Below are positions 1 through 55,663 of a DNA stretch of 55,663 nucleotides, in pieces (the stretch's first letter is position 1; each line of letters begins with the position of its first letter). The notes beneath the pieces were generated by a model. It had not been told where the DNA came from, searched no databases, and was given only the letters and a program-made list of their open reading frames with translations. Origin of the DNA: Gemmatimonadota bacterium. GTDB taxonomy: Bacteria; Gemmatimonadota; Gemmatimonadetes; Longimicrobiales; Gaopeijiaceae. The DNA lies in NCBI GenBank assembly GCA_015664885.1, contig DQPL01000040.1:1-55663 (forward strand). The letters run 5' to 3'. Both the position numbers and the translations under genes were made by a program.

Positions 1-167
1 GTGCCCATGTACGGCTCGTAGGTCATGATGTTGACCTGCGGCGGGGGAGCGTCGGACCTGAGCTTCCACACGCCGAAACGTGGATTGTCCTGAGCGGCTG
101 CTTCGGCAGAGACGAGCACTACGGCCGCGAGCGCCGCGAGGCTGAGCGTGAGGGTCCGTTTGAGCAT
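1..167 (-). CDS. Exported protein, 3' end beyond window edge
   Basis: Fifty-five codons of a leftward gene are visible, starting at the ATG at 167 and running off the window edge. The first 25 or so residues form a typical Sec signal peptide (MLKRTLTLSL, an Ala/Val-rich core, then AEAAAQDNP as a plausible cleavage region). The visible mature part begins NPRFGVWKL, resembling small exported proteins that open with an N-P-x-F-G-T-W-K-L-N type segment, but too little is present to name a family. Positions 168-281 between it and the next gene show nothing I can name. Confidence 0.6.
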   Translation of the reverse strand, partial: MLKRTLTLSLAALAAVVLVSAEAAAQDNPRFGVWKLRSDAPPPQVNIMTYEPYMG

Positions 168-281
168 CGTTGAGACTCCTGTCAGTGGTGTGTCGGCACA
201 CGAGCGCCCGGGAGCACGAAATCCAGACCGACCATCATGCGGGTCCGAGCCCGAGTACGCGAGCCCCTCCCGAGCGGCCTT

Positions 282-764
282 CTAGAACCCGGCGGGATCG
301 TCCAGTAGCAGGCCCATCTCCTCACCCGGCTTCAGTTGAGCGGACCGGGCGATCGCAACGGAGCCCGAAGCAAACGTCCCGCCGAGGAATCCGGTCACCA
401 TGATCACTTCGATGACTTCGACAAGAGATGCACCCGCTACTCCCAAGACACCGAGCATCGAGAAGATGATTGGAACCGCTGCGGAGCCCACGAGACCCCA
501 GAGCACGACCCGCCCCAGCGAGAGATCGAATAAGCGTTTCCGCCCTTCCTTCAGCGAGAGCAAGGTGCCGAATCCGATCCCGGAAACGAAACCGTAGAGG
601 CCCATGCCGTACGCCCAATCAAGAACGGGATTGGTCCAACGCCAAGCGTCTGGCTCCACGATCCCGATGATGAGGCCGATCCCGGCTCCGATACCGGCCC
701 ACATCGCACCCCAGGTAACACCAACTCCGGCCAGGCCTCGTAGCCTGCGCAGCAACTTTCCCAT
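282..764 (-). CDS. Small multi-pass membrane protein, unknown function
   Basis: A 160-residue, Gly/Val/Leu-rich protein with about four hydrophobic segments (near residues 12-35, 45-70, 85-110 and 115-140) and an acidic soluble tail ending LLLDDPAGF. I chose the ATG at 764 over a GTG two codons upstream because GAGG lies five bases before the ATG. It follows the RnfD-like gene on the same strand with a 12-base gap, so the two are probably co-transcribed. I do not recognise the family; the Gly-rich helices would suit a small integral membrane protein, and no catalytic motif is visible. Confidence 0.6.
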   Translation of the reverse strand: MGKLLRRLRGLAGVGVTWGAMWAGIGAGIGLIIGIVEPDAWRWTNPVLDWAYGMGLYGFVSGIGFGTLLSLKEGRKRLFDLSLGRVVLWGLVGSAAVPIIFSMLGVLGVAGASLVEVIEVIMVTGFLGGTFASGSVAIARSAQLKPGEEMGLLLDDPAGF

Positions 765-776
765 GCCCACCTCAAG

Positions 777-2339
777 TCATGGCGCGGGATCCACGAAGCT
801 CGATCCACACGCACTCGTCCACCCCCTCTCGCACGCTAGGACGTACAGAGCCGCCGTGTCCTGCTCCCGAACGGGCCCCTTGCTACCGCGCAACACGATC
901 GGCAGATCGCTCGGCGCCAGACCGGCGCTCGCGAACGTCGTCGAACCCACCTCCAGCCGTGCCGCGTTGTCGCACGCTGCCGAGAAACCCAACGAGCAGC
1001 CGTAGCTCCACACGCCCAGCGCTTCCTCCTCGTCCCCCATCTGTACGACCAACAGAATCCCCAGTTGGTTGCACGACCAGCCGGACCCCCGCTCGCACAG
1101 ATTCTGTTGCTGCACCGCCAAGTAGTCACACGCCCGCTGCGAACCCTCAGCGCATGTGGTCTGCCAGAACGGGACCCACTGACCCCGGTGACCGTCGCCG
1201 ACACCGCCGGCGGCGGCGATACCCGCGAAGAGCAGGACCCACATCGCGACGGTGGCCAGCCTGCGTCGGCTCGCACTGAGCGCCGTACCCACTTTGGACA
1301 AATCCACCACTCGCAGCGGTCCCGTGGTGACCGATCGATCGAGGATCTGAATAAGCATGTTGAGGATCGGAACCGGCAGCAGCTTGTCGTAGAACGTCGG
1401 TGCGTCGACCAGCCTCAGGACGCCGAACATGGCGATCGTACCCATCCCGTAGAGCACGCCGAAGAAGACTCGTCCCGACTCCGTCCTCGGCGACGTCGAC
1501 GGGTCCGTGAACAGCAGCGTCATCCCCACGAAGACCGCGATGGGGATGTAGGAGTCGAAGAAGAGGTAGGTGCCCGTCACCCCGAAGTACGCGAGTCCAA
1601 ACAGGTACGTCGTCACGGCCGCGGACAGCGTCATCGTCGTAACGCCGAAGAGCAGCATCGCCGGCAGCGCCACCAGGAAGATCAGCAAATGCATATGCGG
1701 CGGATTGAACAGTGTCGTCGCAATCTCGATGCCGAGCGTGGTGTCGGTCGTGCCGGTCAGGATGAGCACGAGTGAGAACACCGCCAGTGGGAACGAGGAG
1801 GGGTTGAAGACGTGTGTGGAGCGTCCGCCCTTGTCCCAGCGGATGAACTCCTTGGCCAGGTACCCGAGGGCGATGATCGCGAACTGCCAGTGAAACCACT
1901 CGGGACGGAACAGCAGGAACAGGTTGATGCTGAGAATGATGGGCAGCGGCCCGAAGCCGAGCTCGAACTCGTTGCGTCGGGACCACGCCAACAAGCTGCT
2001 GAACGCGAAGGCGAAAACGAGCTGGGCGAAGATCAAAGAGTAGAACAGGCGGATACTCGGCACGTGATAGCCCCAGTAGGCATAGAGCACGAGTTGTGCG
2101 CTGGACTGCACGTAGTGAGGCTTCCGCGCAACGACACTCAACGCCAGCGTCCGCCCAGCGCCTCGCGCCCTCACGAACAGCGCAGCGGCCCAGATGAACA
2201 GCACGCCGGCTGCTCCTACCATCGCGCGCGTGATCGCAGGCTCTGGGCGCAGGACGCCTAGCACGACGAGGCCCAGCGCGAAGGCGGTGGGCAGCAGAAG
2301 GGCCCGGCCCGGCGCCAGCTGCTTCTCGTCCGACCTCAA
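777..2339 (-). CDS. RnfD/NqrB-like membrane protein with Cys-rich repeat tail
   Basis: About 520 residues. Residues 1-330 are a polytopic membrane domain of about nine to ten helices resembling the NQR2/RnfD/RnfE family, including HVFNPSSFPL and the TDPSTSPRT segment followed by GRVFFG that such proteins share. The covalent-flavin motif S-G-A-T of true NqrB is not seen. Residues 375-510 form a soluble part with Cys pairs spaced like Sel1/HcpA repeats (CAEGSQRACDYL, CERGSGWSCNQLG, then GCSLGFSAACDNA). No other rnf or nqr gene is nearby, so this is a stand-alone relative rather than part of a Na+-pumping complex. The start is a TTG at 2339, the weakest part of the model. Its electron-transfer role is inference. 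Confidence 0.65.
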   Translation of the reverse strand: MRSDEKQLAPGRALLLPTAFALGLVVLGVLRPEPAITRAMVGAAGVLFIWAAALFVRARGAGRTLALSVVARKPHYVQSSAQLVLYAYWGYHVPSIRLFYSLIFAQLVFAFAFSSLLAWSRRNEFELGFGPLPIILSINLFLLFRPEWFHWQFAIIALGYLAKEFIRWDKGGRSTHVFNPSSFPLAVFSLVLILTGTTDTTLGIEIATTLFNPPHMHLLIFLVALPAMLLFGVTTMTLSAAVTTYLFGLAYFGVTGTYLFFDSYIPIAVFVGMTLLFTDPSTSPRTESGRVFFGVLYGMGTIAMFGVLRLVDAPTFYDKLLPVPILNMLIQILDRSVTTGPLRVVDLSKVGTALSASRRRLATVAMWVLLFAGIAAAGGVGDGHRGQWVPFWQTTCAEGSQRACDYLAVQQQNLCERGSGWSCNQLGILLVVQMGDEEEALGVWSYGCSLGFSAACDNAARLEVGSTTFASAGLAPSDLPIVLRGSKGPVREQDTAALYVLACERGWTSACGSSFVDPAP

Positions 2340-2451
2340 AGCGTCATCCTGCGTGAGTCGTGTGTGTCAGAGATCTCTTCCTCCCCGCGACCAGGAACTC
2401 GAACGCCTAAACATCGAGCCGCCGACCTCTGCATCCGAGTGGGTTTCGAGG

Positions 2452-2690
2452 TCACGACCGTCGCTCAAGATACTGCTCAGCCAGCATCGACATTACCACG
2501 AGCGACTCGAAGCGGGCGCCTACCTTCAGACAGTCCCGGAGGAGTCCCTCTTCACGGAAACCCATCGATGAGTAGAGACGTCGCGCTCGATGATTGTCGA
2601 CTTTGACGTCCAGCCAGAGTCGGTGCGCACCGAGTCCCTCGAACGCCCGGCAAATCAGCAAGGACCCGGCTTCAACCGCCTGAGACCGTG
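2452..2690 (-). pseudogene. 3' remnant of a RimJ/RimL-type GNAT acetyltransferase
   Basis: The reading frame encodes only the last 75 or so residues of a GNAT N-acetyltransferase: a helix followed by LGAHRLWLDVKVDNHRARRL and YSSMGFREEGLLRD, the conserved acetyl-CoA-proximal half of ribosomal-protein-type acetyltransferases. The N-terminal half is absent. Upstream, the frame runs into the 3' end of the NHL-repeat gene, overlapping it by about 20 bases in another frame, and there turns into low-complexity Arg-rich translation. This looks like a deletion that joined the tail of one gene to the tail of another. Positions 2340-2451 between this and the RnfD-like gene hold no convincing gene. Confidence 0.6.
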
Positions 2691-3799
2691 AACTTCTGCA
2701 CCCGCCGACCCGTCGAGGCCTCACCCACATAGATATTTCCCTGCGAGTCCACACTCATACCGTGTGGTCGCAGGAACTGGCCGACCTGGCGGCCGCCTCG
2801 CCCGAATTCACCCACGACTTCCAAGTCGGAACGGCGAAGGACCCACACCTTGTGGTTGGTTCCGTCCGCGAGGTAGAGCCACTCCTGATCCGCATCTGGC
2901 GACAGCCCCACCACGAACGCAGAGCCCGATGCTCGCGTCTCAGGGGCGATGATCTTCTCGGTGACGAACTCGCCGCTCTGCTGGAAGACCTGAATGCGAT
3001 TGCCACGGCGATCGGCCACGTAGATGAGTCCGTCGTGCGAGCCCATGAGGCCGTGCACGGTGGAAAACTGACGAGGCGGTTCGCTGGCCGCTTCACGATC
3101 GTATCGGTAGTCGTCGTCCGGTATTTCTCCGTAGGCGCCCCAGTGGCGTAGGTAGGCGCCTGTCTCCCCGTCGAAGACGACGACGCGGCGATTGCGGTAC
3201 CCGTCGGCTACGAAGACCTCATTCGTCGACGGATCGACCCAGATCCCGGCCGGACCTCCCAGAAGGCTCTCGTCGTTGCTGCCCGCGTTCACTTCGTACT
3301 CTCCGATCTGCATCACCAACTCTCCGCTACGCGTGAACTTCATCAGGCGGTGATGCCGGAACGTCCCAATCCAAACGAAGTCGTTGTGGTCGATGAACAG
3401 CCCGTGCGCGTTGCGCGGGAACTCGGAGATGTCCTGAGTCGACGGGTCACCCCACCCCTGGACCACGTTGCCCTCAGGATCGAACTCGATCACTACAGGC
3501 GCGGGCACGCAGCACGTACCCAGCGGTGGGTTCTGAACCACCGAGATCTCCTCGGGCGTGAGCGTCTCGGGCAGGTGAGTCACCCAGACATGATCCTGCG
3601 CGTCCACGAAGACCGCGGTGACAGAGCCCATGATCCACTTGTTGGGCATCTCGAGCGGCCACGAGGGGTCGACGGTGAACGTCGGGACGCCTCCGGCCGC
3701 ACCAGCGACCTCGGTGTCACTTTCGTCTACTCCTGCGCACGAACTCAGGAACAGCGGTATTACCACGAGGAGGGCGAGGGCCCTAGGCGATCTTGGCAT
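2672..3799 (-). CDS. NHL-repeat beta-propeller lipoprotein
   Basis: A 375-residue protein starting MPRSPRALALL with a lipoprotein signal (lipobox LSSC, Cys near residue 21), so anchored to a membrane after export. The mature part carries repeated NHL units, for example WGDPSTQDISEFPRNAHGLF, GPAGIWVDPSTNEVFVADGY, HGLMGSHDGLIYVADRRGNR and HGMSVDSQGNIYVGE, consistent with a six-bladed propeller. Relatives are often annotated as peptidyl-alpha-hydroxyglycine lyase-like proteins, but catalytic assignment is not possible here and a binding or scaffold role is equally likely. The last blade closes with GRRVQKFTVSGG just before the GNAT remnant, so the extreme C-terminus may have been altered by the same deletion. 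Confidence 0.8.
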   Translation of the reverse strand: MPRSPRALALLVVIPLFLSSCAGVDESDTEVAGAAGGVPTFTVDPSWPLEMPNKWIMGSVTAVFVDAQDHVWVTHLPETLTPEEISVVQNPPLGTCCVPAPVVIEFDPEGNVVQGWGDPSTQDISEFPRNAHGLFIDHNDFVWIGTFRHHRLMKFTRSGELVMQIGEYEVNAGSNDESLLGGPAGIWVDPSTNEVFVADGYRNRRVVVFDGETGAYLRHWGAYGEIPDDDYRYDREAASEPPRQFSTVHGLMGSHDGLIYVADRRGNRIQVFQQSGEFVTEKIIAPETRASGSAFVVGLSPDADQEWLYLADGTNHKVWVLRRSDLEVVGEFGRGGRQVGQFLRPHGMSVDSQGNIYVGEASTGRRVQKFTVSGG

Positions 3800-4001
3800 T
3801 CTTCACGTCTCCGTCAGCGATTTCGTGGATCGTACCTTCGGCCCCTTCGAGACTAATCGCAACCCGAACGGCGTAAGAGGCATCCAACTAGTGAGACCAG
3901 GAGCACGACCACACGGGTTGGGGCGAATCGATGGATCAGCGGCGCGAAAAGGACGAGGGCTGGAACCGAAACTAACCGAAAAAATACCCTTTAAAACATT
4001 G

Positions 4002-4020
4002 ACTTTCATACATTGAAAGT
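4002..4020. repeat. Perfect inverted repeat between NHL and permease genes
   Basis: ACTTTCA and TGAAAGT (7-base arms) flank a 5-base spacer inside an unusually AT-rich patch (about 3975-4040). On the minus strand it lies just after the permease operon and a T-rich stretch follows within 10 bases, so it could be a weak terminator. On the plus strand it sits between TTGACT and a GATAAT sequence, so it could instead be an operator or promoter feature. The intergenic region 3800-4044 holds no gene. Confidence 0.4.
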
Positions 4021-4044
4021 ATGGTACGATAATACGAGGTGGGC

Positions 4045-6132
4045 TCACGCAGTCCCGCCGTAGCGGTCGCGCAGGGTGCTTATCCCCTCCGGCCGTCCGA
4101 TTACGGTGATCCGGTCGCCGTCGAGCAGCGCGGTGTCACCTCTCGGGATGACGAGCTCATCACTGCGGCGGATCATCGCGATCAACGTCCCATCGGGGAG
4201 CGACACCTCACGCAGCTGAAAACCGATGAGAGCGGAGCCTGGCTGATCTTTCCCGAGCACCATCACGAAGATGCGCTCGTTTCGGAACAACGCCTCTTTC
4301 AGCTGCTCGTCGCTCTCAGCCCCTAGCCATTCGGGCATGAAGCTGTCCTGATCCACGCGACGCGCGACTTGAGCCAGAATCCGGAGGTGCTGTCCCGGAT
4401 CCGCCTCGGGACTCACCAGAAAGAACACGGCTCGAATCGTCTCCGCCGGCGCGCGCTCAACCCTACCCGGCTCGCTCACGAAGCGCACTCCCTTTGTCAC
4501 TCTAGCCAGAAGGAGGTGGGAGCGGTCGAGCAACTCCGACCGCATATGCGGTAGTGCGACACCGTGCGAAACCGGGGTAGCCCCCGTGCGCGTGCCCAGG
4601 AGGAATGCCTCACACAGTTGGCTGGCGGTCACGGGCACGTCCAAAGCAAGCAGATCAGACGCCTGGTTCGCCAAGTCTTCAAAAGCGACGGGCCCCTCCA
4701 AGTCGAGCAGACGAGCATGCGTGAGCAGCCGATCGATCGGGTCGGCCTCGCGCGGCCCCCGTTCCTTCATGATCTCGCGAAGCTCCCGGTCCAGCCCCCC
4801 GTATCGCTGCCGTCCGAGTCGTTCGAAGACGTGGAAAATCGCGCCTTCTCGGTCGATCTTGTCGCGAGCGTAGTACGTGTACCACATCGCGCCGAAGACG
4901 ATCAGTCCACCTGTGAAGAGCGTTGGCAGGATCCCCATGGTCACGATCATCCAGAAGGGGCCGAGAATACCGAGGATCTGCACGGCAGGATACAAAGGAG
5001 AGCGGAAGCCAGGGTCGTACGACTCGATCCGACTCTCCCGCATTACGATCACCGCAAGGCAGGCGAGCGCGAACAATACCATCTGAAACGCGCTCGCGAG
5101 CTTCGCGATTCCCGTTGGGTCGAAGAGCGTGACCGAGAGCAGAATCATCGCCACGGTGACCGCTATGCCGACGGTTGGCGTTCCTCGCCCTCCGACGTGG
5201 CTGAACAGGACGGGCAAGAGCTTGTCTCTTCCCATCGCGAGCGGGTAGCGGGACGCGGCGAGGATCCCTGCATTTGCGACCGACGAGAACGCAAGTATCG
5301 CGGCCACCGTCATGATGGCCGCGCCCCACGGACCCACCAGAGCCTCGGCCACCGTGGCGACCGGCGTCAGAACTCCACCGCCCTGGCTCAGAGTCTCCAC
5401 TCCTACGACCCCGACCATCACCGAAGTGCCTACGATGTAGATCGTGATGATGCTGCCAAAAGCGAGAAACATGCCCAGAGGCAAGTTGCGCTCTGGGTTT
5501 TTCACTTCCTCCGCGACACTGGCGACCTTAGTCAATCCCATGTAGCTGACGATGACTAGCCCGGCGGTGCTGACTATCCCTGCGCCGCCCACCTCGAAAA
5601 AGCTGCTGAAGTTGCCCACCTCGACTTGAAGCACGCCAACGCCACAAAACCAGGTGAGCAGGATGAGGAGCCCAATCAGAAGCAGTAGCTGAAACGACCC
5701 ACTCTTTTTGGCTCCGAAGTAGTTGACCCCACCGAAGAAGATCGCGAACCCCGCCGCGATCGGACCCATTTGCAGGCCCGGGAGGAAGAGTTTCAGGTAC
5801 GCGCCGACTCCGATGAGTGCGAACGCACACTTCAGGATGATGGCAATCCAGGTTCCGAATCCGCCTATCGCTCCTACCAGCGGACCCATGCTCCGGTCCA
5901 GGAAATAGTAGATGCCACCAGCACGGGGCATCGCGGTCGCGAGCTCCACCATGCTGAAGAGCCCCGGAAGCAGGATCAGCCCCGCGAGCAGATACGAGAG
6001 AGGCATGGCCGGCCCAGCCCCGGCCGCTGCGAGCCCAGGCAGGAGAAAGAAGCCCGAGCTGAGCGTTGCGCCTGTGGCAATGGCGTAGACGTCCCACAGC
6101 CCCAGTTGCTTCTCGAGTCGCGCGGGCTTCAC
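4045..6132 (-). CDS. APC-family permease fused to EIIA-like and TrkA_C-like domains
   Basis: A 695-residue three-part protein. Roughly residues 5-430 are an amino-acid/polyamine/organocation permease with twelve or more helices, starting LEKQLGLWDVYAIATGATL. Residues 455-625 resemble a type-2 PTS EIIA domain, including GVALPHMR with the His that EIIA domains phosphorylate. Residues 632-695 resemble a TrkA_C/RCK ligand-binding domain (GTLIAMIRRSDELVIPRGDT, then DRITVIGR). The start is taken as the GTG at 6132, three bases after the stop of the receiver gene; the frame is open further upstream but overlaps that gene. The soluble domains probably gate transport by phosphorylation state or a nucleotide/second messenger, which is inference. 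Co-transcription with an agmatinase-family enzyme suggests an amino acid or guanidino/polyamine substrate. Confidence 0.75.
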   Translation of the reverse strand: MKPARLEKQLGLWDVYAIATGATLSSGFFLLPGLAAAGAGPAMPLSYLLAGLILLPGLFSMVELATAMPRAGGIYYFLDRSMGPLVGAIGGFGTWIAIILKCAFALIGVGAYLKLFLPGLQMGPIAAGFAIFFGGVNYFGAKKSGSFQLLLLIGLLILLTWFCGVGVLQVEVGNFSSFFEVGGAGIVSTAGLVIVSYMGLTKVASVAEEVKNPERNLPLGMFLAFGSIITIYIVGTSVMVGVVGVETLSQGGGVLTPVATVAEALVGPWGAAIMTVAAILAFSSVANAGILAASRYPLAMGRDKLLPVLFSHVGGRGTPTVGIAVTVAMILLSVTLFDPTGIAKLASAFQMVLFALACLAVIVMRESRIESYDPGFRSPLYPAVQILGILGPFWMIVTMGILPTLFTGGLIVFGAMWYTYYARDKIDREGAIFHVFERLGRQRYGGLDRELREIMKERGPREADPIDRLLTHARLLDLEGPVAFEDLANQASDLLALDVPVTASQLCEAFLLGTRTGATPVSHGVALPHMRSELLDRSHLLLARVTKGVRFVSEPGRVERAPAETIRAVFFLVSPEADPGQHLRILAQVARRVDQDSFMPEWLGAESDEQLKEALFRNERIFVMVLGKDQPGSALIGFQLREVSLPDGTLIAMIRRSDELVIPRGDTALLDGDRITVIGRPEGISTLRDRYGGTA

Positions 6133-6134
6133 CG

Positions 6135-6551
6135 CTATTCCGCTGCTTTCAGCGCGTAGCGAAGCACCTTTTCGAGATCGGCAATCTCGAAGGGCTTGCT
6201 CAGGAATCCGACGCCCGGCAGTGCCGAAGGAGAGATGCCCCAGCCATAGCCCGACATCAGGACGACCGGGAAGTCGGGATGAGCGGCCCACACACGATTG
6301 ATCAGATCCAGCCCGGAGAGTTCCGGCATCTTCTGATCGGTCAACAGAATGCGGCACTCCGTGGGATTCGCCAGAAGCTTCTCAAGCGCCTCCAATGGAT
6401 TCGTGTTCGCGGAGGACTGGAACCCCAAGCGCTTGAGGACGAGTGCAACATATACGCATATATGAGGATCGTCGCCGACGATCATCACCCGGCCTCCGCC
6501 CAGTTCGAGCGCAGCCGACTGATGCCGATCGCGTTGCCAGAAGTCAGTCAC
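6135..6551 (-). CDS. Stand-alone response-regulator receiver domain protein
   Basis: 138 residues comprising one CheY-like receiver domain and no output domain. The acidic pocket is partly changed (VMIVGDDPHICVYVALVLKR carries the first Asp pair), the phospho-acceptor Asp lies in LLTDQKMPELSG, the conserved Ser/Thr in VVLMSGYG and the Lys in FLSKPFEI. It overlaps the upstream agmatinase-like gene by four bases (ATGA) and is followed two bases later by the permease start, so all three are translationally coupled. No histidine kinase is encoded nearby. Being wedged between an enzyme and a transporter with a phosphorylatable domain suggests it adjusts their activity by protein contact, which is inference. 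Confidence 0.85.
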   Translation of the reverse strand: MTDFWQRDRHQSAALELGGGRVMIVGDDPHICVYVALVLKRLGFQSSANTNPLEALEKLLANPTECRILLTDQKMPELSGLDLINRVWAAHPDFPVVLMSGYGWGISPSALPGVGFLSKPFEIADLEKVLRYALKAAE

Positions 6552-7519
6552 GCCTCGCCCCCCTCCGGCGACTCATCGCCCTCAGCCACCAGACACAGCA
6601 GCTCATACAGGACAGTAGCGGCGATGAGGGATGTGCCGCCGGTCGGATCGAAAGGTGGTGCCACCTCGACCACATCGGCCCCCATCAGCTCCACGCCCCG
6701 CAGGGCCCGCAGAAGAATGAGGGCTTCGACCGAGGTGAGGCCACCGATCTCAGGCGTGCCCGTCCCGGGCGCATAAGCCGGATCGATGCTATCGATGTCG
6801 AACGAAAGGTAGGTAGGCCCCGAGCCCACGATACGAAGAGCCTCTTCGGCCACGGCCTCGACGCCCGACTGAGTCACTTCGTGCATGGGCACGACCCGCA
6901 TGCCCGACGCAGCCGAGTAGTCCCACCCCTCCGTCGAGTCCTGCGCTCCGCGGATACCGATCTGAATCGTTCGGGCCGGGTCGATGAGTCCCTCCTCGAC
7001 CGCCCGACGGAACGGAGCGCCGTGGTTATAGCGTGAACCCATGAACTCGTCCCAGGTGTCGGTATGCGCGTCGATGTGGATGAGGCCCACGGGACCGTCG
7101 GAGACCAGTCCCCGAAGCACCGGCAGAGTGATCGAGTGGTCACCCCCAACCGCCAGGGTGAGGACCCTCTGCCTATTGAAGCCGGCAATGAATTGCTCGA
7201 TGTCGTCATGCGCAGCCTCGGGCTCGTACACTCGAGTGAACGGCACGTCCCCACCGTCACCGACCCTGATGCGCTCGTAGGGGTTTACTCTCGTGGTCGG
7301 ATGGATGGCGCGCATCATGGTCGAGGCGTTGCGTACTTCTCGTGGTCCGTGCCGCGCACCGGGTCGGTTGGTCACGGCTCCATCATAGGGCACGCCCACG
7401 AGCGCGACATCGAACTCCGACGCATCCTCGATCAGTGGAGTCCGCATGAACGTCGGCACATGCATATACCGGGGCCCTGACATCGGGCCACGTGGACGGC
7501 CGACCTGGGCGTCACTCAC
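6548..7519 (-). CDS. Agmatinase/ureohydrolase-family enzyme
   Basis: A 323-residue arginase-superfamily protein with the complete Mn2+-binding signature: AVGGDHSITLP, LIHIDAHTDTWDE and YLSFDIDSIDPAYAPG. The N-terminal PYDGAVTNRPGARHGPREVR and the overall length match agmatinase, guanidinobutyrase and guanidinopropionase, which hydrolyse a guanidino group to urea plus an amine. The precise substrate cannot be read from sequence. It heads a three-gene operon with the receiver protein and the permease, which fits uptake and breakdown of a guanidino or polyamine compound. The start is the GTG at 7519. The SGNH hydrolase upstream ends 35 bases away on the same strand and may share the transcript. 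Confidence 0.85.
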   Translation of the reverse strand: MSDAQVGRPRGPMSGPRYMHVPTFMRTPLIEDASEFDVALVGVPYDGAVTNRPGARHGPREVRNASTMMRAIHPTTRVNPYERIRVGDGGDVPFTRVYEPEAAHDDIEQFIAGFNRQRVLTLAVGGDHSITLPVLRGLVSDGPVGLIHIDAHTDTWDEFMGSRYNHGAPFRRAVEEGLIDPARTIQIGIRGAQDSTEGWDYSAASGMRVVPMHEVTQSGVEAVAEEALRIVGSGPTYLSFDIDSIDPAYAPGTGTPEIGGLTSVEALILLRALRGVELMGADVVEVAPPFDPTGGTSLIAATVLYELLCLVAEGDESPEGGEA

Positions 7520-7554
7520 CTGATCAGCTCCAGGTCGTCAGCCACACCGAACGG

Positions 7555-8244
7555 CTAACGGAGCCGGGCGAGCAGGTACCCGACAACCCTCGTCCAGATG
7601 TCGTACCCGGCCTCAGTCATGTGGAGTCCGTCCCGAACGAAGAGCTCCGGTATCGGCTCGCCGTCCGCGCCCAACATCGGAGTGGCAACGTCCGCGTAGT
7701 GCACGTTCGCATGCTTGTCGGCATACGCCCGCAGGAGCGTGTTGGTGGCGACCATCTGCGGCCACACTGTCCAGCGAGAGAGACTGGGCTTGACCGAGAT
7801 GAAGACGACCTGAGTCGTGGAATTCGAGTGCATGACGCCCTCAGCGAAGTCCCGTAGGTCTTCGAAGATCTGCTCGCTGCTCTTACCCGCCGAAGTATCG
7901 TTGTCTCCAGCGTAGAAGACGACCACATCAGGGGAGTACCGGAGCACGGTTTCTTCGATGAAGTGGTTCACGTCCGAGACGTGGGATCCGCCAAAACCCC
8001 TGTTCAGCAGCCGCATGTGGGGAAACCGTTCCGCGGTGTTCCAGCGAACAATGCTCGAGCTGCCAACGAAGACCGTCGCGGCATCCGGAACACTGTTCTT
8101 GGCGTCCGACCGCGCAAATGCAGCCATGTCATCGTCAAAGCGCGCCGGATCGGGGTCGGGTGCCTGAGCCTCCACCTTCGGAACGGCTGCGGCCAACAGC
8201 GCGAGCAGCACCGCCAAGGATCGGGCTTCAAACATGCGTCTCAT
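7555..8244 (-). CDS. Exported SGNH/GDSL-type esterase-like hydrolase
   Basis: About 230 residues. From the chosen ATG at 8244 the protein opens MRRMFEARSL with a hydrophobic Ala/Leu core and a VEAQA cleavage region, so it is probably secreted; the frame is open to 8286 and an ATG at 8256 is also possible. SGNH blocks are visible: FVGSSSIVRW carries the nucleophile Ser of block I, RGFGGSHVSD the Gly of block II, YAGDNDTSAG the Asn-equivalent of block III, and DGLHMTEAGYDIW the Asp and His of block V. It most resembles GDSL-like lipase/acylhydrolases acting on esters or acetylated sugars. The substrate is unknown. Confidence 0.8.
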   Translation of the reverse strand: MRRMFEARSLAVLLALLAAAVPKVEAQAPDPDPARFDDDMAAFARSDAKNSVPDAATVFVGSSSIVRWNTAERFPHMRLLNRGFGGSHVSDVNHFIEETVLRYSPDVVVFYAGDNDTSAGKSSEQIFEDLRDFAEGVMHSNSTTQVVFISVKPSLSRWTVWPQMVATNTLLRAYADKHANVHYADVATPMLGADGEPIPELFVRDGLHMTEAGYDIWTRVVGYLLARLR

Positions 8245-8333
8245 GGCATCATCCATCGATTTGGGGGGACACCCGGCGGCGCTCACTGTGAAACGCAGTC
8301 ACGTCGGCCACAAGGGCCCGCCTGCTCGGCGGG

Positions 8334-8957
8334 TCATGCTCGTGCTTTCGCAGCAGCGCCCCAGTAGTTGAAGCTGGCAGGGCGCCAGCCGGGGATGTAC
8401 ATCGTGTCCATTCGTGTGATCTCGAAGCCCCCGCGACGGATCAGACCCGGAATGTCCCGGTTCAAATGGCAACCTCCGGCCAATCGTCGCCACAGGGGAT
8501 CGATGCGGTTCTGCCACCGGCGTACACCGGCGTCCGGCGCGGCGCCATGCTCACAAAAGAGTAGCTGACCTCCTCGTTTCAGGACACGAGCGATCTCCCT
8601 CAGCGCGCGCTCGGCGTCGGGAATCGTACAGAGCGTGAACGTCATGAGTACGGTGTCGAAGCTCTCGCTGTCCAACGGAATCTGCTCGCCGCCCGCCGAC
8701 ACGAACTCGACATCGAAGGCAACGGCCTCCACGGCGGCCGAGGCCATCTTGCTCATCTCCGGAGAGGGCTCCAGGCCCCATACCTTTGTGACCCGGCGCG
8801 CGTCGTAGAACGGCAGATTGAGCCCTGAGCCCATGCCGACTTCCAGGACGCGACCGCTCGCCAACGGCACCAACTTTTCTCGTTGGCGCATGTTGGGCCT
8901 GGCGCTGCACGCCAGGTGAACTACTCGGGGGAGTACATACTTACCATATAGTCCCAT
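8334..8957 (-). CDS. Class I SAM-dependent methyltransferase (Methyltransf_11 type)
   Basis: A 207-residue Rossmann methyltransferase. Motif I is [17 protein letters not shown] near residue 37, the acidic loop motif II is WGLEPSPEM, and [19 protein letters not shown] carries motif IV and the post-motif helix. The C-terminal part ([20 protein letters not shown]) is typical of small methyltransferases that modify lipids, quinones or small molecules, including phosphatidylethanolamine- or thiol-directed enzymes. The substrate cannot be deduced. It is divergent from the ilvA remnant; the gap 8958-9035 should hold its promoter. The 3' end lies 48 bases before the SGNH hydrolase frame, same strand. 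Confidence 0.8.
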
Positions 8958-9035
8958 CTTCCCTCATCACTCGGCGCTACTCCGACTCGGCTGCCACCGC
9001 CTGCGCGCTACAATGTCGCCCCTATAGCTACCACC

Positions 9036-9792
9036 ATGCAGTCCATCGTTGAACAAATCGAACGCGCCCGGGCCCGGGCCCACGAAATCGCTCGCAGGAC
9101 GCCGCTGGAACAGGAGCGGCGCCTGTCCGAACGCCTGGGCGCTCGTGTTCTCCTGAAACGTGAAGACCTACAGCCCGTGCACTCCTTCAAGCTCAGGGGT
9201 GCGTACAACAAGATCGTCTCGCTGAGCGCGGAGGAAGCGGCGCGCGGCCTGGTCGCGGCGTCGGCGGGCAATCATGCGCAGGGCGTGGCGCTGGCGGCGC
9301 AGAAGCTGGCGTATGCAGGAGACGATTCTCATGCCGACGACTACTCCGGAGATCAAGGTCCAGGCGGTTCGTGCGCTCGGCGAGGAGGTGCTTCTGCACG
9401 GGGACACCTACGACGATGCGTGCGACGAAGCGCTCCGGCTCGTCGATGAGCGGGATGCGGTGTTCGTACATGCGTACGACGATGTCGATGTCATCGCAGG
9501 CCAGGGCACCGTTGCCGTCGAGATCCTGGAGCAACACCCGGAGCCGATCGACGCGATCTTCGTTCCGGTCGGCGGGGGCGGACTACTCGCCGGCGTGTTG
9601 GCGTACATCAAGTCGATGCGGCCCGACACCGCCATCATCGGGGTCGAGCCGAGCGACGCGGCGTGCCTGCACGCTACGCTCGAGGCCGGTGAACCCGTGC
9701 CGCTCGACCACGTCGGCATCTTTGCGGACGGAGCCGCGGTCCGCCAAGTGGGAACCGAGCCCTTCCGGATCGTGAACGGTCGCTGCGATACG
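9036..9792 (+). pseudogene. ilvA: Threonine dehydratase 5' part, frameshifted and 3'-truncated
   Basis: The first 90 or so codons encode the N-terminus of a PLP-dependent threonine dehydratase: [20 protein letters not shown] with the Schiff-base Lys, then [19 protein letters not shown]. At about 9310-9320 the homology jumps to the next frame, continuing [34 protein letters not shown] and VPVGGGGLLAGVLAYI (the Gly-rich phosphate loop). It proceeds to EPFRIVNGRCDT and then stops resembling the family. The remaining C-terminal region, including any ACT domain, is missing and replaced by part of another gene. A one-base insertion would explain the frameshift. As it stands the locus cannot encode an intact enzyme. 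Confidence 0.8.
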
Positions 9793-10127
9793 AGTTCGGC
9801 TTCTTCGGCCTGCAGGCCAAGATCGTTGAACCCGGTGGAGTGCACACGGACTTCGGCAGCAGGTCGCTGGACGCTTCGGGCGACGGATCGACAGACGTTT
9901 ATACGGAGAAAGTGGTGAAGATGATGACGGGCGCTCGCGCGCGTCAGGACAACTACTCCACGCCAGACCAGACGGCCGACGTCATCTTCGGGGCCGCTAC
10001 GGACGGGACCACTCGACTCCGCTACATCGCCGGCGCAGATGCCGAGGCGATGCTCGCTGCGCGTGCTTCCATGCCCTTCGAGGACTACTCCGAGGCCCTC
10101 GTGGCGCAGCTAGGTCTCGCGGACTGA
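9780..10127 (+). pseudogene. 3' part of a short-chain dehydrogenase fused to ilvA remnant
   Basis: From about 9780 the third frame encodes LRYEFGFFGLQAKIVEPGGV, then TDFGSRSLD, ADVIFGAATDGTTRLRYIAG and ADAEAMLAARASMPFEDY. This is the C-terminal third of a classical SDR-family oxidoreductase, after the catalytic Tyr-x-x-x-Lys segment, which is absent. The bases at 9780-9792 make sense both as threonine dehydratase (NGRCDT) and as SDR (SLRYE) in different frames. That indicates a deletion across a short shared sequence that removed the 3' end of one gene and the 5' two-thirds of the other. It is very unlikely to be functional. Confidence 0.75.
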
Positions 10128-10161
10128 CTGCGGTACCGCGCGCCGCGGCGCCCAGGACCGT

Positions 10162-11010
10162 CTACAACTGGGCGGCCAAATCGATGAAGTCTGTCGCCGA
10201 ATAATCGAACTCGGGATCGGGGGTAGTATCGATCGTTCGGCTCGGCCCGTACTCGAGCGGACGGGGCACCCACACAGCCTTGAAGCCGACGCGCTGAGCC
10301 GCCCGCAGGTCTCCCTTGTGCGCGGCGACCATCATGATTCGATGGGGAGGAAGACTCAGCAGATCCGCCGCCTTTTCGTACACTTCCGCGTCCGGCTTGT
10401 AGTGCCCGGATAGCTCGGCAGACAGCACACAGTCCCACGGCAGGCCGGCGTTCTTCGCCATGTTGGTCAACAGCGATACGTTGCCGTTGGAGAGCGTGGA
10501 CAGCACGAATTTCGACTTCAAACGGCCGAGGCCCAACACCGTATCGGGCCAAGGGATGAGGCGATGCCATACCCGGTTCAGATTGTCGATCTCAGCCTCG
10601 GAGAGTCCAGAGATGTCGAACTCGACCAGGAGGTCGTCGAGAATTCTGCGATGCAGGTCATCGATCTTCATCCACGGCAACTCGCCGGTGCGGACCTGGT
10701 TCATGGCGGGGCCATACCCGGAGCGCCACCCATCGGCAAACCTCTCCCAGTCCACTTCGAGTCCCTTCGCCTGAGACAGCATTCGCCCCTCACGAATGAT
10801 CGACGTGCGCCAATCGACAACGGTTCCGAAAACGTCGAAGGTCAATGCCACGACGTCCGACTCCTGCCGAGGCCGGACCGCCCCCGGTGCTTTTTCGTCA
10901 GGCAGCAGACTGCTCCCGCCCCCGAAAGCGGTCGCCGCTAAGGCCACCGCCCCGGCCGATAGGAATTCTCCGCGCTGCAAAGTGCTGAGGTCCGCAGTGT
11001 TCGAGCTCAT
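10162..11010 (-). CDS. Haloacid dehalogenase type II-like HAD hydrolase, probably exported
   Basis: 282 residues. After an N-terminal extension (residues 1-45, LQRGEFLSAGAVALAATAFG, a signal-like segment lacking a clear twin-Arg) comes a HAD core of the L-2-haloacid dehalogenase subfamily: nucleophile Asp in LTFDVFGTVVDWR, the Ser/Asn motif STLSNGN, and the Lys motif HYKPDAEVYEKAADLL. The cap region between the first two motifs has type II length. The Asp-rich fourth motif is changed (MMVAAHKGDL replaces the usual S-x-x-x-D), as in true type II dehalogenases. It precedes the candidate selenoprotein gene's 3' end by 15 bases on the same strand. Substrate and cellular location are inference. 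Confidence 0.8.
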   Translation of the reverse strand: MSSNTADLSTLQRGEFLSAGAVALAATAFGGGSSLLPDEKAPGAVRPRQESDVVALTFDVFGTVVDWRTSIIREGRMLSQAKGLEVDWERFADGWRSGYGPAMNQVRTGELPWMKIDDLHRRILDDLLVEFDISGLSEAEIDNLNRVWHRLIPWPDTVLGLGRLKSKFVLSTLSNGNVSLLTNMAKNAGLPWDCVLSAELSGHYKPDAEVYEKAADLLSLPPHRIMMVAAHKGDLRAAQRVGFKAVWVPRPLEYGPSRTIDTTPDPEFDYSATDFIDLAAQL

Positions 11011-11025
11011 TGATTTTCCCTCACT

Positions 11026-11670
11026 CTATGGGATTGCAGCCAGAATCTCGGACGGTTCGGCTCTCACCGTATAGTCCGGATCGGCGGATGCGAAAACGAT
11101 GGTCCCGTCAGGGTCGACGACGAACGTAGCTGGGATGGGGAGCTGCCACGACTCGTCGCCATTGAAGCGCACGAGATCCAGCTTGAAGAACTCGATGTAC
11201 AGTCGCCGGAGATCGTCCGGAACTTGAAACGTAAGCCCGTAATCACGCGCGACGCCTAGGCCCAAGTCCATGAGCACGTCGAACTCGATCCCGTCTTCCT
11301 CGGCCCAAGGTCGCGCGAAGTCCTGAAGCTGAGGCTGAAGGGTCACGAGCGTTGCGCCCTTCGCGGAGATCTCGGGTAGTGCGGCCTGGAGAGCAACCTG
11401 CTCAAGTCGACAATAGGGTCACCACCTGCCGCGGAAGAAGCTCAGGACCACCGGACCGCGTTTGAGCAACGTCCTGAGTCGAACGGTCGCACCATCGAGG
11501 TTCGGACGCGCAAAAAGCGGCGCGGTGTCGCCGACGGAGCACACTCCATCCAGGATCCCCGATGCCCGCAGCTCGTCCGTCGACCGGTTCATGAGCGCGG
11601 TAACCGCGGGGTCTCTGCCTTCTTCCTTCTCCCCGCGGAAGGCCGCCAGGCGCTCGTTCAATAATTCCAT
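11026..11670 (-). CDS. Peroxiredoxin-like protein, candidate selenoprotein (in-frame TGA at 11419-11421)
   Basis: One frame of 215 codons, interrupted only by TGA at 11419-11421, encodes an AhpC/TSA-type, Prx-like protein of normal family length. Residues 1-83 read MELLNERLAAFRGEKEEG to VVLSFFRGRW; then comes the TGA; then PYCRLEQVALQAALPEIS continues to the C-terminal PIPATFVVDPDGTIVFASAD. Relatives carry R-G-x-W-C-P-Y-C here, so the TGA exactly replaces the first, redox-active Cys, giving a U-x-x-C motif. Prx-like proteins with U-x-x-C are an established selenoprotein class. A matching hairpin follows the TGA. The alternative is a chance nonsense mutation of a TGC or TGT codon; the precise position, the intact downstream frame and the hairpin argue against it. 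It is flanked by the HAD gene (15-base gap) and the PH-domain gene (35-base gap). No selA, selB, selC or selD is in the window. Confidence 0.75.
11391..11403 (-). promoter_or_regulatory. Candidate bacterial SECIS hairpin
   Basis: On the minus strand, 5'-GAGCA GGT TGCTC-3' forms a perfect 5-base-pair stem with a 3-base loop starting GG, beginning 15 bases after the TGA; about 20 bases separate the TGA from the loop. Bacterial SECIS elements are small stem-loops immediately downstream of the UGA with a G at the start of the apical loop at about this distance. The loop context GC-AGGTT-GC resembles the E. coli fdhF element (GC-AGGTCT-GC). The lower stem here is short, with only a possible CT/AG pairing beyond an internal mismatch. 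Confidence 0.6.
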
Positions 11671-11705
11671 TTCAGTCGCTCGCTAGTGGAAGGTCCATCT
11701 CCCCG

Positions 11706-12245
11706 TTAACGCTCCGGCAAACGCTCTTCGATACGCAACAGCGCGTCGCGAATCTCGACCAGGACCTGCGCCTCGCTCGTCGACCCGGACGCGGCGGCCA
11801 CGGGGAGGGCTGGCTGAGACCCTGCTACCACAGCGTCCCTCTGCCGTAGAACGGTGTCCCGGAACTCTCGCGCGCCCTCGATACCCACTAGTTGGACAAG
11901 AGCGCCCGGCCCCGACTGGCCGGCGGTCTCGACCGAAATGGCCTGCAGATCCATGTAGCGCATGATGGGACCCTCGACGAGCCCCAGGTCCGTGATCTTG
12001 TCCAAGGGCACGGTCTTTTCCTGACGAACCAGGATACCGCGAGTCACCTTCAGCGACCGATCGGTCAGGGTGCAGCTCATGCGCTGAAGGTACCGCTCGG
12101 TGAAGTGGTGCCCGAACAGGAGCCACAACGGAAGGAAGGGAATCCCGATGACGGTGACCACGCAGAGAATCGATCCCGTAAGCAGCCAATAGCTGCGCAC
12201 TTTTCGGTTGAACGTGGCTTCTGCCAGGACGGTTTCGGGGGCCAT
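11706..12245 (-). CDS. Membrane protein with bacterial PH (YdbS-like, bPH2) domain
   Basis: 179 residues from the ATG at 12245, chosen because GGAG precedes it by a good spacing; the frame is open to 12281. Two adjacent hydrophobic segments near residues 17-47 (LLTGSILCVVTVIGIPFLPL) precede a bPH2 domain: YLQRMSCTLTDRSLKVTRGI, VRQEKTVPLDKITDLGLVEG and MDLQAISVETAG are the hallmark strands. A low-complexity linker leads to a C-terminal helix VEIRDALLRIEERLPER. bPH2 proteins are membrane-associated and of poorly defined function, often near stress or envelope genes. It lies upstream of the candidate selenoprotein on the same strand and is divergent from the exonuclease gene. Confidence 0.8.
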   Translation of the reverse strand: MAPETVLAEATFNRKVRSYWLLTGSILCVVTVIGIPFLPLWLLFGHHFTERYLQRMSCTLTDRSLKVTRGILVRQEKTVPLDKITDLGLVEGPIMRYMDLQAISVETAGQSGPGALVQLVGIEGAREFRDTVLRQRDAVVAGSQPALPVAAASGSTSEAQVLVEIRDALLRIEERLPER

Positions 12246-12307
12246 CGAATCTCCGGAGCTAGGTGGGGCGAACGACACCACTGTGGGTCTAGGTCTTATA
12301 CTGCAAC

Positions 12308-13135
12308 ATGATCGTTCACTTGATAGATGGCACGTACGAGCTGTTTCGACAGTTCTACGGTATCCGCCGATTCAGCAAGGGCGAGGAAGGGCCATTCGCG
12401 GCGGTCAACGGCGTGCTGCACTCCGTACTGCAGATGTTCGAGACCGGAGCCACCCATATCGGTGTGGCTACCGACCATGTCATCGAGTCGTTTCGCAACG
12501 ACATGTGGGCCGATTACAAGACCGGGGCGGGCATCGACCCGGCGCTGCGCAGGCAATTCGCTGCGCTCGAAGAAGGACTAGAGGCCATGGGCGTTGCGGT
12601 TTGGCCGATGGTCGAGCTCGAGGCGGACGACGGGCTGGCGTCGGCCGCGCACTTGGCATCGCAGGACGAGAGCGTGCAGAGGGTTTCCATCTGGACCCCT
12701 GACAAAGATCTGGCGCAGTGCGTTCGCGGCGATCGGGTCGTGCAAGTGGACCGTAGGGCAAACCAGGTCCGCGACGCGGACGCGGTGAAGGAGAAATTCG
12801 GTGTCGAACCGGTCTTGATCCCCGACTTTCTCGCGCTCGTGGGCGACGCCGCCGACGGCTTTCCAGGCATTCCGCGCATCGGTAAGGTCACCGCCGCGCG
12901 GCTTCTGAATCAGCACGGACCCATCGAAGACTTCCCGGACTCCGAACTCGGTGAGCGTCGAGAGCTGGCGCTGCTCTTCAAGGACCTAGCAACGCTCAGG
13001 ACCGACGCTCGCCTCTTCGATTCGGTCGATGAACTGCGCTGGCTAGGGCCTACTGCCGAGTTCGAGAGCCACGCAGAGCGGCTCGGTGACACCCGTCTCG
13101 TGAAGCGTTCACATGAGGCGTCGGTGGTGGCCTAG
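12308..13135 (+). CDS. 5'-3' exonuclease family protein (Pol I N-terminal domain type)
   Basis: 275 residues with the acidic metal-binding signatures of the FEN/PIN-like 5'-3' exonuclease domain: LIDGTYELFRQFYG at the N-terminus, ELEADDGLASAA, TPDKDLAQCV and LVGDAADGFPGIPRIGKVTA, the last being the helix-hairpin-helix with its Asp cluster. It is the size of the exonuclease domain alone, with no polymerase domain attached, like the stand-alone proteins found in many bacteria. A likely role is RNA-primer or flap removal. The start is the ATG at 12308, preceded by a TATACT sequence that may be its -10 box; the next gene upstream is divergent. Its stop overlaps the convergent GNAT gene by four bases. 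Confidence 0.85.
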   Translation: MIVHLIDGTYELFRQFYGIRRFSKGEEGPFAAVNGVLHSVLQMFETGATHIGVATDHVIESFRNDMWADYKTGAGIDPALRRQFAALEEGLEAMGVAVWPMVELEADDGLASAAHLASQDESVQRVSIWTPDKDLAQCVRGDRVVQVDRRANQVRDADAVKEKFGVEPVLIPDFLALVGDAADGFPGIPRIGKVTAARLLNQHGPIEDFPDSELGERRELALLFKDLATLRTDARLFDSVDELRWLGPTAEFESHAERLGDTRLVKRSHEASVVA

Positions 13136-13584
13136 CTCGGCTGCGGAGGCACGGCTCTCCTCCAGCAGATACTCCGCTCGGCTTCTTCGAAGCCCGCGGC
13201 GATGTGGAACGCCTCACTCCCGTGGTTGTCGATCTGGCTATCGGACGCGAACTCGGTGAGCCCCGAGAAACGAGCCCAGGCCTCCGCTTCCCGCACCAGG
13301 TCCGAAGCGATGCCGATGCGGCGCAGGTCGGAGGCGGTCCAGATGCCTTCCAGGTAGGCGACGGGCGAAGTGTCGCAGCCTTCCGCGTATTTGCGGGTCC
13401 CGATCTCGGCGAAACCGCCCAAGGTGCCGTCGCCGCGCTCGGCGACGAGCACTATGCCCTCGGCGGGTGGGAGCGCGAGCATTTTCTCGACGTCGTTCTC
13501 GGTGGCGTCGGGCCAGAGCGTGGTCACCATGCGCACCAACTCTTCGCGGTCGGAAGCTCTGCTTGGACGGATCGTCGTGGTCAC
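13132..13584 (-). CDS. GNAT acetyltransferase, aminoglycoside 6'-N-acetyltransferase-like
   Basis: 150 residues forming one GNAT domain: IRPSRASDREELVRM at the N-terminus, FAEIGTRKYAEGCDTSPVAYLEGIW, the acetyl-CoA loop region DLRRIGIASDLVREAEAWA and the C-terminal FASDSQIDNHGSEAFHIAAG. The pattern closely follows AAC(6')-I enzymes (Y-L-E-G-I-W, then D-x-x-x-x-N-x-x-S-x-x-x-H). Chromosomal members in environmental bacteria often have other or unknown amine substrates, so resistance should not be assumed. It converges on the exonuclease gene with a 4-base overlap and follows the 13.6-14.3 kb membrane gene after a short gap. Confidence 0.8.
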   Translation of the reverse strand: MTTTIRPSRASDREELVRMVTTLWPDATENDVEKMLALPPAEGIVLVAERGDGTLGGFAEIGTRKYAEGCDTSPVAYLEGIWTASDLRRIGIASDLVREAEAWARFSGLTEFASDSQIDNHGSEAFHIAAGFEEAERSICWRRAVPPQPS

Positions 13585-13606
13585 AATGGCATCGAAGGCG
13601 AGAGCG

Positions 13607-14293
13607 TCAGTCGTTCAGATATGACGCAATCTCTTCGCGGAGCCGTTCCGTTCGACGCCGAAAGAACTTCGACGTGGCCGACCAGATGGTGCGCGCGACC
13701 CCAACGCCGACGGCCATAGCCACGGCAAGCAACGGGAGGGAACTGGGGACCGCAACTCCCACGACAAACGAAATGAAGAGCGTCGTTGCCCAAATCGCCA
13801 AGGCCACACCCGACAGATCGGTGAACACCCGGATCGAAACGCTGTCGTCGTGCGAGTGGACGGTCACGGTCGTGCGACTGGGAAGTCCGACGCTGCTCCA
13901 CTCCGCGGCTCCCATCACGTCTCTGATCCTGCCCTGATGGTTGAGAGCCCCTCGCACCACGTCGAGAAGCTCTACGCGTTGCGCTTGCGTGAGTGTCCGC
14001 GCGAACGTGTCCTGGACCCGGTAGGTGAGCGCACCTCCCAGAAGATTTCGACCCTGCCCGGGCGGATCGTGCAGAAGCGAAGCCGCGGCCTGGTCGATGA
14101 AGCGCTTCTCCAGACCCACTTCCGCGGCGATATCGCGGACGGCCTGTAGGGATAAACCACTGGCCGTCGGCGCACCGTCCGATACACCGGGAGATCGGGC
14201 AGCTCCGTCTACACGGTCTTGTAGCTTGGCCGCCCGCTGCAGGATGAGCGCGAACTCCTCGTCGGAGTACCTCCGGTCGGGACCGTCGATCAG
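13607..14293 (-). CDS. Membrane protein with N-terminal cytoplasmic helical motif, unknown function
   Basis: About 229 residues if read from the first open codon after the hydrolase stop. The N-terminal part (YSDEEFALILQRAAKLQ, then GLSLQAVRDIAAEVGLEKRF) is a helical motif seen at the front of various small membrane proteins and also present in the gene at 34113-34970. A C-terminal pair of hydrophobic segments (GVALAIWATTLFISFVVGVA and the next helix) precedes a basic tail. No ATG, GTG or TTG lies near the beginning of the frame; a CTG at 14293 or ATC at 14290 overlaps the hydrolase stop, and the first conventional start is the GTG at 14119. An upstream G6 run raises the possibility of a sequence error. 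Confidence 0.55.
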   Translation of the reverse strand: MIDGPDRRYSDEEFALILQRAAKLQDRVDGAARSPGVSDGAPTASGLSLQAVRDIAAEVGLEKRFIDQAAASLLHDPPGQGRNLLGGALTYRVQDTFARTLTQAQRVELLDVVRGALNHQGRIRDVMGAAEWSSVGLPSRTTVTVHSHDDSVSIRVFTDLSGVALAIWATTLFISFVVGVAVPSSLPLLAVAMAVGVGVARTIWSATSKFFRRRTERLREEIASYLND

Positions 14294-15243
14294 TCACCCC
14301 CCTTTTGAGAGCCGAACGCCCGCGCGAGCGCCGCCGCGCCCGCCTCCATGGACTCCGCCGCAGCGTCGATCAACCCTCCCATCGTAATGAACCCGTGGAT
14401 CATTCCTCCGTATTCCACGAACTCCGCCTCGACCCCGGCCGCTCGCAGTTTGTCGGCATAGGCACTGCCTTCGTCCTTCAGCGGGTCGTATCCCGCGGTG
14501 AGGATGAAGGCCGGGGGCAAGTCCGCGAAGTCATCGGCAAACAGCGGCGAAGCGATGAGCTGACCCCGATCCCCTCCGTCGCTGAAATAATGCTTCATGA
14601 ACCAGTCCAGAAGCTCGGTCGTGAGCCGGTAGCCCTGCCCCAACGCTTTGTGCGATGGCAGGCTGCCCGTGAGGTCGGTGCCCGGGTAGATAAGGAGTTG
14701 GTACGCCAGCTTCGGAGAGCCCTCCCGCTTCGCCAGGTGACAGACGATCGCGGCCAGATTCCCGCCTGCGCTGTCGCCGCCAACGGCCACACACGCAGGG
14801 TCCCCCCCGAGCTCCCTCGCATGATCAACCACCCAACGGGTCGCCGCCCAAGCGTCATCAACCGGCGCCGGGAACGGGTGCTCAGGGGCGAGCCTGTAGT
14901 CGACCGACACCACCAGGCACGCCGCGCCTAAACAGAGCTGACGACAGGGAATATCATGGGTATCCCGATCGCCGATCACGTAGCCGCCACCATGGAAAAA
15001 AATGAGAATCGGGAGCGGACCCTTAGCGCCCTGCGGGCGATAGAGCCGGGTTGGCAGCTCGCCATCCGGGCCGGGTATCGTGCTTTCCTCAGTCAACACT
15101 CCGGCCGGTGGCTCTCCCGAGGCCGCAGCGACCATTTCGGCATATTGCAGTCGTGCCGCTGGCGGATCGAGGCTCTCGAGCAGCGGGCGTGTGCTTCTCT
15201 CCGCGAGATCGAGTATGAACCGGGCCTGCGGGTCTAGGGTCAC
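14290..15243 (-). CDS. Alpha/beta-hydrolase, HSL-family esterase/lipase
   Basis: 317 residues from the GTG at 15243, which gives the usual length of hormone-sensitive-lipase-family esterases; the frame is open to 15501 but that part overlaps the VOC gene. It shows the oxyanion motif FFHGGGYVIGD, the nucleophile elbow VAVGGDSAGGNLA, the Asp in AGYDPLKDEG and the His in GGMIHGFITMGG, a complete catalytic triad. No signal peptide is evident, so it is probably cytoplasmic. Substrates are likely short acyl esters. It lies between the VOC gene (44-base gap) and the downstream membrane gene, which overlaps its stop. Confidence 0.85.
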   Translation of the reverse strand: MTLDPQARFILDLAERSTRPLLESLDPPAARLQYAEMVAAASGEPPAGVLTEESTIPGPDGELPTRLYRPQGAKGPLPILIFFHGGGYVIGDRDTHDIPCRQLCLGAACLVVSVDYRLAPEHPFPAPVDDAWAATRWVVDHARELGGDPACVAVGGDSAGGNLAAIVCHLAKREGSPKLAYQLLIYPGTDLTGSLPSHKALGQGYRLTTELLDWFMKHYFSDGGDRGQLIASPLFADDFADLPPAFILTAGYDPLKDEGSAYADKLRAAGVEAEFVEYGGMIHGFITMGGLIDAAAESMEAGAAALARAFGSQKGGD

Positions 15244-15287
15244 TCGGACGCTCCGAAAAAGACGACTGCCGACGTGGGGGAAGACCG

Positions 15288-15740
15288 TTAGAAGACTGGC
15301 CAGACACCCGGTGTCGCAAGCTCCACAGAGTACCCGTCGGGATCCCGGAAGTACATGCTTCTGCCGCCTCGTTCCCAGCTCACCTCGCTCTCGATATCGA
15401 TCCCCTCGGCCACGAGGTGCCGACGCCACACATCGAGTTCGTCCGCGTCGATCGCTAAGGCGAAGTGCGCCGGGCCGGCACCGTCGTGGGGAGGAATCCA
15501 CCCACCTTCGAACGACGCTCCGGAAGTAGTGGCTCCACGAAGAAACAGCAGGAGCACTGTGCCCTCCCCAGCGTCCAAGGCGGCCAAGCGAACTCCGCGC
15601 GACATGGTGTTCAGCCCCATCACGCTCTCATAGAAGCGGACCGCGCGATCAAGATCCTCGACGTAGAGGGCGGTCTCCAAGATTCGCCGAACGCGTGGCA
15701 CCGCCTCAGTTCCCAACTCGGCGCCACCGGTGCATCCCAC
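15288..15740 (-). CDS. VOC-family (glyoxalase/bleomycin-resistance fold) protein
   Basis: 150 residues with two beta-alpha-beta-beta-beta units: ILETALYVEDLDRAVRFYES starts the first, HFALAIDADELDVWRRHL the second, and SMYFRDPDGYSVELATPG supplies the typical metal-ligand Glu near the C-terminus. The GTG at 15740 opens the longest frame; an internal GTG at 15701 just before the first strand is a reasonable alternative. The family includes dioxygenases, glyoxalases and thiol transferases, and nothing in the sequence singles out one. It is upstream of the HSL-type hydrolase. Positions 15741-15858 hold no gene. Confidence 0.8.
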   Translation of the reverse strand: MGCTGGAELGTEAVPRVRRILETALYVEDLDRAVRFYESVMGLNTMSRGVRLAALDAGEGTVLLLFLRGATTSGASFEGGWIPPHDGAGPAHFALAIDADELDVWRRHLVAEGIDIESEVSWERGGRSMYFRDPDGYSVELATPGVWPVF

Positions 15741-15858
15741 TCACGACGCCATGGACCGTGGCGTACACGACACTCTCAGTGGTGAGATGCGATAGTCGAT
15801 GGGCATGAAGCATCCTATGATCACAGGCGTGCCATCAGCAATCTATGCTGGCTGCCGC

Positions 15859-16581
15859 TCAATACTTGATGTCCGTCCTTCCGACCGTCATCCCGATGTT
15901 GCCCACCCTAGCCCCCATCGTGTAGTGCTCGCCACTGCCGGCGGTCATGCCGAAGAAGGGCACGTTGGGCACGATTAGGCGCCCGGACGAATCCACGGCG
16001 CCATCAAGGATCGTCGTAGCGATGACCTCAGCGATGAAGAGCTTTCGCATCGGCGGGACCTCCAACGAAGCGATCGTGCGACACTCACAGTGGATCGGTG
16101 CTTCCTCGACCGTTGGCGCATCCACGGCGACCGCCCGACCTCGAGTGAGCCCCGAGAGCGCGAACTTGTCCGCTACCCGGCTCGAGTTCATATCGATCGT
16201 ATCAAACGCCTCGATGAACTGAGCTGTCGGAACGTTGAGCACGAATTCGTGGTGCTGCTCCAGGAGTTGGCGCGCGAGGTGTTCTGTTCCCGCGCTGACC
16301 CCAATCTGCGGCGGGTCACCGTTCACGACGAAGGTCCAGAGAACGGAGATCTCGGCCGGATCTCCCTCGGCGCCGTTGATAGTGAGAAGGACCGCGGGCA
16401 CAGGGGGCACCATCGGTCCGGGCTCGGCCAGCGTGCGACGCGGGCCCAGCGGCGTTTCAGCTGCCTGGTTCTCCTGCGGAGCCTCGGAGTCGACACCGGG
16501 CTCTGAGCCACAGCCCCACACCGCGGCCACTGCTGCTGCGGACGAGCTCTGCTCCAGGAAACGTCGTCTAGTGCAAATCAT
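15859..16581 (-). CDS. Exported flavin-reductase-like (FMN-binding split barrel) protein
   Basis: 240 residues from the ATG at 16581. The N-terminus MICTRRRFLEQSSSAAAVAA has a twin-Arg-like stretch and hydrophobic core, and a Cys follows in WGCGSEPG, so it may be a Tat-exported lipoprotein. The rest resembles flavoredoxin/flavin-reductase domains: PAVLLTINGAEGDPAEISVL, GVSAGTEHLARQLLEQHHEF, LNVPTAQFIEAFDTI, and HCECRTIASLEVP. An exported location is unusual for this fold. The gene is divergent from the epimerase-like gene, with the 16582-16732 gap available for both promoters. Cofactor binding is inferred from the family. Confidence 0.7.
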   Translation of the reverse strand: MICTRRRFLEQSSSAAAVAAVWGCGSEPGVDSEAPQENQAAETPLGPRRTLAEPGPMVPPVPAVLLTINGAEGDPAEISVLWTFVVNGDPPQIGVSAGTEHLARQLLEQHHEFVLNVPTAQFIEAFDTIDMNSSRVADKFALSGLTRGRAVAVDAPTVEEAPIHCECRTIASLEVPPMRKLFIAEVIATTILDGAVDSSGRLIVPNVPFFGMTAGSGEHYTMGARVGNIGMTVGRTDIKY

Positions 16582-16732
16582 GAGACCATCAAGCCGAAGA
16601 TCACTCTTTCTCTCCGGAGGTAGGCCGGTGGGGGCACCTTGGGGAAGGAGGATGGCGAAGCCGTCACCTAGCGATTCTGCAGCGCGAGCAACATGCTCAC
16701 GCGAACCCAAGCACGCGACCCCGGGAGTATAG

Positions 16733-17899
16733 ATGAGCAAGAGCAGACGGGAGTTCCTAAACGCCAGCATTCGCGCCGGAGCTGCGATGTCGGCGCTCGC
16801 GCACCCAGGCCTCGCCGCGGCGTTGGCGTTGCCCTCTGGGCCAAGCACGCCGGTACGGAGCGCCCGGGGGGCCTTGAGCATCCTGATACTGGGCGGCACC
16901 AGCTTCATCGGACCGCACGTCATCGCCTACGCGATGAATCGCGGGCACTCGGTCACCACGTTCACGAGGGGACGGACGAAGCCGACGGTTCACGCAGTGC
17001 TCTTCGAGGACGTCGAGCAGTTGATCGGGGATCGCGAGAACGACCTCGAAGCGCTGCGCGGGCGGACGTGGGACGCGGTGATCGACAACTCCGGCCGGCG
17101 CGTCGAGTGGACGGAACGTTCCGCTCAACTGCTGCGCGACAACGTCGACCTCTACCTCTACACGTCCTCGACTGGCGTGTACTACCCCTATCTCGGCTCG
17201 GACATCGATGAGCGGACCGAGCTCGTCCTGGAAGTGCCCGGAGGCCTCGACGAAGAACAGGCGCTCGAGTACGGCTACGGCGTGATGAAGGCGAATTCCG
17301 AGCTGGCAGCCCGAAGTACGTTCGGGGACGAACGCTCCATCGTGGTGCGACCGACGTACATCATGGGCCCAGGCGATCACACGGACCGCTTCACCTATTG
17401 GCCGGTTCGGCTGAGCCGCGGTGGTGAGGTGCTGGTGCCCGGCCGGAGCGCAGACCCGGTCCAGTACGTCGACGTGCGAGACGTCGCCGGTTGGATGATC
17501 CGCCTCATCGAAGACCGAGTCGTTGGCACGTTCAATGTGGTCGGTCCGTCTTCAGCGACCGGTATGCACGCCTTCGTGCACGGAGCCCACGCCGCCTTCA
17601 GTTCGCCCGCATCCTTCGTGATGATCCCGGACTACGACTTCTTGACGCAGCACCGGGTCGGATTCGCGATCCCCTGGATCATGCCCATCGGCAACAACGC
17701 GGGGTCGGCTTTGGCCAGCACTCGTCTGGCAGTCCAGAACGGGCTGACGTTCACACCGCTCGCCGAAAGTGTCCGAGATATCCACGAGTGGTGGCACTCC
17801 GCTGCCGTGGCGGAGGACCGCCGCGTCAACATGGTGTCGGGGCAGCGTTCACTCATGGCGCGCGAAGCAGCGATCATCGCGGCCTGGAAGGCGCTCTAG
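16733..17899 (+). CDS. Tat-signal NAD-dependent epimerase/dehydratase-like protein
   Basis: 388 residues. A twin-Arg signal SRREFLNASIRAGAAM suggests folded export. The mature part is an extended SDR: ILILGGTSFIGPHVIAYAMN is the dinucleotide-binding Gly motif, YLYTSSTGVYYPY the active-site strand, and YGYGVMKANSE carries the Tyr-x-x-x-Lys pair. The C-terminal region (FNVVGPSSATGMHAF, then WIMPIGNNAGSAL) resembles atypical NAD-dependent epimerases. Tat export of a pre-loaded NAD-binding enzyme is plausible, as for Gfo/Idh-type oxidoreductases. The substrate, presumably a sugar-like compound, is unknown. It converges with the GH-like gene three bases after its stop. Confidence 0.8.
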   Translation: MSKSRREFLNASIRAGAAMSALAHPGLAAALALPSGPSTPVRSARGALSILILGGTSFIGPHVIAYAMNRGHSVTTFTRGRTKPTVHAVLFEDVEQLIGDRENDLEALRGRTWDAVIDNSGRRVEWTERSAQLLRDNVDLYLYTSSTGVYYPYLGSDIDERTELVLEVPGGLDEEQALEYGYGVMKANSELAARSTFGDERSIVVRPTYIMGPGDHTDRFTYWPVRLSRGGEVLVPGRSADPVQYVDVRDVAGWMIRLIEDRVVGTFNVVGPSSATGMHAFVHGAHAAFSSPASFVMIPDYDFLTQHRVGFAIPWIMPIGNNAGSALASTRLAVQNGLTFTPLAESVRDIHEWWHSAAVAEDRRVNMVSGQRSLMAREAAIIAAWKAL

Positions 17900-17901
17900 C
17901 C

Positions 17902-18975
17902 TCAGTGAATCTCGAGCTCGGCGATGCCGATGCCAGCCTCGCCCGCAACCGCATAGAGCAGGTAGGTCCGGCCGTCCTCCTGGAAGATCGCCGGGTCGCG
18001 TAGCTGATTCACTCGAACGCTTATTGCGTCCCGGACCGACGGAACCAGGGGTTGATCGGCCCCTTCCCAGGGCTCTTCCGGAAAGAGCACGCTTTCCGCC
18101 TCACCAGCCGTCCACATGGCCCAGTCTCCGGAGATATCCACCTTGGTGAGCAGGATGTGCTCGGGTGTGTCCTCCACGCGACTCCAGAAGATATAGAGCG
18201 TGTCCCCGCGCTTGAGCAGGGCGCTGTGGCGCATCGTACTCGGGAAGAGCTGAAGCTCGCTGGTCTCGAAGTCGGAGATGCCGTCCCTCGATCGATAGAA
18301 GATCCCGGGCATGCCCATCGCGTACCACCGCCCGTCATGCCGGAAGACGCGGAAGTAGGAGCGACCGAGCAGCGGCTCCCTGGCCTCGAAGTGGATCCCG
18401 TCCCTGGACGTGGCGACGCGGGTGCGCTGAAATCGAAATCCCTCGAGGCCGTGGAAATACATGACGATCTCACGGCGGTCCTCGCGGACATGCACATCTG
18501 GGGAAGCGAGATGCGGCTTGGTGGCGCTGTCCAAAGGCTCGGGGACGCCCTCGACCGGACCCGGAGCCCAACCGCCGAGATCGACCTCCCGACGGACCTC
18601 ATCAGGAATCTCTGCGCGCTCGGTCAGGAAGCGGGATTCAGGGAGGTGAATGGTTCCCGGTTCGTAGATCGTCCAGGGTCCGGTCAGCTCGTCCGCGTAA
18701 GCGAGCCGGATGTAGCTGCCCTTGTGGTCGGCGAAGTAGAGGTAGTAGCGCCCCAGCGGATTCGGCAGCCAGTCTGGAACGCGGATCAGAGACGGGCCCT
18801 GAATGTTTATGCCGATGCCCGGACTCAGGTCCGAAGTGACGATCGCTTTGTTGGTGAGGCGACGCACCCTGACCTCGTCCGTGGTCTGGCGTGGGCTCTG
18901 GGCTGCAACGGCCACGGGACCGACGCACAAGAAGCAAACGGTAGCGGCACATCTCAAAGAGTTGACTGATCTCAC
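17902..18975 (-). CDS. Exported five-bladed beta-propeller protein (GH43/GH32-like)
   Basis: 357 residues from the GTG at 18975, which is preceded by a GGGAG element; the longer frame to 19029 overlaps the upstream gene. A Sec signal (AATVCFLCVGPVAVAAQ) is followed by propeller-like repeats: RYYLYFADHKGSYIRLAYAD, SPDVHVREDRREIVMYFHG, RTRVATSRDGIHFEA, GRWYAMGMPGIFYRSRDG and YLLYAVAGEAGIGIAELEIH. The Y-L-Y-F-A and S-R-D-G-I-H-F patterns are typical of glycosidase-type five-bladed propellers acting on plant or algal polysaccharides. The acidic residues expected of an active enzyme cannot be assigned with certainty, so it might only bind sugars. Confidence 0.7.
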   Translation of the reverse strand: MRSVNSLRCAATVCFLCVGPVAVAAQSPRQTTDEVRVRRLTNKAIVTSDLSPGIGINIQGPSLIRVPDWLPNPLGRYYLYFADHKGSYIRLAYADELTGPWTIYEPGTIHLPESRFLTERAEIPDEVRREVDLGGWAPGPVEGVPEPLDSATKPHLASPDVHVREDRREIVMYFHGLEGFRFQRTRVATSRDGIHFEAREPLLGRSYFRVFRHDGRWYAMGMPGIFYRSRDGISDFETSELQLFPSTMRHSALLKRGDTLYIFWSRVEDTPEHILLTKVDISGDWAMWTAGEAESVLFPEEPWEGADQPLVPSVRDAISVRVNQLRDPAIFQEDGRTYLLYAVAGEAGIGIAELEIH

Positions 18976-19010
18976 GCGACGATCTCCCGGTGTCCGGCCG
19001 CACAGCACAT

Positions 19011-19541
19011 TCAGGGCGTCTCCCCGCAAGGCATATCAGCCCGGTTCCTGGCTTCACGATTCGCATCGGGGTCCTGTTGCGCAACGGCCGTCGCAATTCG
19101 ACGCACATAGTCGTTGGGAAAACCGGCCTCCAGCGCACCTGCGACGACCAGGTCTCGGTACCACGAGTACGGTCTGAGGCTGTCGTCGACATGGGCGGGG
19201 GCTGCCACATATGTGGTCGCCTCGCGCGGGCCAGTCGGTGTCTCGACCGTCACGCGCGCTTCGTCGTATCCCGTTCCGAGCCCCTCGAGGATGTCGAGCT
19301 CGGCCTTCTCCTCCACCGGAAGGCGATAGAGGACGCCATGGACTCCGATCGCATCCTTCGGCGAGACCGCAATCGTGCACTTGCCAGAACCATCGACGCC
19401 CTTCTTGCTCCAACCGAATTCGTATCCCGGCAGGGTAGCCGCAGCCGTGCGACTCGCGGAAGAAGCCCGTCTACGCATCCTCCGGAAACACAAATTCGAT
19501 CCGTAGGCGAAGTACAGAACTTCCGGGACGTCGGAAGCCAC
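19011..19541 (-). CDS. Gamma-glutamylcyclotransferase-family (AIG2-like) protein
   Basis: 176 residues with the defining N-terminal motif YFAYGSNLCFRRMRRR. Also present are GYEFGWSKKGVDGSGKCTI, GVLYRLPVEEKAELDILEG, carrying the region of the catalytic Glu, and ATTYVAAPAHVDDSLRPYSW. Family members cleave gamma-glutamyl amines, or glutathione in the ChaC branch, releasing 5-oxoproline. The length and the Y-x-x-x-V-x-V insert fit the plain GGCT branch. The start is the GTG at 19541. It ends 35 bases before the GH-like gene on the same strand. A hydantoinase/oxoprolinase-type gene elsewhere in the window is not linked to it. Confidence 0.8.
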   Translation of the reverse strand: MASDVPEVLYFAYGSNLCFRRMRRRASSASRTAAATLPGYEFGWSKKGVDGSGKCTIAVSPKDAIGVHGVLYRLPVEEKAELDILEGLGTGYDEARVTVETPTGPREATTYVAAPAHVDDSLRPYSWYRDLVVAGALEAGFPNDYVRRIATAVAQQDPDANREARNRADMPCGETP

Positions 19542-19564
19542 AGGCTAGACGGCCGCCCACGCAG

Positions 19565-20128
19565 TCATGGGGTGAGCGGAGCCGGGTCGAGGAATAGGAA
19601 TGCCACGCTGAATACGATCGTCACGACGTTGACAGCCACCAGAAAAGCATGGAACGATGGCCGTTTCGACACCGCGCCAATGCCATACAGCACGATGAAC
19701 GTCATCTGGAACAGTCGAAGAACGTTCAGGAAGGGCTGTCCGAGTACAAACAGATTGGCGAGTCCGACGACTACCCAAAAGCAGGCGTAGAGCACGAAGA
19801 AGCGGGTCCGGACCCGGTAGAAGTGGTCGCGCCACGACTCGACCGCATCGTGATCACCAGGCACCAGCGCGCTGGCGAGCGAGTACAGCACGAACGGTGC
19901 GGCGAGGACGATCAAGAATCTCGGAAAATTTCAAGCCACGTCGGTGCTGTAGGGCCAGAACGCCCACCAGAACTGCACATGCACGAATAGAAGGGAGATG
20001 ACCCACAGGCTGTGGATCACGTAGCCACGCCCTTGCTTCAACGCCGAAGGCATCCCATCCAGCAGGCGAATCACGCCAAACGACAGGACGATCGACAGGA
20101 AGATCGCCAAGTACTCGAAGAGCGTCAC
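19565..20128 (-). pseudogene. Four- to five-helix membrane protein interrupted by in-frame TGA
   Basis: A single frame from the ATG at 20128 to 19565 (about 187 residues) is interrupted by TGA at 19931-19933. The first part (MTLFEYLAIFLSIVLSFGVI, WVISLLFVHVQFWWAFW) and the second (LIVLAAPFVLYSLASALVPG, YRVRTRFFVLYACFWVVVGL) together match a family of uncharacterised membrane proteins in which the residue at the stop is usually Trp (W-T/S-F/V, then the F-L-L-V-L stretch). TGG to TGA is therefore the simplest explanation. There is no good hairpin after the stop comparable to the one in the candidate selenoprotein gene. It could also be a sequencing error. Confidence 0.65.
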
Positions 20129-20192
20129 AGCTCAGATCCTGCCCGCGACCAAGAAGCGCTCGAGAACCATCCGGGCATGCCGCCGACTCTGA

Positions 20193-20624
20193 TCAACCAG
20201 CACCCGCGATGTACTGCCGGAGCTGGGAATTCTCCTCCTCCGCGACAACTCTGCAGGCGTTCACCAGATCTCCGATCGAGATTATGCCGGCGAGTCGATC
20301 GCCTTCCAAGATCGGGAGGTGGCGAATCTTGTTCTCGGCCATGACGTCCATCATCTGCAGGAGCTGATCCTCGGGCTTCGCGGTAATCAAGTCCCGCGTC
20401 ATCACCTCGCCCACTTGAATCGAGTCGAGCTCACCGGGGCGCCGCGCCGTGACCCGCAAGATGTCGCGTTCGGTCACAATTCCCGTCGCATGCTCCCCCT
20501 CCATCACCACGAGACCGCCGATATTGTGTTCCACGAGAACTTCGGCAGCGGCAAGGACACTTTTGGACTCCGTGATCGTGAGCACGTCGTGGCCTTTCTT
20601 GCGAAGAATCTCCTCGATCTTCAT
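20193..20624 (-). CDS. Two-CBS-domain regulatory protein
   Basis: 143 residues from the ATG at 20624, which has a strong GGGAGG ribosome site; the frame is open further upstream but overlaps the methyltransferase gene. The whole protein is a CBS pair: MKIEEILRKKGHDVLTI, VEHNIGGLVVMEGEHATGIV with TERDILR, then VGEVMTRDLITAKPED and RHLPILEGDRLAGIISIGDL. Such stand-alone CBS proteins bind adenine nucleotides and typically regulate partner enzymes or channels. No obvious partner is adjacent. Confidence 0.88.
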   Translation of the reverse strand: MKIEEILRKKGHDVLTITESKSVLAAAEVLVEHNIGGLVVMEGEHATGIVTERDILRVTARRPGELDSIQVGEVMTRDLITAKPEDQLLQMMDVMAENKIRHLPILEGDRLAGIISIGDLVNACRVVAEEENSQLRQYIAGAG

Positions 20625-20716
20625 GGCTACCTCCCGCGAACGGAGACGAGCAACTACATCGTTAACTTGGCTCGCGGAGGTCCTCAGGGCCATGAAAACT
20701 TGGCACAGGCTATGCG

Positions 20717-21538
20717 CTATCCACGCCGCTGCCGCCGCGCTTCGTAGAGAATCGCGGTCGCTGCGGCCGCAACGTTCAAGGAGGAAGCCGACCCGCTCAT
20801 CGGGATGGACACGCACACGTGACAGAGCTCGGCGACCTTGTGACTCAGGCCAGTGCTCTCGTTACCGAACATGAGCACGGTCGGGCGCATAAAGGAGACT
20901 TCGTCGGGCCACACGCCTTCCCCCGCCGTCGTCGCAACCAGTTGTAAGTCCTGCGCCTGACCCCTTACCCCGTCGAGCCAACCTTTCAGGTCACCCCAGG
21001 TGGTGATCCGCACCACCGGCTGAGCGAACAGTGAGCCCGCGGCAGCCCGGACAGTGCGAGGGTCGTAGAGGTCCGCCGCGCGACCGAAGATGACGACTCC
21101 GTCTACGCCCAGACCATCGCAAGAGCGAATGACCGTACCAAGATTACCGGGCGACGACGGCTGATCCAGGAGTACGTAGAGGGGCTGCGGTCCCGCCCGG
21201 AGGCGCTCAGGCTCATCGGCCGGGATCTTGACGACAGCCAGGAGCTCCGAGACGTCATCCTTGTCGCTGAGCTCCTCCAGCAAGGGAAGGCTCAACTCGA
21301 GGTGGTGGCGAGCCCGGGACGAGCGCAATGTGTCTCGAGCCCAATCCGACAACGGACGCGAGGGCGCGTACAGGAAGGCCTCGATATCCCACTGCGCGTT
21401 CGCTTTCAGCTGATTCAGCGACCGAACGCCTTCGACCAGGAATTCGCCGGAACGATGTCGCTTCTTTCGGCTTCGCCCCAGCGCTTCCACTCGCTGAAAC
21501 CACTGGTTCTTCGACTCGACAGGAAGTACCCGAGGCAT
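20717..21538 (-). CDS. TrmH/SpoU-family RNA 2'-O-methyltransferase
   Basis: 273 residues from the ATG at 21538. The N-terminal part (RKKRHRSGEFLVEGVRSLNQ) is the RNA-binding substrate domain of the RlmB/TsnR type. The C-terminal SPOUT knot shows all three motifs: LDQPSSPGNLGTVIRSCDGL with the catalytic Arg, LMFGNESTGLS, and VSIPMSGSASSLNVAAAATA. SpoU enzymes methylate ribose 2'-OH in rRNA or tRNA using SAM. Which RNA this one modifies cannot be told. It is divergent from the amine oxidase gene. Confidence 0.85.
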   Translation of the reverse strand: MPRVLPVESKNQWFQRVEALGRSRKKRHRSGEFLVEGVRSLNQLKANAQWDIEAFLYAPSRPLSDWARDTLRSSRARHHLELSLPLLEELSDKDDVSELLAVVKIPADEPERLRAGPQPLYVLLDQPSSPGNLGTVIRSCDGLGVDGVVIFGRAADLYDPRTVRAAAGSLFAQPVVRITTWGDLKGWLDGVRGQAQDLQLVATTAGEGVWPDEVSFMRPTVLMFGNESTGLSHKVAELCHVCVSIPMSGSASSLNVAAAATAILYEARRQRRG

Positions 21539-21709
21539 GTTTGCCAACGACCCACCCCTCTTTCGGATCACTCTGCTAGCGTGCAGCTCGTGCGTGCCCG
21601 GTCCACGTCGGGCGGCCACCAAAAACGTAGTTGAAAGTAGAGGTGGTGGCCGGTAGCACGTGCGCTACATTCCCGCTGCCCGAACAAGGTCCACCCATAG
21701 GAGGGACGA

Positions 21710-23239
21710 ATGGACGCCAACAAGATGACCCGACGCCAGCTGCTCCAGAGGTTCGGAGCCGTCGGCGGCTCGTCTCTGGTGATGGGTGCCATGGGGGCAT
21801 GGGACCTCATGGGTCAGCCTTCGGGCCCCCGCCCCGTCATGAAGGGGCCGCGGCCGGACACGAAGGTCATCGTGCTTGGAGCTGGGCTCTCGGGGCTCAC
21901 CGTCGGCTACGAATTGGGCAAGCTGGACTATGACTACCGTGTGCTCGAGGCGCGCGATTCGGTCGGAGGTCTGTGCTGGACTGTTCGTCGTGGAATGCAG
22001 CATACCGAGATCGGTGGAGAGACTCAGGTCTGCGACTTCGACGAGGGCCAGTATATCAACGCCGGAGCGTGGCGAATCCCGAACCGCGATCAGGGAATCA
22101 TTGGCTACTGCAAGGAACTCGGCGTCCCGCTCCAACTCTTCGTGAACCTGAGCGACGCGAACTACTACTACGAAGAGGACCCCGAGTTGGGCTCTCTCTC
22201 CGGCCAGCGAGTGCGACTGCGCGAGGTGAAGGCAGACATGTGGGGCTCGATCACAGAGCTGCTCGCCAAGGCGATGGACTCGGGCCAGATCGACGCACCG
22301 CTCTCCGAAGAGGACGAGGTCCTCTTGATGGGGTTCCTCGTGAGAGCCGGGTACCTGGATTCGGAAGACCACTTCTACGGGCCACCGGAACTCCGCGGGT
22401 CGGAGGACCGGTGGGACTTCGGCTCGCTACTCCGTTCCAACTTCGGGGGACGCGTACGCTCCCTCTACGCCGGTACCGGCGGACCCGACCCCGTCTTTCA
22501 GCCCATCGGAGGCATGAACCAGATCCCGCTCGCCTTCGAGCGGGCGATGGGTCACCACATCACATTCGGCGCCGAGGTGCGATCGATTCGCCAGAGTGAG
22601 CAGGGCGTACGCGTAGTCTACCGGGATACGCGAACCGGGCGGGAGCGGGAAGAAACCGCCGACTTCTGCGTCAGCTGTCTACCCATGTCGATCCTGAAGA
22701 AGATCGATGTCAATTTCTCGCCCGAGATGGCCGAGGCGGTGGGCAAGACCGAGCATAGCTCGAGCGCCAAGATGGGGCTCCAGATGAAGCGTCGCTTCTG
22801 GGAAGAGGACGACGGCATCTTCGGTGGCCACCTGTGGAGCTCGAGCCTACAGCTGGGAGAGTTCTCTTATCCGTCGAACGATTTCTACAGCGACAAGGGA
22901 GTGTTGCTCGGCTACTACGGCAGGGGCGGGCAAGCCGGTCTAGCGGACATGCGCATCCGCGACCGGGTCGAGCACACGCTGACCCAGGCGAGCAAGGTCC
23001 ACCCACAGATGAGGGAAGAGTTCGAGCACGCCTACTGTGTTTGGTGGGACAAGGTGCCCTTCAGCGAGGGCGCATACGGGAGAACCCCCGACGCCGAGCT
23101 TCTCGGGCAACTCAGCAAGCCCGATGGCCGCGTCTATCTGGGGTCCGCGGGCGCAAGCGGGCGTCCGGCATGGCTCGAGGGCGCCATCCAGTCGGCTTGG
23201 CGGACGGTGGAGGCTCTTCACGAGCGCGTGTCGGCGTAG
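21710..23239 (+). CDS. Tat-exported FAD-dependent amine oxidase-like protein
   Basis: 509 residues. The twin-Arg signal MTRRQLLQRFGAVGGSSLVM is followed by a GR2-family FAD fold: VIVLGAGLSGLTVGYELGKL is the dinucleotide-binding motif, VLEARDSVGGLCWTVRRGM the second FAD contact, QYINAGAWRIPN the substrate-side segment, and VYLGSAGASGRPAWLEGAIQ the C-terminal FAD-binding motif. It resembles flavin monoamine oxidases and L-amino-acid oxidases. The start is the ATG at 21710, with GGAGG upstream (AGGAGGGACGA). The 3' neighbour converges three bases later. A periplasmic oxidation of amines or amino acids is likely; the exact substrate is inference. Confidence 0.85.
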   Translation: MDANKMTRRQLLQRFGAVGGSSLVMGAMGAWDLMGQPSGPRPVMKGPRPDTKVIVLGAGLSGLTVGYELGKLDYDYRVLEARDSVGGLCWTVRRGMQHTEIGGETQVCDFDEGQYINAGAWRIPNRDQGIIGYCKELGVPLQLFVNLSDANYYYEEDPELGSLSGQRVRLREVKADMWGSITELLAKAMDSGQIDAPLSEEDEVLLMGFLVRAGYLDSEDHFYGPPELRGSEDRWDFGSLLRSNFGGRVRSLYAGTGGPDPVFQPIGGMNQIPLAFERAMGHHITFGAEVRSIRQSEQGVRVVYRDTRTGREREETADFCVSCLPMSILKKIDVNFSPEMAEAVGKTEHSSSAKMGLQMKRRFWEEDDGIFGGHLWSSSLQLGEFSYPSNDFYSDKGVLLGYYGRGGQAGLADMRIRDRVEHTLTQASKVHPQMREEFEHAYCVWWDKVPFSEGAYGRTPDAELLGQLSKPDGRVYLGSAGASGRPAWLEGAIQSAWRTVEALHERVSA

Positions 23240-23242
23240 CGC

Positions 23243-23872
23243 TCAGCGTGTGTCCCGCCTGAAGAATCCCCACGTGTTCAGGCCCCATCCCACCGTGGCG
23301 TGGCCCACGATCTCGTAGCCGAAGTGCTGATAGAGTGAGACATTGGCCTCGTCTTCCGTTGTCAGCGTCACACCCTCGGAGTGGGCATCCTCGCGGGACA
23401 TGAGGTGGACATGCTCGATCAGCCTGCGACCGAGCCCCTTGCCCTTCGCCGCGCGGCGAACCCCGATCATGTTGAGATGGATGTGCGGAGTTTCCAGCTC
23501 GAACGGCGCACAAGCCGCCGCGAAGGAGTCGTATCTGGCTCGTGCCGAAGGCCCCAACTCAGTCCATACCTGCTCGCGCAACTCGCCCAACTCCGGCGGG
23601 CTCGGCGGTCCGTCCGGACGGGACACGAGTGCGGCCCCATGCAAACTCTGTCGATGACCGATCCCGAGCAGGACCTCGCCGCGTAGGACTCGCGCCTCCA
23701 CGAAGTAGTGGACGAGCTTCTTGCGTCGCTGCTCGTAGCCCACGGCGTCGGTACCGAGTACGAAGCGCATCACCGGGTAGTCGCGGAAGGCCTCGCAGAG
23801 GACCTCGACCACCTCGGCTACGTCATTCCCGCTGAGACGGAAGACCGTCTCAAGCTCGCCCGACGGATCCAT
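23243..23872 (-). CDS. GNAT-family N-acetyltransferase
   Basis: 209 residues: an N-terminal helix pair (VAEVVEVLCEAFRDYPVMRF), a middle strand region and the acetyl-CoA-binding core HLNMIGVRRAAKGKGLGRRL with R/Q-x-x-G-x-G/A at its centre, followed by GVTLTTEDEANVSLYQHFGY typical of GNAT helix 4. This variant is common among unassigned acetyltransferases of environmental bacteria. The substrate is unknown. It lies directly downstream, in the transcription sense, of the gyrB promoter region's opposite end, being 27 bases after the gyrB stop on the same strand, so read-through from the gyrB operon is possible. Confidence 0.75.
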   Translation of the reverse strand: MDPSGELETVFRLSGNDVAEVVEVLCEAFRDYPVMRFVLGTDAVGYEQRRKKLVHYFVEARVLRGEVLLGIGHRQSLHGAALVSRPDGPPSPPELGELREQVWTELGPSARARYDSFAAACAPFELETPHIHLNMIGVRRAAKGKGLGRRLIEHVHLMSREDAHSEGVTLTTEDEANVSLYQHFGYEIVGHATVGWGLNTWGFFRRDTR

Positions 23873-23899
23873 CCGGCTCAGCCAGCTATGCGCGACGCC

Positions 23900-27290
<3,391 letters not shown>

Positions 27291-27340
27291 GGACCAGCGG
27301 TTGGGAGAGTCCCGGATTGCATAGAGGAATTTAACGGAAT

Positions 27341-28126
27341 TCAGCGTCCCTTGAAGTCCGCTTTGCGCTTCTCCATGAACGCCGTCATGCCCTCCTTCAT
27401 GTCTTCAGTCGAGGCGAGAAGACCGAAGAGGGAGGACTCGAAGGCGAGCGCCTCTGGCGACGCGTTGTCGAGCCCTCCATAGATCGACTCCAACGCCATA
27501 CGCACGGCGATGGGGGCGTTCTTGGTGATCCTACGCATGAAGTCCTTCGCATCGCTGAGCAGCGACTCGCGGGGCACGACGGCAGACACGAGCCCAATCT
27601 GCAGCGCGCGTTCCGCGCCAACCATCTCCCCGGTAAGCGTGAGTTCAATGGCTCGGCCAAGCCCCACGAGGCGGGAGAGACGGATCGTGCCTCCGTAGCC
27701 GGGAATGATGCCGAGACCGACCTCGGGCTGACCGAAGCGGGCGTTCTCGCTCGCGACGCGGAGGTGGCACGCCAAGGCGAGCTCGCAGCCGCCTCCCAGC
27801 GCGTACCCCCCGACCGCCGCAAGCACTGGCTTCGGGAAGCGCTCAATCGCCAAGAAGACGTCCTGACCGTGCCGGCTGACCCCAACTCCTGAGATCGAGT
27901 CCATCTGTGCGAGTTCATCGATATCAGCGCCCGCGACGAACGCCTTCTCCCCCGCCCCCGTCACGATCACGCCGCGAACGCCTTCGTCCTCCCGCAGCTC
28001 CTCGAACGCCCGCCCCAGCTCGGCGACCACCTCGGCGTTGAGCGCGTTGAGCTTGTCCTGCCGATCGACGAAAACAACCGCGATCTCGGCGTCTCGCTCG
28101 ACTCGAATGTACCTAAGATCAGCCAT
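27341..28126 (-). CDS. Enoyl-CoA hydratase/isomerase-family protein
   Basis: 261 residues of crotonase fold. VIVTGAGEKAFVAGADIDEL holds the oxyanion-hole loop, GYALGGGCELALACHLRVAS the second oxyanion segment, and FGQPEVGLGIIPGYGGTIRL the catalytic Glu of a hydratase (E in Q-P-E and the G-x-x-P-G-x-G-G-T loop). It fits a short-chain enoyl-CoA hydratase acting with the 3-hydroxyacyl-CoA dehydrogenase and thiolase encoded at 33-36 kb, though these are in separate transcription units. The start is ATG at 28126. It is divergent from ssb, and the 28127-28322 gap should contain both promoters. Confidence 0.88.
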   Translation of the reverse strand: MADLRYIRVERDAEIAVVFVDRQDKLNALNAEVVAELGRAFEELREDEGVRGVIVTGAGEKAFVAGADIDELAQMDSISGVGVSRHGQDVFLAIERFPKPVLAAVGGYALGGGCELALACHLRVASENARFGQPEVGLGIIPGYGGTIRLSRLVGLGRAIELTLTGEMVGAERALQIGLVSAVVPRESLLSDAKDFMRRITKNAPIAVRMALESIYGGLDNASPEALAFESSLFGLLASTEDMKEGMTAFMEKRKADFKGR

Positions 28127-28322
28127 GTGCGGGCGGTCCTTCCAAGAGCGTGAGCAGGCGTCGCAACCGAGTAAGCTAGCGGCCCGACAGGCGATGGAAA
28201 AACACTCTCCCTGCGCTTACATTTGCGCGCCGATCCGCGCGATCGGGGTGCCCACAAAGGCAGCCCCGCGCCCGCAATCTTCTCCCTCTCACTCGGGCGA
28301 GACGCCCGAAGCAGGAGCGTCC

Positions 28323-28754
28323 ATGAGCCGGTCCTTGAACAAAGTGATGTTGATCGGAAACGTCGGTAACGACCCCGAGATCCGGGCGACTTCATCAGGC
28401 GCACGCGTAGCCAAGCTTTCCGTGGCCACGAATCGGTCCTGGTCCGACCGCTCCGGTCAGCAACAGGAGAAGACCGAGTGGCACCGGCTGACCTTCTTCG
28501 GACGCCTGGTCGACATCGTCGAGCAATGGGTGAAGAAGGGTGACCGGCTCTACGTGGAGGGCCGCATCGAATACTCGCAGACCGAGGGCGAGGGCGGGAC
28601 CAAGTACTGGACCGCCATCGTTGTCAACGAGATGGTAATGCTCGGCTCGAGCAGTGCCGGTGCAGGCGGCGGCGGCGCGCCGGCTGCGGGGCCCAGTGCC
28701 AGCGGCAGCGCTCAGCCGCCGGTCACCGAGGCGGACGACGACTTGCCCTTCTAG
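28323..28754 (+). CDS. ssb: Single-stranded DNA-binding protein
   Basis: 143 residues from the ATG at 28323, with an AGGAG ribosome site eight bases upstream. The OB fold begins MSRSLNKVMLIGNVGNDPEI and contains TEWHRLTFFGRLVDIVEQWV and KGDRLYVEGRIEYSQTEGEG. A Gly/Ala/Ser/Pro-rich linker is followed by the acidic tip EADDDLPF, the conserved peptide that recruits replication and repair partners. It is one of the usual essential SSB proteins. Confidence 0.95.
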   Translation: MSRSLNKVMLIGNVGNDPEIRATSSGARVAKLSVATNRSWSDRSGQQQEKTEWHRLTFFGRLVDIVEQWVKKGDRLYVEGRIEYSQTEGEGGTKYWTAIVVNEMVMLGSSSAGAGGGGAPAAGPSASGSAQPPVTEADDDLPF

Positions 28755-28783
28755 CTGGGAGCCGGGGGGCAGGATCTGGGACG

Positions 28784-29116
28784 TTAGCCGTCTACAGGCA
28801 CTTCGGTCTCGGACTCCCAGAGGCCCAGGAAATACTCTTCATACCTCTCGGGGTGAGCCCGGTAGTCGGCCAGCCAGAGGTCGAAAGGTGGTAGCGAGAT
28901 CTTCCGTGACAGCCAGTCGGTCGCAATACGGACCATCTGGACGTAGGTCAACTCCTCGTCGGCGCCCTCTTCGCGGTAGGCGCGCTGGGCGAGCAGGTAA
29001 ATCTCGTCCGGGCTGAGATAGAGCAAGAGATCTGCGACCTGTGCCGAGCAGTAGTCCACATACTTGGCGCGCAGAACCTCGCGCGGCTCTTCGGAGCGCT
29101 GTTGACCCGCGTCCAC
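28784..29116 (-). CDS. Small protein sharing a domain with the 31.3 kb gene, unknown function
   Basis: 110 residues, acidic, with no signal or membrane segment. The whole length aligns by eye with the C-terminal half of the protein at 31285-31968: L-R-x-x-Y-x-x-Y-x-x-x-Q-V near the start, an Ala in the middle, V-Q before the second helix, and the strongly conserved end LPPFDLWLADYRAHPERYEE (compare LPDFETWAQDFVAHPEAYRL). The pattern W-x-x-D-x-x-A-H-P-E-x-Y looks like the core of an uncharacterised all-helical domain. It converges with ssb and is separated from the upstream RHH gene by a terminator. Confidence 0.65.
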   Translation of the reverse strand: MDAGQQRSEEPREVLRAKYVDYCSAQVADLLLYLSPDEIYLLAQRAYREEGADEELTYVQMVRIATDWLSRKISLPPFDLWLADYRAHPERYEEYFLGLWESETEVPVDG

Positions 29117-29137
29117 GGTGACGCTCCCGCCGGACGT

Positions 29138-29162
29138 AAAAAAGGCCCCCGGCTACGCCGGG
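29138..29162 (-). terminator. Rho-independent terminator after the RHH gene
   Basis: On the minus strand CCCGGC-GTA-GCCGGG forms a 6-base-pair GC stem with a 3-base loop, followed by GGCC and a run of six T. It sits between the RHH gene and the next leftward gene, so it should end the RHH transcript. Confidence 0.7.
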
Positions 29163-29230
29163 CGCGATCGACTACATCGGGGCTCGATCGCGCCAAAGGT
29201 ATGGGCCGGAAGGCTTTGAAGCGCAAGCTC

Positions 29231-29440
29231 TCAGGAAACGGCCTGGGGGGTCTCCTGGACCTCTTGGGGCGCCTCAGCCTTGTCCTGCCCGCGCAGGTGT
29301 TGGTAGATGGAGCGCCGAGTCAGACCGTACAAGACCACGCGGCTCAGAAACTCGGGATCCGTCTTCTGGACCTCCTCAGCCTGAGCTGCAATGTCGCTCG
29401 GCAAGCGCACGTTGAGTTGTACGGAACAGGTCTCCCACAT
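29231..29440 (-). CDS. Small ribbon-helix-helix-like DNA-binding protein
   Basis: 69 residues from the ATG at 29440, chosen because GAGG sits seven bases upstream; a GTG two codons earlier is also open. The sequence CSVQLNVRLPSDIAAQAEEV and LSRVVLYGLTRRSIYQHLRG matches a strand followed by two helices as in Arc/MetJ/CopG-type ribbon-helix-helix regulators. A Gln/Glu-rich tail follows. No toxin gene is adjacent, so it is more likely a stand-alone regulator than an antitoxin. Its long AT-rich upstream region may include its own operator. Confidence 0.6.
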   Translation of the reverse strand: MWETCSVQLNVRLPSDIAAQAEEVQKTDPEFLSRVVLYGLTRRSIYQHLRGQDKAEAPQEVQETPQAVS

Positions 29441-30086
29441 AGACACACCTCGCCCTCGACGGCAGAATGGAAAGTACGGATTTCCGAGTCCCGCTCATCG
29501 CGGGAGGACATCGCTAACGGTTTCGAGTAGGGGCTACCTACGTTATCGATGATGTTTACCACAGTAAGTCCCTCGTGAGGGGTGCGCAACCCCTTTGTTG
29601 GCCGCGCCACAAGAAAATACACGATCGTTAACATGTTGTGCTACAACGACTTACGATTTCACCGATTTCTCTAAACCAACTGTTCCCAAATCCTGTCATA
29701 GCTTATACGCCATAGTGCACGGGTCGCGGAAGTGCAAGTGGCTCACAGAGTTTGGAGATCCGAACTTCTCGCTTGTACGCACTCGTCCATTAAGAATTTT
29801 TTACAAAAACTCTGCCGCACGAGTGCGGGGCAAATAAGCGGAAATCGGACCCACTTTTGGGGGCCGTGGACCCTCTTCGCGCGACCGCGGGGTCAGTCGC
29901 ACGGAAGATGGGCGGGCTTGGGCCGCCCGGGCCCGAGGCCGGACGTCAGGAGCGCGCCCGCAAGTCGACGCCACCGACGCTCCGGAGCGCAACCAGGCGG
30001 CATCGACGCGCGTTGGGCGTCGTGTATGTGCCCACCTCGCCAAGGGGGGCCCTCGGGCGCCGCCGGGGCGACCCACGACCGGACTG
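29441..30086. other. Long non-coding region, AT-rich then GC-rich
   Basis: About 640 bases without a convincing gene. The part from 29520 to 29820 is AT-rich relative to the window and contains small hairpins: CCCGC-TCATC-GCGGG at 29490-29504 and AGGGGT-GCGC-AACCCCT-type pairing near 29579-29595. The part from 29830 to 30086 turns abruptly GC-rich; its open frames on both strands encode Arg/Pro/Gly low-complexity translations typical of noise. I see no tRNA, no clear DnaA boxes and no CRISPR-like spacing. It may carry promoters for the RHH gene and perhaps a small RNA. Confidence 0.5.
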
Positions 30087-31010
30087 CTAGTGGACTACCA
30101 GCGAGCCCGCTGCGGAGCGTTCCAGCGTCACGGCCTCGACCAGCGACTCCTTGACACGGAATCCACCGAGCGTCTCGCGGTCGCCAAAGGCGTCCAACAC
30201 GTGCTCGACGGACCTGAAGCGGTCTGGCTCGAAGCGGGCCATCATCGAGACGAGGCCACGGCGCATCAATGCAAGACTCGTTCGCGCCTCTCGGAACGTG
30301 GTCGGCAGTGGCAGCCGCACGCGGTACTCGATCGAGTCAGTGTCCCAGACCGGGTCGAAGCGACATACCTCAGCGCTCGGAAATGCTTCGGAGAGCGCAT
30401 GCTCGAGCGGACCGTCGGGCTCGCCGAACGCCGTCTTGAAAACGAGCGCACACGCATCGTAGTCGAGGTGTACCCGCGTGAGTCGCCCGGGCCCGAGCAC
30501 GAACCGGATCGAGGTGCCCTCGTGAAGGTCCAGGTCTCGACAAATATCTCGGTATCCGATGCGAAGGAAGGTCGGGCGCGTGAGAGGGCCGAACCCCACT
30601 CGCTCCAGAATCCGGATCCCGAGCTTGAACGAGTACTGCTGGAGCGAGCCTTCGTCGCGCGTCGCGGCAGTCGCCGTGATCAGGCTCGCGACGTGGTCGA
30701 GGGTCGGCTCGTAGACCCAGTCCAACACTACGAGCTCGGTACTGAGATCAAGGACCTTCAGGCGACCGCTGCCGAGGTCGATTACTTCGGCGGAAGCAGC
30801 GTAGCGGCCTTCGACAACGAGTGCGAGCCCGATGTCTTCGATTCGTCCGCCAGGAGCGTCCATCTCGTGGACATCCCGGTATTGCACGATCGCGCGCGTG
30901 AGCCGAAGCTCACAGATCCCGGGGACATCTCCCATCGCCTCAGGGCGGGCATAGGTCTGCGTGCTCGAATCCATTGCGTGGTCTCGTTCGCGGCCGAGCC
31001 CATAAGGCAT
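30087..31010 (-). CDS. Hypothetical protein, unknown function
   Basis: 307 residues with no signal peptide, membrane helix or recognisable catalytic motif. Alternating hydrophobic patterns (GRLKVLDLSTELVVLDWVYE, TFLRIGYRDICRDLDLHEGT, RLTRVHLDYDACALVFKTAF) suggest a mainly beta or alpha/beta soluble protein, with a helical segment near the C-terminus (FREARTSLALMRRGLVSMMA). The ATG at 31010 has AAAGG seven bases upstream; an internal ATG at 30974 is possible. It is divergent from the 31.3 kb gene. Codon use and GC match the rest of the window, so it looks native. I do not recognise the family. Confidence 0.6.
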   Translation of the reverse strand: MPYGLGRERDHAMDSSTQTYARPEAMGDVPGICELRLTRAIVQYRDVHEMDAPGGRIEDIGLALVVEGRYAASAEVIDLGSGRLKVLDLSTELVVLDWVYEPTLDHVASLITATAATRDEGSLQQYSFKLGIRILERVGFGPLTRPTFLRIGYRDICRDLDLHEGTSIRFVLGPGRLTRVHLDYDACALVFKTAFGEPDGPLEHALSEAFPSAEVCRFDPVWDTDSIEYRVRLPLPTTFREARTSLALMRRGLVSMMARFEPDRFRSVEHVLDAFGDRETLGGFRVKESLVEAVTLERSAAGSLVVH

Positions 31011-31033
31011 GGACGGGCCTTTTCTGGAAAAGA

Positions 31034-31054
31034 AACCCGGCCTGGGGCCGGGTT
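31034..31054. terminator. Strong 9-bp hairpin, terminator-like on the minus strand
   Basis: AACCCGGCC and GGCCGGGTT pair perfectly around a 3-base loop. On the minus strand it is followed by TCTTTTCC, giving a terminator-like shape, yet no leftward gene lies upstream of it. It stands in the 5' region of the hypothetical gene at 30087-31010, so it may be an attenuator in that gene's leader or the end of an unseen small transcript. Confidence 0.5.
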
Positions 31055-31284
31055 CTACTAGGTCGAGTCAGGGCGACACCCTAACCCGCACAACGCTTTT
31101 TGGAAATCTAATCCTGAAGATTCGTACCAACGATAACAATCTGTTTACGGACACCGCAAGGAAAAAATCACGAGGGCGATGCGCGGCTCGTGCGTCGCGC
31201 CTTGCTCAGGCCCCGCGCCCCGATGATCTTGGGACGGCCACAGGGATTCGGACTGCCATACCGCAACGGGCCCGCCCATCTTTC

Positions 31285-31968
31285 ATGACGATACTCAACG
31301 AACGTAGACGCTCGGTCGCGTTCATCGAGAATGATGGTCAGTCGTGGGCGTGTTTCCTTGTCACCTACGTCGAGGCAGGAGGGCTGTGGCACGGCTACTT
31401 CTCGTTTCGACCGGGGCATGGAGACGCCGAAGAGGACGAGGTTCGCACGGCCGACATCTTAATCGAAGACTCGGAAGCCGAAGTGCACCACAAGGCTCGC
31501 GGCCTAGGCCGACCTCTGCTGACCGGACTGCTGGATTCCGCCCTGCATACGAGTCGACGAAATGGGAATGGCAGCCCGCCACTCAGAGGCCAGTTCCGGA
31601 CGCTTCTCAAAGAGAACTCCCAGGAGATCGCCGGTGATTGGGCAGGTGATGATGTGTGTCTCCCGAAACGGGAGGAACTCGAGGAACTCCGGTCGCTCTA
31701 CACTTCCTACCGCCTGGACCAAGTCTCGCACTTCATCTGTCTGGTCGAGCTTGGGGACTTCGAGCACGCGGTTGATGAGATCCTCGATGGCAAGAGCATC
31801 GACTTCCGCAGCAAGGACCGAGTTCAGTTCGCGATGATGGTCGTCGACCATATCGAGGGGTTGCTGCCGCTGCCCGACTTCGAGACCTGGGCGCAGGACT
31901 TTGTGGCGCACCCCGAAGCGTACCGCCTATACACGCACACGCTCCACCGGGAAGGACGACTCCCTTAG
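31285..31968 (+). CDS. Two-domain protein of unknown function
   Basis: 227 residues from the ATG at 31285; no good ribosome site is visible there. The N-terminal half (FLVTYVEAGGLWHGYFSFRP, then TADILIEDSEAEVHHKARGL) looks like a small alpha/beta or beta domain. The C-terminal half (LRSLYTSYRLDQVSHFICLV to LPDFETWAQDFVAHPEAYRL) is homologous by eye to the whole 28784-29116 protein. The order suggests the single-domain version and this fused version are paralogues in one neighbourhood. The region 31011-31284 upstream is AT-rich (about 31085-31170) and holds no other gene. Function unknown. Confidence 0.6.
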   Translation: MTILNERRRSVAFIENDGQSWACFLVTYVEAGGLWHGYFSFRPGHGDAEEDEVRTADILIEDSEAEVHHKARGLGRPLLTGLLDSALHTSRRNGNGSPPLRGQFRTLLKENSQEIAGDWAGDDVCLPKREELEELRSLYTSYRLDQVSHFICLVELGDFEHAVDEILDGKSIDFRSKDRVQFAMMVVDHIEGLLPLPDFETWAQDFVAHPEAYRLYTHTLHREGRLP

Positions 31969-32021
31969 TAGGGACCTGGGGACGAAGCCCGTTGTGCGAC
32001 CCGAGCCCCATATTTAGCTTT

Positions 32022-32039
32022 CTGAGCTTTACTGCTCAG
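32022..32039 (+). promoter_or_regulatory. Hairpin in the rpsU leader
   Basis: CTGAGC and GCTCAG form a perfect 6-base-pair stem with loop TTTACT, ending 11 bases before the AAGGAG ribosome site of rpsU. It could be part of the 5' leader that controls S21 synthesis, or a terminator for the upstream gene, although no T-run follows. An AT-rich stretch with ATATTTAGCT just before it may be promoter. Confidence 0.45.
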
Positions 32040-32064
32040 ATCCAACATGCAAGGAGTGATCGGC

Positions 32065-32259
32065 TTGGAAGTAGTCGTCCAGGATAACGAGAGCCTCGAT
32101 CGCGCACTGCGGCGCTTCAAGCGCAAGGTGCAGCGTTCCGGCCTATATTCCGAGTTGCGCAAGCGCCGGTACTACGAGAAGCCGAGTGCCCAGCGCAAGC
32201 GGAAACGCGAAGCGGCGATTCGTCGCGAGCGTAGGCGCCAACGTCGGAACACGCGCTAG
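32065..32259 (+). CDS. rpsU: 30S ribosomal protein S21
   Basis: Sixty-four residues if started at the TTG at 32065, which has AAGGAG eight bases upstream; the ATG at 32047 in the same frame lacks a ribosome site. The sequence [20 protein letters not shown] followed by [20 protein letters not shown] and a run of Arg/Lys is the complete bS21 signature. S21 binds the 3' end of 16S rRNA near the anti-Shine-Dalgarno. A hairpin lies in the leader. The decayed AraC-like frame on the opposite strand overlaps the second half. Confidence 0.93.
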
Positions 32260-33086
32260 CGGCATACTCGAGCCCTCTGCACCGCTTGTTTTGTTTAGGC
32301 GGCGCGCTGGCCGAAGAGCTCGTGCAACCCACTCCACGCCTCTAGCGACGAACCCTGTCAGGTAGGTCCACGCAAACGCGATAAGCAGCCGGTTCCAGCC
32401 CCGCACGGTCCGCACCTCAGTCGGCGTGAGTCTGGTGAGTGAGACCATGGCGCGGCATAGGTTGCCATCCGATGTGAAGCCGAGTCTGTACGCCGCCTGC
32501 GCGACGGTCACCTCACGATCGGACAACAAGTACGAGACGGCCATCATTCTGAACCAGCGCAGGTACGTGTACGGCGACTCCAAGCCGCGCCTGCGGAACC
32601 TGGCCTTCAACGCCCCCCTGGCTCAGGTGGCTCGCCCGAGCCTTAGCATGCAGGTCGTGATAGTGCGTGGGAAATTCGAGAATCCGGCGTCCAAATGCAC
32701 GAAGCGGGGCCGGCGGAGGAGTCCCCGCCGCCTTGCTCAGGTCAGCCAACGTCCGGTCCACCCAGGACACGCCGTACACCTGCTGGTCCATAACGCTGCG
32801 AAGACGGCCCGGTGAGGTAGTCGAGGCGTGGAGCCGGTACCTCCAGGCCCAGGCGATCGACCTCCCAGCTCCTCATCAAAGCTCGGTCTAGTGCAAGCAC
32901 CGGAAGATCCGAACGAGGGCCGTCGAACGTAAATGCCCTGACGCCCGAGTGGATCACGAGGCGTGGGAATCCCCATTCGAGCGCGGCCGAAGCAAGGATC
33001 GGATCGTACACCACGTCCTCGTCAGGACGTGCGGCATGCCCCACGACCGTCCTGAGATACGGATCAGAAAGTAGTCCGACGATCAT
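32143..33086 (-). pseudogene. AraC-like regulator broken by two frameshifts
   Basis: Three overlapping frames make up one protein. Frame one, from the ATG at 33086, runs MIVGLLSDPYLRTVVGHAAR to VPAPRLDYL. At about 32815-32825 the sense passes to a second frame, SVMDQQVYGVSWVDRTLADL to HYHDLHA. At a G6 run near 32605-32612 it passes to a third, ALKARFRRRGLESPYTYLRW then VTVAQAAYRLGFTSDGNLCR, the AraC-type helix-turn-helix. A tract of nine G lies five bases before the start codon. The third frame continues to 32143, opposite rpsU, and its last 35 or so residues look non-native. Assembly error at the homopolymer is possible, but two breaks favour real decay. Confidence 0.65.
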
Positions 33087-33199
33087 CGGCGCCCCCCCCC
33101 TGACTCGTTGATGCCGGTGCCCAGGCTCGGGCCCGTCACCCATAGTGCGGCAGACCCCTCGCATCGCGCCAGTCATTTGCGTCCAGCTCGCGAAACGGG

Positions 33200-34078
33200 C
33201 TACAACGGCAGGGCAGTGGGTTTGTCCCCAGACCAGTCATAGAAGCCCATTCCGGTCTTACGACCGAATCGCCCCATCGCGACAATCCGCTTTAGAAGCG
33301 GAGGCGGAGCATAGCGCGCCTCACGATACTCTTCGTACATGATCTCGCCGATCATGTTGAGCGTGTCGAGACCCACGAAATCACAGAGAATGAACGGGCC
33401 CATGGGATATCCGCATCCGAGAGCCATGGCGGTGTCGATGTCCTCAACACCGGCGACGCCCCGCTCCAACTGACGGATCGCGTCGAGCATGTACGGCACG
33501 AGCAGAAGATTGACGATGAAGCCCGAGTTGTCTTTGGCCGCAACGGGTGCCTTACCGAGAGCTCTTGAAAATGCGAACGCACGGTCGAACGTCTCGTCGC
33601 TGGTCGCGATGGTGCGCACCACTTCAACGAGCTTCATGACCGGCACGGGATTGAAGAAATGCATGCCCACGAAGCGGTCGGCGCGGGACGTCGCCGCCGC
33701 CAGATCGGTGATGGTGAGCGAGCTCGTGTTCGACGCGAAGATGGTGCCTGATCCGCATAGCCCATCGAGTTCGCCGAACAGAGCGTTCTTGGCCTCCAGC
33801 TCCTCGACGATCGCTTCGATCACGATGTCGCAGTCCTGAAGGTCAGACACGTCGGTCGTAAAGCTGAGCCGCTGCAACGCCGCGTCGCGATCCTCGGCGG
33901 TCAGCTTCTCCTTTTGGACGGCTCGCTCCATGGACTTGCGAATTCGCGCCTCTCCCTTCTCCAGGAACTCGTCTGTGACCTCGCGAACGGTCACGTCGAA
34001 GCCACTCTTCGCGGCGACCTCGGCGATGCCACCGCCCATGAGTCCACAGCCGACTACTCCAACCTTGCTGATGTCCAA
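33200..34078 (-). CDS. 3-hydroxybutyryl-CoA (3-hydroxyacyl-CoA) dehydrogenase
   Basis: 292 residues. The NAD-binding domain starts VGVVGCGLMGGGIAEVAAKS; the catalytic region includes IFASNTSSLTITDLAAATSR and FVGMHFFNPVPVMKLVEVVR with the active-site His and Asn; the C-terminal dimerisation domain has GYPMGPFILCDFVGLDTLN and FGRKTGMGFYDW. This is the single-function HBD/PaaH type rather than the fused FadB. It oxidises L-3-hydroxyacyl-CoA with NAD+. The thiolase at 34988 is transcribed in the same direction two genes upstream, so they likely form an operon around the 34.1 kb membrane gene. Confidence 0.92.
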   Translation of the reverse strand: MDISKVGVVGCGLMGGGIAEVAAKSGFDVTVREVTDEFLEKGEARIRKSMERAVQKEKLTAEDRDAALQRLSFTTDVSDLQDCDIVIEAIVEELEAKNALFGELDGLCGSGTIFASNTSSLTITDLAAATSRADRFVGMHFFNPVPVMKLVEVVRTIATSDETFDRAFAFSRALGKAPVAAKDNSGFIVNLLLVPYMLDAIRQLERGVAGVEDIDTAMALGCGYPMGPFILCDFVGLDTLNMIGEIMYEEYREARYAPPPLLKRIVAMGRFGRKTGMGFYDWSGDKPTALPL

Positions 34079-34112
34079 TTTGATCTCCGGTTCAGTTTTT
34101 TTCGGGGCGCTG

Positions 34113-34970
34113 CTAGGCGTCGCTTGAATCGTTCGACCTCATCATGTCGCGAGCTACCCCGTGGAAATGGCGCCTCACCCACTGGCGCCAGGCCGCGGGT
34201 GGCGGCTCGAGCGACTCGCCGAGTTCCAGGGTGTCGAGAATGCCCTCGAGCTCGGTCTTGACCTCCTGCAACTTCTTCTTGGCCGACGCGCCAGTCATGT
34301 ACGCAGCGCCAGATGCGACGGCGCCGGCTAAGAGGACTCCGGCCCCTACTGCCAACCCGACCGGGGTGAGCGCGGAAAGAGCCCATCCCGCCATGGTTCC
34401 AGACGCCACACCGCCGATTCCGCCGAACACGACCGCACTTCCCACACTGTCGCCGCGTGTACCAGGATCGACGATGATCTCGACGTGCGACCGACCCTTC
34501 TCCAGCTGTTGCAGGTGAACTTCGACCGACCTCGCCGAAGCGATGTAGTACTTCCGCGACTGGGAGCTCGCAGCGCGTGCGATCTGCGAGGCCCAGTCGA
34601 CAGAAGGACGATACATCAGGACTTCGCTTCCCCTGCGCACCGACTGCAGCAGTCGCGTGCCCACCAGGAAGTCGTCGAAGCGGCGGGCGAGCTCCGAGCG
34701 GTCCCCTGGAACCAGGCGGGCAGCCCGGATGAACTGGGGCCCGAACCAACGGTCCAGACGTCCGCCGAAGGCCACGTCCGAGCGCACCTCGTCCAGCGCC
34801 TGCCGGACGTGCGTGCCGCTGAGGCCGACTTCCCCGGCGATGCGGAACAGCTCCTCCTCGGAGAGCTCTCCGGCACCGCCGCCCGTATCGGACGACGACA
34901 GCTCGGCTGCGCGGCTGATGACCGCGTCGAACTCGCGTCGGGTGAGACCCTTGCCGGTCCGCTCGCTCAT
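34113..34970 (-). CDS. Membrane protein with N-terminal helical motif, unknown function
   Basis: 285 residues from the ATG at 34970. The N-terminus TRREFDAVISRAAELSSSDT and LSEEELFRIAGEVGLSGTHV is the same kind of helical motif as in the gene at 13607-14293. The middle part is soluble (RPSVDWASQIARAASSQSRK, SARSVEVHLQQLEKGRSHVE), and two Gly/Ala-rich membrane segments follow near residues 190-240 (AVVFGGIGGVASGTMAGWAL, LAVGAGVLLAGAVASGAAYM). A helical C-terminal tail closes it. It lies between thiolase and hydroxyacyl-CoA dehydrogenase genes with gaps of 17 and 34 bases, suggesting co-transcription without an obvious metabolic reason. Confidence 0.65.
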   Translation of the reverse strand: MSERTGKGLTRREFDAVISRAAELSSSDTGGGAGELSEEELFRIAGEVGLSGTHVRQALDEVRSDVAFGGRLDRWFGPQFIRAARLVPGDRSELARRFDDFLVGTRLLQSVRRGSEVLMYRPSVDWASQIARAASSQSRKYYIASARSVEVHLQQLEKGRSHVEIIVDPGTRGDSVGSAVVFGGIGGVASGTMAGWALSALTPVGLAVGAGVLLAGAVASGAAYMTGASAKKKLQEVKTELEGILDTLELGESLEPPPAAWRQWVRRHFHGVARDMMRSNDSSDA

Positions 34971-34987
34971 TCGCCCAACGCGAGCAT

Positions 34988-36193
34988 TTAAAGCGCCTCG
35001 ACGACGATCGCGCCGCCCTGACCTCCACCGATGCACGCCGAACCGAGCCCGAACTTGCCGCCGCGACGACGGAGCTCGTGCAGCAGGTGGATCGTGATGC
35101 GCGCCCCGGAAGCCGCCAATGGATGCGTAATCGCGATCGCGCCACCGTTCACGTTCGTCTTTTCAGCATCGAGGCCGAGGTCCTTCTCCACCGACTTGTA
35201 CTGCGCGGCAAACGCCTCGTTTACCTCCACGAGGTCCATATCCTCCAACGACATCCCGGCCTTCTCGAGTGCCAACCGGGACGCTGGTGCGGGTCCGATG
35301 CCCATCACTTTTGGCTCGACACCGACGAAGCCCCAAGAAACGATGCGGCCGAGGGGCTGCACTCCGTTGGCCTCGGCCCACTCAGGGCTGGCGAGCACCG
35401 CGCTCGCGGCGCCGTCACCAATGCCGCTCGCGTTGCCAGCAGTGACCAAGCCGTCCTTCTTGAAGTACGGGCGCAGCGCGCCGAGCGCCTCCAGCGATGT
35501 CTCGGGACGCATGTGCTCATCTGCTGCGTAGATGACTTCGCCCTTTCGGGTCTTGATGGTGACCGGCGTGATCTCCGCCTCGAAGTAGCCAGCATCCCAG
35601 GCGGCCTTGGCGCGCTGCTGAGAGCCCACGGCGACCAGGTCGACCTCCTCGCGGGACACCTCGTAGCGGTCAGCGAGCTCCTCGGCGGTCTGCGCCATGG
35701 TCAGATCGCAATGCGTGTCGAGCAGACACTCCCAAAGCAGGTCCTCGAACTGCTTTCCAGCGGGCCCTAGGCGGAGGCTGCCGAAGCGGGCACCGCGCAC
35801 CACGTGTGGCGCCTGGCTCATCGACTCGGCACCTCCGGTGAGACAGACGTCGGCCTCCCCGAGGATGATCTCCTTCGCGCCCTGGACAATCGCTTCGAAG
35901 CCAGAGCCGCACAGGCGATTCACGGTGAGCGCACCCTTCTCCTGCGGAACTCCGGCGCGCAGCGCCACGTGCCGCGCCAAGTAGATCGCGTCGGCGGAGG
36001 TCTGCAGCGCATTGCCGAAGAACGTGTGATCGACTTGGTCCGCCGAGATGCCCGCCGCATCGATTGCAGCGGCACTCGAGATGGCACCGAGATCGGTGGC
36101 CGTAAAGTCCTTGAGCGATCCGCCGAACGTGCCGAACCCGGTTCGCTTACCGGAGAGAACGACGACGTCGCGAGAGTGGCCTTGGGTTGGCAT
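34988..36193 (-). CDS. Acetyl-CoA C-acetyltransferase (thiolase)
   Basis: 401 residues with all thiolase marks: nucleophilic Cys in LTVNRLCGSGFEAIVQGAKE, the GGAESMSQAPHVVRG segment, the His in GGAIAITHPLAASGARI and the second Cys in GLGSACIGGGQGGAIVVEAL. The protein is of biosynthetic/degradative thiolase II length. It condenses or cleaves acetoacetyl-CoA or longer 3-ketoacyl-CoA. With the hydroxyacyl-CoA dehydrogenase downstream it makes a minimal beta-oxidation or hydroxybutyrate module. Start codon ATG at 36193. Confidence 0.93.
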   Translation of the reverse strand: MPTQGHSRDVVVLSGKRTGFGTFGGSLKDFTATDLGAISSAAAIDAAGISADQVDHTFFGNALQTSADAIYLARHVALRAGVPQEKGALTVNRLCGSGFEAIVQGAKEIILGEADVCLTGGAESMSQAPHVVRGARFGSLRLGPAGKQFEDLLWECLLDTHCDLTMAQTAEELADRYEVSREEVDLVAVGSQQRAKAAWDAGYFEAEITPVTIKTRKGEVIYAADEHMRPETSLEALGALRPYFKKDGLVTAGNASGIGDGAASAVLASPEWAEANGVQPLGRIVSWGFVGVEPKVMGIGPAPASRLALEKAGMSLEDMDLVEVNEAFAAQYKSVEKDLGLDAEKTNVNGGAIAITHPLAASGARITIHLLHELRRRGGKFGLGSACIGGGQGGAIVVEAL

Positions 36194-36316
36194 TGAGCCT
36201 CAGTTCGAGCGGGGAGCAGACGCGAAAATCGGTGGACCACAGACTTACCCCCCGAGAGCGCCACCGGTTCACCGCGTAGGATGCAACGCGGCCGGCCCTT
36301 GCTTCCGGTCGGCCTT

Positions 36317-36910
36317 CTAGGGAAATCCGTCCCAGTCCATGACCTCGCGCGCCAGCCAGACATGCCGGCGATTGTGCGCAAGGAGGAGGGAGAGGCCGGT
36401 GCCCAGCGAGAGCCGAACGACGCGGAGAAACGGTGACGAGAATCGCGCCTTGCCCAAGTCGACGCCCCACGCGTCGTCCATTAGCTGGGAAAGATCATCC
36501 TGAATACGCGCGAACTTCGGACCGACCTCGGACCCATCGAGGTCCGGGTCCGGGACCATCCCCTTCCCCCTTCGCGGTCGGCATGCGCCGTTTGGGCGGC
36601 GGCTCCATGGTGTTCGTGAACCAACGCCCGAACCATGGATGACGGTAGGGGCCGTAGGAAAGACGCCCCTGTCTGCGGGACTTGGCGATGCATGCTCGCA
36701 TGCCCTCGACGTACGGCACATTCAGAATGCACAGGTGGGACGCGAGCCCCCGCTCGAACTCCTCGGCGGATACGAACCCGCAGCCCAGAAGCGCTTCACC
36801 GAAGTAGCCGCCGTTGTCCCTCTGGTACTCGAGGGCCTTGCTTACGTCGTCTTCGTCGATCTTGCCGAGGGGCTCATCAGTATCTGACCGATGGTGCGTC
36901 GTTCCGCCAT
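36317..36910 (-). pseudogene. MshEN-like N-terminal protein with two compensating frameshifts
   Basis: From the ATG at 36910 frame one reads MAERRTIGQILM, then sense shifts near 36870 to a second frame, PLGKIDEDDVSKALEYQRDN and GGYFGEALLGCGFVSAEEFE, resembling the N-terminal domain of GspE/MshE ATPases. That frame continues ACIAKSRRQGRLSYGPY and WFGRWFTNTMEPPPKRR, and near 36560 sense returns to the first frame for MVPDPDLDGSEVGPKFARIQ and SLLLAHNRRHVWLAREVMDW. The last part looks like a separate conserved C-terminal domain. No single frame covers the gene. Either two compensating mutations or assembly errors are involved. The function is unknown. Confidence 0.5.
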
Positions 36911-36929
36911 ATCGGGTTCCGCTTGTTAG

Positions 36930-36969
36930 TTGTAGTGCAAAGCACTTTTGCTAAGTCTTTGCATTACAA
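36930..36969. repeat. Imperfect 13-base inverted repeat
   Basis: TTGTAGTGCAAAG and CTTTGCATTACAA match as inverted arms with one mismatch, separated by 14 bases. A nested alternative hairpin (GCAAA with TTTGC) shares part of the left arm. It sits at the left edge of the AT-rich island and 20 bases upstream of the frameshifted gene's start codon, so it might be an operator for that gene or a border feature of the island. Confidence 0.5.
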
Positions 36970-37089
36970 TGGTTTCTGACATCTATAGCGAGTCATTATT
37001 TACAATACCACACACTCTGACCAGAAACTCAGCCTAATTTCAGGGCTAAATCGTCTTTGTGACAGAAAATCCTTGTTCCCAGTAATCGG

Positions 37090-37467
37090 CTAGTCGTTAA
37101 GGGAATAGTAGTTAACCGAAACCTGTTTGGTGGTGAAATCAACTTCCCACCTTACAAAGTTCATGTCTCCGTTGCTGACACAGTCAGTGAAAAAGAGTTC
37201 CGCGCTTGTTCCATTGCGGCGGAATGTTCCTCTTAGCGGTGATGAGAGAAGTGTTCCATCGTCGCCCAATACTCTAGCCTCTCCTTCCATCGTTCCTCGA
37301 GTTCTTCCCTCGTCGACCGCTTCCCAATATTGGGTGCAGTAAACGGTGCCGTAGCCCTCAATCGGACCTTCGAAGTTATAGGTAGTGCCCGACTGATCTA
37401 TCGTAACGTTAGTAATCGAGACTGACCCTGTGCCATCTGGTTGTGATAAATCCATTTCTCTTCCCAT
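37090..37467 (-). CDS. Small beta-rich orphan protein in AT-rich island
   Basis: 125 residues, low in GC and with codon use unlike neighbours. Alternating hydrophobic strands (SVSITNVTIDQSGTTYNFEG, GTMEGEARVLGDDGTLLSSP, AELFFTDCVSNGDMNFVRWE, VDFTTKQVSVNYYS) suggest a beta-sandwich-like protein with two Cys (YCTQYW and TDCVSN) that might pair. There is no signal peptide from the visible ATG at 37467, and no ribosome site before it, so the N-terminus may be missing or the start misplaced. I do not recognise the family. Probably acquired with the island. Confidence 0.5.
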   Translation of the reverse strand: MGREMDLSQPDGTGSVSITNVTIDQSGTTYNFEGPIEGYGTVYCTQYWEAVDEGRTRGTMEGEARVLGDDGTLLSSPLRGTFRRNGTSAELFFTDCVSNGDMNFVRWEVDFTTKQVSVNYYSLND

Positions 37468-37653
37468 GGTCGTATGATTTGTAAGCAGTGATAGTCAATC
37501 TACCCCCCCCCTGCTCACCACTGAAGGGTCTGGTATCGCAAAGGTCGAGGTATATATCCACTCTACTAACTAGCGTAGAGGCTCGTCCGAAGACCTCTTC
37601 TTCAAAAAGGTTAGGGTGCCTGATGGAAGTGTTTCGACGTTTTGTTCTTGTTG

Positions 37654-37697
37654 GCTATAGCTGTCCAGATTGAGGATACCGTACTAAGAGCTATAGC
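37654..37697. repeat. 9-base inverted repeat upstream of zinc-ribbon gene
   Basis: GCTATAGCT at 37654-37662 and its reverse complement AGCTATAGC at 37689-37697 flank 26 bases and end 12 bases before the start codon of the 37710 gene. Each arm is itself nearly palindromic. This arrangement suits a pair of operator half-sites or a leader hairpin. Confidence 0.45.
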
Positions 37698-37709
37698 GAA
37701 CAGAAAGAA

Positions 37710-37904
37710 ATGTTCAAAGCTCCCTGTCCTCAATGTGGTTCAACCACCTTCAGTGAAAAGCAACGAGCCAAGGTGAAGAAGGCGAAGCGGACAATGTGGG
37801 TAGCTGTAGGATTTCTCATATTCCTTCAGACTGCCATCTATTTTGGATTTGCAGACGAGCTTGTCTTCCCAATTGTATACCTGCTGGAGGTCATCGGACT
37901 CTAG
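37710..37904 (+). CDS. Zinc-ribbon plus single transmembrane helix small protein
   Basis: 64 residues. One CPQCG knuckle at residues 6-10 begins a half zinc ribbon (MFKAPCPQCGSTTFSEKQRA), a basic stretch KVKKAKRT follows, and one hydrophobic helix (MWVAVGFLIFLQTAIYFGFA) continues to a second short hydrophobic end. AGAAAG just upstream of the ATG could act as ribosome site. Base composition is AT-rich like the rest of the island. Small zinc-ribbon membrane proteins of this sort are common and mostly uncharacterised. With only two Cys it may bind metal as a dimer. Confidence 0.55.
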   Translation: MFKAPCPQCGSTTFSEKQRAKVKKAKRTMWVAVGFLIFLQTAIYFGFADELVFPIVYLLEVIGL

Positions 37905-38215
37905 GGTACTAGGGTAGCCCCTGAATCTTGGCCAACACCTTGAGGGCGTTCACCTGAGTAGTTGTGGTGCAGTAGGGTGAGTCAGCCACATCCATCAGTC
38001 TCATTGGGTATACCCTGATAAGCCCTTGGTAAGCTCCTGAATAGGCACCCAGATTGGTCAGAAATGTCCTCCTAAAATACTACTCAGAATACTACTCATT
38101 ACAGTGGTCTATCAGTGACCCTACAGGATACCCACAGTGATACCAGAGGACAGATAAAACGGCTTAGTGATTGGCTTTCTAGGGGGAGAAACCTGAGGAA
38201 TTAAGCGGAGCTAAC
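37905..38215. other. AT-rich non-coding stretch of the island
   Basis: About 310 bases with frequent stops in all frames and no recognisable gene. It contains a tandem 12-base repeat (listed separately) and ends at the bidirectional terminator next to the leuB-like gene. I see no transposase fragment, tRNA or attachment core in it. Confidence 0.4.
38076..38099. repeat. Tandem 12-base direct repeat
   Basis: AATACTACTCAG is followed immediately by AATACTACTCAT, giving two copies with 11 of 12 bases identical inside the AT-rich non-coding stretch. Two copies are too few to call an iteron array. Confidence 0.5.
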
Positions 38216-38236
38216 AAAGGGTGGCTCCACCTTTTT
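38216..38236. terminator. Terminator between AT-rich island and leuB-like gene
   Basis: AAAGGGTG and CACCTTTT form an 8-base-pair stem (one G-T pair) around GCTC, followed by a run of T on the plus strand and by TTTGTT on the minus strand. It should end rightward transcripts from the island and, less strongly, leftward transcripts from the leuB-like gene, whose stop lies 9 bases away. Confidence 0.65.
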
Positions 38237-38244
38237 AGTCCCTT

Positions 38245-39312
38245 CTAGGTGCTCGCGGCGTGGACGCCCACGACACGCGCGGTTATCCACTGGCCGACGT
38301 CTTCCGTCGAGTACTCCCCCCCCAAGTCGGGCGTAGTCTTCCCTGCTTCCACCGAGCCGGCAACCGCAGCCTCCACACGCTCGCCAAGGTCGGAACGACC
38401 AAAGTGGTCGAGCATGAGCGAAACGCAACGAATCGCCCCAATCGGATTAGCGATTCCCTTGCCCGCAATGTCCGGAGCAGATCCGTGCACAGGCTCGAAT
38501 AGCGCTACCCGTCCCGGATGGATATTGGCCGAAGGAGCCAGGCCCAGCCCTCCCGTCACTTCCGCGGCTAGATCGCTGACGATATCGCCGAAGAGATTGG
38601 ACGTCACGATGACTTCATAGCGTTCCGGTCGTCGAACCAGATCCATGACCATGGCATCGACGTACATCGCGTCCTGTTCTATGTCCGCGTATGCGGCGCC
38701 CACTTCAGCGAAAACACGGCGCCAAAGGCCGCCCGCGTGCCTCTGAACGTTGGCCTTGTCGACCAACGTTACGCGACCTCGACCACGGGAGCCCGCGAAC
38801 TCGAACGCCGCCCAGATGATCCGCTCCACTCCTTTTCGTGTGTTCACGTCTTCCTCGATGGCGACTTCGTCGGACGTTCCCGTCTTGAAGCTGCCCCCCA
38901 TACCTGTATACGCACCCTCGGTGTTCTCGCGGAATATCTCCAAACACAGTGGGCCGACTAGATCTCTGAGCGGCGACAGCTTCGGCGAAAGCAGAACGCA
39001 GGGCCGGAAATTCACGTACAAATCCAACTTGAAGCGCATGCCGAGCAAGATGTCCTTCGCGTGCTCGTTGCCGGGCACGCGGGGATCACCGAGCGCCCCC
39101 AGAAGCACGGCATCGTACTCGGCGAGCGCAGCGAACTCCTCGTCCGTGATCGTGATGCCCTCACGCAGATAGCGCTCCGCACCGAGGTCCCAATCGACCA
39201 GCTCCAGGCCCAGGCTTTCGGACGCGTTCAACGCTTCCAGAAGACGGCGGGCTTCGCGCACGACCTCGACGCCGATACCGTCTCCGGGAATGAGCGCGAC
39301 CCGGCGTATCAA
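38245..39312 (-). CDS. leuB: 3-isopropylmalate dehydrogenase-type beta-decarboxylating dehydrogenase
   Basis: 355 residues. ALIPGDGIGVEVVREARRLL opens the fold, NFRPCVLLSPKLSPLRD and EIFRENTEGAYTGMGGSF form the substrate loop, SNLFGDIVSDLAAEVTGGLG supplies metal-binding Asp residues, and FEPVHGSAPDIAGKGIANPI is the nucleotide-binding hallmark. The R-E-N-T-E-G-x-Y-T-G-x-G-G form is that of the actinobacterial-type LeuB rather than the R-E-L-T-G-G form, and similar enzymes act on isocitrate, homoisocitrate or tartrate, so substrate choice is not certain. No other leucine gene is adjacent. Its start overlaps the stop of the cupredoxin-like gene by four bases, placing it at the end of that operon. 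Confidence 0.8.
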   Translation of the reverse strand: MIRRVALIPGDGIGVEVVREARRLLEALNASESLGLELVDWDLGAERYLREGITITDEEFAALAEYDAVLLGALGDPRVPGNEHAKDILLGMRFKLDLYVNFRPCVLLSPKLSPLRDLVGPLCLEIFRENTEGAYTGMGGSFKTGTSDEVAIEEDVNTRKGVERIIWAAFEFAGSRGRGRVTLVDKANVQRHAGGLWRRVFAEVGAAYADIEQDAMYVDAMVMDLVRRPERYEVIVTSNLFGDIVSDLAAEVTGGLGLAPSANIHPGRVALFEPVHGSAPDIAGKGIANPIGAIRCVSLMLDHFGRSDLGERVEAAVAGSVEAGKTTPDLGGEYSTEDVGQWITARVVGVHAAST

Positions 39313-39764
39313 GGCTTCACCTCGACAACCACCACACCGTGCCCCGGAGCGCCGCTACCCTCCACAACGAACGGATACCGACCGGGGGGGGACCCCTCGA
39401 AGTCCACCACGAACCGGCTGTCCAACCGCAACATCGGAGGTGACGCGACTTGGTCCGTCCTCTCCAAGAACGCGCGGGCGTCCGGAAGCAACGAGTCCAG
39501 TTCGAAGATGATTTCATGCACGAGCCAGTCGCCCGTCACGAACTCCAGGTAGGCTCCAGGCTGAATCGTGGTGGCTCGTGGCGCGGCCAGCTCCACGACT
39601 CCACCCGTGATCAGCACACGGTGGACCTCGTCACGATCAGTCAACCCGAGTTCCGAGCGCAGTACTTCATCCGGCTGCAACTCTGAGTCCACCTTACACG
39701 AAGTGCCAGCTGCCGCTATCAGGAGCGCACAAAGAAGCGATCTCTCACCGAGCGCTCCTCTCAA
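39309..39764 (-). CDS. Cupredoxin-like lipoprotein with degenerate copper site
   Basis: 151 residues from the TTG at 39764, overlapping the previous stop (TTGA). The signal SLLCALLIAAAGTSCKVDSE has a lipobox with Cys near residue 23. The mature domain follows a plastocyanin-like layout: QPGAYLEFVTGDWLVHEIIF holds the first possible His ligand, then LDSLLPDARAFLERTDQVAS, FVVDFEGSPPGRYPFVVEGS and GAPGHGVVVVEV. The Cys and last His/Met expected for a type 1 copper site are missing where the C-terminal loop should be, so it may bind no copper. It ends four bases into the leuB-like start. Confidence 0.6.
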   Translation of the reverse strand: MRGALGERSLLCALLIAAAGTSCKVDSELQPDEVLRSELGLTDRDEVHRVLITGGVVELAAPRATTIQPGAYLEFVTGDWLVHEIIFELDSLLPDARAFLERTDQVASPPMLRLDSRFVVDFEGSPPGRYPFVVEGSGAPGHGVVVVEVKP

Positions 39765-40420
39765 GCGTGGACCTCGACGCCGCAGGCCGCGCAGAAACGC
39801 CACTCCGGCTCTAGCTCCTCGCCGCACCCCGGGCAGGACACGACATGCACATCCGTGCCGCAGAACGGGCAAAAATTCACCGTTGGCCTCTTCGGAAGAT
39901 CGGCCCGGCACCAGCGACACGCGGTCAGCGCTTCGTCCGCGCCCACGGGCTCGGACTCCGGCACCTCTCTGGGCGGGTCGTCCCCCTCGGGCCCGAGAAA
40001 GCCGGCGCCGACGTCGTCTTCCGCCTCATGCAAACTCGTGTCGTCCACGGGGACCTCCTCGGAAACGACCGACGGCCCGCTGAGTCGATCGGGATTGAGG
40101 CGCACGTCTACCGCGGCATACTCGCGGTAGGCGCCGGTATTGGGGTTCGGGGACTCGAGCTCTTCGCGCAGGTTCCGGAGCGCAGCCTCGGACTCGAGGA
40201 TCAGGTAGCCGCCCTCGCCCGCAAGCAGGCGCAGCAAGGCGTCCTCGTAGTCGCCGTTCATCTCTACACCGATGCGGTCACGGTGCAAACCATAGGGAAC
40301 GAGGTTCTGGTATATCTCCGCGACCGTGAACGGGCCGGTGAGATAGTCAGGCCGTTGCGCACGAATCACCTCGACGAGTGCGTCGTAAAAGCTCGAGAGT
40401 ACTTGTTCGTTCTCGCCCAT
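39761..40420 (-). CDS. Double zinc-ribbon protein, unknown function
   Basis: 219 residues from the ATG at 40420, which overlaps the TPR gene's stop (TGATG) behind GGAGGAG. The N-terminal half is helical (VLSSFYDALVEVIRAQRPDY, VAEIYQNLVPYGLHRDRIGV, EDALLRLLAGEGGYLILESE), then a Pro/Asp/Glu-rich linker, then two zinc ribbons: CRWCRADLPKRPTVNFCPFC and SCPGCGEELEPEWRFCAACG. The layout resembles proteins that sense or scaffold others through helical repeats and end in zinc knuckles. It is coupled to both neighbours and probably works with the TPR protein. Confidence 0.65.
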   Translation of the reverse strand: MGENEQVLSSFYDALVEVIRAQRPDYLTGPFTVAEIYQNLVPYGLHRDRIGVEMNGDYEDALLRLLAGEGGYLILESEAALRNLREELESPNPNTGAYREYAAVDVRLNPDRLSGPSVVSEEVPVDDTSLHEAEDDVGAGFLGPEGDDPPREVPESEPVGADEALTACRWCRADLPKRPTVNFCPFCGTDVHVVSCPGCGEELEPEWRFCAACGVEVHA

Positions 40421-41532
40421 CACTCCTCCGATTCGACCTCCAGCCGCACCAATCCTGCCTCGACGGCGGCTCTCAGGAACGACTCGGGGTCGGCGAACGG
40501 GATCTCCACACCACTCTGTTCATGCCAGCGCTCTGCGAGTCGACGCATGTAGTGCGCAATAGTCTCATGCGAAAAGCCCGCCTGGTCTCTCATCTGCCGA
40601 ACGATTTCACTCCAGGTTCCACGCATCTGGTGTCCGTCCGTCAGCCGGACGACGTGTCGACCCTCCGACTCCCCGGCCTGGCTGAGCTCGAAGAGCTCCA
40701 GCTGGCTGGGATCGAAATAGGCACCGGGCTCCCCGCCTCGCATGTTCGACTCGACCTCGGCCAGAAGCCGATCGATCGGGTCATCGAGATCTTCGAGCTC
40801 ACGCAGACGCTGTTCCCAAGGAGCCAAGCGCGAGTCACCGGCGTCCAATTGCCAAAGCGCGCGCTTAAGCTCCATCAGCCTCCAAACGGCCAGAGCATCC
40901 CAATGCTCCTGCGGGGGCACGCGCTCGAGCTCGCGCAAAGCGCCTTCCCAGTCCCCCCGGTCGTACAGGAGGTGACCCAGATAGACCCGCGCCTCGTGCA
41001 GGTCCGCGTCGAGGCGTAGCGCCCTCCGAATCTGGCGACCCGCGCCGACATCGTCGCCGAGGCGATGCAGCGCATAGCCGAGCGAGGCCGCCGCATCCGC
41101 GCTGTCCGGTCGGGCTGCTGCGGCCTTCGCAAAGACGTCCCGGCATTGGGCATAGAGCGCCTCCCGGTACAGCGCACGCCCCATGGTGAGCATGAGCTCG
41201 ATGTCGTCATCGTACCCCATGGCCGCGACTTCGTCGAAAAGCCTCAGTGCGTGCTCTTGCTCACCAAAGCGCAGCAAGGTTTCCCCAAGGCCGACTAAGG
41301 CGTCTTCGTGGGCGCCGTCCAAGACGACCGCCTGCTCGAACGACTTCCGAGCCCAGGCATATTCCTCTCTCGCTAATCGCGCATATCCTAGCCCGACGTA
41401 CAGCTCTACGGCGTTTGGATACAGAGAGAGGCCCTCTTTTAGCATCTCGAGGGCCCCGTCATAATCACCATCGTTGTAGAGCTTGTGTGCCTGCTCGTCG
41501 TATTCCTCTGAACTGAGGAATCGGTCGGGCAT
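40420..41532 (-). CDS. TPR-repeat protein
   Basis: 370 residues from the ATG at 41532. Tandem tetratricopeptide units are clear: EEYDEQAHKLYNDGDYDGAL, LYVGLGYARLAREEYAWARK, ALVGLGETLLRFGEQEHALR, ASLGYALHRLGDDVGAGRQI and RVYLGHLLYDRGDWEGALRE. A different C-terminal part (RLLAEVESNMRGGEPGAYFD, then HVVRLTDGHQMRGTWSEIVR and MRRLAERWHEQSGVEIPFAD) is conserved-looking and of unknown role. TPR proteins mediate protein-protein contacts. Coupling to the zinc-ribbon gene suggests a shared complex. No signal peptide is seen, so it is cytoplasmic. Confidence 0.8.
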   Translation of the reverse strand: MPDRFLSSEEYDEQAHKLYNDGDYDGALEMLKEGLSLYPNAVELYVGLGYARLAREEYAWARKSFEQAVVLDGAHEDALVGLGETLLRFGEQEHALRLFDEVAAMGYDDDIELMLTMGRALYREALYAQCRDVFAKAAAARPDSADAAASLGYALHRLGDDVGAGRQIRRALRLDADLHEARVYLGHLLYDRGDWEGALRELERVPPQEHWDALAVWRLMELKRALWQLDAGDSRLAPWEQRLRELEDLDDPIDRLLAEVESNMRGGEPGAYFDPSQLELFELSQAGESEGRHVVRLTDGHQMRGTWSEIVRQMRDQAGFSHETIAHYMRRLAERWHEQSGVEIPFADPESFLRAAVEAGLVRLEVESEE

Positions 41533-41655
41533 GTAGGAAGCTCCTCGCCGACCGCCACAGGCCGACATGAATGAGAGATTTCTAGAGCAATCTAATGCGC
41601 GGTTTTGGCTCGTACCACCCTGGAAACGAGACGCTCCGACGCCTTCCGCGGGCCA

Positions 41656-41994
41656 CTAGACGCGGGCGTACGCCACTCCACAGGAGTCGCAGACCAAGTT
41701 CTTCCCGGCCCTGAAGAGACGCATACCGGGGCCATGGCGGGGACAGTGGGGATCGTCGCCCGCATCCAGTACATCCTTGACCTTCTTGCGCTCGGTCTTG
41801 GTAGCCTTGGGGATCTCGATCTCATAGCGGAGCGACGAGACGCTGCACTCCAGCAAACCCAAGGCGGTCCCGCCTTCGTTAGGTCGAATTCCGAGTAGCA
41901 TGAGGAAGCCCCCGTTGGGGGAATCCATCTGGGCCCCGGCATAGTACTGTTTCAACACGCGCTTTGCATCGTCCAGCCGCAGCATATCAACCAT
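41656..41994 (-). CDS. Small protein with C-terminal zinc-binding motif, unknown function
   Basis: 112 residues from the ATG at 41994, overlapping the 3' end of the aspartylglucosaminidase-like gene by eight bases. The N-terminal helix VDMLRLDDAKRVLKQYYAGA precedes GGFLMLLGIRPNEGGTALGL and a basic part EIEIPKATKTERKKVKDVLD. The end has CPRHGPGMRLFRAGKNLVCD followed by SCG, a C-x-x-H ... C-x-x-C zinc ribbon. I do not recognise the family. It is probably co-transcribed with the upstream hydrolase. Positions 41533-41655 hold no gene. Confidence 0.55.
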   Translation of the reverse strand: MVDMLRLDDAKRVLKQYYAGAQMDSPNGGFLMLLGIRPNEGGTALGLLECSVSSLRYEIEIPKATKTERKKVKDVLDAGDDPHCPRHGPGMRLFRAGKNLVCDSCGVAYARV

Positions 41995-43087
41995 CGGCGC
42001 GCTCGAAGAGATACGCAGAGTCTTCGAGCCTCGCGTCTCCGTCCACACTCACGGCGTAACGAGCACCGGCATAGATCGCGGCGCCACCGTATTGACCCAT
42101 CTTGTTCACGGCATAGTAGTTGACGCTGAAGTTGGGACGGCCGTCCTCGCGCCGGAGGCGGGACTCCACTGTGACGTGTACGATTCGCCGAAGTGCTTCC
42201 AAGCACGCGTCCTTCGGGTGCATGCCGTTGCGCATGAGTTCCACGATCGTGTGGCTCCCGCATGTCTTGATGACGGCCTCACCGCGCCCCGTGGACCCAG
42301 CGGCCCCCACGTCGTTGTCGCAGTACTGGCCTGCGCCAATGATGGGGGAGTCGCCCACGCGACCGGGGATCTTGTACGCGAGGCCGGAGGTCGTGGTTAC
42401 TGATGACAGGTCGCCGTTCGCGTCGACAATGTCGCAGTTGATGGTACCCTGAGGACGAAAACCGTCGTGCGAGTCGAGCAGGCCATCGCCGAACTCGCTA
42501 GGTGTACGAAACTGCTCGACAGGCTCTCCCGACTCCGCAGGCAGCAGATAGTCGTCCTGATCGCTCAGACGTGCGCGCCACTCGATCCACCGCCGACGGG
42601 ACTCTGGGGTCACCAGATCCTCAATCGGATGCCCCATCGACTTCGCGAAGCGCTGCGCGCCCTCACCAACGAGCAAGTGGTGATCGGTGTAGCGCATCAC
42701 GTCGAGCGCGACGAGCGAAGGTCGCTTGACACCCTCGATGGCGGCGACCGCACCAGCCCCGCGCGTGGGTCCGTGCATGAGCGAAGAATCGAGTTGGACC
42801 ACGCCATCCTGGTTGGGTAGTCCCCCGTACCCGACGGATGTGTCGCGTGGGTCTTGTTCGACGAGGTTCACGCCACGCACGATGGCGTCGATGGTATCCG
42901 CTCCGTTCGCGAGCTCCCGGATCGCCAGGCTGACCGCTTCGAGTCCGTTCGCGGACGCGACACACGTCGGTGTCACCCGACGAATCACTACGTTCGGCGC
43001 GCCGTGCAAGCTCTTGGGAAACACGCCGAGAGCCGCCCCGGCACTCACTCCAACCGACGTCTTTACGAAATCACGCCTACTGCCCAT
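41987..43087 (-). CDS. Tat-exported aspartylglucosaminidase-family Ntn hydrolase
   Basis: 366 residues from the ATG at 43087. The twin-Arg signal MGSRRDFVKTSVGVSAGAAL indicates export. The Ntn core includes GYGGLPNQDGVVQLDSSLMH, TINCDIVDANGDLSSVTTTS, in which the Thr after G-D-L-S-S-V is the autocatalytic cleavage site and nucleophile, and GLAYKIPGRVGDSPIIGAGQ, the substrate loop. The protein is of the N4-(beta-N-acetylglucosaminyl)-L-asparaginase type rather than the plant-type asparaginase. It would cleave Asn-linked GlcNAc, or isoaspartyl peptides, in the periplasm. It may act on glycoprotein debris, which is inference. Confidence 0.85.
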   Translation of the reverse strand: MGSRRDFVKTSVGVSAGAALGVFPKSLHGAPNVVIRRVTPTCVASANGLEAVSLAIRELANGADTIDAIVRGVNLVEQDPRDTSVGYGGLPNQDGVVQLDSSLMHGPTRGAGAVAAIEGVKRPSLVALDVMRYTDHHLLVGEGAQRFAKSMGHPIEDLVTPESRRRWIEWRARLSDQDDYLLPAESGEPVEQFRTPSEFGDGLLDSHDGFRPQGTINCDIVDANGDLSSVTTTSGLAYKIPGRVGDSPIIGAGQYCDNDVGAAGSTGRGEAVIKTCGSHTIVELMRNGMHPKDACLEALRRIVHVTVESRLRREDGRPNFSVNYYAVNKMGQYGGAAIYAGARYAVSVDGDARLEDSAYLFERADG

Positions 43088-43226
43088 GGGGTTCTCCTCG
43101 GGGTACACCCAGTAAATTGCGGCCGGAAGTATAGGGGCGAAGCGGATTTCTCGCTACCCAGGATGCCCGGAGATTGGGAGCATTCGCTCGCGCCGCGCGA
43201 GCGCCCGATATCTGGGGACTGAAGCC

Positions 43227-43270
43227 AAAAAAAAGGGGCACGGGGAGCCCCAAAGGCTCCCCGTGGCCCC
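43227..43270 (-). terminator. Strong rho-independent terminator
   Basis: A GC-rich hairpin about 15 base pairs long (GGGGCCACGGGGAGCC pairing with GGCTCCCCGTGCCCC) is followed by eight T on the minus strand. It lies directly after the stop of the 43294-43554 gene, so it ends that transcript before the aspartylglucosaminidase-like gene's promoter region. Confidence 0.9.
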
Positions 43271-43293
43271 TGCATGAAGTCCGCTAACCGGCG

Positions 43294-43554
43294 TTACGCC
43301 ACGGTCGCGGCGTCCAGCTTTTTCGAGGCCCTGCTTGCGCCGTGCGCGATGGCAGGCTGGCAGAATCGGATTCCGATCTCGCGGAGACCCGTTAAATCAC
43401 CATCGGTCAGATCGGGGTAACGCTCGCCGATGTAGTCGATGGTCTCATCCATCCAGTGCTTCTTGTCGTCATCCTCGGCCTGCAGGACACCGCAACGGTT
43501 GATGTGGCTGAACAGCTCGTCGCGTGCCCGCTCCATAAGTTTCTCTTTGCCCAA
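43294..43554 (-). CDS. Small helical protein, unknown function
   Basis: 86 residues from a TTG at 43554 with GGAGG five bases upstream, a good site that supports the unusual start. The sequence is mostly helical and charged: LMERARDELFSHINRCGVLQ, DKKHWMDETIDYIGERYPDL and LTGLREIGIRFCQPAIAHGA. Two single Cys are present, no motif is recognised. It forms its own transcription unit ended by the strong terminator, so it may be well expressed. It is divergent from the hydantoinase-like gene. Confidence 0.6.
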   Translation of the reverse strand: MGKEKLMERARDELFSHINRCGVLQAEDDDKKHWMDETIDYIGERYPDLTDGDLTGLREIGIRFCQPAIAHGASRASKKLDAATVA

Positions 43555-43658
43555 ACCAGCCTCCGCTTATCGTTTCATGAGCGCGCATTCCGCACGCCGC
43601 CTTGTGGTCTTCATACGCTAGGTTTCTTCATTAGCCTTACAACCTAACTGCGATCATC

Positions 43659-45296
43659 TTGTCGGCCAAACCCAAGCCAATCCACGTGCCCAAGAGCTCA
43701 GCGCCCGACGCAGTCGCACTCGAGGTCTTTCGACATCTCTTCACTGCGTTGGCGGAAGAAATGGGCGCCGCTTTGAAACGCGCGTCGTTCTCGCCGAACA
43801 TCAAGGAGCGTCAGGACTACTCGTGCGCGCTCTTCAACCCCACGGGGTCCGCGGTCGCGGTCGGCGACCACATGCCGGTACACCTGGGCGCGATGCCGAT
43901 GAGCGTGGAGGCGGCCCTCGAGGAACTCGGAAGCCTGGACCCTGGCGACGTGGTATGTGTCAACGATCCGTTCCGGGGCGGAACCCACCTTCCGGATATC
44001 ACGCTCATCTCTGCAGTGCACGACCCGCAGACCCGCCTGCTCGGTTACGTCGCTTCGCGCGCGCACCACAGTGACGTGGGCGGCTCCACGCCCGGATCGA
44101 TGCCACTCGCGAGAGAAATCTTCGAGGAGGGCATTCGCATCCCTCCGGTACGGCTGTACAGGGCGGGGGTCTTGAATGAGGAACTCTGGAAGCTGCTGCT
44201 CGCCAATGTGCGCACGCCGGTGGAGCGCGCCGGGGACCTCGACGCGCAGCTCGGCGCGTTGCACGCGGGTTCGAAGCGACTGCTGGAAATCGCGGAGCGG
44301 CGAGGCGTCGACGACACGCTCGCGGCCATGGACGCGCTCATCAAGTACGCCGACCGCCTGGTCGAGGCCGGTGTCGAGCAAATTCCGGATGGACGGTACG
44401 AGGCCGAAGACTTCATGGAAGATGACGGTTTCGCTTCGGGGCCGGTCCCGATCCAGGTCGCGCTGACCGTGCGAGGGCGAACACTCGACATAGACTTCAC
44501 CGGGACGTCGCCTCAGGTGCCCGGGGGTATCAACGCGGTCGCAGCCATCACGTCTTCGGCCACTCGCTACGTCGTGCGCTGCGTCGTGGAAGCGCTGCTC
44601 GGTGAGCCGCTCCCGGCGGGAGGCGGCTCGATGTCCTCGGTCACGCTTGAGCTGCCCGCAGAGTCCCTGGTAAACGCGGCGCTGCCGGCGTCGGTCGCGG
44701 CCGGGAACGTCGAAACGAGTCAGCGCATCACCGACGTGCTCATGCGGGCCTTCGGAGTCGCGCTGCCCGAACACATGCCGGCGCTGTCTCAAGGCACGAT
44801 GAACAACACCACGGTGGGTGGCATCGACCCCCGCAACGGCAAGGCCTTCGCGTACTACGAGACCGTGGGGGGAGGCATGGGCGCGGGCCCGACGGGGCCT
44901 GGCCTCTCCGGCGTGCACTGCCACATGTCCAACTCGCTCAACACGCCAGTCGAGGCGCTCGAGCACGCATATCCCTACCGCGTGACGCAGTACGGCATCC
45001 GCCGGGGCTCGGGTGGCGCGGGGCTCCACCGAGGCGGGGACGGCCTGCGGCGCGACCTCATGCTGCTGGGCCCTGCCCGTGTGGCGCTTCTGTGTGAACG
45101 ACGAACCGTCGGTCCGTCCGGCGCCCAGGGCGGTGAAGACGGTGCGCCCGGAGAAAACGTACTCATCCGCGATGGCGTGGAGGAGCATCTTCCCGGGAAG
45201 ACGACATTCTCAGTCCGCGCGGGCGACGTGATCAGCATCCGTTCGCCTGGCGGTGGCGGCTGGGGCGTGGCTCCAGAAACGTCCTCTCAACCCTGA
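43659..45296 (+). CDS. Hydantoinase B/oxoprolinase-family protein (HyuB)
   Basis: 545 residues. Family marks include FSPNIKERQDYSCALFNPTG, DPGDVVCVNDPFRGGTHLPD, ASRAHHSDVGGSTPGSMPLA, GNVETSQRITDVLMRAFGVA and GGMGAGPTGPGLSGVHCHMS, as in the beta subunit of N-methylhydantoinase, acetone carboxylase and 5-oxoprolinase. A matching alpha subunit (HyuA) is not next to it, so either the partner is encoded elsewhere or this protein functions differently. The start is a TTG at 43659 without a clear ribosome site. The next gene begins four bases after the stop. Confidence 0.85.
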   Translation: MSAKPKPIHVPKSSAPDAVALEVFRHLFTALAEEMGAALKRASFSPNIKERQDYSCALFNPTGSAVAVGDHMPVHLGAMPMSVEAALEELGSLDPGDVVCVNDPFRGGTHLPDITLISAVHDPQTRLLGYVASRAHHSDVGGSTPGSMPLAREIFEEGIRIPPVRLYRAGVLNEELWKLLLANVRTPVERAGDLDAQLGALHAGSKRLLEIAERRGVDDTLAAMDALIKYADRLVEAGVEQIPDGRYEAEDFMEDDGFASGPVPIQVALTVRGRTLDIDFTGTSPQVPGGINAVAAITSSATRYVVRCVVEALLGEPLPAGGGSMSSVTLELPAESLVNAALPASVAAGNVETSQRITDVLMRAFGVALPEHMPALSQGTMNNTTVGGIDPRNGKAFAYYETVGGGMGAGPTGPGLSGVHCHMSNSLNTPVEALEHAYPYRVTQYGIRRGSGGAGLHRGGDGLRRDLMLLGPARVALLCERRTVGPSGAQGGEDGAPGENVLIRDGVEEHLPGKTTFSVRAGDVISIRSPGGGGWGVAPETSSQP

Positions 45297-45299
45297 ATC

Positions 45300-45716
45300 A
45301 TGAGTGCTCTAATCCGTTTTTCCGCCATCTGCGACGACGCTCGTCCGACCCCCGAGGGGAAGATCGACTTGCACGGTGTGTACAGCGACCTCTCCGCGCC
45401 GGGATTTCCAGCGAAGCAGGACAAGCTGGTGCTGGTGCTCGTGCTCGAGTGGGCTCCGAGCGATGAGGGTCGTTACCTCTTCAAGGCCGACCTGGAGGAC
45501 GACGAGGGCAACATCTCGCTCACCATCGAAGGCGAGACCGAGGTGCGCGTGCCGGCGCCGGGCCACCCCCCGTCGCGGAGCCAACTCATCATGCCCATGG
45601 AAGGCGTCGTCTTTCCGCACGCCGGGCAGTACACCTTCCGCGTCAAGGTCAAAGGACAGACGCTCCAGGGCCCTGGAGTCTTCCTCATCGAGGCCGACGA
45701 GGCCGTGCAGGCGTGA
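45300..45716 (+). CDS. DUF6941-like protein
   Basis: 138 residues, mainly beta. ALIRFSAICDDARPTPEGKI, DLHGVYSDLSAPGFPAKQDK, GNISLTIEGETEVRVPA and QYTFRVKVKGQTLQGPGVFL match the pattern of small proteins that open with a C-D-D followed by G-K-x-x-L-x-G-V-Y/F. They are found widely in bacteria and have no known function. It starts at the ATG at 45300 three bases after the hydantoinase-like stop and overlaps the next gene (GTGA), so all are in one operon. Confidence 0.65.
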   Translation: MSALIRFSAICDDARPTPEGKIDLHGVYSDLSAPGFPAKQDKLVLVLVLEWAPSDEGRYLFKADLEDDEGNISLTIEGETEVRVPAPGHPPSRSQLIMPMEGVVFPHAGQYTFRVKVKGQTLQGPGVFLIEADEAVQA

Positions 45717-46492
45717 CCCTGGGCGTCGTCGAGGGATACGAAGTCCACGTCGCCGTCGCCTGGCAGGGCTTCGTATGGTCCGCGGGCGCGGACTGGCTCG
45801 CCGCCACCCTCGCGGGGGGCACCACTCTGCACGAATGGGCGGCTGGGCATGACCGCATCGCGTCCTCCGCTGGCCGCGGGACAGTCCACGCGGTTCCGGC
45901 CCCCACGCTCGGTCCGGATGGCCGCGAGCGCTGGGCGGTGCGTCATTACCGCAGGGGCGGCTCGGTCGCACGGTACCTCGACGATCGATACCTGGCCGGG
46001 GGGGACAGCCGTCCAGTGCGCGAGCTGAAGGCGAGCGTGGAAGCCCGGAAACGGGGAGTACCGACACCGGCGGTCATGGCCGGGGCCACCTACTCGGCCG
46101 GCATATTCTATCGAGCCGACATTGCGACCGAGCTCATCCCCGACGCGAAGAGTCTGAGGCACGTGCTCTTCGGGGGCAGCGCAGGCCCGATCGATGCCGA
46201 GACGGCTCTTCACCTCGCTGGGAAGGTGGTGCGCAGGCTGGAAGAGGCTCTTGTCCTGCATCCCGACGTCAACGCAGGCAACATCCTGCTTCGCAGTCAC
46301 CTCGGCGGGACCGAGGCGCACGTGATCGACCTAGATCGCTGCAACGTCCTGAGCCAGGAGCCCGGTCGGCCCTACCACTTCATGCGCGCGCGGCTCGAGC
46401 GATCCCTGCGAAGGCTCGCTGAGCGGCACGCGGTTGAACTATCGGACGGATGTTGGCGAGCGCTCCGCGACGGATTCGGCGCCAGCTCGTGA
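45713..46492 (+). CDS. Kdo/LPS kinase-like (WaaP/KdkA family) protein
   Basis: 259 residues from the GTG at 45713. It is a small protein-kinase-like fold: WAVRHYRRGGSVARYLDDRY with the ATP-site Lys/Arg region, RELKASVEARKRGVPTPAVM, RADIATELIPDAKSLRHVLF, then the catalytic HPDVNAGNILLRSHLGGTEA (H-P-D-x-N-x-x-N) and VIDLDRCNVLSQ (D-x-D). These are the residues of 3-deoxy-D-manno-octulosonate and heptose kinases. It is coupled to a GT9 heptosyltransferase-like gene by a GTGA overlap, which supports an LPS core role. Confidence 0.8.
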   Translation: MTLGVVEGYEVHVAVAWQGFVWSAGADWLAATLAGGTTLHEWAAGHDRIASSAGRGTVHAVPAPTLGPDGRERWAVRHYRRGGSVARYLDDRYLAGGDSRPVRELKASVEARKRGVPTPAVMAGATYSAGIFYRADIATELIPDAKSLRHVLFGGSAGPIDAETALHLAGKVVRRLEEALVLHPDVNAGNILLRSHLGGTEAHVIDLDRCNVLSQEPGRPYHFMRARLERSLRRLAERHAVELSDGCWRALRDGFGASS

Positions 46493-47535
46493 CCTGGTCG
46501 GGACCTCAACCTCGCGAAGTCTGCATCGTGATGCTCTCCGCGCTCGGCGACGCGGTACACGTGCTGCCGGTGGCCAACGCGCTCAAACGAGCATGGCCCG
46601 AGTGTCGCATCACATGGGTGATCCAGCCGCTTCCACACCAGCTCGTGGAGGACCATCCGGCGATCGACGACTTCGTCGTCTTCCACCGACGGCCTGGGAT
46701 GGCGGGGTTGAGAGCGTTCCTGGAGCTCCGGCGCCAGATGGCCGGACGCCACTTCGATCTGCTCATCGGACTGCAGGTCTACTTCAAGGCAGGCGTGATC
46801 ACGGCGCTCGTGAGCGCGGACGTGAAGCTCGGTTTTGATCGCGCGCGCGCGCGGGACGCTCAGTGGCTCTTCACGAACCGGCGCATCCCCGCCCGAGGCC
46901 AACGTCACGTTCAGGATCAGTACTTCGAGTTCTTGCAGTACCTGGGCGTCGACCCCCAGCCATTGACATGGGACCTCGGCCTTTCCCAGCAGGAGCGCAC
47001 TGCGCAGACCACCTTCTTCAATGAGCTCGATCGTCCGGCCTGCGCGGTCGTGCTGGGCACGAGCAAGCTCGAGAAGAATTGGAGCGCCGACGGTTATGCG
47101 CGGGTGCTGGAGCAGGTCGAGAGCGAGCACGGTCTGCGGCCGGTCATCATTGGCGGCCCCTCACCTGTGGAGCGGCGCATCGCGGACCAAGTGCTCTCCG
47201 CGACAGGAGCAAACGTCGTCGACGCACTCGGCGACGACCTCAGAAAACTCGTCTGGATTCTCGATGGCAGCGCCCTGCTCATCAGCCCCGATACCGGGCC
47301 GTTGCACATCAGCCGCGCGCTCGGCACCCCGGTCGTCGGCCTGTACGGCTACACGAACCCGAAGCGCTCGGGACCGTATGGCGCTTTCGAGGACCTGATC
47401 GTGGACGGGTACGCCGAATACCCTGGCGAGCAATATCCGGTCACGTCGACGTATCGCGACGGCATGGAACGCATCACTGTGGACGGCGTGTTGCAGAAGG
47501 TGTCGCTCGCAATGCAGCGGTACGTGAAACGTTAG
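46489..47535 (+). CDS. Glycosyltransferase family 9 (heptosyltransferase-like)
   Basis: 348 residues from the GTG at 46489, overlapping the kinase-like gene's stop; an upstream TTG-type extension is less likely. EVCIVMLSALGDAVHVLPVA is the GT9 N-terminal acceptor-side motif, VVLGTSKLEKNWSADGYARV and RPVIIGGPSPVERRIADQVL line the nucleotide-sugar site, and LLISPDTGPLHISRALGTPV with GLYGYTNPKRSGPYGAFEDL is the conserved D-x-G-x-x-H and G-P region. It would transfer ADP-heptose or a related sugar to lipid A-core. Probably inner-membrane-associated on the cytoplasmic side. Confidence 0.88.
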   Translation: MTWSGPQPREVCIVMLSALGDAVHVLPVANALKRAWPECRITWVIQPLPHQLVEDHPAIDDFVVFHRRPGMAGLRAFLELRRQMAGRHFDLLIGLQVYFKAGVITALVSADVKLGFDRARARDAQWLFTNRRIPARGQRHVQDQYFEFLQYLGVDPQPLTWDLGLSQQERTAQTTFFNELDRPACAVVLGTSKLEKNWSADGYARVLEQVESEHGLRPVIIGGPSPVERRIADQVLSATGANVVDALGDDLRKLVWILDGSALLISPDTGPLHISRALGTPVVGLYGYTNPKRSGPYGAFEDLIVDGYAEYPGEQYPVTSTYRDGMERITVDGVLQKVSLAMQRYVKR

Positions 47536-47570
47536 CCACCCTTGGTTGCCACCCACCTAGAGGACACAAC

Positions 47571-47654
47571 ATGTCGGACACCGCTGCCGAAGAGGCGCAG
47601 GGCCTCGCGTGGGAAAAGGTCCTGGAACCATTGGTGCTGCGCTCTCTCTTCTGA
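47571..47654 (+). CDS. Possible 27-residue peptide gene
   Basis: An ATG after GAGGACACAAC opens a 27-codon frame (MSDTAAEEAQGLAWEKVLEP and VLRSLF) ending in TGA. The beginning is good enough for a real start but the protein is far too short for any domain I know, so it may be a truncated gene or chance. It lies between the GT9 gene and the convergent methyltransferase-like gene. Confidence 0.3.
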   Translation: MSDTAAEEAQGLAWEKVLEPLVLRSLF

Positions 47655-47665
47655 ATGGTTAGGCC

Positions 47666-48208
47666 TCAGCCGAGCCACATCGGTTTCGTCGCGAGGAACG
47701 CGAACGCGGCACCCGCCCCGAGCAGGGCCTCCCATTCATTGTTGCGCATGTACTGGCCCACGCGGAAGCCACCGTCCAGGTCGAGCTGCTCCGGTCGATA
47801 CTTGGTCAGCCTGGGCACGAACGCCGGCACATTCTTCGCGTAGTGTAAGAAGGGCTGCCCGAAGAGTTCGGTGAGCAGCTCGATTTCTCCGGACATCGTG
47901 CGCGCGTAGACGGGACCGTAGAAGGCGAAGAAAAGCGTGGGCCAGATCCAATGCCCGCCAGCGAGCGTCACACCGAGGCCGACAAAAAGGCTGCCGATGT
48001 ACAGCGGATTTCGCGTGTACGCGTACGGCCCGGACGTGGTGAGGTCCTCGTCTTTGCGGATGGTGCCGGCGGCCCAACCGCGAATGAGCAGGCCCATCGC
48101 GGCGAGCGCAGCGCCAATCGCGAGCAATCCTGTGGTGGGCTGCGCGAACCAGAGGAAGGGGAGGCCGAGCAGCCAGACCATCTTGGTCCGGATCCGTCTC
48201 ATCCCCAT
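47666..48208 (-). CDS. Isoprenylcysteine/phosphatidylethanolamine methyltransferase-like membrane protein
   Basis: 180 residues with four to five hydrophobic segments and the ICMT/PEMT hallmark: GPYAYTRNPLYIGSLFVGLG, an N-P-x-Y-x-G-x-x-x-x-x-x-G motif for SAM binding, followed by GHWIWPTLFFAFYGPVYART and EIELLTELFGQPFLHYAKNV. Bacterial members methylate isoprenoid, lipid or small-molecule acceptors. Here it ends the long leftward envelope operon, 10 bases after the DUF3108 gene, suggesting a lipid target. The ATG at 48208 is the start used. Confidence 0.8.
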   Translation of the reverse strand: MGMRRIRTKMVWLLGLPFLWFAQPTTGLLAIGAALAAMGLLIRGWAAGTIRKDEDLTTSGPYAYTRNPLYIGSLFVGLGVTLAGGHWIWPTLFFAFYGPVYARTMSGEIELLTELFGQPFLHYAKNVPAFVPRLTKYRPEQLDLDGGFRVGQYMRNNEWEALLGAGAAFAFLATKPMWLG

Positions 48209-48218
48209 CGGATCGCCG

Positions 48219-49151
48219 TTACTGTCGACCCACGTCGGCGGCGGCCTGTGCCCGGGCCTCCCTAGCCTGCGCGGCCTCCGCCCTCGAGTCGGCGTTCAGC
48301 GGCACGCCAGGCTGATAGTCCTTGAGGTACAACTCCAGCGCGCCCGGGAAGCCCTGGATGTTGCTCTTCATGTACACCATGAGCCGACGGTCGTCGTCGC
48401 TGAAGTAGATCTCCGCCTCACCGCCGTCGGAGAACAAGCCAGACGTCTGGATGATCGGCTGCACCACGATGCAGTCGAACTCACCTCCGTCGACCTTCTT
48501 CCGTTCCTTGCGCAGCACCCGAATCTGGACGGGGTTGCCGTCTTGCTTGAAGTATCGCGATAGCGTGTACGTCTTCCCCACCTCGAGATCCATCTGGCGT
48601 AGGAAATAGATCATGGAGATGTCGTCGAGCGGGAGCGACGAACCGAGGGTGCCGGACTTGTCTTTCTCCCCTTCTTCCTTGTCCTCGTTGTCCCAAATGC
48701 CCTGTTCGGGATAGAACTCGTAGTGGCGGGTCGCGTGGTAACGCACCTGATTCATCTCGCGCAAAAACCGCCAGCTCTGCAGCGTGCTCACGTCGAAGAA
48801 GGTGGTATAGATGTCGTGCACTTTGAGGCCCAGCATGCCGGCGTCGATCTCCATCACAGCACGGTAGGTTTCGTTTCCACGCACGGTGTCGAGTGCCTCG
48901 ACCGTCATGTGGCCTTCGCCAACGTCGAACCAGCCGATTTCGACCCGATAGAGCATCTGCTCTCCGGGTCCGAACGGGGCTGCTGCTGCGAGCTCTTGCG
49001 TCGGGTACTGGGCGTCCAGGCTGTCGAGAATCTCGGCAGAGTCGCGTGCGTCCACATTCTCTTGCGCCCACCCCGACGGCGGAACAACGAGCGCAGACAG
49101 CACCAAGCCGCCAAGCAAGGACCACTTCGCGCGCAAGACACCGGCGCTCAT
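48219..49151 (-). CDS. Exported DUF3108-domain protein
   Basis: 310 residues from the ATG at 49151, overlapping the GT2 stop (ATGA). A Sec signal (MSAGVLRAKWSLLGGLVLSA through WAQE) precedes a DUF3108 beta domain: GEQMLYRVEIGWFDVGEGHM, GLKVHDIYTTFFDVSTLQSW, RFLREMNQVRYHATRHYEFY, DDISMIYFLRQMDLEVGKTY and GEAEIYFSDDDRRLMVYMKS. The C-terminus is Ala/Arg-rich. DUF3108 proteins are periplasmic or outer-membrane-associated, function unknown. Its location between a glycosyltransferase and a methyltransferase gene fits lipid or polysaccharide handling at the outer membrane. Confidence 0.8.
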   Translation of the reverse strand: MSAGVLRAKWSLLGGLVLSALVVPPSGWAQENVDARDSAEILDSLDAQYPTQELAAAAPFGPGEQMLYRVEIGWFDVGEGHMTVEALDTVRGNETYRAVMEIDAGMLGLKVHDIYTTFFDVSTLQSWRFLREMNQVRYHATRHYEFYPEQGIWDNEDKEEGEKDKSGTLGSSLPLDDISMIYFLRQMDLEVGKTYTLSRYFKQDGNPVQIRVLRKERKKVDGGEFDCIVVQPIIQTSGLFSDGGEAEIYFSDDDRRLMVYMKSNIQGFPGALELYLKDYQPGVPLNADSRAEAAQAREARAQAAADVGRQ

Positions 49152-50014
49152 GCGGTCCCCGTTTCGGGCGCAGACCACAGAGTGCCACCTCGCAGCCGAG
49201 CTAAATCCATGAACGTCTTCAAAGGTTTGAAGCGAGACTCACGCTGCTGTAGATCGTAGCGGAGTCCGAGCGGCGACTCGGCGATGCGGCGCGCGTGCGG
49301 CGCGAGTCTGCCGAGCAGCTCAACGTTGGAAGCCCACCCCTCCGACTCCAGGAGCCGCTGCTCAACCGGCCGGTCTCGCAGAGCCTTCTTGAGCACGATC
49401 ACCCTGTAGGCGCGCAAGCCGCTCAGGGGGTCCGACACAGGCGCCCGAGCGACCACACCGCGAAGAAGCGCGCGAGAAAGCAGTCGAACCAGGCGAACCC
49501 GGCGCGGCAGCGAGTGATCACCCTGCTCCATGGCTCCCGCGACGATGTCGGCCCCGCCCTCGAGCACCCTTATGAGCCCCACGATGTCCTCGGGATCTTC
49601 CGTGAAGTCTCCCTGCAAGACGACGGCGCAATCTCGTTTTGGATAGGGCGCCTCCTTCACGACGTGACGGAGCAGCTTCTCCACCGAAGCGCTGTAGCCG
49701 ATCCGCTCTTTGGACCCTAGGACCGCTAGCGGTACGGAGCGCTTATAGCGTTGCAGCACCTCCTGGGTATCGTCGGTCGATGCATCGTCGTGCACAACGA
49801 GCCGGTAGTCCCGGTCGAATTCGCCCAGAACGCGACGCACCTTCCACAGAAGGACGCCGACCGTCGGAGCTTCGTTGTGCGCTGGAATGCAGACGTAGAT
49901 CACGCGCTTTTGCCGCCGTGAGGAATCGAAACAACCCCTGGTCGGTGCACGGAATCCCCAACCACCGATCGAACGCTTATACCGGGAGGTACGAGCGCGG
50001 TTCCTAAGTTCCAT
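49148..50014 (-). CDS. Family 2 glycosyltransferase (dolichyl-phosphate mannosyltransferase-like)
   Basis: Up to 288 residues. The GT-A core begins VIYVCIPAHNEAPTVGVLLW and continues RLVVHDDASTDDTQEVLQRY with the nucleotide-binding D-D-A-S-T-D and CAVVLQGDFTEDPEDIVGLI with a Q-G-D-F-T-E-D catalytic region. The first 37 residues look non-conserved and the GTG at the V of VIYVC is a possible true start. There is no membrane anchor apart from a short basic C-terminal region. It lies 7 bases from the acyltransferase gene and overlaps the DUF3108 gene. It probably transfers a sugar to an isoprenoid phosphate or lipid; the donor is not determined. Confidence 0.82.
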   Translation of the reverse strand: MELRNRARTSRYKRSIGGWGFRAPTRGCFDSSRRQKRVIYVCIPAHNEAPTVGVLLWKVRRVLGEFDRDYRLVVHDDASTDDTQEVLQRYKRSVPLAVLGSKERIGYSASVEKLLRHVVKEAPYPKRDCAVVLQGDFTEDPEDIVGLIRVLEGGADIVAGAMEQGDHSLPRRVRLVRLLSRALLRGVVARAPVSDPLSGLRAYRVIVLKKALRDRPVEQRLLESEGWASNVELLGRLAPHARRIAESPLGLRYDLQQRESRFKPLKTFMDLARLRGGTLWSAPETGTA

Positions 50015-50021
50015 TGTTCCG

Positions 50022-50933
50022 TTACGATTCTGCCAGCTCCGCTTCAGGGCGCTTTTTCCATCGCTTGTGCTGCCAGAAGTACTGCTCCGGGGCCTCCCCT
50101 ATCGCTTGCTCCAACGCCGCCGTGTGGACCTCGGTCAGCGCCTGCACGTCCGCATCGAGGCTGCCGGACGGCTGGAAGTCGATGGGGCGCAACTCGACCG
50201 TGTACTCTTGCTTCCAGCCCGGATCACGAAGCGGGATGCCCAAGAACATGGGAGCGCCCGTGCGTAGCGCGAACAGCGCCGGGCCACGCGCCGTCGAGGC
50301 CATCTTCCCGAAGAACGGCACGAAGATGCCGCCGCGATGGGCGTTCTGATCGGCCAGCATCGCGACCACGCGTCCCGCCCGCAGACTTCGCAATACAGCT
50401 CGCGGAGCCTCGTCCACGTCGATGACACCCATCCCGATTCGCTCGCGCGCCTCGATCAACGAGGCGCCGAACCGCGAATTGGCCATGCTCTTCGCGACCG
50501 CATCCAAGGCAACCCCCCTCGCGGTGAAACCCGCGGCACAGAACTCCCAGTTGCCGAGGTGGCCGGTCATGAGCACCACACCCTTGCCCTGCTCGACGGC
50601 TGCCAAGAACGCGTCGAAGCCGACCATGTTCGTGCGCGACAGAATCTTGTCGCGGTCCAGCCGGGTGAGCCGGAAGGTGGCCATCCACTCACGTGCGAGA
50701 TGTACGTAGCTGGAGCACGCCACACGATCCCTCCAACGCCGGGGCCGCTCGGGGAAGGCGAGCACGAGGTGCTCATCGACCACGCCGCGACGAATCCGGA
50801 GCACGCTACCGGCCAGCCAACCCAGGAAGGTCGCGAGCGCCACGGCACCCATCTCAGGTATCACGAAGAAGAGCGCCGTCACCACGCTGAAGGCTCCGTA
50901 CTCCAACCGATGCCTGAGAGGTTTCGCGCTCAC
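50022..50933 (-). CDS. Lysophospholipid/lipid A acyltransferase (LpxL/HtrB-like)
   Basis: 303 residues with an N-terminal hydrophobic stretch (FSVVTALFFVIPEMGAVALA), the catalytic H-x(4)-D/E region LMTGHLGNWEFCAAGFTARG, GVIDVDEAPRAVLRSLRAGR and VAMLADQNAHRGGIFVPFFG carrying the D-Q-N substrate-binding motif, and a C-terminal EQAIGEAPEQYFWQHKRWKK, typical for LpxL/LpxM. It adds secondary acyl chains to lipid A. It overlaps the MsbA-like stop (GTGA), consistent with lipid A maturation and export from one operon. Confidence 0.85.
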   Translation of the reverse strand: MSAKPLRHRLEYGAFSVVTALFFVIPEMGAVALATFLGWLAGSVLRIRRGVVDEHLVLAFPERPRRWRDRVACSSYVHLAREWMATFRLTRLDRDKILSRTNMVGFDAFLAAVEQGKGVVLMTGHLGNWEFCAAGFTARGVALDAVAKSMANSRFGASLIEARERIGMGVIDVDEAPRAVLRSLRAGRVVAMLADQNAHRGGIFVPFFGKMASTARGPALFALRTGAPMFLGIPLRDPGWKQEYTVELRPIDFQPSGSLDADVQALTEVHTAALEQAIGEAPEQYFWQHKRWKKRPEAELAES

Positions 50934-52786
50934 GTTGTGGCAGCCACGGTCCCTGTGTCGAACTGGAGGTCGTACAGGCGGCGGTAAAGCCCGGCCTGGG
51001 CGAGCAAGGTCGCGTGGTCACCGCGCTCGACTATGTGTCCTCCGTCCATGACGAGGATCTGGTCCGCGCTCTGTACGGTCGAGAGCCTGTGCGCGATCAC
51101 AAAGACCGTTCGGCCCTTCATGAGCCGGAGGGTCGCGTCCTGAATGAGGCGTTCCGATGCGGTGTCCAAGGCGCTGGTGGCCTCATCGAAGATGAGGATG
51201 GGTGGATCGCGCAGTAGAGCCCGGGCGATTGCAAGGCGCTGTCGCTGGCCGCCCGAGACCTCCACCCCTCGTTCGCCCACGAGCGTGTCGTATGCGTTGG
51301 GCATCTCGACAATGAACTCGTGCGCGTGGGCGGCGACCGCCGCGGCTTCGATTTCCACTTGAGACGCCTCGGGGCGCCCGTAGGCAATGTTCGCGCGCAC
51401 GGAGTCGTGGAAGAGAATCGTTTCTTGAGACACCACGCCCATGAGAGCCCTGAGATCCGCCACCCGTACATCGCGGATGTCGACGCCGTCGATCGTAATA
51501 CGACCCGAGCCTACATCGAAGAATCGGCCGAGCAAGTCGACGAGCGTCGTCTTGCCGGCACCGCTCGGTCCGACGAGCGCGACTACGTCGCCGCGGTCGA
51601 CGCTGAATGACACATCGCGGAGAACAGACTCACCTTCGCCGTATGCGAAGGAAACACGCTCGAACGCGATCTCCGATGCGAACGCTTCCATCCTCCGAGC
51701 ACCCGGTGCGTCTTTGATCTCGACCGGTGCGTCGAGAAACTCGAAAACGCGCTCCGCGGCCACGAGACCCGGCTGCGCGGTCGCCGGAAACTTGGCCACG
51801 TTCTTCACCGGTGCGTACAGCTTCATGGAGAGCGCGAGAAAACCAACAAAAAGGGGTCCGGTGAGGTCTCCCGCCACCACGAGCCGGGCACCAAACCAGA
51901 GCAAGATCACCGTACCGGTCGCCGCCAGCATCTCGGTCATGGGAGCCGCCAGCGCCCGCGCGAACTCGGCCCTGAGAAAGAGCCGATAGTAGTCCGCGGT
52001 CAGACCCCGGAAGCGCGCCTTCTCACGCAGTTCGGCGGACGACGATTTCACGAGCCGAATGCCAGCGAGCGTCTCTTGCACATGCGCGGTGACCTCCCCA
52101 CCCAAGTGCAGCACGCGGCGATCGCGCCGTCTCAGCACACTGACCAGGGGCCCCCAGATGATCATCGCCCCTGGGATCACCACAAACGCCGCCAGGGTCA
52201 GTCGCCATGAGATCAGGACCATGAAGAAGACCGCGACGCCGAACTCGAACAGCGCTGAGACGAGCTTCGAAAACTGGGCGGTCACGAGCGCCCGCATCTG
52301 TTCGACTTCCGTCGTGAGGCGGCTCACGATCTGGCCCATGCGCACGCGGCTGAAGAACGCCAGATCGAGCTCGACGAGGTGGTCGTACACCTCGTTACGC
52401 ACGTCCCGATTCACGTCCTGTTCCGCGCGTGCGACCAGATACGTGCGCGCGAAGTGGAAGAAGTTCTTCACCGCGAAGACGAGCAGAATCAGGATGATGA
52501 TGCGCCCGATCGCCACCAGTGGATCTCCGCAAAGGTCGACCCACCGGTAGACGCTCGCGTCGAGCAGGCCGTCCATGCCCGAAGCGCCCGTGGAGCACGA
52601 ACCGCCTCCGCTTACGAAGAGTGCCTCGATGAAAGGGATGAGCAAGACGTAGACCGATGCGTCGAGCACCGCGAAGAGCGCGGTGGCCACGATCGCCAGA
52701 AAGAGCACGCCCGCGTGCGGCCTCAGATATGACAGCACACGACGGTAGGGGGCCGCCCCAAACGACGCGGGCGCTTCGGCGCTCAT
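50930..52786 (-). CDS. MsbA-like ABC exporter (ATP-binding/permease half-transporter)
   Basis: 618 residues: six transmembrane helices (about 20-330) and a nucleotide-binding domain with Walker A LVGPSGAGKTTLVDLLGRFF, Q-loop GVVSQETILFHDSVRANIAY, signature VEVSGGQRQRLAIARALLRD, Walker B PPILIFDEATSALDTASERL and H-loop VFVIAHRLSTVQSAD. The architecture is a complete homodimeric exporter of the lipid A/multidrug type. Being flanked by an LpxL-like acyltransferase and a GT2 favours lipid A-like glycolipid export over drug efflux. It overlaps the PorX-like gene by 4 bases (ATGA). Confidence 0.88.
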   Translation of the reverse strand: MSAEAPASFGAAPYRRVLSYLRPHAGVLFLAIVATALFAVLDASVYVLLIPFIEALFVSGGGSCSTGASGMDGLLDASVYRWVDLCGDPLVAIGRIIILILLVFAVKNFFHFARTYLVARAEQDVNRDVRNEVYDHLVELDLAFFSRVRMGQIVSRLTTEVEQMRALVTAQFSKLVSALFEFGVAVFFMVLISWRLTLAAFVVIPGAMIIWGPLVSVLRRRDRRVLHLGGEVTAHVQETLAGIRLVKSSSAELREKARFRGLTADYYRLFLRAEFARALAAPMTEMLAATGTVILLWFGARLVVAGDLTGPLFVGFLALSMKLYAPVKNVAKFPATAQPGLVAAERVFEFLDAPVEIKDAPGARRMEAFASEIAFERVSFAYGEGESVLRDVSFSVDRGDVVALVGPSGAGKTTLVDLLGRFFDVGSGRITIDGVDIRDVRVADLRALMGVVSQETILFHDSVRANIAYGRPEASQVEIEAAAVAAHAHEFIVEMPNAYDTLVGERGVEVSGGQRQRLAIARALLRDPPILIFDEATSALDTASERLIQDATLRLMKGRTVFVIAHRLSTVQSADQILVMDGGHIVERGDHATLLAQAGLYRRLYDLQFDTGTVAATT

Positions 52787-54360
52787 TGCCTCGGACTGAG
52801 ACTCACGAGCGGGACAATCATTTCCTCCGGGCTAATACCGCCGTGAAGGAACGAGTTTCGATAGCGCGCCTGGTACTCACGAAGCTTCGTCGGATAGACG
52901 AAGAAGTAATCCTCGAGAGCGATGAGGTAGGTCATTCCGAGTCGGCCCGCCGGAAGTCGCAAGTGCTTCTCGTCCCTGGTCGAGTACGCGGTCGTCGAGA
53001 TCTCGGCCCGTAGATCCTGCCCGAACTTGTAGCGCAGGTTCTTGGTGGCGTCACGCCTCGCAAACACCGTGCTCGGGTGCTGGCACAGGATCGAACCATG
53101 ATCGGTGGTCATGATCACCTTGTGGCCCTGAAGCGCCGCCTCCTTGAGCACCGCAAACGCCGTGGAGCGCTCGAACCAAGCGCGTGTGAGGTCTCTCAAG
53201 GCCGCCTCGTCGCGGGCGACCTCCATGAGAATCGGGGACTCCGACCGACCATGGGTCATGAGGTCCACAAAGTTGAAGACGAGCGCGATGACAACGCCCG
53301 GCGTCTTGAGCGCCGAATTGACCCGCGCCCGCACCTGGTCACCTTGTCGGTCTGAAAAAATCTTCTCGTAGTGAACCGGCACGTCACGCCCAGTGAGCCG
53401 CTTCAGTTGCTCGATGAGCAGTTGGTCCTCGAACGCGTTCAAGCTGCCTTCGTCGTCCGAAGCGTCCCACCACTCCGGACGCTTTTTGGCGATGTCGTCC
53501 GGGTACTGTCCACTGAAGATTGCGTTGCGAGCATATGGAGTCGCAGTCGGCAGAATCGAGAAGTGGTACGTCTCCTCCAGGTCGAAGTACTGCGCGAGCA
53601 GCGGCGAGATCGCCCGCCACTGATCGAGTCGCATGCAGTCCAGAACCACGAAGTACACGGGGTCCGAGCCCAGGCGCGGGACCAGAAACTCCCGAACCAG
53701 GTCGACGGACAGACGCGGCCGATCCTCCGCGTCCTCCATCCAGCTCGGGTAATGACGGATCACCCACGTGCCGAAGTCACGCCTCAGATCGTCCATGATG
53801 GAACGGACGGTATCGAGAAGGCCTGTCTCGCCGGCCTGCTCCAAGCGAATGTGCCAGTCGACCAGCTCCGTAAAGACCTTCACGAAGTCATCGGGCGTAT
53901 CGGCGTCCCCCTGGAGCATCGATAGGCGCCCGAAGCGAGCAGCGAAGTCCTGCGCTACCTGTTGTTGCCGGATCGACGAGCCTTCCAGGATGCGCGTCAC
54001 CACCGACAGCACCTGCCGAGGGCTCGTGGGCTTCACGAGGTAGTCCTCCACACGCCGGCCGATCGCTTCGGTCATCGTGTGGTCCTCTTCGGACTTGGTG
54101 ACCATCACCACGCGCTGGTGAGGATTATGACGCCGCATGATCTCCAACACTTCGAGGCCCCGACGCCCGGGCATCTGCTCGTCGAGCAGGACCAGGTCGT
54201 AAGAGTTCTCCTGCAGCAGCTCGAGCGCGTCATCCCCGTTCGAGATCGCATCGACGCGGTAGCCGCGCGCCTGCAAAAAGAGCAGGTGCGGCTTGAGAAG
54301 GCCGATCTCGTCGTCGACCCAAAGAATACGCTTCCCGGGCCGTGGCTTCTGGCTGATCAT
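52783..54360 (-). CDS. PorX-like receiver plus PglZ alkaline-phosphatase-fold protein
   Basis: 525 residues. Residues 10-125 are a receiver domain (KRILWVDDEIGLLKPHLLFL, phospho-Asp in DLVLLDEQMPGRRGLEVLEI, Thr/Ser in VVMVTKSEED, Lys in DYLVKPTSPRQ). Residues 190-520 are a PglZ domain: VYFVVLDCMRLDQWRAISPL, TPYARNAIFSGQYPDDIAKK, VIALVFNFVDLMTHG and KVIMTTDHGSILCQHPSTVF contribute metal ligands. In Bacteroidota PorX regulates type IX secretion and acts on cyclic and linear oligonucleotides. Here it is coupled to lipid export genes, which is unlike the usual porX setting. No kinase is nearby. Confidence 0.85.
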   Translation of the reverse strand: MISQKPRPGKRILWVDDEIGLLKPHLLFLQARGYRVDAISNGDDALELLQENSYDLVLLDEQMPGRRGLEVLEIMRRHNPHQRVVMVTKSEEDHTMTEAIGRRVEDYLVKPTSPRQVLSVVTRILEGSSIRQQQVAQDFAARFGRLSMLQGDADTPDDFVKVFTELVDWHIRLEQAGETGLLDTVRSIMDDLRRDFGTWVIRHYPSWMEDAEDRPRLSVDLVREFLVPRLGSDPVYFVVLDCMRLDQWRAISPLLAQYFDLEETYHFSILPTATPYARNAIFSGQYPDDIAKKRPEWWDASDDEGSLNAFEDQLLIEQLKRLTGRDVPVHYEKIFSDRQGDQVRARVNSALKTPGVVIALVFNFVDLMTHGRSESPILMEVARDEAALRDLTRAWFERSTAFAVLKEAALQGHKVIMTTDHGSILCQHPSTVFARRDATKNLRYKFGQDLRAEISTTAYSTRDEKHLRLPAGRLGMTYLIALEDYFFVYPTKLREYQARYRNSFLHGGISPEEMIVPLVSLSPRQ

Positions 54361-54369
54361 GGGGAGAAC

Positions 54370-54822
54370 CTACACCCTCGGGGCAAATACAACCCCGAGC
54401 CGCCGACTCAGCTCCTCACGCACCACGCGGAACGCCTGGAGTTTGACGTGCTCTGGGCCCACCGCCTCGGCTGGGTCCGGCAGTCCCCAATGCGCCCGCC
54501 ACGCGTCCTCGAGCCACACCGGACACACCTCCTCGGCGCAAAGCGTAATGACCGCATCCACTGGCCGTTCCACCTCGTCGAGGCCACGCGAGGCGTGGCG
54601 CGAAATGTCGATGTCAATCTCCCGCAACACCTCAATCGCCTGAGGCCGCACCGACGTAGGCGCCGACCCCGCCGACGAGATCTTCACGTGCTGGGGAGCC
54701 AGACTGCGCGCGATGCCCTCGGCAAGCTGGCTCCGGGCAGAATTCGCGACGCACAGGAAAAGCAGATGGCGCGGGCCTAGCTCCCGCAGGGCTTCGGCCT
54801 CCGCAATCCAGGGTTGGCTCAT
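54370..54822 (-). CDS. Low-molecular-weight phosphatase-type arsenate reductase-like protein
   Basis: 150 residues from the ATG at 54822. The active-site P-loop is LLFLCVANSARSQLAEGIAR, i.e. C-x(5)-R-S with the redox or nucleophilic Cys, and a second pair of Cys lies in VITLCAEEVCPVWLEDAWRA, followed by HWGLPDPA as in thioredoxin-coupled ArsC proteins (D-P). The spacing fits ArsC of the Staphylococcus type better than a plain tyrosine phosphatase. It is the first gene of the envelope operon, 9 bases before porX-like, and divergent from padR. A protein-phosphatase role is the main alternative. Confidence 0.8.
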   Translation of the reverse strand: MSQPWIAEAEALRELGPRHLLFLCVANSARSQLAEGIARSLAPQHVKISSAGSAPTSVRPQAIEVLREIDIDISRHASRGLDEVERPVDAVITLCAEEVCPVWLEDAWRAHWGLPDPAEAVGPEHVKLQAFRVVREELSRRLGVVFAPRV

Positions 54823-54910
54823 CGGCAGCGCACCTCCCACGCAACCATTCCGTTCATCATCGCATCATACCACCTTAGACCCTACCTAGGATTCTAGACT
54901 CGGAGGTCAG

Positions 54911-55219
54911 ATGGGTCGGCTCTTCAGCCTCACATACCCGACAGCGGCGGTCCTGCTCGCGATTCGCAGCGGCCACCGGTACGGCTTCGACATCATGGAT
55001 GCCACTGGCCTGCCGGACGGTACGGTCTATCCAATCCTACGCCGCCTCGAGCGCCGTGGCGTGCTGAGCGGTGACTGGGAGGACGAAACAGACGCCAGGT
55101 CCGAGCAGCGGCCGCAACGGCGCTACTACGAACTGACATCGGTCGGCCACGAGTCCATGGCTGAGGTTGAAGCACGATTTCCGATTCTCCTCCCGATCTT
55201 CGGGAAGGAGACCGCTTGA
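54911..55219 (+). CDS. PadR-family transcriptional regulator
   Basis: 102 residues, a winged helix: SLTYPTAAVLLAIRSGHRYG, FDIMDATGLPDGTVYPILRR, LERRGVLSGDWEDE and YYELTSVGHESMAEVEARFP. The PadR hallmark G-T-V-Y-P-x-L-R-R-L-E is complete. GGAGG lies upstream of the ATG at 54911. The stop overlaps the start of the permease-like gene. PadR regulators coupled to FtsX/MacB-type permease genes are frequent in Gemmatimonadota and Acidobacteriota, where they probably control them. Two 6-base palindromes (CCTAGG, TCTAGA) sit just upstream and might be operator sites. Confidence 0.88.
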   Translation: MGRLFSLTYPTAAVLLAIRSGHRYGFDIMDATGLPDGTVYPILRRLERRGVLSGDWEDETDARSEQRPQRRYYELTSVGHESMAEVEARFPILLPIFGKETA

Positions 55220-55663
55220 TACCCGGCAAAGCCGGGGTACCCGGCGCAGCATACATCGCCTGGGCGTCGAACTTCGTCCCCTTCATGCGCCGCCGAGCTT
55301 GGCGGCGTGAGTGGGAGACCGAGGTCGCTCACGCTTGGCAGCGAATGAACCGCGACGGCGAGCCTCCGGTGCTGTCGGTGCTGCGCCTCAGAATTCGAAT
55401 TTACAGTTGTGTTATTGACGCCCTTTGGGAGGGGACAGAGACGATGAAGATGACGGGGCTTTTGAATGACATCAGGCACGCCGTGCGCGGCATGGTCGTC
55501 AGGCAGGGAATACTTCTCGCTGGAATGGGGGTCGCAGTCGGTCTGGTCGCGGCGGGAGCCATGAGCATGGTGATGGGCTCTCTCTTGTTCGGGGTGAGCG
55601 CCACGGACCCCGTCACCTACGGAACGGTCGCAATCGCGCTCATCGTCGTGGCGTTGGCGGCGA
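55216..55663 (+). pseudogene. Internally deleted FtsX/MacB-type (ADOP-like) permease gene, 3' end beyond window
   Basis: From a TTG at 55216, overlapping the padR stop, 149 codons are visible. The first 90 (RAWRREWETEVAHAWQRMN, then LLNDIRHAVRGM) match the N-terminal juxtamembrane region of large PadR-linked permeases. The next residues (VVRQGILLAGMGVAVGLVAA and GSLLFGVSATDPVTYGTVAI) match the last FtsX transmembrane domain near the C-terminus of the same family, which normally lies several hundred residues further on. The join at about 55488-55500 is in frame. So most of the protein, including the first transmembrane helix, the periplasmic MacB-like domain and the first FtsX module, is missing. 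A small leftover membrane protein could still be made. Confidence 0.7.

Follow-up and report, generated by a model that had tools for sequence, protein, structure and literature searches.

The Prx-like gene and its neighbours

The window, by which we mean the whole stretch of 55,663 nucleotides that was analysed, is contig C95 of a Gemmatimonadota genome of 3.96 Mb that is 99% complete. It carries on its minus strand a Prx-like gene (11026..11670) with an ATG at 11670, a TAG at 11028-11026 and a predicted product of 214 residues. The frame is broken once, by an in-frame TGA at codon 84 (11421-11419; feature 11419..11421, minus strand). Read with selenocysteine (Sec) at this codon, the surrounding peptide is ...VVLSFFRGRWUPYCRLEQ..., placing the putative U84 in a WUPYC motif. 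Three codons on, a TGT (11410..11412, minus strand) encodes Cys87. This residue is invariant in the alignments and would presumably resolve U84 within U-P-Y-C. An earlier sequence-only reading had proposed that one frame codes both halves of a Prx-like protein, broken by the TGA alone. Its coordinates proved exact, and the strand, which it did not give, is minus.

Conservation extends across the TGA. In a Pfam search of the read-through product, the AhpC-TSA domain (PF00578) spans the codon, matching residues 46-193 with an E-value of 1e-25 and 90.5 bits against a cut-off of 26, and the Redoxin domain (PF08534) also spans it (2e-16). No model scored above its cut-off in an NCBIfam search of the protein. 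A sister genome of the same genus has the same TGA in a Prx-like protein that is 86% identical. Between the two genes, dN/dS is approximately 0.11 before the TGA and 0.15 after it: both stretches are under purifying selection.

Downstream on the minus strand lies a haloacid dehalogenase (HAD) type II gene (10162..11010; TIGR01428, 163.5 bits, above the cut-off of 125.4), which starts 15 nt after the Prx-like stop and is a possible operon partner. Upstream, also on the minus strand, is a bacterial PH-domain protein (bPH_2; 11706..12281; PF03703, 1.4e-13). The sequence-only reading had named both neighbours correctly, but the setting it drew attention to carries no functional signal: among the loci examined, the HAD-Prx-PH order is kept only within the same genus, and no neighbour family recurs in more than five of 80 loci. 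Elsewhere in the window, a minus-strand gene (4045-6357) encodes an amino acid permease fused to PTS EIIA-type and TrkA_C domains.

Codon 84 and the stem-loop among homologues

Because a Cys query could miss TGA forms, the wide scan used an alignment with X at the codon-84 place, and loci were scanned by peptide patterns. Among the best 80 of 528 relatives from named genomes, 68 have TGA at codon 84, eight have TGT and four TGC, with no other codon present, a ratio that is valid for this nearest neighbourhood only. The sequence-only reading had placed the TGA at the first Cys of a W-C-P-Y-C motif and had suggested that homologues be checked for Cys or TGA there. Both points are borne out, the former by the 12 of the best 80 homologues with Cys at codon 84, and the latter by a strict alternation between 68 TGA and 12 TGC or TGT in the same best 80 of 528. 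Since the TGA is common to the sister genome and to 68 of these 80 homologues, with Cys in the other 12, a chance TGA is excluded. Within this set, the TGA forms belong to Gemmatimonadota, Rokuibacteriota, Acidobacteriota, Thermodesulfobacteriota, Myxococcota and others, and the Cys forms to Cyanobacteria, Acidimicrobiia and Pseudoalteromonas. When the Sec/Cys label is mapped on a tree of 81 rows, a minimum of three changes is needed, versus 11.4 with shuffled labels.

In a set of 98 genomes, comprising the window's own and relatives, 14 have a Prx-like match at E<=1e-15, and every match contains a single TGA. Thirteen of them, the window gene among them, have the TGA in W-U-P-Y-C, and the orthologues in this group share 41-86% identity with the window gene. 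The remaining match (L038:1501-2022, relative G039) also has WUPYC but is more distant and resembles a lipoprotein; it has a long C-terminal part in a lipoprotein-like frame, and its stem-loop differs in sequence. In a phylum sample of 395 genomes, the gene is present in 42, of which 41 have one TGA. The sole exception, G289, has a much lower score and probably belongs to another subfamily.

Following the TGA of the window gene is a SECIS-like stem-loop, GAGCAGGUUGCUC (11391..11403, minus strand), which spans nt 19-31 when the T of the TGA is taken as nt 1. It reads GAGC-AGGUU-GCUC, with a stem of 4-5 bp (nt 19-22 with 28-31) and a loop that has G-G-U at nt 24-26. The bacterial SECIS, according to the bSECISearch literature, is said to consist of a small stem with a G in the apical loop; the window gene has both after its UGA. 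The folding energy of its 42-nt stretch is no better than that of shuffled sequences (z +0.86). As single-sequence folding energy is not significant, the case for a SECIS rests on comparison across homologues.

In the 68 Sec forms among the best 80 of 528, each of the pairs 19-31, 20-30, 21-29 and 22-28 is intact in 94-100%, and 67 have a G at nt 24. At the stem codons, Glu is written GAG in all 68 Sec forms, as against 60% of Glu codons in the rest of these genes, and Ala is written GCT in 64 of 67, as against 9%. The combination of stem and loop G is observed in 63 of the 68, where 2.1 would be expected if synonymous codons are drawn at random, although shared ancestry of the homologues inflates these counts. 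Because the locus scan used peptide patterns, the stem-loop count is not a selection effect. The outer pairs are variable: nt 17-33 can be A-T or C-G, and mismatches are frequent. By comparison, stem and loop G are kept in one of the 12 Cys forms from the best 80 of 528.

The Cys forms, most of which lack the SECIS-like stem or the loop, include two from Acidimicrobiia (L108, L118) and eight from Cyanobacteria (L071, L073, L077, L083, L090, L098, L111, L117), which represent a natural control series for the stem-loop. When the window was scanned mechanically for a TGA with a stem-loop after it, 59 matches were returned, most of which are presumably due to chance. Of these, the Prx-like gene alone has so far been shown to have a conserved domain across the TGA.

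Sec machinery and the reading of the TGA

The genome encodes a complete set of the Sec genes that the sequence-only reading had listed for a search: selA (C10:5186-6532, 545 bits), selB (C8:51061-52920, 327 bits against a cut-off of 242), selD (C51:8526-9452, 381 bits) and tRNA-Sec (selC; C118:27056-27148), identified by ARAGORN as SeC, anticodon TCA (UCA). That reading was to be given up if all Sec genes were absent, and this objection fails. From established biology, SelA and SelD would charge tRNA-Sec, and SelB would bind the mRNA stem-loop and deliver Sec at the UGA. Across the 98 genomes, selA occurs in 14 of 14 carriers of the Sec form versus 61 overall (hypergeometric P 0.0007, uncorrected for kinship). 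With selA in 61 of 98 sampled relatives, Sec use is therefore common in the little-cultured Gemmatimonadota.

The selD gene (L022:1501-2427 = C51:8526-9452) has its own in-frame TGA in HGTGUACK, and SelD is itself probably Sec-containing. Approximately 3 kb from selD on contig C51 is a second Prx-like gene (L003:1332-1985, match at 5128-5592) with a WUPWC motif and an N-terminus like that of a lipoprotein. Its TGA is followed by a GCAGCUC/GAGCUGC stem-loop, and its product is likely a second selenoprotein of this genome. A second SelB-like N-terminal half (L006, C82:15394-16248, 178.6 bits, profile 1-258) runs to a contig end; it may belong to an additional selB or to a different elongation-factor paralogue.

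Five independent lines, namely the Sec genes, the TGA/Cys alternation, the conserved SECIS-like stem-loop, the co-occurrence with selA and the selection across the TGA, support the selenoprotein first proposed by the sequence-only reading. We hold with high confidence that the gene codes a selenoprotein of the known class of Prx-like thiol:disulfide oxidoreductases (AhpC/TSA fold, U-x-x-C), a class assignment made from the published description of the class, whose reference member is WP_010940744.1. Judged from sequence, Sec is almost certainly inserted at the apparent stop, in the active site of the protein.

Three other accounts of the TGA need to be weighed. The codon might be a sequencing error or a recent nonsense mutation in a pseudogene, the true or ancestral codon being TGC or TGT. 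The assembly is a draft of 136 contigs and TGA is one base away from a Cys codon, but the same TGA recurs in the sister genome as well as in 68 of the 80 best homologues, from many independent assemblies, by which this account is already refuted. Purifying selection and a SECIS-like synonymous constraint moreover continue after the TGA, leaving an error or mutation extremely improbable. Termination at the TGA, yielding an 83-residue N-terminal protein with the downstream part untranslated or a separate gene, is the conventional reading under table 11, and UGA also terminates where SelB does not act. Against it stand the Pfam domain that spans the TGA, the homologues with Cys at the codon, the C-terminal half conserved alongside in a single frame, and the presence of the Sec machinery. 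We consider a genuine stop very unlikely, although some premature termination is still likely as a side product.

An in-frame TGA within a conserved gene could also signal genome-wide recoding to Trp or Gly (codes 4 or 25), or read-through by a near-cognate tRNA. However, codon 84 in the best 80 of 528 homologues is otherwise Cys and never Trp or Gly, selA and selB of the same genome have no inner TGA, and a tRNA-Sec with anticodon UCA is present, so that there is next to no probability left for recoding.

Predicted redox chemistry and relation to known selenoproteins

An AlphaFold2 model, run with Cys in place of Sec, has a mean pLDDT of 96.3 and a pTM of 0.92. Two N-terminal helices precede a thioredoxin/AhpC fold, and U84 sits just before helix 85-103. 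Foldseek places the peroxiredoxins BcpB, AhpE and Bcp nearest among solved structures, with a TM by target of 0.83-0.87 and ResA/TlpA oxidoreductases close behind. The canonical peroxiredoxin signature PxxxT(S)xxC/U is absent from the protein: R80 takes the Pro place and U84 that of the Thr. R80, seven residues before C87, is invariant in 40 rows. Fold and motif suggest that the U84 selenolate would be the attacking residue, that C87 would resolve it as a U84-C87 selenenylsulfide, and that a thioredoxin-type reductant would then reduce this bond.

Whether such chemistry would serve thiol:disulfide exchange or the reduction of peroxides is a closer question. Because the peroxiredoxin PxxxTxxC signature is lost, we favour a thiol:disulfide role as the somewhat more probable function. 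A selenoprotein that is instead a true peroxidase is a serious contender, if short of an even chance. It would account for the AhpC/TSA domain and for AhpE, BcpB and Bcp peroxiredoxins being the nearest solved folds, and Sec would speed peroxide reduction. Set against this are the absence of PxxxTxxC, with an invariant R80 rather than Pro and U84 at the Thr place, and the ResA-type oxidoreductases, which match about equally well.

We also speculate, more tentatively, that these proteins form a distinct and widespread Prx-like subfamily, marked by an N-terminal extension of two helices and by the absence of the peroxiredoxin signature, found in Gemmatimonadota, Rokubacteria, Acidobacteria, Desulfobacterota and others. 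Sec might then be its ruling state, with Cys derived and accompanied by SECIS loss in Cyanobacteria and Acidimicrobiia, and the subfamily might have its own selenium-dependent substrate; this larger proposal is rather doubtful. The family does provide a clean natural Sec/Cys series, with SECIS gain and loss at one codon. In Gemmatimonadota genomes, standard-code gene finders would cut or miss the gene. It is useful for annotation and for the study of Sec/Cys evolution, although it holds no surprise for the specialist.

The phylum Gemmatimonadota is unmentioned in the main texts of three selenium papers (PMC13188914, PMC5029168, PMC9312934), and selenium is unmentioned in the main texts of two Gemmatimonadota genome papers (PMC11651109, PMC10469786), a small sample whose silence carries little weight. 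The gene is a solid new example of a known selenoprotein class rather than a new system, in a phylum for which the limited literature searched yielded no description.

Among the known systems, similarity to SelL or SelL-related proteins (NF040769) is weak, at 29.9 bits far below the cut-off of 120, and unlike SelL the window protein has a single Sec in UxxC (UPYC) rather than UxxU. The window protein has its fold and Pfam family in common with Sec-peroxiredoxins (TxxU), but its Sec lies three residues earlier, at the Thr place, and PxxxT is absent. With ResA/TlpA thiol-disulfide oxidoreductases it shares a redox pair at the CxxC place of the same fold; it differs in having no obvious N-terminal signal or membrane anchor and in the replacement of the first Cys by Sec. 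A peroxiredoxin-like family selenoprotein (AhpC/TSA family, cd02970, UxxS; PMC13188914) is likewise AhpC/TSA-like with Sec first in its motif, whereas the motif here is UxxC and not the UxxS of the published description.

The closest correspondence is with the Prx-like UxxC class. The Sargasso Sea study described a 'Prx-like protein' with a Trx-like UXXC instead of TXXU in 22 Sec sequences (PMC1088965), the GOS study counted 225 Sec sequences of Prx-like 1 (PF00578, UxxC; PMC2398784), and reviews from 2022 and 2026 give 'Prx-like thiol:disulfide oxidoreductase, PF00578, UxxC/UxxU' as predicted (PMC9312934, PMC13188914). These four sources confirm that, as the sequence-only reading had stated, Sec in U-x-x-C Prx-like proteins is an established class. 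Like its members, the window protein combines an AhpC/TSA domain, Sec first in a Trx-like UxxC that replaces the TxxU of Prx, Cys homologues and a bacterial SECIS after the UGA; unlike them, it has a Gemmatimonadota host and a two-helix N-terminal stretch of approximately 45 residues ahead of the domain. Every testable feature of the class is found in the window gene: PF00578 across the UGA, UxxC with Sec/Cys exchange, a SECIS and the Sec machinery.
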